44,935 nt of DNA, taken from assembly GCA_028876065.1 (NCBI GenBank), contig JAGWTI010000016.1, positions 1-44,935 of the forward strand, given 5' to 3'. Source of the stretch: Nitrospirota bacterium (GTDB taxonomy: Bacteria > Nitrospirota > Nitrospiria > Nitrospirales > Nitrospiraceae). The notes beneath the pieces were generated by a model. That model was not told the origin of the DNA. It saw nothing but the letters and a program-made list of their open reading frames with translations, and made no database searches. Every line of letters starts with the position of its first letter. Position 1 is the stretch's first letter. The position numbers and the translations under genes are program-made. Shown in pieces: positions 1-44,935 of this stretch.

Positions 1-1050
1 TCCTACGGCTGCGGCACGCCGGCCGGCCTCAACACGGTACGACCGGGCGAGACGGTGCTCGACATCGGCTCCGGCGGCGGGATCGACTGTTTCGAAGCCT
101 CCCGGCGCGTCGGCCCGACGGGGCGGGTCATCGGGCTGGACATGACCGACACGATGCTGGCCATCGCCCGCCGCAACGCGCCGGTCGTCGCCGCCAACCT
201 GGGCTACGCGGCGCCCAACGTGGAGTTCCGCAAAGGGATGGCCGAGGCCATGCCGGTGGAGGACGGCGCCATCGATCTGATCATCTCCAACTGCGTGATC
301 AACCTGGCCCCGGACAAGCGGAAGGTCTTTCGCGAAATGTACCGGGTGCTGAAACCGGGCGGGCGCTTTACGATCTCGGACATCGTGGCCGACCAGGCCG
401 TGCCGCAATACCTGATCCACGACCGGGAAAAGTGGGGCAACTGCCTCTCCGGCGCCTTGCAGGTCGGCGACTACGTCGGCGGCATGGTGGAGGCCGGCTT
501 TCTGGCGGTTCATCAGATCAAGTTCGTGCCCTGGCAGGTCATTGACGGGCTCCATTTCCTCTCCGTGACCCTGACCGGATACAAACTTCCCGAGTCGGAC
601 CGGTCCCGCCTCGTTCGGTTCGCCACCTTGCGCGGCCCCTTCAGCCGGGCCGTGGACGAGCTGGGGCAGGTGTACCAGCGCGGCGTGCCGCAGGCCGTTA
701 CGGATCGGACGGCGCAGCTCCTTGCCGCCCCTCCGTTCGAGGGCCTGTTTGCGCTGTCCGAGACGCCGGTCCCCTTGGCGCCCTCGGACCCGCGGCTCCT
801 GGCCATCCTCCCGGATCAGGCCCCCTGCGTCTGGGAAGGACACTACGCTTTGTTCACCGGCCCGTTCGTGGAAGTCTGCGACGACGACCGGCATCGCTAT
901 TACCGGGGCCAGCCGCTGGAGATCTGCTCCAAGACGCTGAAGGTGCTCCGGCACCAGGCCTACGCCGGGCACTTCGCCGTCCTCAACCGGGCCCAGTCGG
1001 CGGTCGGCGGCACCGAAGTCTCCTGCGCCCCGAGTGGGAGCTGCTGCTAA
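1..1050 (+). CDS. arsM: Arsenite S-adenosylmethyltransferase, 5' end cut by window
   Basis: SAM-dependent methyltransferase that methylates trivalent arsenic in the cytoplasm. The reading frame is open from base 1, beginning SYGCGTPAG, so the true start lies upstream; 349 residues are visible. The SAM-binding GSGGGID motif lies at about residues 23-29. ArsM-type SNCVINLAPDK and the cysteine in NCLSGAL follow, and the protein ends in a cysteine-rich GSCC tail. The part after about residue 190 extends beyond the compact methyltransferase fold; its C-terminal portion (YRGQPLEICSKTL) I do not recognise. A second cysteine set there may bind arsenic (inference). It is followed 57 bp later by arsS, the usual partner in arsenosugar-type gene pairs. 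Family assignment is firm; substrate and product are inferred from motifs and neighbour. Confidence 0.88.
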   Translation, partial: SYGCGTPAGLNTVRPGETVLDIGSGGGIDCFEASRRVGPTGRVIGLDMTDTMLAIARRNAPVVAANLGYAAPNVEFRKGMAEAMPVEDGAIDLIISNCVINLAPDKRKVFREMYRVLKPGGRFTISDIVADQAVPQYLIHDREKWGNCLSGALQVGDYVGGMVEAGFLAVHQIKFVPWQVIDGLHFLSVTLTGYKLPESDRSRLVRFATLRGPFSRAVDELGQVYQRGVPQAVTDRTAQLLAAPPFEGLFALSETPVPLAPSDPRLLAILPDQAPCVWEGHYALFTGPFVEVCDDDRHRYYRGQPLEICSKTLKVLRHQAYAGHFAVLNRAQSAVGGTEVSCAPSGSCC

Positions 1051-1107
1051 CTCGTGAGCTGTCGGCCGTCAGCATTCAGCCTGTAGTCGAGGGCCATCGG
1101 TGATGAC

Positions 1108-2145
1108 GTGGGATTGAGTTTACTCGCTCGCAGCAACCCTCTGGCGTCTGCCGAAGAGCAGTTGCGCATCCTCGCGGACACCGACGCTTGCCCCCCGTTT
1201 GAGAGGCGCATGGACCAGGCAGGCCTGTCGCCGCTTCACGCCACCGGCATCACGGTCTTTCAGATCAACGTCGGCAAGCTCTGCAACCAGACCTGCCGCC
1301 ACTGCCATGTGGACGCGGGGCCGGACCGGCGGGAAAGCATGTCGCGCGACACCGCCGACCTCTGCCTCAAGGCCCTGGCGCAGACGGACATCCCGACCGT
1401 GGACATCACGGGCGGCGCGCCGGAGCTCAACCCGCACTTTCGCCGGCTGGTGGAGCAAGCCACAGCCCTGGGCCGCCACGTGATGGACCGCTGCAACCTG
1501 AGCGTGTTGCTGCTGCCCTCCCAGGCCGATCTGGTCGAATTCCTGGCCCGGCACCGGGTCGAAATCGTCGCCTCCCTGCCCTATTACCAGCCCTCCCAGA
1601 CCGACGCCCAACGGGGCGAGGGGGTGTTCGAAAAGTCCGTCAAGGCCTTGCAGCTGTTGAACCGGTTCGGCTACGGAGCCGACGGAAGCGGCTTGGCGCT
1701 GAATCTGGTCTATAACCCGGTCGGGGCCTTCCTCCCGCCCAAGCAGGACATGATCGAAGCGCAGTTCAAGCGCGAGCTCGAACGTCGGCACGGCATCCGG
1801 TTCACTCGCCTCTACACCATCACCAACATGCCGATCAGCCGCTTCCTCGAATTCCTGATCGAGAGCGGCAATTACGAGGGCTATATGGAGCGGCTGGCCA
1901 ACGCCTTCAATCCGGCGGCGGCGGGCCGCGTCATGTGCCGCTCTACCCTCTCGGTGGGATGGGACGGAACCCTCTACGACTGCGACTTCAACCAGATGCT
2001 GGACCTGCCCGTGACGCAGGGCGTGCCGCGACACATTCGCGACTTCGACGCGGCCAAGCTGCACCATCGCCGGATCGTGACCGGCAACCATTGCTACGGC
2101 TGCACCGCCGGGTCCGGCAGTTCGTGCGGCGGGGCCGTGACCTAG
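1108..2145 (+). CDS. arsS: Arsenosugar biosynthesis radical SAM protein ArsS (cysteine form)
   Basis: Radical SAM enzyme that in characterised relatives adds the 5'-deoxyadenosyl group to methylated arsenicals, the step after ArsM. The 345-residue protein has the [4Fe-4S]-binding CNQTCRHC motif (C59, C63, C66) after an SD-poor GTG start. The C-terminus is the family hallmark, CYGCTAGSGSSCGG (C329, C332, C340). Members of this family are often annotated as selenoproteins; here the positions are ordinary cysteine codons. Codons before the GTG in this frame offer no better start, and an ATG at 1102 runs into a stop after four codons. The short gap to arsM contains fragments of the GTCAGC/GCTGAC word repeat. 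A stand-alone terminator is not evident; hflK follows with its own promoter. Confidence 0.9.
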   Translation: MGLSLLARSNPLASAEEQLRILADTDACPPFERRMDQAGLSPLHATGITVFQINVGKLCNQTCRHCHVDAGPDRRESMSRDTADLCLKALAQTDIPTVDITGGAPELNPHFRRLVEQATALGRHVMDRCNLSVLLLPSQADLVEFLARHRVEIVASLPYYQPSQTDAQRGEGVFEKSVKALQLLNRFGYGADGSGLALNLVYNPVGAFLPPKQDMIEAQFKRELERRHGIRFTRLYTITNMPISRFLEFLIESGNYEGYMERLANAFNPAAAGRVMCRSTLSVGWDGTLYDCDFNQMLDLPVTQGVPRHIRDFDAAKLHHRRIVTGNHCYGCTAGSGSSCGGAVT

Positions 2146-2173
2146 GCCGGTTGTCTGCTTGCTCTGCTCCGCC

Positions 2174-2207
2174 CATTCATCGTTTATCATTCATCATTCA
2201 GCATTTG
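2174..2207 (+). repeat. ATTCATC-type word repeat
   Basis: A 34-bp run built from ATTCATC/TTTATC/ATTCAGC words lies just downstream of arsS and upstream of the hflK promoter. It is one arm only; no complementary arm is present here. The same vocabulary recurs at 4182, 4601, 24811, 26067, 34455 and 35280. Confidence 0.7.
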
Positions 2208-2212
2208 TTTAG

Positions 2213-2242
2213 TTGCCCCTTCTTCGCAGACTCTGCTATGGT
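2213..2242 (+). promoter_or_regulatory. Sigma-70-type promoter for hflKC
   Basis: TTGCCC (2213-2218), 18-bp spacer and TATGGT (2237-2242), preceded by TGC as an extended -10. It lies 39 bp before the hflK ATG, which has a GAGG ribosome-binding site. Confidence 0.6.
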
Positions 2243-2280
2243 GGTGCGTTCGTATTGCCACCGTACATGAGGCACGATTC

Positions 2281-3318
2281 ATGGTCTGGGACCCGAAAGA
2301 CCCCTGGGGCAAGAAGAACGATCCGGTCGACGACCTGCTGCGGCAGGCGAAGGCCAAGCTCGGCCCTGGCTTGCCGATCAAGGGCCTCAGCCCCCTCCTC
2401 TTGGCGGCGGTCGCGGTCCTTCTCGTTTGGCAAGGCACGTACATTGTCGCCCCGGACGAGGAAGGGGTCGTCAAACGCTTCGGCGACGTGGTCCGGAGCG
2501 AGGGGCCGGGCCCCCACCTGAAAATCCCCCTGATCGAAACGGTCGAGCGGCCCAAGGTGGAAAAGCTGCATCGGCTGGAGATCGGGTTCCGCACGGACCG
2601 GCAGGGCCGCCAGCAGATGATTCCCAAGGAAGCCCTGATGTTGACGGGCGACGAGAACATCCTGGGCGTGGAGTTCATCGTCCAGTACAAGATCAGCAGC
2701 GCCCGGGACTATCTGTTCCGTGTGGACGAGATCGAAGAAACGATCCAGAAGGCGGCCGAAGCGGCCATGCGCGAGGTGGTCGGCAAGAGCAAGATCGACG
2801 AGGCCCTGACCAGCGGGAAGGCGCAGATCCAACAGGATACGCAGACGTTGCTCCAGGGCATCCTGGACCAGTACCAGGCCGGGGTGCAGATCGCCGCCGT
2901 GCAGCTCCAGGACGTGGACCCGCCCGAGGCGGTCGTGGCCGCGTTCAAGGACGTGGCCAGCGCCAAGGAAGACCGGGAGAAGCTCATCAACCAATCCCAG
3001 GGCTACCGCAACGACATCATTCCCAAGGCCAAGGGCGAGGCGGCCCAGATCGTGAACCAGGCCAAGGGCTACGCCCAGGCCCGCATCACCCGCGCAGAGG
3101 GCGAAGCCAACCGGTTCATCCGGACGTTGAAAGAATACGAGCAGGCCAAGGACATCATCAGCAAGCGGATCTACATCGAGACGATGGAAGACGTGATGCC
3201 GGGAGTGGAGAAGATCATTCTCGACGGGAAGGCGGGGGACCGGGTCCTCCCCTACCTGCCCTTGGACAAGAGCCACAAGCCGCCCACGGCGGCGCCGGCG
3301 GAAGAGAAGAAGCCATGA
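2281..3318 (+). CDS. hflK: FtsH protease modulator HflK
   Basis: Membrane-anchored SPFH/band 7 protein that with HflC surrounds the FtsH protease and modulates its access to membrane substrates. The 345-residue protein has the HflK N-terminus (WDPKDPWG), a single membrane segment at about residues 39-53 (LLLAAVAVLLVWQGTY), the band 7 domain with PDEEGVVKRFG, and a long alanine/glutamate-rich coiled coil. The ATG at 2281 has GAGG nine bases upstream. The stop overlaps the hflC ATG as ATGA, so the two are translationally coupled. Nothing is missing or unusual. Confidence 0.95.
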   Translation: MVWDPKDPWGKKNDPVDDLLRQAKAKLGPGLPIKGLSPLLLAAVAVLLVWQGTYIVAPDEEGVVKRFGDVVRSEGPGPHLKIPLIETVERPKVEKLHRLEIGFRTDRQGRQQMIPKEALMLTGDENILGVEFIVQYKISSARDYLFRVDEIEETIQKAAEAAMREVVGKSKIDEALTSGKAQIQQDTQTLLQGILDQYQAGVQIAAVQLQDVDPPEAVVAAFKDVASAKEDREKLINQSQGYRNDIIPKAKGEAAQIVNQAKGYAQARITRAEGEANRFIRTLKEYEQAKDIISKRIYIETMEDVMPGVEKIILDGKAGDRVLPYLPLDKSHKPPTAAPAEEKKP

Positions 3319-4175
3319 GCAGGCAAAACCTCATCATCGGCGTCATCGGCGTGATCCTGTTGTTGTTCGTGCTGGGGGCCTCCCCGGTCTTCATCGTGGA
3401 CATCACCCAGACGGCGATCGTGGTGCAGTTGGGCAAGCCGGTGCAGAACATCACGACGCCGGGCCTGCAGTTCAAGGTGCCCTTCATCCAGGAGGTCACC
3501 TACTTCGACAAGCGCCTGCTGGACTATGATTCGTCCGCCCAGGAAGTCATCACCCAGGACAAGAAGACGATCCTGATCGACAACTTCGCCAAGTGGCGGA
3601 TCACCGATCCCTTGAAGGTCTACCAGGCGTTCCAGACCCAGCGCGGCGCCCTGCGGCGGTTGGACGACATCATCTACTCCGAGCTGCGGGTGGAGGTCGG
3701 CCGCCACGACTTGTCCGACATCGTCTCCAAAACGCGGTCGGAAGTGATGGCCATCGTGACCAAGCGGGCCAACGAGAAAGCGGCGGCGTACGGCATCGAG
3801 ATTCAGGACGTACGCATCAAACGGGCGGACCTGCCCGAACAGAACGAGAAGGCCGTGTTCGCCAGAATGCAGGCCGAACGGGAGCGGCAAGCCAAGCAGT
3901 ATCGGGCCGAGGGGGCCGAGGAGGCGCAGAAGATCCGGTCCGAAGCCGAGAAGGATCGGGAAATCATCCTGGCTGAAGCCTACAAGACTTCGGAAGAGCT
4001 GCGGGGCGAGGGGGATGCCAAGGCTTTCAAACTGTACGCCTCGGCTTACCGGCAGGATCCCAAGTTCTTCGAGTTCACCCGCACGATGGAAGCCTACAAG
4101 AAAAGCTTCAAGGACCACTCCACCATCGTCATGAGCCCGGACTCCGAATTCTTCAAGTATCTCAAGCAGCGCTAA
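3315..4175 (+). CDS. hflC: FtsH protease modulator HflC
   Basis: Partner of HflK in the periplasm-facing cage around FtsH. The 286-residue protein has one N-terminal membrane segment (LIIGVIGVILLLFVLGA), a band 7 domain with the ITQTAIVVQLGKPV start typical of HflC, and the RIKRADLPEQN stretch followed by a charged coiled coil ending in FEFTRTMEAYKKS. The ATG at 3315 overlaps the hflK stop by four bases. The same frame stays open upstream through hflK for about 296 codons; that extension is out-of-frame hflK sequence and not real protein. A degenerate ATGAATG repeat starts seven bases after the stop. Confidence 0.95.
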   Translation: MSRQNLIIGVIGVILLLFVLGASPVFIVDITQTAIVVQLGKPVQNITTPGLQFKVPFIQEVTYFDKRLLDYDSSAQEVITQDKKTILIDNFAKWRITDPLKVYQAFQTQRGALRRLDDIIYSELRVEVGRHDLSDIVSKTRSEVMAIVTKRANEKAAAYGIEIQDVRIKRADLPEQNEKAVFARMQAERERQAKQYRAEGAEEAQKIRSEAEKDREIILAEAYKTSEELRGEGDAKAFKLYASAYRQDPKFFEFTRTMEAYKKSFKDHSTIVMSPDSEFFKYLKQR

Positions 4176-4181
4176 CGAAGC

Positions 4182-4216
4182 AATGATAAGCGATGAATGC
4201 TGAGTGATAAATGATG
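4182..4216 (+). repeat. ATGAATG word repeat, left flank of four-helix gene
   Basis: Thirty-five bases made of AATGATAAG, GATGAATGC and GATAAATGATGG words. Its complement-type counterpart (CATTCACC, CATTCAGC, CATTCATA) lies at 4601-4636, so the two bracket the intervening gene as an inverted pair. Confidence 0.7.
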
Positions 4217-4238
4217 GTTACAAGACCCGGGCGGAACG

Positions 4239-4613
4239 CTACGCGTTTCGTTTTGCCGTCTTGACCGAGGCCACCAGAACGGCCAGGAGTTCCTTCGCTT
4301 CTCCGTTCACATCTTCGAATCTTTCTCCCGACACAATGTCGCTTTCTCGCAGCAGTTCCATCCAGTACATCACCTCCTCAAGCTCTTGCAACCCCGACTC
4401 GATCTTGCTCACAAACTCCGCTCGTGACCTAGCCCTGCTCGCTTCACGATAATGCGCTCCCAGGGAAGTCCCGCTCCGCAGAAGCTGTTTTCCCAACACT
4501 TGGGCGACTGTGGTCTTCGGAAGAGATGCGTACGGCCGAACGATACGGAGCGCGAACTTTTTCGTTCTCTCTCCTAAGTCGTTTGCCGCTTGTCTATTCC
4601 CAACATTCACCAT
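4239..4613 (-). CDS. Four-helix-bundle protein (23S rRNA intervening-sequence family)
   Basis: Small helical protein of the family first seen encoded in 23S rRNA intervening sequences (TIGR02436-type). Family features visible in the 124 residues are KKFALRIVRPYASLPK near the N-terminus, GTSLGAHYREASRARS in the middle, and a KIESGLQELEEVMYWMELL helix. The molecular role of the family is not established. The ATG at 4613 falls inside the CATTCAGC-type repeat, so the first codons (MVNVGNR) are repeat-derived and the true start could be a little further in. It lies on the minus strand downstream of fhs, but the surrounding repeats suggest an independently moving unit (inference). Confidence 0.85.
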   Translation of the reverse strand: MVNVGNRQAANDLGERTKKFALRIVRPYASLPKTTVAQVLGKQLLRSGTSLGAHYREASRARSRAEFVSKIESGLQELEEVMYWMELLRESDIVSGERFEDVNGEAKELLAVLVASVKTAKRNA

Positions 4614-4636
4614 TCAGCATTCATACTTCATCGTTT
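4601..4636 (+). repeat. CATTCAGC word repeat, right flank of four-helix gene
   Basis: Run of CATTCACC, ATTCAGC, ATTCATAC and TTCATCG words that includes the start codon of the four-helix gene and separates it from the fhs stop. It is in opposite orientation to the repeat at 4182-4216. Confidence 0.7.
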
Positions 4637-4637
4637 C

Positions 4638-6326
4638 TCACGAGAGCCCGGTAATTTCCCCCGTCGCCGGGTCAAGGTCCATCCGTTCCCCGGCCGGCTT
4701 CTTGGGCAACCCCGGCATCAGCTGAATCCCGGAACAGACCGCCGTCAGGAATCCCGCGCCGGCCAGGATGCGCAACTCTTTGACCGGGAGGGTAAAGCCG
4801 GTCGGCCTGCCTTTCAGCGCCGGATCGTGCGACAAGGATAACGGCGTCTTGGCCATGCAGACCGGGAAGGTGCCGAACCCCAACCGCACCGCCTGCTTGA
4901 TGTCCGCCTCCGCCCGCTCCTCGTAGGACACGCCCGCAGCCCCGTAGATCCTGGTCGCGACCGCCTCGATTTTCTGTTTGATCGGCGCTTCGTCCTGGTA
5001 CAAGGGCTGATAGGCAGACGGGATCTTGCAGGCCGCTTCCACGACTTTCGCCAACTCCTCCGCGCCTCGCCCTCCGTCGGCCCAGTGGGTGGAGATGGCC
5101 GAGCCGACCGCCCCGGCTGAGGCGGCCCAGTCGCGAACGTACTGCAACTCGTCGGCCGGATCGTCCTTAAAGGCATTGATCGCCACCACGGCCGGCACGC
5201 CGAACGTCCGGACATTGGCCAGGTGTTGTTCCAGGTTGGCCAGCCCCTTGGCCAAGGCCTCGCGGTTCGGGCCGGTCAGGCCCGGCGGAAGCGGCGTCCC
5301 TGCTTTGACCTGCCCGCCCCCCCCGTGGAGCTTCAAGGCCCGGAGCGTGGCCACGACCACGGCCGCATGGGGGCGCAAACCGGACGTCCGGCATTTGATG
5401 TTGAAAAACTTTTCCGCGCCCAGATCGCTCCCGAACCCCGCTTCCGTCACGACATAGTCGGCGGTCCGCAGGGCCAGTTGATCGGCCAGAACCGAGCAGT
5501 TCCCGTGGGCGATGTTCCCGAACGGGCCCGTATGGACCAGGGCCGGGGTCCCTTCGATCGTTTGGACCAAGTTGGGACAGAGGGCATCCCGGAGCAGGAC
5601 CGCCATGGCCCCCGTACATTGCAACTGGGCGGCGGTGACCGGCTGGCCTTCCTTGGTCACTCCCACCAAGATGCGGCCCAGGCGCCGGCGCAGGTCCTCG
5701 ACCCCGGAGGCCAAAGCCAGGATCGCCATGACCTCGGAGGCCTCGGTCAGGACAAACTCGCTGTCCCTGTCGGTGCGGCCCTCCGCTTCCTTGAGTCGCA
5801 CCTGTCGCAAAGCCCGGTCGCTGATCCCCATGGCCCTCGGCCAGGCGATCCGCGCGGGATCGAGATTGAGGCTGTTCCCCTGGAACACATGATTGTCGAG
5901 AAACGACGAGAGGAGGTTGTGGGCCGACGCGGCTGCATGGGCGTCCCCGGTGAAGTGCAGGTTGATGTCTTCCATCGGCAGGACTTGCGCCCGCCCCCCA
6001 CCCGTTCCTCCCCCTTTGATCCCAAAGACCGGCCCGAGCGACGGCTGTCTGAGGGTCACGACGGCCCGCCGGCCGAGCCGGGACAGCCCCATAGCCAAGC
6101 CGACCGAGGTCGTGGTCTTTCCCTCGCCCAGCGGGGTCGGGTTAATGGCCGTGACGAGGACATAGCGGCCTCGTGGGCGGTTGGCCAGACGTTCGAGGGC
6201 CGAGAGCGAGACTTTGGCCTTCCAGGGACCGTAGAGGATCAGGTCCTCCGGTTTGAGACCCAACATTTCCCCGATGGCCTGGATGGGGCGGGGGGACACG
6301 GAGTGGGCGATTTCAAGGTCGGTCAC
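4638..6326 (-). CDS. fhs: Formate-tetrahydrofolate ligase
   Basis: ATP-dependent enzyme making 10-formyltetrahydrofolate from formate and THF, feeding one-carbon metabolism. The 562-residue length is typical. Visible motifs are the P-loop TPLGEGKTTTS (about residues 64-74), the THF-site region RQPSLGPVFGIKGGGTGGG, the FTGD and NHVFQGN segments, and the C-terminal GIQLMPGLPKKPAGERMDLD. The start is GTG, with AGAGGTGA a few bases upstream. It lies downstream of the M23 peptidase gene on the same strand with a 79-bp gap, in which I see no other gene. Confidence 0.96.
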   Translation of the reverse strand: MTDLEIAHSVSPRPIQAIGEMLGLKPEDLILYGPWKAKVSLSALERLANRPRGRYVLVTAINPTPLGEGKTTTSVGLAMGLSRLGRRAVVTLRQPSLGPVFGIKGGGTGGGRAQVLPMEDINLHFTGDAHAAASAHNLLSSFLDNHVFQGNSLNLDPARIAWPRAMGISDRALRQVRLKEAEGRTDRDSEFVLTEASEVMAILALASGVEDLRRRLGRILVGVTKEGQPVTAAQLQCTGAMAVLLRDALCPNLVQTIEGTPALVHTGPFGNIAHGNCSVLADQLALRTADYVVTEAGFGSDLGAEKFFNIKCRTSGLRPHAAVVVATLRALKLHGGGGQVKAGTPLPPGLTGPNREALAKGLANLEQHLANVRTFGVPAVVAINAFKDDPADELQYVRDWAASAGAVGSAISTHWADGGRGAEELAKVVEAACKIPSAYQPLYQDEAPIKQKIEAVATRIYGAAGVSYEERAEADIKQAVRLGFGTFPVCMAKTPLSLSHDPALKGRPTGFTLPVKELRILAGAGFLTAVCSGIQLMPGLPKKPAGERMDLDPATGEITGLS

Positions 6327-6405
6327 TGGTCACCTCTCAGGCGGGAGCCTGGCGGTTTGTGGGGGTTGAAGCGCGGAAGGCAACGAAAGACTGGAACGGG
6401 GAACG

Positions 6406-7395
6406 TTATTCGAGGATGTAGCGTTGCGGATTGACGGGCCGTTCGTTCACTTTGATCATGTAATGCAAGTGCGGGCCGGTGGACAAGCCGCTGCTGCCGA
6501 CGAGACCGATCAAGTCTCCCCGTTTTACCTTCTGTCCCTGCTTGACGATGGATTTGGCCAAGTGCCCATACTGGGTTTCAAGCCCAAAGCCGTGCTCGAT
6601 CGCGACCATGTTCCCCATCTTGGCGTCAAACCCGACCACCGTCACCAAGCCTCCGGCCGTAGCATGGACCGGCGCATTGGGCGGCGCACCGATGTCCAAC
6701 CCGTCATGGATCGCGGGAAGCCCGGTAAAGGGAGAAATTCTCGGGCCAAAACCAGATGTGACCCAACCCTTGACCGGCCAAACGGAGGGGGTTGAGCCCC
6801 AACGGGTCCAACGTTCCTTGGCCGCCTCGGTCAATTCTTCCAAGGACCGTTCCTGGAACACCGCTTCACGCTGCAACCAGTCGATTTTCTTTTGGACTTT
6901 TGCGGCAAGCTCCCGTTCCCAGAGCTGGTTCTCTTCCGAGAGCTTGGGTGACTGAAGTTCGGCAGCCTGGGCGCCTCCCGCCTCTTCGCTCTGCTCACTA
7001 GGGGGGGCCTGACTACTCTCGACCAACGGGGTCTCCTCGCCACCCTGACCGTTCAGATAGTCTTCGGGTTTCAAGGATTCGATCCCCAGCATCACCCGTA
7101 ATTTTTCGTTCACTTCCTTCATGGCCAGGACCCGGCGCTTTAGGTCGTCCACGGCCGTGGAAAAGGCGTTCGTCTGTTCCTTCGCGTTGATGAGCTCCTG
7201 GCGAATCTCCTGTAATTCCCATACCTTACCTGTCTGGATCACGTACTGGGAGAGCAGAAGGATTTCACCCAACGCCAGCAGAGCGCCGACGATGATCGCC
7301 TTGCGAACAATCGCCCGAGGAAAGCTGAAGCGCAAGGGCTTCGCCGTCGTTCCCCGAAAAATGACAATGGTGTATGCGTCGTCTTGTTGACTCAT
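6406..7395 (-). CDS. M23 family metallopeptidase with coiled coil, membrane-anchored
   Basis: Probable peptidoglycan endopeptidase or divisome activator acting in the periplasm. The 329 residues comprise a short cytoplasmic N-terminus, one membrane segment (about 31-50), a coiled coil (about 60-105), a Glu/Ser/Pro-rich linker, a second helical stretch, and a C-terminal LytM/M23 domain (about 205-329). The zinc and catalytic residues are present: H230 and D234 (HDGLD), H278 (GHL), and H309/H311 (PHLHY), so the domain should be active rather than a degenerate regulator. An excellent promoter lies at 7444-7472 and GAGG is eight bases before the ATG. The substrate is not shown by sequence. Confidence 0.92.
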   Translation of the reverse strand: MSQQDDAYTIVIFRGTTAKPLRFSFPRAIVRKAIIVGALLALGEILLLSQYVIQTGKVWELQEIRQELINAKEQTNAFSTAVDDLKRRVLAMKEVNEKLRVMLGIESLKPEDYLNGQGGEETPLVESSQAPPSEQSEEAGGAQAAELQSPKLSEENQLWERELAAKVQKKIDWLQREAVFQERSLEELTEAAKERWTRWGSTPSVWPVKGWVTSGFGPRISPFTGLPAIHDGLDIGAPPNAPVHATAGGLVTVVGFDAKMGNMVAIEHGFGLETQYGHLAKSIVKQGQKVKRGDLIGLVGSSGLSTGPHLHYMIKVNERPVNPQRYILE

Positions 7396-7443
7396 CGTCT
7401 GTACCTCGAGACCCTCTGAGGGACTCCTTGCATCAAGGGGGCC

Positions 7444-7472
7444 AGTTTACTGAAACCGGCCTGAGCGGTCAA
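7444..7472 (-). promoter_or_regulatory. Sigma-70 promoter for the M23 peptidase gene
   Basis: Reading the minus strand: TTGACC (7472-7467), 17-bp spacer, TAAACT (7449-7444). It overlaps the 3' end of cutA, so the peptidase gene can be expressed independently of cutA. Confidence 0.7.
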
Positions 7473-7840
7473 CCATTTTTCGATTTCTTGAATTTTTTCT
7501 TTGGCTTATCCGTAACCGCTGCAACCCAGGCAAGGTAGTCGGAGGAACCTTTTTTGACAGAAAGGGCAATAATTTCCGGCACCTGGTAGGAATGAAGTGC
7601 CTTGACGACCCTGGCGAGCTCCGGAAAAAGTGATGCCCTGGTCTTCAAGATCATGAGGGTTTCCCGTTCCTCGGCCACCCTCCCTTCCCACCAAAATAAG
7701 GACCGGACTCCGGTCAAAATGGTGACGCAGGCAGCCAGCTTGTCTTGAACCACCCGCTTCCCAATCCGGTTGGCCTCCTCCTCGGACGAGGCTGTGACGA
7801 ACACTACAAGGGCTTGTTCGGTCTTGTGCGTCCTCGCCAT
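7469..7840 (-). CDS. cutA: Divalent-cation tolerance protein CutA
   Basis: Small trimeric PII-like protein linked genetically to copper and other divalent-cation tolerance; its biochemical role is not settled. Family sequence is clear: VVFVTASSEEEANRIGKRVVQDKLAACV, then SLFWWEGRVAEERETLMILKT, then HSYQVPEIIALSV. The 123-residue form starting MARTHKTE is chosen because the family begins there; an in-frame TTG at 7906 would add 22 residues unlike the family. It ends in a lysine-rich tail (KKKFKKSKNG). It is divergent from the rhodanese gene across a 90-bp gap. Confidence 0.93.
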   Translation of the reverse strand: MARTHKTEQALVVFVTASSEEEANRIGKRVVQDKLAACVTILTGVRSLFWWEGRVAEERETLMILKTRASLFPELARVVKALHSYQVPEIIALSVKKGSSDYLAWVAAVTDKPKKKFKKSKNG

Positions 7841-7930
7841 TCCCTTCACCCTCCATCCCGAGCCTTCCACCAGCCGGCCGGGAGCCATGCTCGCACGACG
7901 CCTCAATTGACAGAGGAGAAATCCCAGCTT

Positions 7931-8287
7931 ATGATGCGATTCCCATCGGTTATGGAGGCCACTATGGGTTTTACTATCACTCCGCGTGAATTAAAGGAGC
8001 GGCTCGATAAAGGCGACCAACTCTGCCTCTTGGATGTTCGGGAAGAGTGGGAGCATTCTTTAGCCAAGCTGGATGGATCCATCCTTATCCCTCTCGGCAC
8101 GTTGCCCCAATCTCTGAACAAGCTGGACCGGAATACAGAGATCATCGCCTACTGCCACCACGGGATGCGGAGCGCAGACGCCACCGGTTTTCTGCTGCAA
8201 CAGGGCTTCAGCAACGTAAAAAACTTGGTCGGTGGGATTGATGCCTGGTCTATCCAGGTGGACCCGAACATCCCGCGCTATCGCTGA
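7931..8287 (+). CDS. Rhodanese-like sulfurtransferase
   Basis: Single-domain rhodanese, about 118 residues, expected to carry sulfur as a persulfide on its active-site cysteine. The active-site loop CHHGMRS (C75) and the CH2-type LLDVREEWEH motif are intact, and the WSIQVDP ending matches small rhodaneses of the GlpE/YgaP type. The ATG at 7931 follows GAGGAG at about 12 bases; ATG codons at 7952 or 7964 are alternatives, and 7964 (MGFTITPREL) corresponds best to the domain edge. No operon partner is evident; it is divergent from cutA and convergent with the epimerase operon. Confidence 0.9.
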   Translation: MMRFPSVMEATMGFTITPRELKERLDKGDQLCLLDVREEWEHSLAKLDGSILIPLGTLPQSLNKLDRNTEIIAYCHHGMRSADATGFLLQQGFSNVKNLVGGIDAWSIQVDPNIPRYR

Positions 8288-8326
8288 GTTCCGCCGAACA
8301 ATTAGGCCCACCAGACCCACGCTCAG

Positions 8327-8347
8327 GCCGGGGATTGCGCCCCCGGC
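8327..8347. terminator. GC hairpin between convergent genes, possible bidirectional terminator
   Basis: GCCGGGG / CCCCGGC, seven pairs with a seven-base loop, lies between the rhodanese stop and the epimerase stop. Neither side is followed by a clear T-run, so intrinsic termination is only a possibility. Confidence 0.35.
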
Positions 8348-8356
8348 ACGCGCAGT

Positions 8357-9280
8357 TTAGGCCCCGACGCCACGAAAGAAGTCGACGGTCCGGCTCAGCC
8401 CTTCCCGGAGCGACACCTTGGGGTCCCAGCCCAGCTCGCGGCGCAGCTTGGTCGAATCCACGACGCTGCGCAGCTGCTCGCCCTTCTTGGCCGGTCCGTG
8501 CAGCTCCTTGCATTGGGGATTCGTGAGGTCGGCCAGGACGCGGAACAGCTCGTTGACCGTCGTTTCCTCCCCCGTCCCGACATTGTAGGTCCCTTGGACT
8601 TCCTTGCCCATGACCGCCAGATGGGCCTCCACGACATCGTCCACAAAGATAAAGTCGCGGGTCTGCCGGCCGTTGCCGTTGATGATCGGCTGTTCGCCGT
8701 GTAAGAGCTTTTGCGCAAAGATCGACACGACACCGGCCTCGCCCTCCGGATCTTGACGGGGCCCATAGACATTGGCGAACCGGAGGCTGACCGCTTGGAT
8801 CCCGCTCATGGCCTGATAATAGAACAGGTAGTGCTCCCCGCTGAGCTTGCTGATTCCATAGGGAGACATCGGCCTGAGGGGGTGGGTTTCCGGGGCGGGA
8901 AAGATCTCCTGCTCCCCGTAAATGGCCCCTCCGGACGAGGCAAAGATCGCCTTTCTGGTGCCATACTTCACGGCCAGCGCCAGAACGTTCAACGTGCCTA
9001 AGATGTTGATCTGGGCATCGTAGGTCGGGTCGGCCACGGAACGCCGCACGTCCATTTGGGCCGCCAGGTGCATCACCATGGTCGGCCGCTCTTTCCGGAA
9101 CACCCGATCGAGCCCGCTGCCTTGAATGTCGACCTTGTAAAAATTGGCGGCGCGGTTGATGTTCTTGCGCTTCCCGCTGGAAAGATTGTCCGCCACGACC
9201 ACGTCGTACCCTTCCTGCACCAGCCGGTCCACCAGATGGGACCCGATGAACCCGGCACCGCCTGTCACGAGAATCTTCAT
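8357..9280 (-). CDS. NAD-dependent UDP-sugar epimerase (GalE-like SDR)
   Basis: Extended short-chain dehydrogenase of 307 residues acting on a nucleotide sugar, probably for cell-surface polysaccharide synthesis. It has the NAD-binding GGAGFIGSHL at the N-terminus, DNLSSGKR for ribose binding, the catalytic YGISK pair (Tyr/Lys), and RFANVYGPRQ plus TRDFIFVDDVV in the substrate half. It resembles UDP-glucose 4-epimerase, but the exact sugar cannot be read from sequence. Its ATG overlaps the preceding epimerase stop (9277-9280, ATGA), so the two are co-translated. It is the last gene of the run that begins upstream with rny. Confidence 0.9.
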   Translation of the reverse strand: MKILVTGGAGFIGSHLVDRLVQEGYDVVVADNLSSGKRKNINRAANFYKVDIQGSGLDRVFRKERPTMVMHLAAQMDVRRSVADPTYDAQINILGTLNVLALAVKYGTRKAIFASSGGAIYGEQEIFPAPETHPLRPMSPYGISKLSGEHYLFYYQAMSGIQAVSLRFANVYGPRQDPEGEAGVVSIFAQKLLHGEQPIINGNGRQTRDFIFVDDVVEAHLAVMGKEVQGTYNVGTGEETTVNELFRVLADLTNPQCKELHGPAKKGEQLRSVVDSTKLRRELGWDPKVSLREGLSRTVDFFRGVGA

Positions 9281-10251
9281 GCCGCCCCCCGCCTCATGGT
9301 CCGGAACCAGTCTGCAAACCGTTGCACGCCTTCCGCCACCGGCGTGGTGGGACGATAGCCCAACAGAGCCTTGGCCTTGGTGATATCCGCATAGGTCACC
9401 GGCACGTCGCCGGGCTGATCGGGCAAGGCCTGGATCTTCGCCGTCTTGCCCAGACAGCGCTCGATCAGCTGGATGAGCGCCCGCAGCTCGATCGTGGCCG
9501 ACTCGCCCAGATTGAAGACCTCGAAGGGAAAGGGCCGGTCCAAGGCCGCCACGACCCCCTGCACGATGTCGTCGATGTACGTAAAGTCGCGCCTCGACGT
9601 TCCATCGCCGAACATCGGCACCGGCTGCCCGTCCTCGATCTGCCGCACGAATTGATGGATCGCCATTTCAGGCCTCTGCCTGGGGCCATAGACCGTAAAA
9701 AATCGCAGGCAGGTGATGGGAATTTTGTGCAAGTGATGGTAGGTGTAGCAGATCAATTCGCCGGCCAGCTTCGTCGCCGCATAGGGCGAAATGGGCCGGC
9801 TCAGCGCCGCCGCCTCCGAAAAGGGCACCGTGGTCAATCCCCCATACACCGAGGAGGAGGACGCGAATACGAAGCTGGTGAGCGGACGACGCCGCGCCAC
9901 CTCCAACAGCACGATCGTGCCCCGCATGTTCACGTCCTCATACAAGAGCGGATCCTTGATGGAAGGCCGTACCCCGGCCCGGGCCGCCGCGTGGAAGATC
10001 CGGGTCACCCCTTCGGCCTCGCAGAGAGCTTCCACGCGGGCCTGGTCCCGGATGTCCCCTTCGATCAGTTTGTAGTTGGGGTTGGATAAGGCCGCGCGGA
10101 TGTTGCCCCGCTTGATGGCCGGGTCGTAGAACGAATCGAAGTTGTCCAGGCACAGGACGCGCTCCCCGCGGGCCAGCAACGCCTCGACCACATGGGAGCC
10201 GATGAACCCGGCGCCGCCGGTCACCAGCGTACACTGTTCCGTCGTGCCCAT
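9277..10251 (-). CDS. NAD-dependent epimerase, UDP-glucuronate epimerase-like
   Basis: A second extended SDR of 324 residues. It contains GGAGFIGSHVVEALL, LDNFDSFYDPAIKR, the catalytic YAATK pair and FFTVYGPRQRPEMA. The DNFDSFYDP and RPEMA segments are characteristic of UDP-glucuronic acid 4-epimerases rather than GalE, so it probably makes or consumes a uronic-acid precursor of surface polysaccharide (inference). The stop overlaps the next epimerase gene, and the start lies directly after the tlyA stop (10252). A pair of distinct epimerases in one transcript suggests two steps of one glycan pathway. Confidence 0.9.
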   Translation of the reverse strand: MGTTEQCTLVTGGAGFIGSHVVEALLARGERVLCLDNFDSFYDPAIKRGNIRAALSNPNYKLIEGDIRDQARVEALCEAEGVTRIFHAAARAGVRPSIKDPLLYEDVNMRGTIVLLEVARRRPLTSFVFASSSSVYGGLTTVPFSEAAALSRPISPYAATKLAGELICYTYHHLHKIPITCLRFFTVYGPRQRPEMAIHQFVRQIEDGQPVPMFGDGTSRRDFTYIDDIVQGVVAALDRPFPFEVFNLGESATIELRALIQLIERCLGKTAKIQALPDQPGDVPVTYADITKAKALLGYRPTTPVAEGVQRFADWFRTMRRGAA

Positions 10252-11031
10252 TCAGCGGCTCCCGAGCGACTGCATAGCGGGGTCGTATCGCCACCCGACC
10301 AAGATCTCGCGGTTGCCTTTCTGTCCCGGGACGGGCGAGTCCAGCACCCCGATGCCCGTCAGACCCAACCGTTCCGCACAAGCCTGCACTTTCTCGGTCA
10401 CGGCCAGGCGCTGCGCTTCATCCCGGACAATCCCGCCCCGCCCGACCTGGCCTTTGCCGACTTCAAACTGGGGTTTCACCAACGCAATCACCTGCGCCGG
10501 CCGGCGCAAAAACGGAATGACGCAGGGCAAGACCAGCGTCAACGAGATGAACGACACGTCGATCACCGCCAGGTCGATCGGCTCCGGAATCGCCGAAGCC
10601 GGCAAGTGCCGGATGTTGCACCGGTCCAACACGACCACCCGCGGGTCTTGCCGCAGTTTCCAGTCCAACTGCCCGAAGCCGACATCCACCGCATAGACGA
10701 TGCGGGCTCCGGCTTGCAGCAAGCAATCGGTGAACCCGCCGGTGGACGCGCCCACGTCCAGAGCCGCCAGCCCGGCCGGGTTCACCTTGAAGGCGGCCAA
10801 GGCCGCGGCCAGCTTGCCTCCAGCCCGGCTGGCATAGGGGGGCCGGCTGGACACTTCGATCGTCGCGTCGAGCGACACCAGCTTCGCCTGTTTGTCGACC
10901 AGGATTCCGTCGACCGTGACCGCCCCGGCCATAATCAAACCGGCGGCTTGCTCGCGACTGGCCACCAGACCGCGGGCCACCAGCGCGCGATCCAACCGTT
11001 CCCGCAAAGGCGCCTTCTTCCGGGCCGTCAT
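10252..11031 (-). CDS. tlyA: TlyA family rRNA 2'-O-methyltransferase
   Basis: SAM-dependent methyltransferase with an N-terminal S4 RNA-binding domain (RLDRALVARGLVASREQAAGLIMAGAVTVDG, quoted here only as its span, residues about 10-40) and a C-terminal FtsJ/RrmJ-like domain. The SAM motif is DVGASTGGFTDCLLQAGA; KPQFEVGK supplies a catalytic lysine region. Characterised TlyA proteins methylate 16S and 23S rRNA and give capreomycin sensitivity. The 259-residue form starting MTARKKAPLR is preferred; an upstream in-frame start at 11097 would add 22 residues and has no better ribosome-binding site. It follows xseB in the minus-strand operon. Confidence 0.92.
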   Translation of the reverse strand: MTARKKAPLRERLDRALVARGLVASREQAAGLIMAGAVTVDGILVDKQAKLVSLDATIEVSSRPPYASRAGGKLAAALAAFKVNPAGLAALDVGASTGGFTDCLLQAGARIVYAVDVGFGQLDWKLRQDPRVVVLDRCNIRHLPASAIPEPIDLAVIDVSFISLTLVLPCVIPFLRRPAQVIALVKPQFEVGKGQVGRGGIVRDEAQRLAVTEKVQACAERLGLTGIGVLDSPVPGQKGNREILVGWRYDPAMQSLGSR

Positions 11032-11124
11032 GAAGGGGAGGCATCCAACGAACGTGCGGGGCGCCGCAATCTCCACAAGGCCGGCCGATGCAGACAACCG
11101 GCCAGGCAGCCGAGGGCGGCACGC

Positions 11125-11388
11125 TTAATCAGAGTCCGGCGGAAGGGAGTCGTCGTTCTCGTCGGCGTCGAAGGTGAACGCGCGCAGCCGCTTCTTCCCA
11201 TCCTTCTCTTGCACCAGGATTTCGACCTTTCGCTCCGCATCATCCAGCATCTTGAGGCACGTTTTGGAGAGTTTGATGCCTTCCTCGAAGATTTTCAAGG
11301 ACTCATCGAGCGGGAGATCGCCCTTCTCCAACTCCGACACGATCGTCTCCAACCGCGACATGGCTTCTTCGAACTTCAATGCAGGCAC
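11125..11388 (-). CDS. xseB: Exodeoxyribonuclease VII small subunit
   Basis: Small helical subunit, 87 residues, that binds the XseA C-terminal region to form the single-strand exonuclease. Family signature is clear: FEEAMSRLETIVSELEKGDLPLDESLKIFEEGIKLSK, spanning about residues 6-42, followed by a charged tail ending DDSLPPDSD. It lies 62 bp downstream of xseA and 93 bp upstream of the chosen tlyA start, consistent with one transcript. Confidence 0.94.
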   Translation of the reverse strand: MPALKFEEAMSRLETIVSELEKGDLPLDESLKIFEEGIKLSKTCLKMLDDAERKVEILVQEKDGKKRLRAFTFDADENDDSLPPDSD

Positions 11389-11450
11389 GAGCCCTCCTTG
11401 CTTGCCGGAGAAGACGTTATTATACCCGGCCGTCCTGCAGGGTCAAGCGC

Positions 11451-12800
11451 TCACGAATCGGGCGAAACCTCGCGGACGACGCAGAGCAGCTGACCGCTGG
11501 CCAGCTTGGCGCGCAACTGATCCCCGACCTTCACATCCTCCGCTCGTTTGACCACGAGGCCCGCCGGAACGGTCTGCACGATACTATACCCGCGCGCCAG
11601 GACGGCCAGAGGACTGAGCCCGTCCAACGTGCCCAGCAAGGACCGCACCGCTTGCCGGCGCAACCGCAGGCGCGAGCGGACCTCCTGTTCCAGCCGTTTC
11701 ATATATTGAGGTGCCAGCACCAGAGAGGCCCGGACCAAGCCGGCCGGGCTGGCCAATCCCAGGCGATGACGGGCCGCCACCAGCCGCTGGCCGAGCCGGA
11801 CCAGCGAGCCGTGCAGGGATTGACTGAGACGATCCGAGAGGTCATCCAGCCGCTGGGCCTGCCGCTGCACCGGCAAGATCAGACGCAAGACGATTCGGCG
11901 CGATGCCTCCACGCGATGGCGGATCATGGCGAGGCGCGTCCCCATGGTCCGCTCCAGCCTGGCGCGAAGGTCCGTGGCGGCCCTGACCAAGTCCGCCGAT
12001 ACCGGCGCCACCGCCTCGGCCGCCGCCGAGGGGGTCGGAGCCCGATAGTCGGCGGCAAAATCCGCCAACGTCACGTCGATCTCGTGGCCCACGGCGGAGA
12101 CCACCGGCACCTTGGAGGCGGCGATGGCCCGCACGACCACCTCCTCGTTGAAGCACCAGAGATCCTCCAGGGACCCGCCGCCTCGCCCGACGATCATCAC
12201 GTCCACCTTGCCGGACGCGCTGAGGGTCCGGATGGCCGCCGCGATCTTCGGGGCCGCCCCTTCGCCCTGGACCGGCACGGGACAAATCAACACATCCAGC
12301 GACGGACAGCGGCGCCCCAGGACCACGAGCATATCGCGGATGGCCGCGCCCGAGAGGGAGGTCACGAGGCCGACCCGTCGCGGAAGGAACGGGAGCGGCC
12401 GTTTGCGCGACTCGTCGAACAACCCCTCCCGCGCCAGCCGTTCTTTCAATTGCTCCAGCGCCAGCTGCAGGGCGCCGACCCCTTTGGGCTCCAGGTAGTC
12501 CACCACCACCTGGTACTCCCCGCGCGGCTCATAGACCGTCAACCGCCCGCGCACGACGACCTGCAGCCCCTCGCGCAACGCAAACCGCAGCCGCTGGGCC
12601 TGGTTCCGGAACAGCACCGTCCGGATCTGGGATTGTGCGTCTTTGAGGATGAAGTAGAGGTGGCCGGATGCGGGGCTGCGAAGCGTGCTGATCTCCCCCT
12701 CGATCCAGACGTCGGGGAACTCCTGTTCGAGCCGGTCGCGGACGAGAAGGGTCAGTTCACTGACGGTGAGGATCCGTTGTGGCTGGGCCCCGGCACGCAT
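11451..12800 (-). CDS. xseA: Exodeoxyribonuclease VII large subunit
   Basis: Catalytic subunit of a bidirectional single-strand DNA exonuclease used in repair and recombination. The 449 residues show an N-terminal OB-fold (LTVSELTLLVRDRLEQEFPDVWIEGEIS region), the conserved RVGLVTSLSGAAIRDML, the RGGGSLEDLWCFNEE active-site segment, GHEIDVTLADFAAD with the catalytic His/Asp, then an arginine-rich coiled-coil arm and a C-terminal LARGYSIV domain. The ATG at 12800 follows ymdB after 38 bp, in the same direction. Confidence 0.95.
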   Translation of the reverse strand: MRAGAQPQRILTVSELTLLVRDRLEQEFPDVWIEGEISTLRSPASGHLYFILKDAQSQIRTVLFRNQAQRLRFALREGLQVVVRGRLTVYEPRGEYQVVVDYLEPKGVGALQLALEQLKERLAREGLFDESRKRPLPFLPRRVGLVTSLSGAAIRDMLVVLGRRCPSLDVLICPVPVQGEGAAPKIAAAIRTLSASGKVDVMIVGRGGGSLEDLWCFNEEVVVRAIAASKVPVVSAVGHEIDVTLADFAADYRAPTPSAAAEAVAPVSADLVRAATDLRARLERTMGTRLAMIRHRVEASRRIVLRLILPVQRQAQRLDDLSDRLSQSLHGSLVRLGQRLVAARHRLGLASPAGLVRASLVLAPQYMKRLEQEVRSRLRLRRQAVRSLLGTLDGLSPLAVLARGYSIVQTVPAGLVVKRAEDVKVGDQLRAKLASGQLLCVVREVSPDS

Positions 12801-12838
12801 GCGGAGACACTCAATTCAGGCTCACTGCGAACGACCGG

Positions 12839-13618
12839 TCACTCCGGAATGCGCAAGCGCTGGATGCCGACGGCCTTGCCGAGCCGGGGATCCAGCTCGA
12901 TGAGCACCGCGCTGAACAGGGCCGGACCCGGCGCCACTTCGAAGCGCCGCGGCATGCCGGTCAGAAACTTCTCGATGGCCAGTTCTTTCTTGATGCCGAT
13001 CACGCCCTGCACCGGTCCGGTCATGCCGATGTCGGTCAGGTAGGCCGTGCCGTTCGGCAAGATCTGCTCGTCGGCGGTCTGGACGTGGGTGTGGGTGCCG
13101 ACCACCGCGCTCACGTCCCCGTCCAGAAAGTATCCCATCGCCATCTTCTCGCTCGTGGCTTCGGCGTGCATGTCTACGATGATGGCGCTGGTCTTTTCCT
13201 TCAACTTGGCCACTTCCCGTCTGGCCGTCTGGAACGGGCAATCCAGCGTGGGCATGAAGACCCGCCCCATGAGCTGGAGCACCGCCACCTTCTCGCCCGC
13301 CGCGGTTTCGGCCACGACGCTGCCCTGTCCCGGCGTGCCGGCCGGGTAATTCGCCGGCCGCAGCAGCCGCGGCTCCTGCTTGATGAACTCGACGGTTTCT
13401 TTCTTGTCCCAGGCATGGTTGCCGGTCGTGATGACCGACAGGCCCAGGTCGAACAACTCACGGGCCAGGTCGTTGGTGATCCCGAATCCGGCGGCCGCAT
13501 TTTCGCCGTTCCCGATCACCAAATCGATGCCGTGCTGGGCCACCGCCTTGGGCAACTGACGGGCAATGGCCCGACGCCCCGGCTCCCCCATGATGTCGCC
13601 GATGAACAACACCTTCAT
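12839..13618 (-). CDS. ymdB: TIGR00282-family metallophosphoesterase (YmdB)
   Basis: Cytoplasmic di-iron phosphodiesterase; the Bacillus homologue YmdB acts on cyclic nucleotides and interacts with RNase Y. All metal-binding signatures are visible in 259 residues: GDIMGEPGR at the N-terminus, GNGENAAAGFGI, GNHAWDKKE, MHAEATSEK and GTHTHVQTADEQ. It follows rny in the same direction with an intervening GCTGAC-type hairpin, the standard rny-ymdB order. Length and motifs are normal. Confidence 0.94.
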   Translation of the reverse strand: MKVLFIGDIMGEPGRRAIARQLPKAVAQHGIDLVIGNGENAAAGFGITNDLARELFDLGLSVITTGNHAWDKKETVEFIKQEPRLLRPANYPAGTPGQGSVVAETAAGEKVAVLQLMGRVFMPTLDCPFQTARREVAKLKEKTSAIIVDMHAEATSEKMAMGYFLDGDVSAVVGTHTHVQTADEQILPNGTAYLTDIGMTGPVQGVIGIKKELAIEKFLTGMPRRFEVAPGPALFSAVLIELDPRLGKAVGIQRLRIPE

Positions 13619-13629
13619 GGCGGCTATCG

Positions 13630-13695
13630 GCCGTCAGCGAGCAGCCGTCAGCAAGAGGTGTTCTCTTGAGCTGAAGGCTGACTGCCGACGGCTTC
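13630..13695. repeat. GCTGAC/GTCAGC word-repeat hairpin between rny and ymdB
   Basis: The core is CAAGAG (13652-13657) pairing with CTCTTG (13663-13668), extended by TCAG/CTGA outside a two-base bulge. Flanking GCCGTCAGC and GCTGACTGCC words can pair further out. It fills the gap between the two genes and may tune downstream expression. Confidence 0.65.
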
Positions 13696-13703
13696 CATGC
13701 TCC

Positions 13704-15281
13704 TCACTTCGCGAAATCCACGAACCGGCTTTCCCGGATCACCGTCACCTTGATCTGACCCGGATAGGTCAGTTCCTGCTCGATCTTCTTGGCCAACTCG
13801 CGCGAGATGTGGGAACACTCCACGTCGTTGACCTCTTCCTGCCGGACGATCACCCGGATCTCGCGCCCGGCCTGGATGGCATAGGCCTTCTGCACGCCCT
13901 TGAAGTCCACCGCCAGGGCCTCCAGCTTCTCCAGCCGCTTGACGTAGGACTCCAGCGCTTCCCGCCTTGCGCCGGGCCTGGCCGCGGAGAGGGCCTCCGC
14001 CGCCGCGACCAGCACCGTTTCGGGGCAGATCGGCTCGACCTGCTCGTGGTGCGCGGCGATCGCGTTGACGACCTTGTCCGACTCCCCGTAGCGTTTCGCG
14101 ATATCGGCCCCCAGCATGGCATGGGGCCCTTCCTCTTCATGGCTGACCGCTTTGCCGATGTCGTGCAGCAAGGCGCCGCGCTTGGCCAGCTTGACGTCCA
14201 GCCCCAATTCCGAAGCCATGATGCCGCAGATGTAGGCGGCTTCCCGGGCATGGTAGAGATTGTTCTGCCCGTAGCTGGTCCGGAACTTCAACCGCCCCAG
14301 AACCTTGATCAGCTCGGGATGGAACCCCGACAGGCCGACTTCGAAGATGATCTTTTCCGCCTCTTCGATCATCATCTTCTCGACGTCGGTCTTGGTCTTC
14401 TCGACGATTTCCTCGATGCGCGTGGGATGGATGCGGCCGTCCTGCATCAGCCGCTCCAGGGACACCTTGGCGATTTCCCGCCGCATCGGATCGAACCCCG
14501 AGATGATGACCGCCTCCGGCGTCTCGTCGATGATCAGATCGATCCCCGTCGCCGCCTCGATCGCGCGGATGTTCCGTCCTTCGCGCCCGATGATGCGGCC
14601 CTTCATGCTGTCGTTGGGAATCGGCACCACCGAGATGGTGGCTTCGGACACGTAATCCCGCGTCACCCGCTGGACCGACCGGGCGATGATTTCCCTGGCC
14701 TCGCGCTCGGCGTTTTCCTTGGCCTCGTCGATGATCCGCTTGGCCACCCCCGCGGCATCCAGCCTGGCCTCGGACTCGATCTCGCTGAGCAACTGCCGCT
14801 TGGCCTCGTCCACCGTCATCCCGGCGACCCGCTCCAGCGCCTGCCGATGTTCCTTGACGGCGCGGTCGCAGGCTTCCTCTTTGGCGGCGATGGCTTCCTC
14901 GCGTCGAGCCAGGGTCTGTTCGCGCTTCTGCGATTCGGCCTCGCGCTTGTCCGCGGCGGCGGCCTTCTTGTCGAGATTCTCCTCCCGCTGGAGCAACCGC
15001 TTCTCTTGGACACCGAGCTCCGCGCGAGTTTCCTTCTGTTCCTTCTCCAACTCGGTCCTGGCTTGAAACAACCGGTCCTTGGCTTCGAGTTTGGCTTCTT
15101 TGACCAGATTCTCCGCTTCGCGCTCGGCCCGCTGCACAATTTGGTGGACCTGCTCTTCCACTTGACGCTGCCGGGACGCCAGCAACGTCCGACGCAACGC
15201 CTCGGAGACGCCAAAACCCACCAGAGCGCCTAGAACACCGATGACCACATAGATCGCTACGCTCGTAAGAATGGTCTCCAC
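13704..15281 (-). CDS. rny: Ribonuclease Y
   Basis: Membrane-anchored endoribonuclease that starts mRNA decay. The 525 residues comprise one N-terminal transmembrane segment (about 8-24), a long Glu/Lys/Ala-rich coiled coil, a KH domain ([19 protein letters not shown]) and an HD domain with LLHDIGKA and AHHEQ. The protein ends FVDFAK, as is usual. The start is GTG with GGGG immediately upstream; [13 protein letters not shown] is the expected N-terminus. A hairpin (15298-15317) sits in the leader. The first of the rny-ymdB-xseA-xseB-tlyA-epimerase run. Confidence 0.96.
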
Positions 15282-15297
15282 CCCCTTTACCTGTTAG

Positions 15298-15317
15298 TGA
15301 GGCGCACCAACGCCTCA
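15298..15317 (-). other. Stem-loop in the rny leader
   Basis: TGAGGCG / CGCCTCA, seven pairs with a six-base loop, 17 bases before the rny GTG. Without a T-run after it, it is more likely a leader structure than a terminator. Confidence 0.45.
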
Positions 15318-15419
15318 GTCTCACGTTCAGTAGGAGGAACCAGATGGGCTACGCCACGGGTGCGGTCAGGAGAGCTGTGCGAGGGACACAACGCAGAGGC
15401 GAGGGCCTCCGGCGACGGC

Positions 15420-15453
15420 AGAAGACAAGAGACGCGGCGGGCTGCCCGCCGCG
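15420..15453 (-). terminator. Intrinsic terminator on the minus strand
   Basis: Ten-base inverted repeat CGCGGCGGGC / GCCCGCCGCG (15433-15453). On the minus strand it is followed by a pyrimidine run, TCTCTTGTCTTCT. It begins five bases after the small gene at 15459 and separates it from rny. Confidence 0.65.
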
Positions 15454-15458
15454 GAGGG

Positions 15459-15755
15459 TCAGAAGGTTCTGAAGCGGGCCATGGCCGCCGACCGGTTCCG
15501 TAGTCGGCCTCGATCCAGAGAAGACCGGCGCGTCGCCCCCGCCGCATGTCGCGGAGAATCTACGACCGACACCGGACAGCCTCTCAAGGCTCCATTGACA
15601 TCACCCGGCGCCAGCAGGGCCACCATCGCGCTCGCGCCTTGGCCCAGTTGGGCTCCCAGCGCCCGCCCCGCATCCGCGCCCCATCGGAACAACCATGCCA
15701 TGACTGTCACGACCATCTTCATCACATTCCGCTGCGCCGGATCGGTCCGGCTCAT
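15459..15755 (-). CDS. Small protein of unknown function between zapA and rny
   Basis: I do not recognise this 98-residue product. Support is contextual: a TTGCAA-17-TACGGT promoter at 15845-15873, AAGAGG seven bases before the ATG, and an intrinsic terminator immediately after the stop. Residues about 11-25 (VMKMVVTVMAWLFRW) are hydrophobic and could be a membrane or amphipathic helix, followed by an alanine/glycine-rich stretch (GAQLGQGASAMVALL). The last third is arginine/serine-rich and looks less protein-like. The transcript could instead be a non-coding RNA; some bacteria carry 6S RNA near zapA, but I could not recognise its fold here. Confidence 0.45.
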   Translation of the reverse strand: MSRTDPAQRNVMKMVVTVMAWLFRWGADAGRALGAQLGQGASAMVALLAPGDVNGALRGCPVSVVDSPRHAAGATRRSSLDRGRLRNRSAAMARFRTF

Positions 15756-15844
15756 CCCATAGCCTCTTGTGTCAGCAATGTCGCCACCCGAGTTGCGCTG
15801 TCGCTCTCCTGTTCCGCTCAGGTTCCTCTTCTCACAGTCAGCGT

Positions 15845-15873
15845 ACCGTATCAAATGGCGGGAATCATTGCAA
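15845..15873 (-). promoter_or_regulatory. Promoter for the small gene between zapA and rny
   Basis: Minus strand: TTGCAA (15873-15868), 17-bp spacer, TACGGT (15850-15845). It lies just beyond the zapA stop. The predicted transcript would start near 15838 and end at the hairpin at 15433-15453. Confidence 0.5.
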
Positions 15874-15893
15874 GCCCTGCGCGCCGGCGAGCC

Positions 15894-16190
15894 TCACCCC
15901 TGCCGGCCCGATTGCAGCGTTTCTTCAATGGATTCCATCAAGTGCTGGGCCCGCCGCTCCACGTCCGCGACCCCCTCGTCCCGTTCAGCTTCTGCCTGGA
16001 ACAGTTGATGGGCGACGTTGAGCGCCACCAGCACCGCCAGCTTCGACGGCGTGGCGGTTTTCATGCCCCGCGCCAGCGTCCGCATCTGCTCGTCCACATA
16101 GGCGGCGACCCGCTGCATGTAGCGTTCGTCCGCATCGGCCTTGACGGTGTACTTCTGGCCATAGATCTCGATCTCCAACGTCTTAGCCAT
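15894..16190 (-). CDS. zapA: Cell division protein ZapA
   Basis: FtsZ-ring-associated protein that bundles FtsZ filaments. The 98-residue protein has the ZapA fold signature: LEIEIYGQKYTVKADADERYMQRVAAYVDEQMR, over about residues 5-37, then SKLAVLVALNVAHQLF and a coiled C-terminus. The ATG at 16190 is fixed by GGAGGT five bases upstream; an in-frame extension to 16310 reads through the stem-loop array and is not coding. It lies downstream of the zapB-like gene across the 426-bp structured region. Confidence 0.93.
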   Translation of the reverse strand: MAKTLEIEIYGQKYTVKADADERYMQRVAAYVDEQMRTLARGMKTATPSKLAVLVALNVAHQLFQAEAERDEGVADVERRAQHLMESIEETLQSGRQG

Positions 16191-16203
16191 GCGCCACCTC
16201 CAT

Positions 16204-16600
16204 ACCAAGCTTCGCTTGAGCCCGGCGCTTCGATCGGATGCGCCGGGAGAAGCTTTTTGCCGCCAGCGAAAACATGAACCAAGCTTGCTTGAACCGCCGC
16301 GTTCGATCAACTCGCGGCGGATAGTTACTTTGCCTCCAGTGGCTATTTCTCATCCCTCGCTCGGCGTGTACCGTCGGCCCATTTATCGGTTTCTCGTAAC
16401 TGAGGCCGACGGATAACCCCCTCAAGTATGTTGCCGCTCTCTAAAATACCAAGCTTCGCTAGAGCCGGCGGCTTTTTCTCGCTGTATCGTCATTGACGCC
16501 GCCGGAGCAATCCCTCCGTCATTGCTCATTTGATCCAAACTCGGCGTGGGCCGCGCGCCTCACACCTTGCGGCGCGCGGCTACATAACCGCCATGTGAAC
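16204..16600. repeat. Array of five stem-loops with varied but perfectly paired stems
   Basis: The gap between zapB and zapA contains five consecutive hairpins: 16221-16228/16240-16247 (CCCGGCGC/GCGCCGGG), 16294-16301/16313-16320 (CCGCCGCG/CGCGGCGG), 16371-16379/16404-16412 (CCGTCGGCC/GGCCGACGG), 16465-16472/16498-16505 (CCGGCGGC/GCCGCCGG) and 16550-16559/16571-16580 (GCCGCGCGCC/GGCGCGCGGC). Units 1, 2 and 4 begin ACCAAGCTT(C)GCTTGA or a near variant; units 3 and 5 begin CTCGGCGTG and end ATAACC. Units 1, 2 and 5 have 11-base loops, and loops 1 and 2 both start TTCGATC. Downstream flanks of units 1 and 2 also match (TTTGCC.CCAG). Flanks are conserved while stems differ yet remain complementary. 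The functional strand is unknown. Confidence 0.85.
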
Positions 16601-16616
16601 GCGTCAACCTATCATT

Positions 16617-16865
16617 TCATTCCTCGCACGGTGCGCTCTCCACGCACTCGAGGATCTCCAGCTCGCCCAAGACCTTTTCGATCCGTGACCGGACGTCGGC
16701 CCGCTCTTCCTCCCACCGACGGTTCATCTCATCCTGCTTCGCCAGCCGTTCCCTCGCCGCGCGCAGCTCGCTCTCCAGCGACGCATTGGCTTTCTTCAGC
16801 GATTGAATCAGCTCCACCATGCTGCGGATACGCGCTTCGAGCGCCGCCATCTTATCGAGTGCCAT
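16617..16865 (-). CDS. zapB: ZapB-like coiled-coil cell division protein
   Basis: Short coiled-coil protein of 82 residues resembling ZapB-type partners of ZapA: ALDKMAALEARIRSMVELIQ followed by LKKANASLESELRAARERL and a long acidic/basic coil. The ATG at 16865 has GGGAGGAGG directly upstream, a strong ribosome-binding site. Position immediately upstream of zapA supports the assignment; sequence alone shows only a coiled coil, so the name rests partly on context. Its promoter lies inside the 3' end of the transglycosylase gene, and an ATTGACGATTG repeat occupies the leader. Confidence 0.75.
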   Translation of the reverse strand: MALDKMAALEARIRSMVELIQSLKKANASLESELRAARERLAKQDEMNRRWEEERADVRSRIEKVLGELEILECVESAPCEE

Positions 16866-16880
16866 GCCTCCTCCCAACAA

Positions 16881-16979
16881 ATTGACGATTGCCTGATTGT
16901 CGATTGACGAACGAGGATGCCCACCAATCGTCAATGACCCGATGAATCAATCGTCAACGAGTGAATGAATGGATGAATG
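16881..16979. repeat. ATTGACGATTG word repeat in the zapB leader
   Basis: ATTGACGATTG (16881-16891) is an exact inverted match of CAATCGTCAAT (16925-16935), with further variants (TCGATTGACGA, TCAATCGTCAACG) around it and ATGAATGG words at 16961-16979. The same vocabulary recurs between pabB and the aminotransferase gene at 28056. Confidence 0.75.
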
Positions 16980-16984
16980 GCGCT

Positions 16985-17013
16985 CTTATAGGAGCTTCAA
17001 CAGGCCTTGTCAA
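16985..17013 (-). promoter_or_regulatory. Strong sigma-70 promoter for zapB-zapA
   Basis: Minus strand: TTGACA (17013-17008), 17-bp spacer, TATAAG (16990-16985). It overlaps the last codons of the transglycosylase gene. Predicted start near 16978 gives a leader of about 110 bases containing the ATTGACGATTG hairpin. Confidence 0.75.
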
Positions 17014-19243
17014 GAAAGCGGACGGCGCAGACGCTCCCGCCCAACCGATGATATTCGCGGTAGCTTCGGAGCACGCGCTTCACGTACTGACGCGTTTCCT
17101 GATAAGGGATCAACTCGACCCACTCATCCGGGTCCCGCCCGTTGGCTTTGGCGACCCACCCCGCCACGGCTTGGGGGCCGGCGTTGTAGGCGGCGACGGT
17201 ATGCATCACGTTCCCGTTGAACTGCTGGAGCAGTTGCTCGACATAGCGGGCGCCCACCCGGATGTTCGTGTCCTGATCGAACAAGTCGTCGCGCCCGACC
17301 TCCGGGAACCCTTGCCTCTTGGCCACTTGCTGGGCCGTGACCGGCATGACCTGCATCAGCCCCACCGCTCCGACGCGCGAGACGGCCCGCGGGTCGTACT
17401 GGCTCTCCTCGCGAATGATCGCGGCGACGAGGTAGGGGTCCACCGCCGACCCGGCGTGCGTCCGGATGGTCGGCAGGTACACCATGGGATAGGCTACGCT
17501 CCACAGAGCCAGCGGAACCGCCTCCCCGCCGCGTTCCAGACCGTCCCGGAAATACAGCCGCGCCAGGCGCAGCGCATGATGAGTGGCGCCGGACTGGCCC
17601 AACAAGGTCGAGAGTTCCACCAGCGCCGCTCGGTCTCGGACGTACCGCTCGGGCAACGACGCCCATTCCTTCGCCGCATCCTGATCCATGCCCAGCAGCT
17701 TCAATTCGGCGGCGCGCAGATAGTGCGGGTCGCGCAAGATCGCGTCCCGGCCCTCCTCGCCCGTCGAGCCGCCGTTGGACGGAGGCCCGCCCGCCGACAC
17801 CGGAACCGGAGGGGCAGGCGGGGACGACGCGGCGCGCATCTGCGCAAGTTGGCAGTAATAGGTGAGCGTATAGTTCCGGCAGAGCTGGAGATACAGGTCC
17901 GCGGCCTGCGGATCTTTGGATCGATCCAGCGCCCGCGCGGCCCAGTACAGGGCCTTGGGGACGACTTGCGGATCGTCCTTGCCCTTCAACAGCTCCCGAA
18001 ACGAATCCACCGCCGGCCCATAGTGCCCGGTCCGGTATTGAAGCCAGCCGATCCGCCAGAGCGCCTCGGCTTTCTGCCCGGAGGCTTCGCCCAGTTGCAC
18101 CACTTTCCGGTACGTGCTCAAGGCCTGATCGGACTGGCCCTGGTCGTCCTGCCAGCTCCCCACCAACAGCTGGACGGCCGCCTTCTGTTCGGTGGAGAGC
18201 GCGCGACGCGGAGTTGCCGCAGCCAGCGCCAGCAGCCGCTCCCCGTCGTTCAACCGCAGGTAGACGCGAGCCAGCCACACGGTCGCCTCGGCCGATTCCG
18301 GCACGGCCTCGTCGGCCAGGTCTTTGAACACCTGCCGCGCCTGGTCGTACCGCTTGAGGCGGACCAGTGCCGTGCCCAATTTCAACGCGGCCTCCCCCCG
18401 GCGCGCATCGTGCGGGGCGCCGCCGAGGAACTTGTGGAGGTCGGCGACGGCCTCCTCGTGCAGGGCCAGGTTCAGAAACGAGAGGGCGCGGTTGTACGAT
18501 TCCTCCGGCGTCGGGCGCCAGACCGTTTTCGTCGCCTGGGACAAGCGCCGCTCGGCCTCTTTCGCTTCCGGCGTCTGCGGGTAGCGCGCCCAGACTTGCT
18601 TCAGCGCCGCCTGGCTGTCGGCCTGACGGTTGGCTTTGGAATGGCAATCGGCAAGATTCAACAAGGCGACGGGCGCGGCCGGCTCCTGCGGGCCCAGCAG
18701 CACCGCCCGAGCCAGAGGCTCCACGGCCTTGGCGCACTGCCCTGCCTTGTACCAGGCCTCACCGGCCCGATAAGCCACGCGGGCTCCCAGCAACGTATCC
18801 GGCACGGCCTCCGGGATACGCTCGAGCTGGACCGCGGCGTCCCGCGCATCCCCCATTTTAAGCAGCGCTTCTCCCATCCAGAGACGGGCATAGTCTTCGA
18901 TCACCGGCAGATCATGTTGCGCAGCTCTGAAATATGGGAGGGATTCGGCCGGGTCCCGTTCCAGCAGCAACAGCCCCGTGACGACTCCGGCGCGCTTGGC
19001 CCAGAGCGAGTCCGGAAACCGCTCGCGCACTTCGGTCAATCGCTGCCATCGAGCCGCGAACTGGCTGGCCGTGTCGGTTGCGGGCGGCTGTTTGGCAAAC
19101 ACCGCGCGATAACAGTCCTCCGGGGACGCACAGGCTGAATCCGGAGACTCGGGTTGGGCCACGGAGGCAGCGGCGACGATCAGAAACAGGGCAAGGGAGA
19201 GGAAACCGGATGGCGCGACGAGGTGATGGCGAAGCACGGACAT
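16997..19243 (-). CDS. Periplasmic lytic murein transglycosylase with TPR-like repeats
   Basis: Soluble-type lytic transglycosylase cleaving peptidoglycan. About 748 residues: signal peptide (PSGFLSLALFLIVAAASVAQP), a long helical superhelix of TPR-like repeats, then a C-terminal SLT domain with the catalytic glutamate in IREESQYDPRAVS, followed by GAVGLMQVMP and AAYNAGPQAV. A DPYL motif before the domain is normal. Starts at 19243, 19276 or 19309 are possible; 19243 gives the cleanest signal peptide, while the promoter at 19289-19297 also allows 19276 as a near-leaderless start. No SD is seen for any. Confidence 0.92.
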   Translation of the reverse strand: MSVLRHHLVAPSGFLSLALFLIVAAASVAQPESPDSACASPEDCYRAVFAKQPPATDTASQFAARWQRLTEVRERFPDSLWAKRAGVVTGLLLLERDPAESLPYFRAAQHDLPVIEDYARLWMGEALLKMGDARDAAVQLERIPEAVPDTLLGARVAYRAGEAWYKAGQCAKAVEPLARAVLLGPQEPAAPVALLNLADCHSKANRQADSQAALKQVWARYPQTPEAKEAERRLSQATKTVWRPTPEESYNRALSFLNLALHEEAVADLHKFLGGAPHDARRGEAALKLGTALVRLKRYDQARQVFKDLADEAVPESAEATVWLARVYLRLNDGERLLALAAATPRRALSTEQKAAVQLLVGSWQDDQGQSDQALSTYRKVVQLGEASGQKAEALWRIGWLQYRTGHYGPAVDSFRELLKGKDDPQVVPKALYWAARALDRSKDPQAADLYLQLCRNYTLTYYCQLAQMRAASSPPAPPVPVSAGGPPSNGGSTGEEGRDAILRDPHYLRAAELKLLGMDQDAAKEWASLPERYVRDRAALVELSTLLGQSGATHHALRLARLYFRDGLERGGEAVPLALWSVAYPMVYLPTIRTHAGSAVDPYLVAAIIREESQYDPRAVSRVGAVGLMQVMPVTAQQVAKRQGFPEVGRDDLFDQDTNIRVGARYVEQLLQQFNGNVMHTVAAYNAGPQAVAGWVAKANGRDPDEWVELIPYQETRQYVKRVLRSYREYHRLGGSVCAVRFLDKAC

Positions 19244-19288
19244 GCGTTCGCTATGAACCAGATGAAAGAGACGCATGCAAGTCCGCTC

Positions 19289-19297
19289 AGTATACCA
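19289..19297 (-). promoter_or_regulatory. TG-extended -10 element before the transglycosylase gene
   Basis: Minus strand TGGTATACT (19297-19289). No good -35 is found at the usual distance, but the TG extension can compensate. It lies 12 bases upstream of an in-frame ATG at 19276. Confidence 0.45.
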
Positions 19298-19414
19298 CAA
19301 TCCCACCAAGGCCGACGCAATGCTGGAGTATGAATGCAGCGCGATGCCTTGAAGACTCTGCTATTCCACGTGCATCATTCATCGTTGTGCATGTATTGTT
19401 TGTTTCCCCGCTCC

Positions 19415-19444
19415 TTGTCAGACATTTTCAGCCTGTGCTAGGCT
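19415..19444 (+). promoter_or_regulatory. Promoter placing rlmN on a leaderless transcript
   Basis: TTGTCA (19415-19420), 18-bp spacer and TAGGCT (19439-19444), with TGC as extended -10. The ATG at 19450 lies five bases beyond, where transcription would be expected to begin. Confidence 0.5.
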
Positions 19445-19449
19445 GCTTC

Positions 19450-20571
19450 ATGCCGGTACAACCGCCGACCCCGAACCCATCGCCCCGGGAACCGCTCTCG
19501 CTCCTGGCCCTGAACGGCCGCGCAGCCGAGCAGTTTGTCCAGCGCCTCGGCTGGCCCCCATACCGCGCCCAGCAGATCCTCCGGTGGCTCTATCAAGGCC
19601 GCGTGCGCGAGGTTGCTCAGATGACGGACCTGTCGAAGGCGGAGCGGGCGTTGCTCAACGACCGGACAACGGTCGGACGGTCGCGTCACTGCCGGGTTCT
19701 CCAAGCCGAGGACGGAACCAGGAAGTTCCTGATCGGGTTGGAGGACGGGCTGACGGTGGAAGCCGTCTTGATTCCCGACGGCAGCCGATTGACGCTGTGC
19801 CTCTCGACGCAAGTGGGCTGTACGCTCGACTGTACCTTCTGCCTCACCGGCACCATGGGGTTGAAACGGAACCTGAAGGCCCATGAGATCGTGGATCAAG
19901 TGCTCACGGTCCAGGACCGGCTTGAGCCGAATACCACGTTGTCCAGCTTGGTGTTGATGGGCATGGGGGAGCCGCTCGCGAACCTGGACGCGGTCGCGGA
20001 CGCCATCGCCAGACTGACCAATCACCGGTGGGGCGTGGGGATTTCGGCCCACCGGATTACGTTGTCCACGGCGGGGCTCGCCTCTCGGCTGAACGAGGTG
20101 GCAGGCCTGGGCGTCAACCTGGCGATCTCGTTGAACGCGTCGAACCAGGAGCAACGGGCCCACCTCATGCCGGCCGTGAATCGGCTGCACCCGTTGCGCA
20201 CCCTGCTGGAGGCTTGTCGCGCCTACCCCCTCCCGCCGCGCCGCCGCCTCACCTTCGAATATGTCCTCTTGGGCGGCGTCAACGACCAGGAGCCGGACGC
20301 CAAGCGGCTCGTCAAACTCCTTGCCGGCATCCGGTGCAAGGTCAACCTGATTCCCTTCAACCCCTTTCCCGGCAGTCCCTACCAGCGGCCGGCCGATCGC
20401 ACGGTCCTACGGTTTCAAACGATCCTGAAGCAGGCCGGGGTGGATACCTTCATCCGCAAGAGCAAGGGCCGCGACGTGTTGGGCGCCTGCGGCCAACTCG
20501 GCCATCTTCCAGACCTGATCACGCCGGACCCAATCCCCCTTGCCTTGACACCGGCGGAAGCCGGTTGTTAA
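19450..20571 (+). CDS. rlmN: 23S rRNA A2503 / tRNA A37 C2-methyltransferase RlmN
   Basis: Radical SAM methyltransferase that makes 2-methyladenosine in 23S rRNA and some tRNAs. The 373-residue protein has the cluster motif CTLDCTFC (C124, C128, C131), the preceding C117 in TLCLSTQVGC, the GTMGLKRNLKAHEIVDQV segment, and C347 in GACGQL, the position that becomes methyl-cysteine in E. coli RlmN. The ATG at 19450 has no SD and sits at the predicted transcription start; the longer open frame from 19078 overlaps the neighbouring gene and is rejected. It is transcribed with the M16 genes in the same direction, 32 bp apart. Confidence 0.96.
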   Translation: MPVQPPTPNPSPREPLSLLALNGRAAEQFVQRLGWPPYRAQQILRWLYQGRVREVAQMTDLSKAERALLNDRTTVGRSRHCRVLQAEDGTRKFLIGLEDGLTVEAVLIPDGSRLTLCLSTQVGCTLDCTFCLTGTMGLKRNLKAHEIVDQVLTVQDRLEPNTTLSSLVLMGMGEPLANLDAVADAIARLTNHRWGVGISAHRITLSTAGLASRLNEVAGLGVNLAISLNASNQEQRAHLMPAVNRLHPLRTLLEACRAYPLPPRRRLTFEYVLLGGVNDQEPDAKRLVKLLAGIRCKVNLIPFNPFPGSPYQRPADRTVLRFQTILKQAGVDTFIRKSKGRDVLGACGQLGHLPDLITPDPIPLALTPAEAGC

Positions 20572-20603
20572 GAAGTACGACAACGATCAATGAGGAACGT
20601 TGC

Positions 20604-21989
20604 ATGCTGAATGTCCATCGGCCCCGCATCCCGCAAGCCTTTTTCCTGATCGCGCTGCTCCTCCTGTCCGCTTGGCCAAGCTCCGCCCGTTCGGCCGAGA
20701 CCAAGGAGTACGTCCTGGCCAACGGGCTGAAGGTGCTGCTGGTCGAGTCCCCCAAGGCGCCCGTGGTGACGGTCCAGATCTGGTACAAGGTCGGCTCCCG
20801 CAACGAGGTCATGGGACGGGCCGGCTTGTCCCACATGCTCGAGCACATGATGTTCAAGGGCACGCCCAAGTACGGCAAGGGCCTCTTTTCCAAAACCATC
20901 CGCAAGAACGGGGGCAACGACAATGCCTTCACCAGCCAGGACTTCACCGGGTACTTCGAAAACCTGGCGGCGGACCGGACGGAACTGGCGCTGGAGCTGG
21001 AGGCCGACCGGCTGCGCGGGCTGTTGTTGGACGACAAGGAATTCCAGCTGGAGCGGGAGGTGGTCAAGGAAGAACGTCGGTTGAGGACGGAAGACGACCC
21101 GCAATCCTTCCTGGCCGAGTCCCTCTTCGCCCAGGCCTTCCTGATGCACCCCTATCACTGGCCCATTATCGGCTGGTTTCCGGACCTCAATGCCATGACC
21201 AGGGAAGACCTCAAACAGCATTACGACACCTACTACGTGCCGAACAATGCGACCCTGGTCGTCGTCGGGGACATCAAGGCCGAGGCCCTGCTTCCGACGA
21301 TCACACGTCTGTTCGAGCCCATTCCGTCCAAGCCCGTGCCCCCCGCCCAGATCGTGGCGGAGCCGGAACAGCGGGGCGAACGTCGGATCGTCGTCAAGCG
21401 CGACGCCCAGCTGCCGTTCATCATGGCCGGCTACCGGGTGCCGAACTTCAAGGACGAAGACGCCTACGCCCTCACGGTGCTGGAGTCCATCCTGTCGCAC
21501 GGCAAAAGCGCGCGCCTGCACCGGAGCCTGGTCTATGAGCAGAAAAAAGCCCTGGCCGTCGGAGCGGAATACAACCTCCTGGCCACGGACCCGGAATTGT
21601 TCTATTGCTTCGTCGTGGTCAAGCCGGGCCAGAAGGTGGAGGAGGTCGAGCAGGCCCTGTATCGGGAAATCGCCAAGCTGCAAACCGCGCCGCCCCAGGC
21701 CAAGGAATTGGAGCGGGCCAAGAACCAAGTGGAAGCGGACTATATTTTCGGCCAGGACTCCAACTTTCGCCAGGCCATGCTGCTCGCCCAGGCCGAGACG
21801 GTCGGCGCAGGCTGGCGTCAAGTGGACCAGTTCGTGGAGCGCCTCCGCGGCGTCACCGCCAAGGATGTCCAGCGAGTGGCCAAGCGCTACCTGACGCAGG
21901 ACAGCCGCACGGTCGGGATCCTGATCCCCGCGCCAACCCCGCCGGCGGCTCCCGCTCCGAGCCCGGCCCTGATGAGCGAGGCGCGATGA
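20604..21989 (+). CDS. M16 zinc peptidase, catalytically complete
   Basis: Secreted or periplasmic M16 peptidase of 461 residues. After a signal peptide (FFLIALLLLSAWPSSARS) it has the inverted zinc motif H77-MLE-H81 and the third ligand E157 in VKEERRL, 76 residues later, as the family requires. The second half contains the non-catalytic M16 lobe with GKSARLHRSLVYEQKKA. GAGGAA lies seven bases before the ATG. It ends in a proline/alanine-rich tail. It precedes a second M16 protein that lacks the zinc motif, the usual active/inactive pair. The substrate is unknown. Confidence 0.94.
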   Translation: MLNVHRPRIPQAFFLIALLLLSAWPSSARSAETKEYVLANGLKVLLVESPKAPVVTVQIWYKVGSRNEVMGRAGLSHMLEHMMFKGTPKYGKGLFSKTIRKNGGNDNAFTSQDFTGYFENLAADRTELALELEADRLRGLLLDDKEFQLEREVVKEERRLRTEDDPQSFLAESLFAQAFLMHPYHWPIIGWFPDLNAMTREDLKQHYDTYYVPNNATLVVVGDIKAEALLPTITRLFEPIPSKPVPPAQIVAEPEQRGERRIVVKRDAQLPFIMAGYRVPNFKDEDAYALTVLESILSHGKSARLHRSLVYEQKKALAVGAEYNLLATDPELFYCFVVVKPGQKVEEVEQALYREIAKLQTAPPQAKELERAKNQVEADYIFGQDSNFRQAMLLAQAETVGAGWRQVDQFVERLRGVTAKDVQRVAKRYLTQDSRTVGILIPAPTPPAAPAPSPALMSEAR

Positions 21990-21997
21990 TGGCAAAC

Positions 21998-22040
21998 ACA
22001 CAGAAGGCGGAATGCTGAAGGCGGAACGCAGAAGGCAGCG
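21998..22040 (+). repeat. GCTGAAGGC-type word repeat carrying a start codon
   Basis: Three variants of AGAAGGCGGAA/GCTGAAGGCGGAA/GCAGAAGGCAG in a row. The ATG of the second M16 gene is inside it, so the first residues (MLKAERRRQRA) are repeat-derived. The AGAAGG word may serve as the ribosome-binding site. Confidence 0.6.
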
Positions 22041-23385
22041 GGCAGCCGGCCTGCTGTTGATTGTCGGCTGCCTTGCGCTCCAGGCAGGGCCGGTACAAGC
22101 CGCCGACATCGATCCGCTCCGCTATGTCGCGGCGAACGGCATGACCGTGCTCGTGTTGGAACAACATGCCCTGCCGATCGTCCAAGTCCATGCGTTGCTC
22201 AAAACCGGCTCGGTCCAGGACCCGCCCGGCAAAGCCGGACTGGCCAATCTGGTGGCCAGCCTGCTGGATGAAGGGACCGTCACCCGCAGCGCGACGCAAT
22301 TGGCCGAGCAGATCGAATTCGTGGGAGGCCAGCTGGTCGTCAAAGGCGGCGACGATTTCACCACCGCGTCGGTGAAGGTCTTGAAGAAGGACCAGCACCT
22401 GGGCTTCGAACTCCTGGCCGACGTCCTGCTGCACCCGTCGTTTCCCGATAAAGAGTTCCGCCGCGTCCGCAGCCAGATTCTGGGCGAGATGCAAAGCGAG
22501 AAAGACGATCCCGGCACCATCGCCGCCAAGGCCTTCAATCAGCTCATCTTCGACGGCCACCCCTACCGCTGGCCGGTGAACGGGACCGAAGAGACCCTGG
22601 CCAAGCTCACCAGGAAGGACGTCCGGCAGTTCTACAGCCGCGAGTACCTGCCGAACCAGACGATCCTGACGATCGTGGGGGACATCACCGCCGAGCAGGC
22701 CAAGGCCTTGGTCGCCAAGCACTTCGGCGCCTGGAAGCAAGCGCCGCCGCCGCCCCGTGTCACAACGTCGGCGGCCCAGGTCGCGAAGCCGGTGGTCAAG
22801 TTGATCCAGAAGGACCTCTCGCAGGCCACCATTATGCTGGGGCACCTGGGCATCAGCCGGACCAACCCAGACTTCTACGCGGTCACGGTGATGAACTATA
22901 TCCTGGGCGCCGGAGGGTTTTCTTCCCGGCTGATGGATTCGATCCGGGACAACCAAGGCCTGGCCTACGGGGTCGGCAGCACCTTCGACGCCAACCTGAT
23001 GCCGGGCGCCTTCATGATCAGTCTCCAGACGAGAAATGAAACGGTCAACCGGGCGATTGCCGGCGTGCTGACCGAACTCGACAGAATCCGCAGCGCTCCG
23101 GTCACCGACGAAGAATTGGCGGATGCCAAGGCCTACCTGATGGGCAGTTTTCCCCTGCGCCTGGACACGACCGGCAAGCTGGCCGAGGTCCTGAGCCAGG
23201 TGGAATTCTACGGCTTGGGCTCGGATTACTTCACCCAGTACCCGAGCTGGATCGAGAAGGTCACCAAGGACGATGTCTTGCGGGTGGCCAAGCAGTATGT
23301 GGATCCGATCAACTATGTCCTGGTTGTGGTGGCCAACCAGGCCAAGGCCCAGGTCAAACCGACGGCCGGCGCCGCGGCTCCGTAG
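22012..23385 (+). CDS. M16 peptidase-family protein lacking the zinc site
   Basis: A 457-residue M16 homologue with a signal peptide (LLLIVGCLALQAGPVQA) after a basic N-terminus. At the position of HxxEH it reads LANLVASLL, so zinc cannot be bound and it should be inactive alone. The C-terminal lobe retains LGHLGISRTNPDFYAVTVMNYILG and the YGVGSTF region typical of the partner subunit. Such proteins form heterodimers with an active M16 subunit, here presumably the product of the preceding gene, 22 bp upstream. The start lies in a word repeat; a later start would remove the basic n-region of the signal peptide. Confidence 0.92.
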   Translation: MLKAERRRQRAAGLLLIVGCLALQAGPVQAADIDPLRYVAANGMTVLVLEQHALPIVQVHALLKTGSVQDPPGKAGLANLVASLLDEGTVTRSATQLAEQIEFVGGQLVVKGGDDFTTASVKVLKKDQHLGFELLADVLLHPSFPDKEFRRVRSQILGEMQSEKDDPGTIAAKAFNQLIFDGHPYRWPVNGTEETLAKLTRKDVRQFYSREYLPNQTILTIVGDITAEQAKALVAKHFGAWKQAPPPPRVTTSAAQVAKPVVKLIQKDLSQATIMLGHLGISRTNPDFYAVTVMNYILGAGGFSSRLMDSIRDNQGLAYGVGSTFDANLMPGAFMISLQTRNETVNRAIAGVLTELDRIRSAPVTDEELADAKAYLMGSFPLRLDTTGKLAEVLSQVEFYGLGSDYFTQYPSWIEKVTKDDVLRVAKQYVDPINYVLVVVANQAKAQVKPTAGAAAP

Positions 23386-23414
23386 GTTCGTCATCGCTTG
23401 ACGCCGAGGATCCC

Positions 23415-24215
23415 GTGCACCCCTCCCTTGCCCAGAAGCACCGGACGCTGAGCCTGCTCCTGAAGGAGATGGGCTCCGTGCTCGTCGCCTATTCGGGCGG
23501 CATCGACAGTACGCTGGTGATGAAGGTCGCCCATGACGCGTTGGGGCCCAAGGCCCTGGCCGTGACCGCCGTCTCCCCCACGCTCCCGGACATGGAACTG
23601 GAGCAGGCGACCAGCCTCGCGGCCCACATCGGAGCCCGCCACCACATCCTGGAGACCGACCAGCTCCGGTTCCCGGATTTCGTCAAGAACGACGCGGGCC
23701 GCTGCTATCATTGCAAGACCGACCTCTACCAAGGGTTGGAGTCGCTCCGGCGAGAGCTGGCGATCGAGGCGATTGCGGACGGGACCAACCTGGACGACCT
23801 GGGCGACGACCGCCCCGGGCTTCTCGCCGCCAGAGAATGGGGGGTACGAAGCCCCCTGGTGGAAGCAGCCCTGTCCAAGCAAGAGGTTCGGGACCTGGCC
23901 AAAGAACTGGGGCTTTCCAATTGGGACAAGCCGGCGGCAGCCTGCCTGTCCTCCCGTATCCAACGGGGCACGCCCATCACCGTCCAGAAGCTCGCGCGTG
24001 TGGAGCGAGCCGAGGCCTTTCTGGCGGAGCAAGGCTTCCTGCAGGTCCGGGTGCGGGATCGTGAGGGAGCGGCGCGAGTGGAAGTGGATCGCGAAGAAGT
24101 CGCCCGGCTGCTGGAACCGGCCATGGAGCGCAAGGTGACCGAGCGGTTACGGCAGTTGGGGTTCGCCGACGTGACCCTCGACCAAGCCGGGTACCGCAAG
24201 GGCGGCGGCAACTGA
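23415..24215 (+). CDS. larE: ATP-dependent sacrificial sulfur transferase LarE
   Basis: PP-loop enzyme that in Lactiplantibacillus donates its own cysteine sulfur to make the nickel-pincer cofactor of lactate racemase. The 266-residue protein shows the PP-loop SGGIDST (about residues 27-33), GRCYHCKTDLY, the DGTNLDDLGDDRPG segment and WDKPAAACLSSRI, whose cysteine corresponds to the sacrificial residue. GTG start with GAGG upstream. larB, larC and larA are not in this window, so the recipient is unknown; LarE homologues occur beyond lactate racemization. A strong hairpin terminator follows. Confidence 0.93.
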   Translation: MHPSLAQKHRTLSLLLKEMGSVLVAYSGGIDSTLVMKVAHDALGPKALAVTAVSPTLPDMELEQATSLAAHIGARHHILETDQLRFPDFVKNDAGRCYHCKTDLYQGLESLRRELAIEAIADGTNLDDLGDDRPGLLAAREWGVRSPLVEAALSKQEVRDLAKELGLSNWDKPAAACLSSRIQRGTPITVQKLARVERAEAFLAEQGFLQVRVRDREGAARVEVDREEVARLLEPAMERKVTERLRQLGFADVTLDQAGYRKGGGN

Positions 24216-24224
24216 CCGCCGCCA

Positions 24225-24257
24225 AGAAAAAAACGCCCGGCTGGGGCCGGGCGTTTC
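24225..24257. terminator. Strong bidirectional intrinsic terminator
   Basis: AACGCCCGGC / GCCGGGCGTT, ten pairs with a four-base loop. On the minus strand it continues the stem with a T7 run, ending the atp operon; on the plus strand TTTCC follows, ending larE. Confidence 0.88.
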
Positions 24258-24281
24258 CTCGTCACGACGACACTGACGCGA

Positions 24282-24791
24282 TCAGTTTTTTTCGAACGAC
24301 TTGGCGGCCGCCGCCAGGGCTTCATCGGCCAGCCGGCGATGGTCGGCGTCGTTCAGACTGCGCCCCATCACTTTCTCAGCCACCAGCAAGGCCAGCTCCG
24401 TCGTCTGGTTGCGGATGTCCTGAATCGCCTTGCGCCGCTCCGCATCGATTTCCCGCTGCGCATCCCCTTTGATCCGCTCCGCATCGGCCTGCAAGCGCTG
24501 TTCGTTTTCTTCCTGCACCCGCTGGGCCCGTTCCCGGGCCGCCGTGAACAGGGCTTCGGCTTCCTTGGCCGCCGCCGCGAGCTTGGCCTCGTACTCTCGC
24601 ATCGTCCGCTCGGCCTCGGCGCGGTGACGGTCGGCTTGCTCCAGGCTCTCCCGGATCTTCCGCTCCCGCATCTCCAGCGTCTCGAGAATCGGCGGAAAGG
24701 CATATTTGGCCAAGACCCAAAGCAGGACGGCGAAGGAGACGATCTCCCAGAACATCAACGACGAAAAGAAGTGGCTTTCAAACTGTGGCAT
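24282..24791 (-). CDS. atpF: F0F1 ATP synthase subunit b
   Basis: Peripheral stalk subunit of ATP synthase, 169 residues from the chosen ATG. One N-terminal membrane segment (FWEIVSFAVLLWVLAKYAFPPI region) is followed by a long charged coiled coil with repeated Glu/Ala/Arg. An ATG at 24791 with GGGG six bases upstream is preferred over a TTG at 24803. It is the last gene of the F0 cluster; F1 genes do not follow, since the terminator and larE come next. Confidence 0.94.
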   Translation of the reverse strand: MPQFESHFFSSLMFWEIVSFAVLLWVLAKYAFPPILETLEMRERKIRESLEQADRHRAEAERTMREYEAKLAAAAKEAEALFTAARERAQRVQEENEQRLQADAERIKGDAQREIDAERRKAIQDIRNQTTELALLVAEKVMGRSLNDADHRRLADEALAAAAKSFEKN

Positions 24792-24810
24792 ATTTAACCC
24801 CAACGCGGAA

Positions 24811-24863
24811 CGATGAATGCTAAACGATGAATAAACTCATCATTCAGCATTCTGCATTCATCG
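24811..24863. repeat. ATGAATGC/GCATTCAT hairpin between atpE and atpF
   Basis: CGATGAATGC (24811-24820) pairs exactly with GCATTCATCG (24854-24863); the interior repeats the same words and can pair further. It touches the atpE stop codon and fills most of the atpE-atpF gap. A stable 3' hairpin after atpE could protect the c-subunit message (inference). Confidence 0.8.
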
Positions 24864-25094
24864 CTATTTTCTGAGGCCCATGATGATGAACGCAATGACC
24901 AGCCCGTACAGCGCGATCGCTTCCACCAACGCGAACCCGATCCACATATACTTGCCGACCCGCCCTTCGGCCTCCGGCTGACGCGCCACGGCTTCGATCA
25001 TTTTGCCGAAAATATAGCCGATCCCGACGCCGGCGCCGGCAAACCCCGCCGCCGCCAAGCCCATTCCGACCAGTGCCGCTGCTGCTGCATCCAT
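24864..25094 (-). CDS. atpE: F0F1 ATP synthase subunit c
   Basis: Proteolipid forming the rotor ring, 76 residues in two membrane helices. Helix 1 holds the glycine-rich GFAGAGVGIG packing motif and the polar loop is RQPEAEGR; helix 2 carries the ion-binding carboxylate in ALVEAIALYG. The residue after it is alanine, and helix 1 has no glutamine at the sodium position, so proton coupling is indicated. ATG at 25094 with GGGAGG about ten bases upstream; a longer frame to 25130 adds 12 unlikely residues. Repeats occupy both flanking gaps. Confidence 0.95.
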   Translation of the reverse strand: MDAAAAALVGMGLAAAGFAGAGVGIGYIFGKMIEAVARQPEAEGRVGKYMWIGFALVEAIALYGLVIAFIIMGLRK

Positions 25095-25171
25095 GTCCTT
25101 CGATCCTCCCTTTACTAGTGTACCCGACAACTCTCGAAAGGCTTGTTCAATCCACCGACACTCCGACCCGA

Positions 25172-25303
25172 CAGGCTGCTCAAAACGTCATCTGCGTCAT
25201 CTGGCAAGGCCGCAGGGCGTGAGGCCCCCGAGGCGTACCGGAGAAGTACGTTGAAGGGGTCGAGCGCCCGAGAACGCCGCTGGAGGGCGTTTTCAGCAGC
25301 CTG
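25172..25303. repeat. 132-bp palindromic repeat element between atpB and atpE
   Basis: Ends are 16-bp inverted repeats with one mismatch: CAGGCTGCTCAAAACG (25172-25187) and CGTTTTCAGCAGCCTG (25288-25303). The centre is CGTAC-7-GTACG (25234-25250), so the element is an imperfect palindrome. It abuts the atpB stop. It resembles REP/MITE-type elements I associate with Nitrospira genomes, with no coding capacity. Confidence 0.82.
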
Positions 25304-26068
25304 CTAGTGGGCGTGGGCATCGCCATGCCCGTGCAGCGTCACCGCATCGCCCAGGTAGACACAGGACAACACCGTGAAAATATACGCCTGGATGAAGGCG
25401 ATGCCGACCTCCAATCCGTTCATTGCGATCGTAAAGGCAAAGGGCAGCCAGCCGATCAGCAGACCGCCGCCGATGGCCAAGCCGAACAGCACGCCCAAAA
25501 TCGTATGCCCGGCGGTCATGTTGGCAAACAGCCGGACGGCCAGCGAAACCGGCCGGGCCAGTTGGCTCACCAGTTCGATCGGGATCATCAGCGGCAACAG
25601 CCAGCCCGGCGTGCCCGGCGGAACCAGAATGCCCAGGAACTTGATCCCGTGCAGCATGAACCCCAGGGCCACGCTCAGCGCATAGACCGAGACGGCAAAC
25701 ACGGCCGTGACGATGATCTGGCTGGTCACCGTATAGGAACCGGGAATCAGCCCCAACAAGTTGGAAAAAAGGATGAAGACGAAGAGCGTCGCAATCAGCG
25801 GGAAAAACTTCATCCCGTCTTGGCCCATCGTGTCGAGGATGATCCCGCGTATGAAATCCACCAGCAGCTCGGCCAGACTCTGCAGTTTCGTGGGCACCAG
25901 CTTGCGGGCCGAGCCCCCGATGACCAGGAGCATCGCCGCCAGCCCGACCACGATCCACATCAGGATCACGGCTTTGTTAATGGAGATATCCAGCCCGAAC
26001 AGCGAGATCGGAATCAACTCGTGCAGTTCAAACGGATGGAGCGGACTTTCTTCCACGTTAGATACCAA
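25304..26068 (-). CDS. atpB: F0F1 ATP synthase subunit a
   Basis: Membrane stator subunit that forms the proton half-channels, about 250 residues. Family motifs are clear: PLHPFELHELIP at the N-terminus, LADFI-type SLAELLVDFIRG, and the helix with the essential arginine in RPVSLAVRLFANMTAGH. The C-terminus is histidine-rich (HGHGDAHAH). The start is uncertain: a TTG at 26068 borders the ATGAATG repeat, and a GTG at 26056 (giving VEESPLHPF) is equally reasonable; neither has a ribosome-binding site. It is the second gene of the atp run. Confidence 0.94.
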   Translation of the reverse strand: MVSNVEESPLHPFELHELIPISLFGLDISINKAVILMWIVVGLAAMLLVIGGSARKLVPTKLQSLAELLVDFIRGIILDTMGQDGMKFFPLIATLFVFILFSNLLGLIPGSYTVTSQIIVTAVFAVSVYALSVALGFMLHGIKFLGILVPPGTPGWLLPLMIPIELVSQLARPVSLAVRLFANMTAGHTILGVLFGLAIGGGLLIGWLPFAFTIAMNGLEVGIAFIQAYIFTVLSCVYLGDAVTLHGHGDAHAH

Positions 26069-26169
26069 TGCTGAATGTTGAATGATGAACGATGAATGAG
26101 AGAAAGAGGGCGCGTCCCGTAGGTCCGTTTTCTCCGTTCATCATTTTGCCTTTTGCACTCATCGTTTAC
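26067..26169. repeat. ATGAATG/CATTCAT word-repeat hairpin between atpZ/I and atpB
   Basis: AATGATGAACG (26081-26091) pairs exactly with CGTTCATCATT (26135-26145), with further ATGCTGAATG and CACTCATCG words outside. It spans the whole gap, includes the atpZ/I stop at one edge and borders the putative atpB TTG at the other. Confidence 0.8.
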
Positions 26170-26384
26170 TTGGGCCAGTTTTTCGCGGCCCGCATGGCGT
26201 TGCGAATGCCCGCGGCCACCCCGACGATCAGCCCGATCACCAGCCCCCAAGGCCCGGACCCGAACAAGTACGTGTCCGCCGCCCAGCCCAGTCCGCCGCC
26301 GACCGCCAGCGAGGCAAGCAGTTCGGTCCCGATCCGGACCGCCTGGCCCAAGCCCGCGTAGAACGGATCATTCGAGGTCGGCAT
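26166..26384 (-). CDS. AtpZ/AtpI family ATP synthase accessory protein
   Basis: Small membrane protein of 72 residues encoded at the head of atp operons and implicated in c-ring assembly or Mg transport. Two hydrophobic helices are visible (IGTELLASLAVGGGLGWAAD and GPWGLVIGLIVGVAAGIRNAM), the family pattern. The ATG at 26384 is preferred; a GTG at 26402 would add six residues. The stop TAA lies in the CATCGTTTAC word of the repeat. Its promoter probably begins with TTGACA at 26470. Confidence 0.85.
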   Translation of the reverse strand: MPTSNDPFYAGLGQAVRIGTELLASLAVGGGLGWAADTYLFGSGPWGLVIGLIVGVAAGIRNAMRAAKNWPK

Positions 26385-26441
26385 CGCTACCCCGGCGGAC
26401 ACCGAAGCATTTCCGGCAGGCAGCCGAACAAAAGCGCGCTA

Positions 26442-26470
26442 TTCAATCAAAACGGCGAGTGAATTGTCAA
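26442..26470 (-). promoter_or_regulatory. Candidate promoter of the atp F0 operon
   Basis: Minus strand: consensus TTGACA (26470-26465). The -10 is less clear: ATTGAA at 17 bp or TGAATA at 19 bp spacing. No other gene lies between this and pabB. Confidence 0.45.
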
Positions 26471-26587
26471 GGTGAACGATGCGCGCCGCGCTCCGATCCC
26501 GAGGAGCAAAAACCAATCTCCTCACATTTCAGCAGGGCAAGTCCGTCTGGTGGCTCCTCTGCGCCGGCTTGTGATACAACCAAGATC

Positions 26588-28060
26588 ATGATTCGCCCCT
26601 CCCGCGCCAGGTTTCTGATGGAAGAGCGGCCGGAGCCGCTGGCTGTCTCGTTGCCGCTGCCGGAGGCCGATACGTTCGAGCTGTACCGCCGACTCGCCGC
26701 CCCCGGTCGCCCGTCGTTTCTGCTGGAGAGCGGGAAGGGCGGCGATGGAATTGCCCGCTGGTCGTTCTTGGGCAGCGACCCCTATCTCACCCTCACCGGC
26801 AGGGGATCGCGCTACGACCTGACCGGCCGAGGCCGAACGACCAGCCATGAGGGCAACCCCTTCGCTGCCCTGGCGTCACGCATGCGCGCCTCCCGGATGC
26901 CCAGGCCGGAGGGCCTGCCTCCGTTTTTCGGCGGCGCCGTCGGCTACCTGAGCTACGATGCGGTCCGGCAGTTCGAGCGGTTGCCTGACCTGGCGGCGGA
27001 CGATCTCCAGGCTCCGGACATCCACTTCGCCTTCATCGACTTGCTCGCGGCTCTGGACCACCAGGCACGGACGCTCCATCTCATCTTCGCCCCGCCGATG
27101 GACCGGCTCCTGGGTGAACCTCGCGAAAAACTCTACCGGGAAGGGTGCGACCGCTTGGCGGAGTTGGACGCACGCCTCTCCGTTCCCGCCCCTCGCCTCG
27201 ACGCGCCGATGCTCGAGGCCGACGCCATCCGGCCGGGCCAATCGCAGGCCGAGTACATGGCCCGCGTGGGGCAAGTCCAGAACTACATCCGCACTGGGGA
27301 CATCTACCAGGCCAACCTGTCGCATCGTTTCACGATCGATCTGGTCCAGGGTCGGGCCACCGCGGAGCAAGGAGCCGCCCTCTACCGGCGGCTGAGGCAG
27401 GTCAACCCCTCCCCCTTCGCCGGTCTCCTTACGTTCGACGACTTCTGCCTGGTCAGTTCTTCACCCGAACGGCTGGTCCGCCTGCAAGGCCGACAAGTGG
27501 ATACCCGCCCCATTGCCGGCACCAGGCCGAGGGGCCGCGACTTGGCCGAGGACCGGCGGCTGGCGGAAGACCTGCTGACCAACCAGAAAGAACGGGCCGA
27601 ACATGTGATGCTGGTGGATTTGGAGCGGAACGACTTGGGGCGCGTTTGCCGGTACGGCTCCGTGCGCGCGGACGAATTCATGGTCGTCGAGCGCTACTCC
27701 CACGTGAGCCACATCGTCTCCAACGTGACCGGAGAACTGCGCGACGGGCTGGACGCGTTCGATCTGGTCCCGGCGGTCTTTCCCGGCGGCACGATTACCG
27801 GCGTCCCCAAGATTCGCTGCATGGAAATTATCGAGGAACTGGAGCCGGTTCGCCGCGGGCCCTACACCGGCTCGCTGGGGTACCTGAGCTGGTCCGGCGA
27901 CATGGATTTGAACATCATCATCCGGACGTTGGTGTTGACCAAAGGGCGCGGCTATCTCCAAGTCGGCGCCGGGATCGTGGCAGACTCGGAACCGGCCCGG
28001 GAGTATGAAGAAACGCTGTTCAAGGCGGAAGCGCTCCTCAAAGCCCTCCGGGAGAATTGA
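26588..28060 (+). CDS. Aminodeoxychorismate/anthranilate synthase component I
   Basis: Chorismate-binding enzyme of 490 residues that aminates chorismate for folate (PabB) or tryptophan (TrpE). Visible motifs: FFGGAVGYLSYD, DIYQANLSHRF, SSSPERLV, DTRPIAGTRPRG, HVMLVDLERNDLGRV, SHIVSNVTGEL, FPGGTITGVPKIR and the Mg-binding ETLF region. The adjacent class IV aminotransferase argues for PabB. However, the PIKGT lysine that defines E. coli PabB is alanine here (A310), as in TrpE, so the product is uncertain. ATG at 26588 has no SD and lies close to a GATACA -10, suggesting a leaderless message. The stop is inside a word repeat. Confidence 0.88.
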   Translation: MIRPSRARFLMEERPEPLAVSLPLPEADTFELYRRLAAPGRPSFLLESGKGGDGIARWSFLGSDPYLTLTGRGSRYDLTGRGRTTSHEGNPFAALASRMRASRMPRPEGLPPFFGGAVGYLSYDAVRQFERLPDLAADDLQAPDIHFAFIDLLAALDHQARTLHLIFAPPMDRLLGEPREKLYREGCDRLAELDARLSVPAPRLDAPMLEADAIRPGQSQAEYMARVGQVQNYIRTGDIYQANLSHRFTIDLVQGRATAEQGAALYRRLRQVNPSPFAGLLTFDDFCLVSSSPERLVRLQGRQVDTRPIAGTRPRGRDLAEDRRLAEDLLTNQKERAEHVMLVDLERNDLGRVCRYGSVRADEFMVVERYSHVSHIVSNVTGELRDGLDAFDLVPAVFPGGTITGVPKIRCMEIIEELEPVRRGPYTGSLGYLSWSGDMDLNIIIRTLVLTKGRGYLQVGAGIVADSEPAREYEETLFKAEALLKALREN

Positions 28061-28130
28061 CGATTGAGCCATCGTTGAATTGATGATTGAAAGACCGATC
28101 AATCGTCCATGTCAAAATCGTCAATGAACC
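28056..28130. repeat. ATTGACGATT word repeat between pabB-like gene and aminotransferase
   Basis: ATTGACGATT (28056-28065) pairs with AATCGTCAAT (28116-28125); TTGAATTGATGATTGA and ATCAATCGTCC words lie between. The first arm contains the pabB-like stop codon, and the second ends seven bases before the next ATG. Confidence 0.78.
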
Positions 28131-28131
28131 A

Positions 28132-28998
28132 ATGCCCATGTGGATTTATCTGAACGACCGGTTCGTGGACCGGAAAGAAGCGATGGTCTCGGTCTTCGAC
28201 CATGGTTTCCTCTATGGGGACGGGGTCTATGAGACGCTCCGCACCTATGGCGGGCGTTTTTTCATGCTGCCGCAGCATCTCGCCCGGTTACAGCGCTCGG
28301 CCCGCCTGATCGGTCTGAGCGTCCCGGTCCCCGAACAGGATTGGCCCTCGTTATTGCGGGAAGCGGTCGACCGCAACGGCCTCACGGAGGCCCACTTGCG
28401 GATCACCCTCTCCCGCGGCGAGGGCGAGTTGGGCCTGGACCCGGCGCTCTGTCCTCACCCCACCCTGGTCGTCATGGCCAGGCCCATCGCGCAGTATCCG
28501 GCCCACCTGTTTCAGGAAGGAGTCCCGCTGGTGCTGGCCACGACGAGACGCAACCTCGCCACGGCCCTGCCGCCCCAGATCAAGTCGTTGAACTTTTTGA
28601 ACAACATTCTGGCCAAGCGGGAAGCGGGGCAGGCCGGGGCGTTCGATGCCTTGATGCTCAATGCGGAAGGGCTGCTCACCGAATGTACCACCAGCAACTT
28701 CTTTTTCGTGTCCGGCGGTTGCCTCTACACGCCGGCCGTGGACTGCGGCCTTCTGGACGGTATCACGCGCGAGGTCGTCCTGACCCTGGCCAGGGAGGCC
28801 GGGATTCCCGTTGAAGAAGGTCGCTATCCGGCCGAGTGTCTGGCCCATGCGGACGAAGCGTTTTTGACCAATACTTCGATGGAACTCATGCCGGTCCGCT
28901 CGCTCGACGGGGCCCCCATCGGTTCCGGACGGCCCGGGCCCCTGACTCAAAAGCTTCGAACGTTATTCCGCGCGAACATCGCACGCTTTCTCGGCTAA
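28132..28998 (+). CDS. Class IV PLP aminotransferase / aminodeoxychorismate lyase-like
   Basis: PLP enzyme of fold type IV, 288 residues. Neighbouring a PabB-like protein it is best read as aminodeoxychorismate lyase (4-aminobenzoate synthesis), though branched-chain or D-amino-acid aminotransferase remains possible. It has DHGFLYGDGVYETLR at the N-terminus, the PLP lysine K151 in IKSLNFLNN, ECTTSNFFFV and GITREVVLTLA. ATG codons at 28132 and 28138 are both plausible starts, and no SD is evident because a word repeat fills the gap. The transglycosylase gene downstream has its own promoter. Confidence 0.88.
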   Translation: MPMWIYLNDRFVDRKEAMVSVFDHGFLYGDGVYETLRTYGGRFFMLPQHLARLQRSARLIGLSVPVPEQDWPSLLREAVDRNGLTEAHLRITLSRGEGELGLDPALCPHPTLVVMARPIAQYPAHLFQEGVPLVLATTRRNLATALPPQIKSLNFLNNILAKREAGQAGAFDALMLNAEGLLTECTTSNFFFVSGGCLYTPAVDCGLLDGITREVVLTLAREAGIPVEEGRYPAECLAHADEAFLTNTSMELMPVRSLDGAPIGSGRPGPLTQKLRTLFRANIARFLG

Positions 28999-29096
28999 TC
29001 GTCCGTTCAAGCCCTCCGCCCCATCGACCGATCATAGAAGAATGGGACCCAGCGGGCCGACCTGCTCCGCGTCCCCTGCACAAAGGCTCAAAGGTT

Positions 29097-29125
29097 TTGA
29101 CAGGGCAGGGGGCTGATGCTATGGT
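29097..29125 (+). promoter_or_regulatory. Consensus promoter giving a leaderless transglycosylase mRNA
   Basis: TTGACA (29097-29102), 17-bp spacer, TATGGT (29120-29125), with TGC before the -10. The ATG at 29133 is seven bases further, at the expected transcription start. Confidence 0.75.
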
Positions 29126-29132
29126 TTTCACC

Positions 29133-29858
29133 ATGTTCACGCTGCGGGTTCGCATGCATCCGACTCTGTGGCGGTCGGCAGGCTTGGCCGGGCTGCGCAT
29201 CGCCGCGGCGCTGGCCGCCTTCCACCTTCCCTGGTTCACACCCCAGGCCCAGGCCAGCGACATGTTCTATTATGTGGATCGGGAAGGGACGATGCATTTC
29301 ACCAATGCCCCGACCGATTCGCGCTACCGGCGATTCCGGAGCCCTGCGTCTTCGCCCCGGTCCTTCGCCGCTCCTGCGCACCATGCCGCGCTCAACGACA
29401 CGATCCTCCGCCACGCCAGACAACATCGGGTCGATCCGGCCCTGGTCCGCGCGGTCATCAAGGCCGAGTCGGATTTCGATCCCACGGCCGTGTCGCGCGC
29501 GGGCGCCATGGGGCTGATGCAACTGATGCCCCATACGGCGCTGCAGTTGAATGTACGGGATCCCTACAATCCGGACGAGAACGTCAGGGGCGGCGCGCAG
29601 TACTTGCGCTACCTCCTGGACCGTTTTCACGGCAACGTGCCGCTGGCCCTAGCGGCCTACAATGCGGGAGAAACCCGGGTGGAGCGGTACCGAAACCTGC
29701 CGCCCATCGAGGAGACGCGCCACTACGTCAGCAAAGTGCTCCGCTTCTACCATGCGTTCCTGTCCAGCGAGTCCGAAGCCCTCCTTCGCGCCGCAGGGAC
29801 TTCGACCGCGTCAAGGACATCCTCGTCTCTCGTCTTCGCCGCCCCATCGGTCCGTTAA
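29133..29858 (+). CDS. Lytic transglycosylase with DUF4124-like N-terminal domain
   Basis: Secreted peptidoglycan lyase of 241 residues. The order is signal peptide (residues about 15-42), a short DUF4124-like segment (MFYYVDREGTMHFTNAP), then the SLT domain with catalytic E112 in KAESDFDPTAVS, GAMGLMQLMP, NVRGGAQYLRYLLDRF and ALAAYNAGE. Length is typical of small exported transglycosylases. A consensus promoter ends seven bases before the ATG at 29133; ATG at 29154 is an alternative. The gene converges on nadB with an 11-bp gap. Confidence 0.92.
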   Translation: MFTLRVRMHPTLWRSAGLAGLRIAAALAAFHLPWFTPQAQASDMFYYVDREGTMHFTNAPTDSRYRRFRSPASSPRSFAAPAHHAALNDTILRHARQHRVDPALVRAVIKAESDFDPTAVSRAGAMGLMQLMPHTALQLNVRDPYNPDENVRGGAQYLRYLLDRFHGNVPLALAAYNAGETRVERYRNLPPIEETRHYVSKVLRFYHAFLSSESEALLRAAGTSTASRTSSSLVFAAPSVR

Positions 29859-29869
29859 CCGAACTCCGA

Positions 29870-31555
29870 CTACGCGGGCTTGGCCTTGCGAGCCCTCAAT
29901 GGGATGAGCAGCGGACGGCGTGCCGCCTGGTCCGAGCCGTCCGGAAGATTGTCCTGTTGCATGTGGCTGTGCGTCTTCCAGCCCGGCCTGCGGTGATCGG
30001 GGAAATCGGCCCGATAGTGGGCGCCGACGCTGTTTTCCCGCCACAGCGCCGCCTCGGCAATGCAGCGCCCGACCTGCACCATGTTTTTGACTTCCAGCGC
30101 CAGCCGCGTCGTAAACGGCCGGTTGAGCGCCCGTTCCCAACGGGACAACTGCCCGGTCGCGCTGACCAGTGAATCGCGGGTGCGGACCAGCCCCACCTTG
30201 CCCCACATGACCCGCCGGAGCGAGCTGCGGAGCTTCTCGGCGTCCTCCACCTCCGCCGACGGCCCCGCTTCCAACTCCCGGAGCGACGGCAAGGGTCCTA
30301 ACACGCGGGTCCCGCGCCCCGCAGAGGCGGTCGCCGCCTTGGCCGCCCGCGCGCCGAACACCAACCCCTCCAGCAGCGAGTTGCTGGCCAGCCGGTTCGC
30401 TCCGTGCACCCCGCTGCAGGCCACTTCGCCGGCGGCAAACAGGCCGGGCAAGCTGGTCGCCCCCATCGTATCCGTCTTCACCCCGCCCATCATGTAATGG
30501 GCGCTCGGCGACACGGGGATCCATTCTTCGGTCATGTCGATGTCGTAGCGGAGGCAGGTGGAGTAGATGGTCGGGAACCGCCGCTTGATGAACGCCGCAT
30601 CCAGGTGGGTCACGTCCAGATAGACATGCCGGGAACGGGTCGCGGCCATCTCCGACCAGATCGCGCGGGCCACGATGTCCCGCGGCGCGAGCGTGCCGGC
30701 CGGATGATACCGGTGCATGAACGGCTCCCCTTTGATATTTCGGAGTTCGCCCCCCTCGCCCCGGATGGCCTCGGATAAAAGAAACGGCGGGCTGGACGGC
30801 AGGTACAGGGCGGTCGGATGGAACTGCACGAACTCCATGTCTTCCAGCACGGCCCCGGCCCGATAGGCCATGGCCATCCCGTCCCCGGTGGCATTGGGGG
30901 GATTGGTCGTCCGCGCATAGACCTGACCCGCCCCGCCGGTCGTCAGGATGACCGCCTGCGCGGGCAGCACGAACCGCGCGCCGGTCACTTCGTTCAGCAC
31001 GAGCGCGCCCCGGCACCGGCCGTCCACGACCACCAGGTCCACCGTAAAGTGGCGGCCCAGGTGCTGGATCATCTTCCGCCGCCGCGCCTCGGCCATGAGG
31101 ACCCGGACCATTTCGTTGCCGGTGGCGTCCCCGCGCGCGCGGAGGATGCGGCTGCGGCTGTGCGCCGCCTCGCGCGCAAAGGCGAATTTGCCGCCGATCT
31201 TGTCGAACCGCGCCCCCCAGCCGATCAACTCCTGGATGCGCGCCGGCCCTTCTTCAACCAGCACCCGAACGGCCTCTTCGCGGCAGAGCCCGTGACCGGC
31301 CTTGACGGTATCCGTCAAATGGATCGCGACATCGTCCTCTTCGCTGAGCGCGACGGCCACGCCCCCCTGGGCATAGCTCGAGCTGCTCTCCAAGGGATGT
31401 CCCTTGGTGAGCATGAGGACGCGCCCATGGCGGCTCAACTCGATGGCCGCGCGCAGACCCGCCACTCCGCTCCCGATGACCAGGAAATCGGCGGCGGGTC
31501 CCTGGTCCGCAAGCGTGGACCGGGACAGACGGCGGACTGAGTGATCGGCGTTCAT
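29870..31555 (-). CDS. nadB: L-aspartate oxidase
   Basis: FAD enzyme oxidising L-aspartate to iminoaspartate, first step of NAD synthesis. The 561-residue protein has the dinucleotide motif VIGSGVAGLRAAIEL, SSSYAQGG, EFVQFHPTALY, EGGELRN, the substrate segment MMGGVKTDTMG, GEVACSGVHGANRLASNSLLEGLVFG and a helical C-terminal domain. The ATG at 31555 overlaps the stop of the upstream lipoprotein gene (ATGA), so translation is coupled; an in-frame extension to 31720 is rejected. nadA and nadC are not in the window. Confidence 0.95.
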   Translation of the reverse strand: MNADHSVRRLSRSTLADQGPAADFLVIGSGVAGLRAAIELSRHGRVLMLTKGHPLESSSSYAQGGVAVALSEEDDVAIHLTDTVKAGHGLCREEAVRVLVEEGPARIQELIGWGARFDKIGGKFAFAREAAHSRSRILRARGDATGNEMVRVLMAEARRRKMIQHLGRHFTVDLVVVDGRCRGALVLNEVTGARFVLPAQAVILTTGGAGQVYARTTNPPNATGDGMAMAYRAGAVLEDMEFVQFHPTALYLPSSPPFLLSEAIRGEGGELRNIKGEPFMHRYHPAGTLAPRDIVARAIWSEMAATRSRHVYLDVTHLDAAFIKRRFPTIYSTCLRYDIDMTEEWIPVSPSAHYMMGGVKTDTMGATSLPGLFAAGEVACSGVHGANRLASNSLLEGLVFGARAAKAATASAGRGTRVLGPLPSLRELEAGPSAEVEDAEKLRSSLRRVMWGKVGLVRTRDSLVSATGQLSRWERALNRPFTTRLALEVKNMVQVGRCIAEAALWRENSVGAHYRADFPDHRRPGWKTHSHMQQDNLPDGSDQAARRPLLIPLRARKAKPA

Positions 31556-32058
31556 CGGGACGGGACGCTGGAAGGAGCGGACGAATCTTTGTGGCGTAAC
31601 GAGATGCCGAACGGAATATCCCCGTCGTAACCGGCCAGCAGAATGGATTGGACCCCCATCCAGCGGAGCATCCCATGCCCCCGTTCCCGCTGCTCGGTCT
31701 CCTCCTGCTCGCGCTTCCACAGGCCGTGCCAGTGGACGAAGACATCGATCTGGTCGCCGTCGATCACGATGCGCTCGATCGCGAGATCGAGGGTGATGTC
31801 CTGAAACGTGTCGAAATCCTTGATCGCCCAGGCTTCCATCTTGTCGGTGCGGTCGGACGGGAGCAAGAGGGCGTGAAAAGCGGAGGCGTCTTTCTTCACA
31901 TAGGCTTTGCTCAGCGCCTCGACGGCCTTGTCGATCCGCTGGTAGCGCGCGTAGTCGGCCGGATAGCGGGCCTCCTTGGCGGAACAGCCGACCGAGACCG
32001 CGACCAACAGCATCGCGACGAGCGCGAGGGATCTGGTGAGCGAAAGCCGGCGAGACAT
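31552..32058 (-). CDS. Lipoprotein of unknown function
   Basis: A 168-residue exported lipoprotein: basic start (MSRRLSLTRS), hydrophobic stretch, and C25 in VSVGCSAKE as the probable lipid-attachment site. The mature part begins ALSKAYVKKDASAFHALL, reminiscent of NTF2-like fold proteins (weak inference), and contains DLAIERIVIDGDQIDVFVHW. I do not recognise a function. It is first in a two-gene transcript with nadB, whose start overlaps its stop. The promoter at 32064-32093 leaves almost no leader. Confidence 0.7.
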   Translation of the reverse strand: MSRRLSLTRSLALVAMLLVAVSVGCSAKEARYPADYARYQRIDKAVEALSKAYVKKDASAFHALLLPSDRTDKMEAWAIKDFDTFQDITLDLAIERIVIDGDQIDVFVHWHGLWKREQEETEQRERGHGMLRWMGVQSILLAGYDGDIPFGISLRHKDSSAPSSVPSR

Positions 32059-32063
32059 GCCTC

Positions 32064-32093
32064 AGTATAGGAAGGGCCGATCGAGCCCGTCAA
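32064..32093 (-). promoter_or_regulatory. Promoter for the lipoprotein-nadB transcript
   Basis: Minus strand: TTGACG (32093-32088), 18-bp spacer, TATACT (32069-32064). The ATG at 32058 is five bases further, so the transcript is predicted leaderless. Confidence 0.65.
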
Positions 32094-32259
32094 GCCGCCT
32101 GATCGAAGTCGGCACGCGGAACGGCGCACGGCCGGAGCCGGGCCCCCTCTGTCCGTTCCGCTCCCATCGTTTCCTTGACAGGTTTCCTACCCCTGTGTTA
32201 CGACACCCTCGCCCGTGTGCGTCTCCGCGCCATCCGCGCGGCCGGGACGGGCATTCGGG

Positions 32260-32288
32260 TTGCTTTTGCCCGGAGATCGCTGTATACC
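32260..32288 (+). promoter_or_regulatory. Promoter for the bS22-like small gene
   Basis: TTGCTT (32260-32265), 17-bp spacer, TATACC (32283-32288), with TG directly before the -10. It lies 24 bases before the start codon, leaving room for AGGAG. Confidence 0.65.
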
Positions 32289-32312
32289 CTTTTCTTATTC
32301 AGGAGACTACGC

Positions 32313-32408
32313 ATGTCCAGTGTTCTCAAGAAGCGCAGGAAGAAGATGCGCAAGCACAAGCATAAGAAACTGCGCAGAAAGCAAAAGTTCCTGAGGCGCC
32401 GGGCCTAG
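32313..32408 (+). CDS. 31-residue basic protein, AURKAIP1/COX24 (bS22-type)
   Basis: Very small, highly basic protein: MSSVLKKRRKKMRKHKHKK followed by LRRKQKFLRRRA. This matches the AURKAIP1/COX24 family, whose mycobacterial member is ribosomal protein bS22, so ribosome association is likely (inference). AGGAG at 32301-32305 lies seven bases before the ATG, and a good promoter precedes it. A longer open frame from 32175 covers the promoter and is not real. The next gene follows after 30 bp and is probably co-transcribed. Confidence 0.85.
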   Translation: MSSVLKKRRKKMRKHKHKKLRRKQKFLRRRA

Positions 32409-32438
32409 GCCCGGCCGCCCAGGTTCACGGAGGACGCC

Positions 32439-32657
32439 GTGGCCGAGGCCAAAAAAGCTCGCGTGAAAGTCCGCACGATGAACAGCATCTACGTCGGGGA
32501 TTTCGTCATCCCCCCGATGCGCAACCGCGTGTCGGACGTGCTGAACGAGGAACAGCGCCTGTTCATCAACCTCACCGACGTCATCATCGATGATAAGGAG
32601 CGGGCGGACTTCATTTCCTTGAACAAGAACCTGATCGAGTCGATCACGCAACTCTAG
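32439..32657 (+). CDS. Small conserved-looking protein of unknown function
   Basis: A 72-residue soluble protein with a basic N-terminus and a compact fold pattern: MNSIYVGDFVIPPMRNRVSD, then LFINLTDVIIDDKERADFI. The alternation of beta-like stretches and VLNEEQR resembles small regulatory or RNA-binding folds, but no family is recognised with confidence. GGAGG lies five bases before the GTG start. It is 30 bp downstream of the bS22-type gene and 80 bp before the ABC exporter, the gap being filled by a TTTTGAGTT repeat. Confidence 0.75.
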   Translation: MAEAKKARVKVRTMNSIYVGDFVIPPMRNRVSDVLNEEQRLFINLTDVIIDDKERADFISLNKNLIESITQL

Positions 32658-32664
32658 CCGCAGC

Positions 32665-32730
32665 AGTTTTGAGTTATGAGTTTTGAATTTTGAGTTGAAC
32701 TCAAAACTACACACTCAAAACTAACAACTC
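32665..32730. repeat. TTTTGAGTT/AACTCAAAA word-repeat hairpin
   Basis: Central palindrome TTTTGAGTTGAACTCAAAA (32688-32706), surrounded by GTTTTGAGTTATGAG and ACACTCAAAACTAAC variants that can pair as outer stems. It occupies the gap up to six bases before the ABC transporter GTG, which has no visible ribosome-binding site. Confidence 0.8.
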
Positions 32731-32736
32731 GGCATC

Positions 32737-34476
32737 GTGTCTTACTACTCCCGATTCCTGCCGTTCCTGAAACCCTACCTGCCCCAAATGGCCGGGGCGG
32801 CCCTGCTGGTCATGGCCGTGGCCCTGTTGAACCTGGCTCTGCTGCGGCTGGCCGGCTTCTTGTGGGACATCATCACGGTCCGGCACGATGCCGCCGGCAT
32901 GACCCGCACGATCGGCCTGTTTCTCGGCCTGATCATCGCCCAAGGCCTGTTCTCGATGGGCCACAGCTATCTCACGGCCCTCGTGTCGCAGCGCATCATG
33001 GCCGACTTCCGGACCCATCTGTTCGGACATCTGCAACGGTTGTCCCTGAGCTTTTTCGCCAAACGCCGCACCGGGGAAATTCTCTCCCGCCTGATGAACG
33101 ACGTCGGCGTGATCCAGACCACCGTGACCGAGACCCCGATCGACTCGGCCAAGCAGATCGTGACCTTCATCGGCGGCGTGGCATTCCTGCTCGTGATGAA
33201 CTGGCGGCTCTGCCTCCTCATCCTGCTGCTCCTGCCGGCCCTGGTCCTGGTCGCCCGGATGTTCGGAAAAAAGCTCCGCGCCCTGTCGACCTCCATGCAG
33301 GACCAAACCGCTACCATCACGACGCTGGCGGAGGAGGTCCTGTCGGGAATCCGTGTGGTCAAGTCGTTCGTCCAGACCAGGCGGGAAGAGGAGCGGTTCG
33401 CCCGGCAGACGCAGCTGGCCCTGGGACTCGCGTTGCGCCGGGCCGCGGTGCTGGCCGTGTTCGTTCCGACGATTACCCTGCTGACCTTTGCGGCCGCCGC
33501 GGCGGTGCTCTGGTACGGAGGCCGGCAAGTGATCGACGGCACCGTCTCGCCGGGGGACTTGTTCGCGTTCGTCCTCTTCGCCGGCATCCTGATCGGCCCG
33601 TTCGGCTCCGCAGCCCGGGTGTTCGCCCAGATCAAGGAAGCGCAAGGCGCGATGCAACGGGTCTTCGAGATCCTCGATACCAAGCCCGAGATCCAGGACC
33701 GGCCCGACGCGACCGACTTGCCGTCCATTGTCGGCCATGTCCGGGCCCAAGCGGTCGGCTTCGCCTATGACCTGCGGCAACCGGTCCTGTCGGATGTCTC
33801 CTTCGAAGCCAAGCCGGGCGAAGTAATCGCCTTGGTCGGCCCGACCGGGTCCGGCAAAACGACCCTGGTGAATCTCCTGCACCGCTTTTACGACCCGACG
33901 GCCGGCACGTTGACCATCGACGGCTACGACCTCCGGCAAGTCCGGCTGGAAAGCCTCTACCGGCAGATCGCCCTGGTCCCCCAGGAAACCGTCCTGTTCG
34001 GCGGCACGATCTTGGACAACATCCGGTACGGACGAGAGACGGCCACCGATGACGAAATCATGGCCGCCAGCCGCGCCGCCAACGCCCATGACTTCATCAT
34101 GGCCATGCCGGACACGTACCGGACCGTGGTCGGTGAAAAGGGCGTCAATCTCTCCGGCGGGCAGCGGCAGCGGCTGGCCATCGCGCGCGCCGTGCTCAAA
34201 AACCCGCGGATCCTGATGCTGGACGAAGCGACCTCCGCCTTGGACACCGAATCCGAACGGTTGGTGCAAGAGGCGCTGGACCGGTTGATGGCCGGACGGA
34301 CCACGATCGTCGTGGCTCATCGCCTCACCACGATTCAAAAGGCCGACCGGATTTTAGTGTTGAATAAGGGCCGGATCGTCGAGCAAGGCACCCACGCCTC
34401 GCTCATGGAACAGCAGGGGCTTTACCACTATCTCTATACGCTGCGCGTAGAAGAAATGATGAATGCTGAAGGATAA
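32737..34476 (+). CDS. ABC exporter, MsbA-like, fused membrane and ATPase domains
   Basis: Homodimeric type I exporter, 579 residues. The N-terminal half has six predicted membrane helices with the SLSFFAKRRTGEILSRLMND intracellular loop. The C-terminal ATPase has Walker A GPTGSGKTT, Q-loop VPQETVLF, signature LSGGQRQR, Walker B ILMLDEATSALD and the H-loop VAHRL. It is similar to lipid A/multidrug exporters, but the substrate cannot be told. The final residues MMNAEG and the stop come from an ATGAATGC repeat arm. The GTG start lacks an SD. Confidence 0.93.
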   Translation: MSYYSRFLPFLKPYLPQMAGAALLVMAVALLNLALLRLAGFLWDIITVRHDAAGMTRTIGLFLGLIIAQGLFSMGHSYLTALVSQRIMADFRTHLFGHLQRLSLSFFAKRRTGEILSRLMNDVGVIQTTVTETPIDSAKQIVTFIGGVAFLLVMNWRLCLLILLLLPALVLVARMFGKKLRALSTSMQDQTATITTLAEEVLSGIRVVKSFVQTRREEERFARQTQLALGLALRRAAVLAVFVPTITLLTFAAAAAVLWYGGRQVIDGTVSPGDLFAFVLFAGILIGPFGSAARVFAQIKEAQGAMQRVFEILDTKPEIQDRPDATDLPSIVGHVRAQAVGFAYDLRQPVLSDVSFEAKPGEVIALVGPTGSGKTTLVNLLHRFYDPTAGTLTIDGYDLRQVRLESLYRQIALVPQETVLFGGTILDNIRYGRETATDDEIMAASRAANAHDFIMAMPDTYRTVVGEKGVNLSGGQRQRLAIARAVLKNPRILMLDEATSALDTESERLVQEALDRLMAGRTTIVVAHRLTTIQKADRILVLNKGRIVEQGTHASLMEQQGLYHYLYTLRVEEMMNAEG

Positions 34477-34541
34477 CTGCTGAACGAATGATCGCCGGAT
34501 CGGCTCTCAATTCATCGTTCAGCATTCCTCATTCATCATTT
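34455..34541. repeat. Long word-repeat hairpin containing both convergent stop codons
   Basis: AATGATGAATG (34455-34465) pairs exactly with CATTCATCATT (34530-34540); inside, GCTGAACGA (34479-34487) pairs with TCGTTCAGC (34515-34523). The ABC exporter stop (34474-34476) and the stop of the minus-strand neighbour (34536-34538) both lie within it. Confidence 0.85.
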
Positions 34542-35210
34542 TACTTTTGAAAAGTCCGCCTCGAACTCCGACATCTTCCCGTCCGGGAAGTAGATCTGCA
34601 CTTTGGTCTTGGCGTTCGGGTCGAAGCTGTCGTAGGCGAACCGCGCCGTGAAGCGGGACCGGTAGGCCGGCCCCTGGCCTTCGTTCTTGCGCCCCTTATC
34701 GGCCGGGCTCACGTCCATCGGCTTGATCGTCTTGGAGCCCTGCTGGAAGGCCACCTGGGCGCCTTCCGCAAAATACTCGTCGTCCCCGCAGAGCTGCACT
34801 TCGACTTCGAGATTCGGCATGTCCAAGTACTTCTGGATCTTCTCGTCGGGCATGCGCACGTCCTTCTTCTGTTTCTTGGTCTCCGCCGCCTCTTTCCGGC
34901 CGAAAGACTCCAGCCAGAACCGCTTGGTTCGGAGGATGGCGCTGGCACCGCAGGGGTCCTTTTCCGGGTCGGACCCGACCCGCGTCGCCACGGAGGCATG
35001 TTGCATGATCTTTTTCACATCCTCTTGCGTGTCGGCCTTCTCCATCGGTTCTCGGCCTGCCGCCAACGCTTTCTTGGCCTCATCCATCGTGAGCTTGACG
35101 TCGATCGCCGCAGCCGGACCGCCGGTCAGCGCCATGACGGCGCCGATCGCAGCCAGTGCCGTCAGTTGCCCGCCCAGCCCGCGCCACCCTGCCCTCGCCT
35201 TGCACCGCAT
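34536..35210 (-). CDS. Secreted protein of unknown function
   Basis: A 224-residue exported protein: basic n-region (MRCKARAGWRG), hydrophobic stretch (LTALAAIGAVMALTGGPAAA) with an Ala-x-Ala cleavage site, then a soluble domain. Features include TMDEAKKALAAGREPMEKADT, a cysteine in KDPCGASAIL and one in VQLCGDDEYF that could form a disulfide, a lysine-rich linker (KKQKKD) and a beta-rich C-terminus (TARFAYDSFDPNAKTKVQIYFPDG). I do not recognise the family. GGAGG lies five bases before the ATG at 35210; the longer frame to 35348 enters the repeat. Confidence 0.78.
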   Translation of the reverse strand: MRCKARAGWRGLGGQLTALAAIGAVMALTGGPAAAIDVKLTMDEAKKALAAGREPMEKADTQEDVKKIMQHASVATRVGSDPEKDPCGASAILRTKRFWLESFGRKEAAETKKQKKDVRMPDEKIQKYLDMPNLEVEVQLCGDDEYFAEGAQVAFQQGSKTIKPMDVSPADKGRKNEGQGPAYRSRFTARFAYDSFDPNAKTKVQIYFPDGKMSEFEADFSKVK

Positions 35211-35279
35211 AACAGCCTCCCTCGATGAATGAGCCGATGGCGCGGCATTGTAAGGAAAGCGCCGGCTCAAAGCAATGCA

Positions 35280-35372
35280 GAACGATGAATGTGGAATGAT
35301 GAATGAAAATGGAAAGTGTCGGGCCCCCTTCCCTTCATCAATCATCATTTATCGTTCATCATTTATCGTTCG
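35280..35372. repeat. ATGAATG/CATTTATC word repeat between secreted protein and maf
   Basis: Left arm 35280-35312 (GAACGATGAAT and GGAATGATGAATG words), right arm 35333-35372 (ATTTATCGTTC repeated). The outer stem pairs 10 of 11 bases. The maf stop codon (35363-35365) lies in the right arm. Confidence 0.78.
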
Positions 35373-36007
35373 AACGTTCCCCAGTTCGGATAGGGCTTGG
35401 CGCGATACAGCTCGGCCACGTCTATCGGCACCGCCAGCCCCTGTCGCCGGAGCAAGTCGGCTGTGAGCCGCAGCGGGAGGCCGACGGCCGCCGTATAGTC
35501 GCCTTCGATTGCTTCGATGAACCGGCCGCCGATTCCCTGGATCGAATAGGCCCCGGCCTTGCCCAGACTTTCCCCCGTGTGCAGGTAGGCGTCCAGTTCC
35601 TTCTCGTCGAAGGCCTTCATCCAGACCCGCACCGTCTCGCACCCGATCGCCTGCACCCCGTCGGCCTGCCGCCGGAGCGCCACCGCCGTATGAATCAGGT
35701 GTGTTCGCCCACGTAACGTACGCAGCATCGTTCGGGCTTCGGCGAGGTCGGCCGGCTTGCCCAGGACATCCCCGTCCACCGCGATGAGGGTGTCGCTTCC
35801 GAGTGTGAACTGTTGCGGAAACCGCCCCGCGACGGACGCGGCTTTCCCATCGGCAAACTGTGTCGCTTGCGCCTCGGGCGAGACGCCGGGCCGAAGCCGC
35901 TCGACAAAGCTCGGCTCGGCAATTTCGAAGGGCACCTGGAGCAACGCCAATAAATCCCTTCGGCGCGGCGAGGTCGAGGCCAGGACCAACGGGAGGGGAA
36001 GGGCCAT
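35363..36007 (-). CDS. maf: Maf family nucleotide pyrophosphatase
   Basis: House-cleaning nucleoside triphosphate pyrophosphatase of about 214 residues that removes non-canonical or methylated dNTPs/NTPs. Motifs: LASTSPRRRDLL at the N-terminus, LGSDTLIAVDGDVLGKP, YLHTGESLGKAGAYSIQGIGG and the C-terminal VGLPL. The SDT and GKAGAY segments match the YhdE/YceF type; the exact nucleotide is not readable. Three bases separate its start from the dus stop, so the three genes DUF692-dus-maf form one transcript. Confidence 0.93.
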   Translation of the reverse strand: MALPLPLVLASTSPRRRDLLALLQVPFEIAEPSFVERLRPGVSPEAQATQFADGKAASVAGRFPQQFTLGSDTLIAVDGDVLGKPADLAEARTMLRTLRGRTHLIHTAVALRRQADGVQAIGCETVRVWMKAFDEKELDAYLHTGESLGKAGAYSIQGIGGRFIEAIEGDYTAAVGLPLRLTADLLRRQGLAVPIDVAELYRAKPYPNWGTFER

Positions 36008-36010
36008 CGG

Positions 36011-37183
36011 TCAGGCGCAGGAGAGGCTGGTGGGCAGCGCGGGGCGGACGAGAGGAGCGGATTGGGACTCGGATGTCGCGTGGGCGAGCGCATGGTCCGC
36101 CACGATCCGTTCGACATCGGCGCTGTTGCGGGCCCGGACCATCTGCGCCCGCATGGCCGCGGCATGGGGAAAGCCCTTGCAATACCACCCCAGGTGTTTT
36201 CGGATGTGCGGGAACCGGTCCGCGCGCTCGATTCCTTCAAACAGACGGGCATGCTCCACCATCACGCGGAACCGATCAGCCAAGCCGACTGCAGGGTCCA
36301 GCCCCAGAGGGGCGAAAGAGTCCGACGTGCGGGCAGTCCGGCGGGCCAGTTCTTTGTTCCGGAAAAACCAGGGACTGCCCAACACACCACGCCCCACCAA
36401 CACCCCGTGCACGCCGCTCTCCTGCACCCGTCGGACCACGTCGTCCAAGGATTGCACATCCCCGTTCCCCAAGAGCAGCGTGGAGGTGCCGCGGACGATC
36501 GCGGCGGCCCGTTCGATGGCACGCCAGTCCGCCTCGCCCTTGTACATCTGCTGGAGCGTGCGACCGTGGACCGAGAGCACCGCCGGCTGCTCCTGCAGCA
36601 GGTGGCCGATCCACTCCTCCACCACCACCGAATCGTAGCCCAGCCGCGTTTTGACGGACAGAGGAATGACGCGGCGAGGCGGCGAGGGCCGCCCGTTGCG
36701 CCTCAGGTTCATCGCCGCGATCAGGTCCACGCGCGAGGCCTTCAGTCCCGCCTGCGCCAAGGTCTTGCCGTTCGCCCAGTCCAGGATGCCCTGTCGCGCC
36801 GCGCGCATGATGGCATGGGCCAGGTCCGGCGTCTTGATCAGGGCGGCACCGGAGCCGGACGACGCGACGTTTTTCGAAGGGCAACCCATGTTGATGTCCA
36901 GCCCGTCGAAGCCCAGTTCGCAGACCACATGGGCCGCCTGATAGAACAAATCCGGGTGTTTCCCGTACAACTGCGCCACGACGGGCCGTTCTTCTTCGCT
37001 GTAGATGAAGGTCGAAAGAAGATGGTCGGGTCCCCGACAGACGTCCCCCACGTTCGTGAACTCGGTGAAGGTGACATCGGGGGGCCCTTGCCGGGCCACA
37101 GCCAGCCGGAATGCCGCGTCCGTCACTCCGTCCATGGGGGACAGGCCGATGATGGGCTGGGGCAGGTGTCGCCAAAAGCTCAT
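36011..37183 (-). CDS. tRNA-dihydrouridine synthase
   Basis: FMN enzyme reducing uridine in tRNA, 390 residues. TIM-barrel motifs: LSPMDGVTDAAFR, RPVVAQLYGK, DINMGCPSKNV with catalytic C101, PLSVKTRLGYD, LSVHGRTLQQMYKGEADW and LLGNGDVQS. The C-terminal helical domain contains HIRKHLGWYCKGFP. The subfamily (A, B or C) is not clear by eye. The ATG overlaps the upstream MNIO gene stop (ATGA, 37180-37183). Slightly longer than common Dus proteins because of an insertion around residues 130-170. Confidence 0.94.
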   Translation of the reverse strand: MSFWRHLPQPIIGLSPMDGVTDAAFRLAVARQGPPDVTFTEFTNVGDVCRGPDHLLSTFIYSEEERPVVAQLYGKHPDLFYQAAHVVCELGFDGLDINMGCPSKNVASSGSGAALIKTPDLAHAIMRAARQGILDWANGKTLAQAGLKASRVDLIAAMNLRRNGRPSPPRRVIPLSVKTRLGYDSVVVEEWIGHLLQEQPAVLSVHGRTLQQMYKGEADWRAIERAAAIVRGTSTLLLGNGDVQSLDDVVRRVQESGVHGVLVGRGVLGSPWFFRNKELARRTARTSDSFAPLGLDPAVGLADRFRVMVEHARLFEGIERADRFPHIRKHLGWYCKGFPHAAAMRAQMVRARNSADVERIVADHALAHATSESQSAPLVRPALPTSLSCA

Positions 37184-38619
37184 GTCAGGACCTGCACCGT
37201 GTCGCTGGCCTGCTGGTACGCGCCGCGCAGTTCCTCCGCCTCGCGCAGCACCGTCGCCCTGGCTTGCGGCAAGGTCGTTTGGACAAATTCCACAAACCGC
37301 CCGATCTTCAACAGAAAGAAATCATAGGGGGCGTCGATTGGACGGGGCTCCCGGAACCAGAATTGGACGAACAGCTCCAGGGCAATCCCCGCCTGCTCCA
37401 ATGCGCGACACGTGGCCGGAAACATAGCGACGAGGTCGCCGCCCCAGTGGAGGATTTCGTGAGGAAGATAGCCCTGTCGGTAACGATCCAGGCCGCTCGC
37501 CTCCCCGACCAGCAGGGGCAGGAGCGAGACATCCTGTCCCGTCGCGAGCTTGGCGTAGGCGCCATATTGTCGCCGCAGCGATTCGGCGTCCACGGAGCAG
37601 CACCCCGCCGGCAAGGCAGGAGCCTCCCCCTGCTCCTCTCCCTCGTGGGGGCGGGGGCCCGGAAAAGTCAGCCGCCCGAACCGCCGCCGGAACTGTTGGA
37701 ACTCCCGGACAATCACGGCAATGTCTTTCGTATCCACCTCCAACGCCACTCCCTTGAGCTGCGTCAGCTTGGGATGGGCCAGGACTTGCTCCAGCATGTC
37801 GAACAACACCGGCGGGATGGGAGCCCCATGGGTATCGATCCACAGAGACGGCTCTGCCCCTCCGCCGACTTTGTCCGCCGCCTCATGTTCGGCCAAGCCG
37901 GCCACATGGATCTGCACGACCCGCTCGAGCGGAAACGCATCCAAGAACTCCGCGACACATTCCTCGAGAGACTGCCGGCGCCAGGCCCCGCTGTAGCGAT
38001 AGATCGTCCAGAGGTGACCGATGTCCAGGACCAAGCCGCAAGCGGTGCGGTCCGTGATCATGCGGAAAAAGTCCGGCACGGACAGGTCGCCCAAGCCGAA
38101 ATAGGTCCAGGGCGGCACCTCCAGCAACAACAAAGGTCCATACCCATGAGACAGACCGGCCGCATGATCGAGCCGGGTTTGGGCCAGCGTGACATTGTCC
38201 GCCGTCACTTCGGCGGCGGCCGTCGTAAACAAGGGCGGCAGGTACGTGCCGAACGAATAGCCGGCCATCTGTTTGGCGGCGCATTCATGCGTCATCCATT
38301 GGCAGCCCAGCGCTCGGAGTTGCGCGGCGAGCGCCGCCAACTCCCGCTCCGCCGGATAGGCGTCCTTCCAATCGGGCTGGGTCAGCCACAATCCTTCGGC
38401 ATGACATTCCAACGGCAGCGACACGAACTGCCGCCGGACGGCTTGCACCGCCGGGAGGGCGGCGCGAAAGACTTCCAAGTAGTCGGCTTGCGCGCCCGCC
38501 TGCTCCAACCGCCGCCAGAGCTCGAACAAGTCCGGGGTGTAGACATCCACGGACAGGCCGAACCCGTGCGGCGTAATGTGCGCGGCGCGGCGGCGAAATG
38601 CTTGTTCGGATGCCGACAT
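37180..38619 (-). CDS. DUF692/MNIO-family multinuclear iron enzyme with C-terminal extension
   Basis: Member of the multinuclear non-heme iron oxidative family, whose known members (MbnB and relatives) modify cysteines of peptides. The first ~310 of 479 residues form the TIM barrel with candidate metal ligands H73 (CHAEG), H111 (MTHE), E167 (LLLEVP), D199/H202 (LDIGH), H238 (IHVAG), D262/H264 (WIDTH) and E295 (ALEVD). A Pro/Glu linker leads to a ~140-residue helical domain beginning PAGCCSVDAESLRRQ that I do not recognise. No short Cys-rich substrate peptide is visible nearby. ATG at 38619 with GAGAGG four bases upstream; a longer frame starts at 38691. Confidence 0.82.
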   Translation of the reverse strand: MSASEQAFRRRAAHITPHGFGLSVDVYTPDLFELWRRLEQAGAQADYLEVFRAALPAVQAVRRQFVSLPLECHAEGLWLTQPDWKDAYPAERELAALAAQLRALGCQWMTHECAAKQMAGYSFGTYLPPLFTTAAAEVTADNVTLAQTRLDHAAGLSHGYGPLLLLEVPPWTYFGLGDLSVPDFFRMITDRTACGLVLDIGHLWTIYRYSGAWRRQSLEECVAEFLDAFPLERVVQIHVAGLAEHEAADKVGGGAEPSLWIDTHGAPIPPVLFDMLEQVLAHPKLTQLKGVALEVDTKDIAVIVREFQQFRRRFGRLTFPGPRPHEGEEQGEAPALPAGCCSVDAESLRRQYGAYAKLATGQDVSLLPLLVGEASGLDRYRQGYLPHEILHWGGDLVAMFPATCRALEQAGIALELFVQFWFREPRPIDAPYDFFLLKIGRFVEFVQTTLPQARATVLREAEELRGAYQQASDTVQVLT

Positions 38620-38711
38620 GGAGCCTCTCATTCGGATCACAATGGGCCCTGGGCACTCGTCAGTGTAATCGGGCAAGCCTGGATTTGACAAGCGGAGACC
38701 GGCGTTCCTGG

Positions 38712-38740
38712 TTGGCTGCAGCCGGCAGTCATGGTATGCT
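38712..38740 (+). promoter_or_regulatory. Promoter for the DHH phosphoesterase gene
   Basis: TTGGCT (38712-38717), 17-bp spacer, TATGCT (38735-38740), preceded by TGG as extended -10. A GTG at 38748 lies at the expected transcription start. Confidence 0.6.
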
Positions 38741-38747
38741 GCCCCCC

Positions 38748-39605
38748 GTGACTACCTCATCCATGCGGACGCCCGGCTCAGCCCAAGCTCCGGACCTCGT
38801 GCTCTACCATGCGGAATGCACCGACGGCTTCGGCGCCGCCTGGGCTATCTGGAAGAAGTTCCCCCGGGCGACGTTCGTCCCGGCCAAACACGGCTTTCCC
38901 CCGCCGCCGGGCTTGGCCGGCCGCCACGTGGTGATCGTGGACTTCAGTTACACCAGGCCGATCCTGGAGGCCATGGCACGGGAAACGGCAAGCCTCCTGA
39001 TTCTGGACCATCACATCACGGCCCAGCGGGCGCTGGACGGATTCCCCCACGCCTATTTCGATCAAAAGAAGTCCGGCTCGGTCCTGGCCTGGGAATGGGC
39101 CCACCAGACCCCGGCTCCCTGGCTGCTCCAGTATGTCCAGGACAAGGACCTGTGGGAATGGGCGCTCCCGGACAGCCGGGAAGTCACGGCGGCCCTCTCC
39201 TCCTATCCCTTCGACTTTGCCCTTTGGGACAGCTTCCACCGCGAGACCCTGATCGCCGAGGGCAAGGCGATCCTCCGGTACGAGCAGGAGATGATCGGCA
39301 AGATTCTGGCCGAGGCGGTGACGGTCACGTTCCACGGGCACACAGTTCCCGCGGTGCAGAGCGCGATCCTCACCAGCCAGATCGGCGAGCGGCTGGCCAA
39401 GGGCCATCCCTTTTGCCTTATCTGGCACGACAAAGACGGCCGGCGCTACTTCAGCATGAGGTCGGCGCCCGAGGGAGCCGACGTGGCGGCCATCGCCACG
39501 CTACACGGCGGCGGCGGCCATACCCATGCAGCCGGTTTCTCCGTGCCCTTGGGGTCCGGCGGCCTGGACCCGCTCGCGCCGTTGGGCAAGCCCGGTGAAA
39601 AGTAA
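38748..39605 (+). CDS. DHH-family phosphoesterase
   Basis: Manganese-dependent phosphoesterase of the DHH/DHHA1 superfamily, about 285 residues. Visible motifs are YHAECTDGFGAAW, VIVDFSYTRP, the namesake LILDHHITA, and the C-terminal LHGGGGHTHAAGFS of the DHHA1 domain. Members degrade oligonucleotides or cyclic dinucleotides; which applies here is unknown. The GTG at 38748 fits a leaderless message; an ATG at 38763 (MRTPGSAQ) is the alternative, and neither has an SD. The final residues GEK and the stop are encoded by an AAGTGAA repeat arm. Confidence 0.9.
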   Translation: MTTSSMRTPGSAQAPDLVLYHAECTDGFGAAWAIWKKFPRATFVPAKHGFPPPPGLAGRHVVIVDFSYTRPILEAMARETASLLILDHHITAQRALDGFPHAYFDQKKSGSVLAWEWAHQTPAPWLLQYVQDKDLWEWALPDSREVTAALSSYPFDFALWDSFHRETLIAEGKAILRYEQEMIGKILAEAVTVTFHGHTVPAVQSAILTSQIGERLAKGHPFCLIWHDKDGRRYFSMRSAPEGADVAAIATLHGGGGHTHAAGFSVPLGSGGLDPLAPLGKPGEK

Positions 39606-39669
39606 AAAGTGAACGGTCGCGGTCCGGCGAGCCCTCAGAACGTTTCACTTCTCACGTTTCACTTCTCGC
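39595..39669. repeat. AAGTGAA/TTCACTT word repeat between DHH and rhomboid genes
   Basis: Left arm 39595-39616 (GTGAAAAGT, AAGTGAACGG); right arm 39641-39666 (CGTTTCACTTCTCA repeated). AAGTGAACG and CGTTTCACTT pair with one bulge. The DHH stop is in the left arm and the rhomboid ATG is eight bases after the right arm. Confidence 0.78.
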
Positions 39670-39676
39670 GCAGGCC

Positions 39677-40411
39677 ATGATTCCCCTCCACGACGACAAT
39701 CCGACCGAGCTCGCGCCGCTCGTCACGATCGCGCTCATCGTAGCCTGCTCGCTCGCATTTTTCTACGAAGTCTCGCTGCCCGAACAGATCGGGGAGGCGT
39801 TCATCTTCCAATACGGCGCCATCCCCTCCGTCGTCCTGGGCCATCCGGCCGGACTCAAGGCCTTGCCGCCCGAGGCAGCGGGATTTCCCGCCTACCTCAC
39901 CCTCCTCACCAGCATGTTTCTCCACGGAGGCTGGATGCACTTGATCGGCAACATGCTCTACCTCTGGATCTTCGGCAACAACGTCGAGGACGTGATGGGA
40001 CACGTCAAGTTCATCGTCTTCTACGTGACCTGCGGCATCCTGGCCGCGCTCAGCCACGCCCTGACCGACCCAGCCTCGACGGTGCCGATGGTCGGGGCCA
40101 GCGGAGCGATTTCAGGCGTCCTGGGCGCCTATTTGTTGTTGTTCCCCCATGCCAAAGTCCTGGTGTTGATCCCCCTGGGCATGTTTACGCGGATGATGTA
40201 TGTGCCGGCCGGGTTCGTGCTGGGCTTCTGGTTCGTGATGCAGCTGCTCAGCGGCGGGATGAGCTTGGGGAAAGGAGGAGGCGGCGTGGCCTTCTTCGCC
40301 CACGTCGGCGGCTTCGTCGCAGGCATGGTCCTGATCGGACTGTTCAAACGGCCCGAGGTCCGCTTCTTCGCTCCCGCCCGGAACAGGGGCTGGCGGGGGT
40401 CTGAGTGGTGA
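39677..40411 (+). CDS. Rhomboid family intramembrane serine protease
   Basis: Seven-helix-type membrane protease of 244 residues. The catalytic serine S142 is in VGASGAISGVLG and the histidine H209 in FFAHVGGFVAG. The loop-1 motif HGGWMHLIGNMLYLWIFG with GNN follows, as in active rhomboids of the YdcA/GlpG-like bacterial group that cleave single-pass membrane proteins. Long hydrophobic segments at about 13-30 and 110-130 are the other helices. The ATG at 39677 follows an AAGTGAA repeat with no clear SD. It converges on the gp19-like gene. Confidence 0.92.
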   Translation: MIPLHDDNPTELAPLVTIALIVACSLAFFYEVSLPEQIGEAFIFQYGAIPSVVLGHPAGLKALPPEAAGFPAYLTLLTSMFLHGGWMHLIGNMLYLWIFGNNVEDVMGHVKFIVFYVTCGILAALSHALTDPASTVPMVGASGAISGVLGAYLLLFPHAKVLVLIPLGMFTRMMYVPAGFVLGFWFVMQLLSGGMSLGKGGGGVAFFAHVGGFVAGMVLIGLFKRPEVRFFAPARNRGWRGSEW

Positions 40412-40495
40412 GCGCCTGACCGATCGGCTCCGCGTCCGCGTCGCATATCAGATCGTCCGGCCAACACCTCCGGGCACGGGTCTCGCACGATCCGG

Positions 40496-41092
40496 CTACC
40501 TGGCAAGCTCCGTCGGTTCCGTAATGCTCGTATCCCGCTCCCACCCTTCGCACTGAAGCGTCAACGACTCAGTGGCCGGAGCGCTGTCGTTCCGGGCGTC
40601 CAGATCCCCCAACGCCACATACTCGGATGGCCAGCAGCGATAGACCTTGAAGGCCATCACCAGCTGCCCGGCCTCGTTGAGCAGTTGGATCATGATGTCC
40701 TTCCGGAAGTCCTTGAGCGAAACCGCAGCGTCTCCTTGGACCGACGCCACTTTGTTGGCCCACCGTTCGAATTCACCGGCATGGGTGCGCCCCCGTTCAA
40801 GCACGATCGGGACGTAGGCGGTTTGGCCGGGGGAGAGGTGGATCGCGCTGGAATCGGTCCCGCGTCGGTTCGAGACGACGGTCGTCGTCCGCTTGAGCGC
40901 GCTCACCTTGGTGAGCCCGGCCACAGGCTTCCCATCCCACACCACGACAAATTTGAACGGTTTATACGGATCCAACCTGGCCGAGTTGACCGGGAACTCG
41001 GAGTCGCCGAAGCTGGGAACGAACGAGACCGCCAGCACACACATGATGCCGCCGATGACTACGGCCGTCCTGATGAGCGCCGATACTTGCAT
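40496..41092 (-). CDS. Phage T4 gp19-like tail tube protein with N-terminal signal/anchor
   Basis: A 198-residue protein whose residues about 40-195 match tail-tube proteins of contractile phages and injection systems (PF06841 type): DPYKPFKFVVVWDGKPVAGLT, KVSALKRTTTVV, SPGQTAYVPIVLERG, HAGEFERWANKV, SLKDFRKDIMIQLLNEAGQL, VYRCWPSEY and CEGWERD. Tube subunits are normally cytoplasmic, but this one begins MQVSALIRTAVV with a hydrophobic stretch to about residue 28, a signal peptide or anchor. The start is solid: GAGGAGAG lies six bases upstream. No sheath, baseplate, spike or ATPase gene is visible around it. It follows the lipoprotein hydrolase by 99 bp in the same direction. Confidence 0.85.
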   Translation of the reverse strand: MQVSALIRTAVVIGGIMCVLAVSFVPSFGDSEFPVNSARLDPYKPFKFVVVWDGKPVAGLTKVSALKRTTTVVSNRRGTDSSAIHLSPGQTAYVPIVLERGRTHAGEFERWANKVASVQGDAAVSLKDFRKDIMIQLLNEAGQLVMAFKVYRCWPSEYVALGDLDARNDSAPATESLTLQCEGWERDTSITEPTELAR

Positions 41093-41137
41093 GGATCTCT
41101 CCTCTCGCCGGTGTGATAAACATTCGCCTGTTCACGT

Positions 41138-41166
41138 CATCCATCACGCCCGGCGCACGATGGATG
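41138..41166. other. CATCCATC/GATGGATG stem-loop before the gp19-like gene
   Basis: Eight perfect pairs (41138-41145 with 41159-41166) around a 13-base GC-rich loop, in the 99-bp gap between the hydrolase stop and the gp19-like start. No T-run follows, so it could be an mRNA processing or stabilising structure. Confidence 0.45.
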
Positions 41167-41191
41167 GATGTACCCTGCGCGTCGGCCCCCG

Positions 41192-42361
41192 CTAATAAGG
41201 CTGGAAGGCCCAGTACCGCTGCCCGTTCTGCTCTTTCGCCAGCAACCCGAAACGCTCGCCCGGCGGTTTGCCATGGCGCAGCAAGTTGAAGAGATCGAAC
41301 AGCACGGATCGGCTGTCGGCGTAATAGGAATGTCCCGTGAAGCTGGTATCCACCCATGAGGCATCGATCGTGTCCACCCCCGGGACCACCACAAGAGACG
41401 GTCTGGCGTCTCCCGCCCGAGGGTAGCCATGAGCGGACTTGGACCAGACCAGCGCCTTGTCTTTGGCCGACGCATACAGGGTCACCCGCTCCACGACGCG
41501 GTGAATCCCCTGTACCTGGTTGATAAACACGTCGGCGTCCATGTCCGGCGCCAGCAGCACCACCTCCTTGAACCGGGACGTGAGATCCCCTTGTGGATGC
41601 TGAGCGATTTGTTGCAGCGCCGCCATCACCGCTCTGGACCCCATGCTGTGGGCAATCACGTGGATCGCCTGCGCACCGGACTTGGCGGTTAATTGCACGA
41701 GGAATTCCTTCAGGTGAGGAGTGGCCCACTCCACGTTGGTCTCATCCACCAAGTAGCTCCCGAGACTGCCCTGCGAAGGCCAGCTGTAGACGATCGGCAG
41801 ACCGGGAAACCCCAGGTCGTACGCCAGCTGGGCGGCCCTGCGAACCGCGTCGTCGAACGTGATGTTGTACCCATGCACGAAGATCAAGAGATCTGTTGAG
41901 CCGGCCTCCACCAGCCGATCCTGGAGCTGCAGGTAGAAGTCTCCCGCCGGCATCGGCTTGACCAGGGTATGCACGTCGAGCGTTCCGACTCTGCGATCTC
42001 GGGCGACCCCGACCGTGCAGAGTCCCATCTGCGGCAGTCCCCGGTCGCCCCCGTAGAACTCGCCGGCGTCTTCCTTGGGGCTCGCTCTTCGATCCGTCGC
42101 ATACAGAACCCGCCCAACGGAATAGTCCGGAATATCTCTCCCATAGACTTCCCTGGCCCGACGCGCCAGTTCCTGTTCGGCCGCACGACGTTCGACCTCG
42201 GCCAGCATGAGCCGCTGCTTCTTGGCCTCGGCCAGCCGGATCTCCGCTTGAGAGGGGCCTTCCACGACAGCCGGCGGCACTTCCGCCTGGCCGCCGGCGC
42301 AGGCCGCCAGCGCATACAAACAGAAGAGAACCACGGTCACGTTTCCGAAACGGTCGCCCAC
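41192..42361 (-). CDS. DUF900-type alpha/beta hydrolase lipoprotein
   Basis: Surface or periplasmic lipoprotein hydrolase of 389 residues. The N-terminus has a lipobox, LAAC with C21, followed by an Ala/Glu-rich coiled coil (about 38-70). The hydrolase domain contains the oxyanion-type HGYN (163-166), YSWPSQG, and the nucleophile elbow AHSMGS with S239, plus a late histidine in TGHSYY. This is the DUF900/alpha-beta hydrolase family; substrate unknown. GTG start with GAGGT six bases upstream. It precedes the gp19-like gene in the same direction, so the two are probably co-expressed. Confidence 0.9.
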   Translation of the reverse strand: MGDRFGNVTVVLFCLYALAACAGGQAEVPPAVVEGPSQAEIRLAEAKKQRLMLAEVERRAAEQELARRAREVYGRDIPDYSVGRVLYATDRRASPKEDAGEFYGGDRGLPQMGLCTVGVARDRRVGTLDVHTLVKPMPAGDFYLQLQDRLVEAGSTDLLIFVHGYNITFDDAVRRAAQLAYDLGFPGLPIVYSWPSQGSLGSYLVDETNVEWATPHLKEFLVQLTAKSGAQAIHVIAHSMGSRAVMAALQQIAQHPQGDLTSRFKEVVLLAPDMDADVFINQVQGIHRVVERVTLYASAKDKALVWSKSAHGYPRAGDARPSLVVVPGVDTIDASWVDTSFTGHSYYADSRSVLFDLFNLLRHGKPPGERFGLLAKEQNGQRYWAFQPY

Positions 42362-42846
42362 GGATGACCTCTATTCAGACGACGGCGCGTACGCAACGAC
42401 CGCCATCATAAGGCAAGGCAGGCCGGAGGTCTACGGAGGAATTCGAGGGAAGCCCCGGCGCGAAGCATCCAAAGCACCATAGTCCAATGCCGAGGCTGGT
42501 ATGCGGCCTTCGCTTACCACGCCTCTCGCAGCACCCCTTCCACGGCGCTCTGCAGTGGAAGCCTTCTGGAATTCCTTCAGCCGTGATCTGCGATCACGGT
42601 GCCTCAGTCAGTTCCAGCTTTCCTTCTTCAGACGCCGGGTGGGGTCCCCGCCGCTTCGGCGACGTTCGCTCCGGCCACATCCCACCCTCTTAAAACTAGA
42701 AAGGTGACGAGTCGCTGATGGACCCGTCACCTTTCACGCTTCGCCAAACTCAACGGGCTATGGCAATATGGTTACCATACGAACATTATGAACATTGAAT
42801 ATCCTCATTTCTCTTCCTCTAAATATTTTGGGGCCACATAGCAATC
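42362..42846. other. Intergenic region with no convincing gene
   Basis: About 485 bp. The first part is GC-rich and holds a small palindrome, CCGTGATC-TGC-GATCACGG (42581-42599), but no ORF with a ribosome-binding site or recognisable product. A GGTGACG hairpin is at 42699-42735. The last 100 bp are clearly AT-richer, like the protease gene that follows, and probably contain its promoter, which I cannot place with confidence. Confidence 0.6.
42699..42735. repeat. GGTGACG/CGTCACC hairpin left of the protease gene
   Basis: GAAAGGTGACG (42699-42709) pairs exactly with CGTCACCTTTC (42725-42735). A similar hairpin lies on the other side of the protease gene at 43681-43715. Confidence 0.75.
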
Positions 42847-43593
42847 ATGCCAATTCCTCAGCATGCTATAGAGCGCCTCGCTCCCTCCATTCAACCACTA
42901 GTCTTCGAAACGGGCGTTGAAGACGCGCCCTACTCCTCTACACGCGGCACTGTTTTTTTGGTCGGCTACGAAGGCAAGCCCTATGTAATAACTGCTCGTC
43001 ATGCACTCCAACCCGACAATCTCGTACCAATTTGCATATTCCCTTCTGATACTTCTTATCATCTCATCCCGCTGAAGAATGTGTTTTATGTCCCTCAATC
43101 ACTCGAAGACGGCGACTTTGTGGATCTTGCCGTAATAGAAATTGACACAAAACGGATAACTCACCCGGAAGTTGCGGAGGCAAGACTAATAGACCTCGCT
43201 CTCTGTTGCGGTGAGTGGAAGAGATACGCGAGCGAGGCACGGTTCTTTGTCCTTGGCTATCCGGAGGATCGATCAGAATTCAATTACGAAACTCAAGAAT
43301 TTCGCGCAGACCGCATGACTCTGTTCGGGCAATACGATGGCCCATCTACTCTGCCACATATCCACCGTCTTTCAGTGCTGGACAGTCTTTCCCTAAAATC
43401 ATTCAGTGGGTTGAGTGGAGGTCCCGTCTTCGCCTGGGTCGAACGACCCAGGCAACGATCAGGACCAATCCTTTGCGGGATGGTGCTGTTAGGAAGCTCG
43501 GAATCCGGGTTGATTCACTTCCTCGATCGGGACGTGCTCTTGGATGCACTGAGGGTCAAACGACAACATGAGCAACAAACTGAACCGGGATGA
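42847..43593 (+). CDS. Trypsin-like serine protease, probably acquired
   Basis: A 248-residue chymotrypsin-fold protein without a signal peptide. The likely triad is H52 (VITARHAL), D93 (DFVDLAVIEI) and S190 (SGLSGGPVF), in the normal order and spacing. N-terminal IQPLVFETG and the strand TVFLVGYEGKPYVIT fit a cytoplasmic peptidase-like domain of the kind seen in defence or regulatory proteins, but no partner gene is adjacent. Base composition is visibly lower in GC than all neighbours, and GGTGAC hairpins flank it on both sides, so horizontal acquisition is likely (inference). No SD is evident before the ATG. Confidence 0.82.
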   Translation: MPIPQHAIERLAPSIQPLVFETGVEDAPYSSTRGTVFLVGYEGKPYVITARHALQPDNLVPICIFPSDTSYHLIPLKNVFYVPQSLEDGDFVDLAVIEIDTKRITHPEVAEARLIDLALCCGEWKRYASEARFFVLGYPEDRSEFNYETQEFRADRMTLFGQYDGPSTLPHIHRLSVLDSLSLKSFSGLSGGPVFAWVERPRQRSGPILCGMVLLGSSESGLIHFLDRDVLLDALRVKRQHEQQTEPG

Positions 43594-43680
43594 CTACCTC
43601 GCCCATAGAGTAAAGAACAGGGACACCACGGTTGCAAGGTAATCACCGGTGACATAGCCCAGGGAACGTGGCGAAGCGTT

Positions 43681-43715
43681 AACGGTGACAGACTTTCAAG
43701 CGGCCTGTCACCGTT
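43681..43715. repeat. GGTGAC/GTCACC hairpin right of the protease gene
   Basis: AACGGTGACAG (43681-43691) pairs exactly with CTGTCACCGTT (43705-43715), 13-base loop. Another GGTGAC word (43648-43653, CACCGGTGACA) lies just upstream. Confidence 0.78.
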
Positions 43716-43728
43716 CACTTTTACAAAA

Positions 43729-43904
43729 GGGATTGGCGTGGCTGCGAGCTGACTTCGCCGAAGGAGCGGGGCACCCACTGAGCCTTTGCCAGGAAGGAAA
43801 GCGGAAACTGACCGAGTCCGCGAGGGAATTTCCGAAGGTTTCCTCCTGGCAAAGGCCAGAAGGGTCGCTCCGAGAGGCGCGGAAGCGAGCCCCATGCCAA
43901 TCCC
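43729..43904. repeat. 176-bp imperfect palindrome, MITE/REP-like
   Basis: Ends are GGGATTGGCGTGG (43729) and CCATGCCAATCCC (to 43904), an inverted pair with one mismatch. Inside, CTTTGCCAGGAAGGAAA and TTTCCTCCTGGCAAAG pair with one bulge. No ORF with support is present. Unrelated in sequence to the element at 25172-25303. Confidence 0.7.
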
Positions 43905-43955
43905 GATCCTACTCTTTGATCAACCGAGCATCTGTGTTTTAGAACGCAGGCGGAC

Positions 43956-44025
43956 TCCCAGGCTTGCTCCGGCTTTTCGGCCAGGAAGGTCACGTGGCCC
44001 ATTTTGCGGCCGGGGCGGACGGATT
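43956..44025 (-). pseudogene. 70-bp duplicated fragment of the purK 3' region (left copy)
   Basis: Identical over 70 bases to 44775-44844 within the intact purK tail, in the same orientation. In the purK frame it would encode IRPGRKMGHVTFLAEKPEQA-type sequence, then continues into unrelated codons, so it is a remnant. Its right edge overlaps the vapC stop by two bases. Confidence 0.85.
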
Positions 44026-44404
44026 ATCGTGGGGCGGGCAGCACCGTGATCTCCGGCATCGGATAATCCTTGGCGTTGCCCGTCGCCACCGATGCCCCTT
44101 CGATGAACGCCGTTGCGGCAATCAAACAATCGGCTAGTTCCAATTTTCGGCTTTTCGCCCGACGCTTGAAGTGCCCCGCCACTTCGGCAATCGCTCTCGT
44201 GATCGGAAAAACCACCACCCCATCGAAAAGCTCGGCTGTGGTTTCACTTTCCTCGGGACGCATCCCGGCGTAAATCTCAGCAACCGACACGACGGAACAA
44301 CAGGGGATCGCGCGGTCGGTCAGTTCCTCTACGAACGCCTTGGCTACCTGACGGCCTCTCAAGACGTCGATGAGCACATCCGTATCCAGAACAACCTTGC
44401 TCAT
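44024..44404 (-). CDS. vapC: Type II toxin VapC, PIN-domain ribonuclease
   Basis: PIN-domain toxin of 126 residues that cleaves RNA (tRNA or rRNA in known cases). The acidic metal-binding residues are present: D7 in LDTDVLIDVL, E43 in SVAEIYAG, D92 in LADCLIAATA and D113 in ATGNAKDY. Its ATG overlaps the vapB stop (44401-44404, ATGA), the standard coupled arrangement. The stop codon coincides with the edge of the 70-bp purK-derived repeat. The toxin gene looks intact. Confidence 0.93.
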   Translation of the reverse strand: MSKVVLDTDVLIDVLRGRQVAKAFVEELTDRAIPCCSVVSVAEIYAGMRPEESETTAELFDGVVVFPITRAIAEVAGHFKRRAKSRKLELADCLIAATAFIEGASVATGNAKDYPMPEITVLPAPR

Positions 44405-44667
44405 CGCGCCTTCAACCGCTTCAAGCGGGAAGACTTCCGCAGCGAGCGGACGAACTGGCGCGTCCCGCTCTCGAGCTCAGGATGCTTCCGCCCCTTCCAC
44501 GCTCCGAAGCTGCGCTGCAAGACTTGCTTGAATTTGATCCGCTTAAGTTCGTTGCGTAGCGCTTCTCCCACCACCCGGCTCTGCTCTCCCTTCGGAACGG
44601 TTTGCTTCAATTCCTCCAACAGATCTTCCGGCAGCGTGAAGTTGGCCTGTCTCGTGACAGTTCCCAT
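44401..44667 (-). CDS. vapB: Antitoxin of the VapBC pair, ribbon-helix-helix type
   Basis: DNA-binding antitoxin of 88 residues. The N-terminus (TVTRQANFTLPEDLLEELKQ, residues 3-22) is an RHH-like beta strand and helix, followed by EQSRVVGEALRNELKR and a basic C-terminal tail that should wrap the VapC toxin. GAGGAGG lies six bases before the ATG. Two CCTATATG boxes at 44684-44703 are a likely operator for autoregulation. It is transcribed toward vapC, with the same direction as purK. Confidence 0.88.
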   Translation of the reverse strand: MGTVTRQANFTLPEDLLEELKQTVPKGEQSRVVGEALRNELKRIKFKQVLQRSFGAWKGRKHPELESGTRQFVRSLRKSSRLKRLKAR

Positions 44668-44683
44668 AGCCCCCTCCTCTCAA

Positions 44684-44703
44684 CCTATATGAGTGCCTAT
44701 ATG
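44684..44703 (-). promoter_or_regulatory. Putative VapB operator: paired CCTATATG boxes
   Basis: CCTATATG at 44684-44691 and 44696-44703, twelve bases apart (about one helical turn), each containing a minus-strand TATAGG that could act as -10. A TTGACA lies further upstream at 44729-44724, but its spacing to the nearer TATAGG is long. Confidence 0.5.
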
Positions 44704-44737
44704 GTGGCACGGCGAGCGGCGGATGTCAAAGCGCAGC

Positions 44738-44935
44738 CTATCGAGCCAGCAGGCGTTGGAGCAGGTCGGACGATTCCCAGGCTTGCTCCGGCTTTTCGGC
44801 CAGGAAGGTCACGTGGCCCATTTTGCGGCCGGGGCGGACGGATTTCTTGCCATACAGATGCAGCATGGCGCCGGGCTGGCGCAGAAGATTCGCCAGCCCC
44901 TCGCCGGCACTGACCTTGGGACAATCCTCGCCGAT
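44738..44935 (-). CDS. purK: 5-(carboxyamino)imidazole ribonucleotide synthase, C-terminal part
   Basis: Only the last 65 codons are in the window; the 5' part lies beyond the right edge. The visible tail, VSAGEGLANLLRQPGAMLHL then YGKKSVRPGRKMGHVTFLAE and a closing SSDLLQRLLAR, is characteristic of PurK, the ATP-grasp enzyme that carboxylates aminoimidazole ribonucleotide in purine synthesis. Bases 44775-44844 within it are duplicated 819 bp away on the far side of vapBC. The intact frame and normal stop indicate that purK itself was not damaged. Confidence 0.9.
   Translation of the reverse strand: MGEDCPKVSAGEGLANLLRQPGAMLHLYGKKSVRPGRKMGHVTFLAEKPEQAWESSDLLQRLLAR
44775..44844 (-). repeat. 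70-bp direct repeat, right copy, inside purK
   Basis: Exact copy of 43956-44025. The two copies bracket the vapBC module, giving an 819-bp repeating period. Confidence 0.9.

Follow-up and report, generated by a model that had tools for sequence, protein, structure and literature searches.

Why do five GC hairpins stand between zapB and zapA in this Nitrospirota genome? We analysed the window that contains them (the whole stretch of 44,935 nucleotides, contig JAGWTI010000016.1) and located all five stems in the zapB-zapA gap, with their pairing arms, together with the shared flanks and the two 11-nt loops starting TTCGATC that a preliminary description had reported (Table 1). The hairpins keep one orientation throughout and are read on the + strand, antisense to both zapB and zapA. 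The array begins with ATACC, its first base adjoining a CCTCC that is the complement of the zapA Shine-Dalgarno (SD) sequence, and its flank ACCAAGCTTCGCTTGA is a mini-hairpin in its own right (CAAGC-TTC-GCTTG). The + strand DNA fold of the region was far more stable than its dinucleotide shuffles (z = -5.8). An intrinsic terminator was discarded, as a single weak + strand match was found against 0.9 expected by chance.

Table 1. Features of the zapB-zapA gap and its hairpin array (positions in the window)
Feature	Position	Strand	Remarks
zapA	15894-16190	-	Pfam ZapA, E 4e-20
zapA start codon and Shine-Dalgarno GGAGG	16188-16201	-	start codon is the complement of 16188-16190; read from the sequence
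Insertion target CCTCC	16197-16201	+	in relatives, empty sites CACCTCC then T; filled sites ATACC
Hairpin array	16202-16589	+	five GC hairpins
U1, type A	16202-16277	+	left end ATACC, mini-hairpin CAAGC-TTC-GCTTG, then stem, loop, tail
Array stem 1 (U1)	16221-16228/16240-16247		CCCGGCGC/GCGCCGGG, loop TTCGATCGGAT; type A consensus
U2, type A	16278-16345	+	stem CCGCCGCG/CGCGGCGG, loop TTCGATCAACT, tail end GCCTCCAG
U2 match to covariance model R1	16277-16341		
Array stem 2	16294-16301/16313-16320		
U3, type B	16358-16427	+	stem CCGTCGGCC/GGCCGACGG, long loop, tail ATAACCCCCTCAAGT; type B profile
Array stem 3	16371-16379/16404-16412		
U4, type B	16446-16520	+	mini-hairpin ACCAAGCTTCGCTAGA, stem CCGGCGGC/GCCGCCGG
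Array stem 4	16465-16472/16498-16505		
U5	16540-16589	+	flank CTCGGCGTG, stem GCCGCGCGCC/GGCGCGCGGC, tail TACATAACC
Array stem 5	16550-16559/16571-16580		
zapB	16617-16865	-	Pfam ZapB, E 5e-9

The gap between the two genes measures 10-22 bp in most members of the bacterial family and, because of this, we interpret the array as an insertion. Homology between filled and empty zap sites stops exactly at CACCTCC, which is followed by T in the empty sites and by ATACC or ATCCC in the filled ones, and other genera (G007, G009, G010 and G022) have different units at the same zapA position. On the coding strand, the units are ordered U5-U4-U3-U2-U1 in the source genome and U5-U2-U1-U3 in G001 and G003; these two lack U4 and possess U5, which is also found at the same site in G010. 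Between these sister species units have been gained and lost and their order has changed, with exchange at shared flanks. In a second filled/empty pair (L174 of G003 and L325 of G001) the unit again starts with ATACC after CTCC, and a type B unit lies behind tRNA-Ala in G003 and is missing there in G001. The right end of the unit is ambiguous in the filled/empty alignments.

The array units are members of a hairpin repeat family dispersed across Nitrospira. ATACC opens each unit; two bases separate the mini-hairpin that follows (5 bp, loop TTC) from a GC stem with its loop, and the tail of the unit ends near CCTCCAG. Types A and B have the 5' mini-hairpin in common; the stem is 8 bp long with loop TTCGATCANNT in type A, and 8-9 bp long with a loop of ~25 nt in type B. 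The flank motif, allowing up to two mismatches, occurs at 27 places in the genome, compared with 6 for the reversed control. A covariance model built from 19 type A units (R1) retrieved at least 40 matches in the source genome and, across the order, matches in at least 33 of 61 genomes, with at least 64 in the richest; one complete genome searched with laxer filters yielded at least 77. Several relatives contain at least 45-77 units each. Among the matches listed in a pattern scan of a genome collection, all came from Nitrospira or Nitrospirae with the exception of one contig, L217 (JAJUHM010000237.1), which is filed as Aquabacterium, carries a Nitrospira MITE with its unit and is probably mis-binned. 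We found no description of such repeats in Nitrospira in the literature searched, beyond which one may exist; the family is apparently undescribed so far, its novelty residing in the combination of its features and in the lack of such a description.

This dispersal bears on whether the array serves the zap genes. It might act in cis as an RNA element of the zapB-zapA mRNA, under selection for uncoupling, stabilising or processing the transcript: it separates two otherwise tightly coupled genes directly before the SD, it is conserved in three members of the genus, and the mRNA strand of the region folds better than its dinucleotide shuffles, although moderately so (z = -2.7). However, most relatives lack the array, identical unit types occur at tRNA ends and in MITEs, the number and order of units vary within the genus, and an Rfam search of the window gave no match at gathering thresholds, so that we consider such an element very improbable. 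An RNA specific to zapBA was likewise rejected, since most relatives are devoid of the array and its copies are dispersed. The preliminary description had placed the array within the cell-division operon, just before the zapA ribosome-binding site; selection on a folded molecule that is part of this operon is not supported, given the copies at tRNA ends, at other ribosome-binding sites and in MITEs.

The preliminary description had also stressed that the repeats diverge yet keep their pairing. We collected units with a structure-free sequence profile in order to limit the circularity of a pairing test. Among the type A units, 193 were distinct and free of gaps, and Watson-Crick pairs made up 96.7% of their stem cells, compared with 71.4% (maximum 75.1%) when arms were shuffled between units, a difference that includes a small bias from profile seeds partly picked by pairing and that comes from related, hence not independent, copies. 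This set comprised 167 perfect stems and 31 distinct 5' arms. Type B stems behaved similarly (94.7% paired versus 75.5% shuffled; 40 units), and so did the type A mini-hairpin (92.1% versus 82.2%), which exists as CAAGC/GCTTG, CAACC/GGTTG, CAAAC/GTTTG and CACAC/GTGTG variants. Divergence with preserved pairing is therefore a property of the whole family, in both types. This covariation is found among dispersed copies and not among orthologues, since the stems differ very little between the orthologous zap gaps of the three genus members, where we saw a single mismatch and nothing that was clearly a compensatory change. The covariation across related zapB-zapA gaps that had been proposed as a check did not appear: few close relatives carry the array and its stems are almost invariant.

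Preserved pairing had been taken as a sign of selection on the folded molecule. The pairing itself stands, but it does not prove selection, because template switching between inverted-repeat arms can also maintain it (PMC8794818), and perfect stems could then persist without being required for recognition. The compensatory changes might accordingly be a mutational product of such switching, in units without any selected fold. Besides being a documented mechanism (PMC8794818), template switching agrees with stems that change in blocks and not in single pairs and with the scarcity of intermediates (38 mismatched and 13 G-T cells out of 1544 in type A). It leaves unexplained, however, the conservation of loop, mini-hairpin and tail, as well as the preserved pairing of the mini-hairpin, and we would give it appreciable but less than even odds. 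The family is a caution against reading covariation among paralogous hairpins as proof of a functional RNA.

The left end ATACC mostly follows CC in a fixed orientation, typically the CTCC opposite an SD or the CC of a tRNA 3' CCA. Among the matches listed, the left junctions comprised 28 tRNA 3' ends, 90 and 18 cases in two MITE contexts, 33 positions internal to arrays, and 66 others, 31 of which end in CTCC. An ORF start on the opposite strand, at normal SD spacing, faces 28 of these 31 CTCC junctions (a count that includes L011, which lies in a tRNA-Ser gene, and both L124 and L074, one orthologous site in two species), compared with 19% of random CTCC from the same loci; the zapA insertion site is thus typical of the family. 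In two species, the GGAGGGG at the 5' end of a tRNA-Ser gene has been struck from the opposite strand, an indication that the target is the sequence CTCC and not the SD function. Older stems, too, can harbour a unit within their first bases (ATACC after CCGCC; L091, L092). The intergenic bias can be explained in part by the survival of those insertions that spare genes. In an unselected contig of 379 kb read as a whole, three of the eight tRNA genes were followed directly by a unit, its first base at +1. All 63 adjacent unit pairs were direct and none was inverted. One locus (L090, G031:C17:72749-73397) has type A units repeated in tandem with a period of 81 bp, immediately after a tRNA gene, and the stems of successive units differ.

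At three loci (L025, L091 and L093), the last 20-30 bases of the tRNA are duplicated ~150 bp downstream, directly before hairpin units; a GC-rich segment precedes the duplicated tRNA end, and the segments at L091 and L093 are related. The rtT repeats downstream of E. coli tyrT similarly follow a tRNA gene and include copies of the tRNA 3' end. As tRNA 3' ends are classical attachment sites, the units could be sites of a tyrosine recombinase or of an integron-like system, in agreement with the exact tRNA 3' junctions, the three duplicated tRNA ends and the direct arrays. Nevertheless, SD sites and tRNA ends have only CC or CTCC in common, so there is no long block of identity, no cassettes occur between units, and inspection by eye of the type A consensus revealed no attC-like boxes (RYYYAAC / GTTRRRY), which makes this explanation quite unlikely. 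A retro-mechanism using tRNA 3' ends was rejected because reverse transcriptase (PF00078) was not found in six of seven unit-bearing genomes.

The closest parallels are found among REPs, which are likewise short palindromes between genes, fall into several types, form clusters and show complementary changes in their stems (PMC3733652). Like the REP/BIME/REPIN sequences that accompany RAYT (TnpA-REP), the Nitrospira units are short intergenic hairpins, clustered, present in tens of copies (at least 40-77 matches per genome in several genomes), with complementary stem changes and several sub-types per genome (PMC3733652, PMC6006769). On these traits they could be taken for an ordinary REP/BIME family of the kind that RAYT mobilises in enterobacteria and Pseudomonas. 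Yet, unlike RAYT-associated REPs, the units have a 5' mini-hairpin instead of a GTAG or CGTC foot, and neither GT[AG]G nor CGTC stands at the stem foot in the type A consensus TACCAAgCTTCGcTTGAaCCGC...GCGGAtAggT. BIME and REPIN neighbours are mainly inverted (HH/TT), whereas those in Nitrospira are direct only, and the units have a fixed insertion point, behind CC at tRNA ends or facing SDs. RAYT genes flanked by repeats were also missing: no Y1 transposase (Y1_Tnp, PF01797) was found in G001, G003 and G007, which carry at least 45-60 units, none of the Y1 loci fetched from other genomes had units nearby, and neither did the Y1 gene of the source genome. The link with RAYT/IS200 was rejected on these grounds, and RAYT-driven mobility appears unlikely. 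REPs tagged with CGTC, which lack a dedicated transposase, resemble the units in their 8-9 bp stems and in having no known enzyme (PMC3733652) but differ in foot motif and loop size, and their dimers are head-head instead of head-tail.

IS200/IS605 ends and their non-autonomous derivatives offer another parallel: they lie 3' of a short target in one fixed orientation, lack inverted ends and have a hairpin near the end, and the units display all of this. Unlike in those elements, the stem sequences of the units vary widely and no gene for TnpA with such ends was found, nor any Y1 transposase between or near units. An autonomous element with its gene between units was discarded, since ORFs located there, judged by eye, included no transposase-like gene; no transposase gene flanked by units was found either. 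In a search for Y2 transposases, the controls were silent.

We conclude, with a probability of roughly 0.6, that the array is a cluster of Nitrospira-specific REP-like mobile hairpin copies whose insertion point lies directly 5' of the zapA ribosome-binding site. The family behaves like a REP or IS200-type hairpin element, a likeness based on its fixed orientation, short target and hairpin, yet it lacks the tested defining features of RAYT-associated REPs. By analogy with IS200/IS605 and REP systems, a unit may move in trans as a single-stranded hairpin, probably of DNA; a putative enzyme, recognising the mini-hairpin together with the stem and its loop, would attach the unit by its 5' end behind a CC of single-stranded DNA. 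Surviving insertions would be those sparing the SD or the tRNA CCA, and arrays would lengthen as new units insert, some of them into older ones, and be reshuffled by recombination between shared flanks. An effect of the array on zapA translation is possible; in this reading, any influence on zapA expression would be a by-product of the insertion. More tentatively, and with considerable doubt, the family might represent a new class of non-autonomous single-strand hairpin elements, mobilised by a non-Y1 enzyme and directed by a CC target to 'safe' spots just after the mature tRNA 3' end and immediately 5' of SDs.

Nitrospira is a major group of nitrite oxidisers and complete ammonia oxidisers, and the family shapes intergenic regions, 5' leaders and tRNA trailers across it. 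With its clean insertion rule, conserved pairing and no visible enzyme, it offers a tractable system in which to study how REP-like hairpins spread in the absence of RAYT.

MITEs have terminal inverted repeats and a target duplication; the units themselves lack such inverted repeats but occur within two separate elements that bear them. Among the matches listed in the pattern scan, most copies sit inside MITEs, so many units have spread as passengers. The first MITE, of ~260 bp and with inverted ends CAGGATG(G/T)TCAAAAAGGCC, has a type A unit after GAGGAGGTAC and many copies across Nitrospira (for example at L002, L004, L005, L007, L105 and L320). The second (L107-L131, genome G015) has inverted ends like AACCCGCATTATTCATGA and a type A unit after CGCCCGCC; its copy at L249 is apparently devoid of the unit. 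On contig C1 of G015, a complete genome, unit strands are arranged in long blocks, the clusters at ~1.2-2.3 Mb being all minus and most elsewhere plus, and these blocks do not follow the coarse GC skew.
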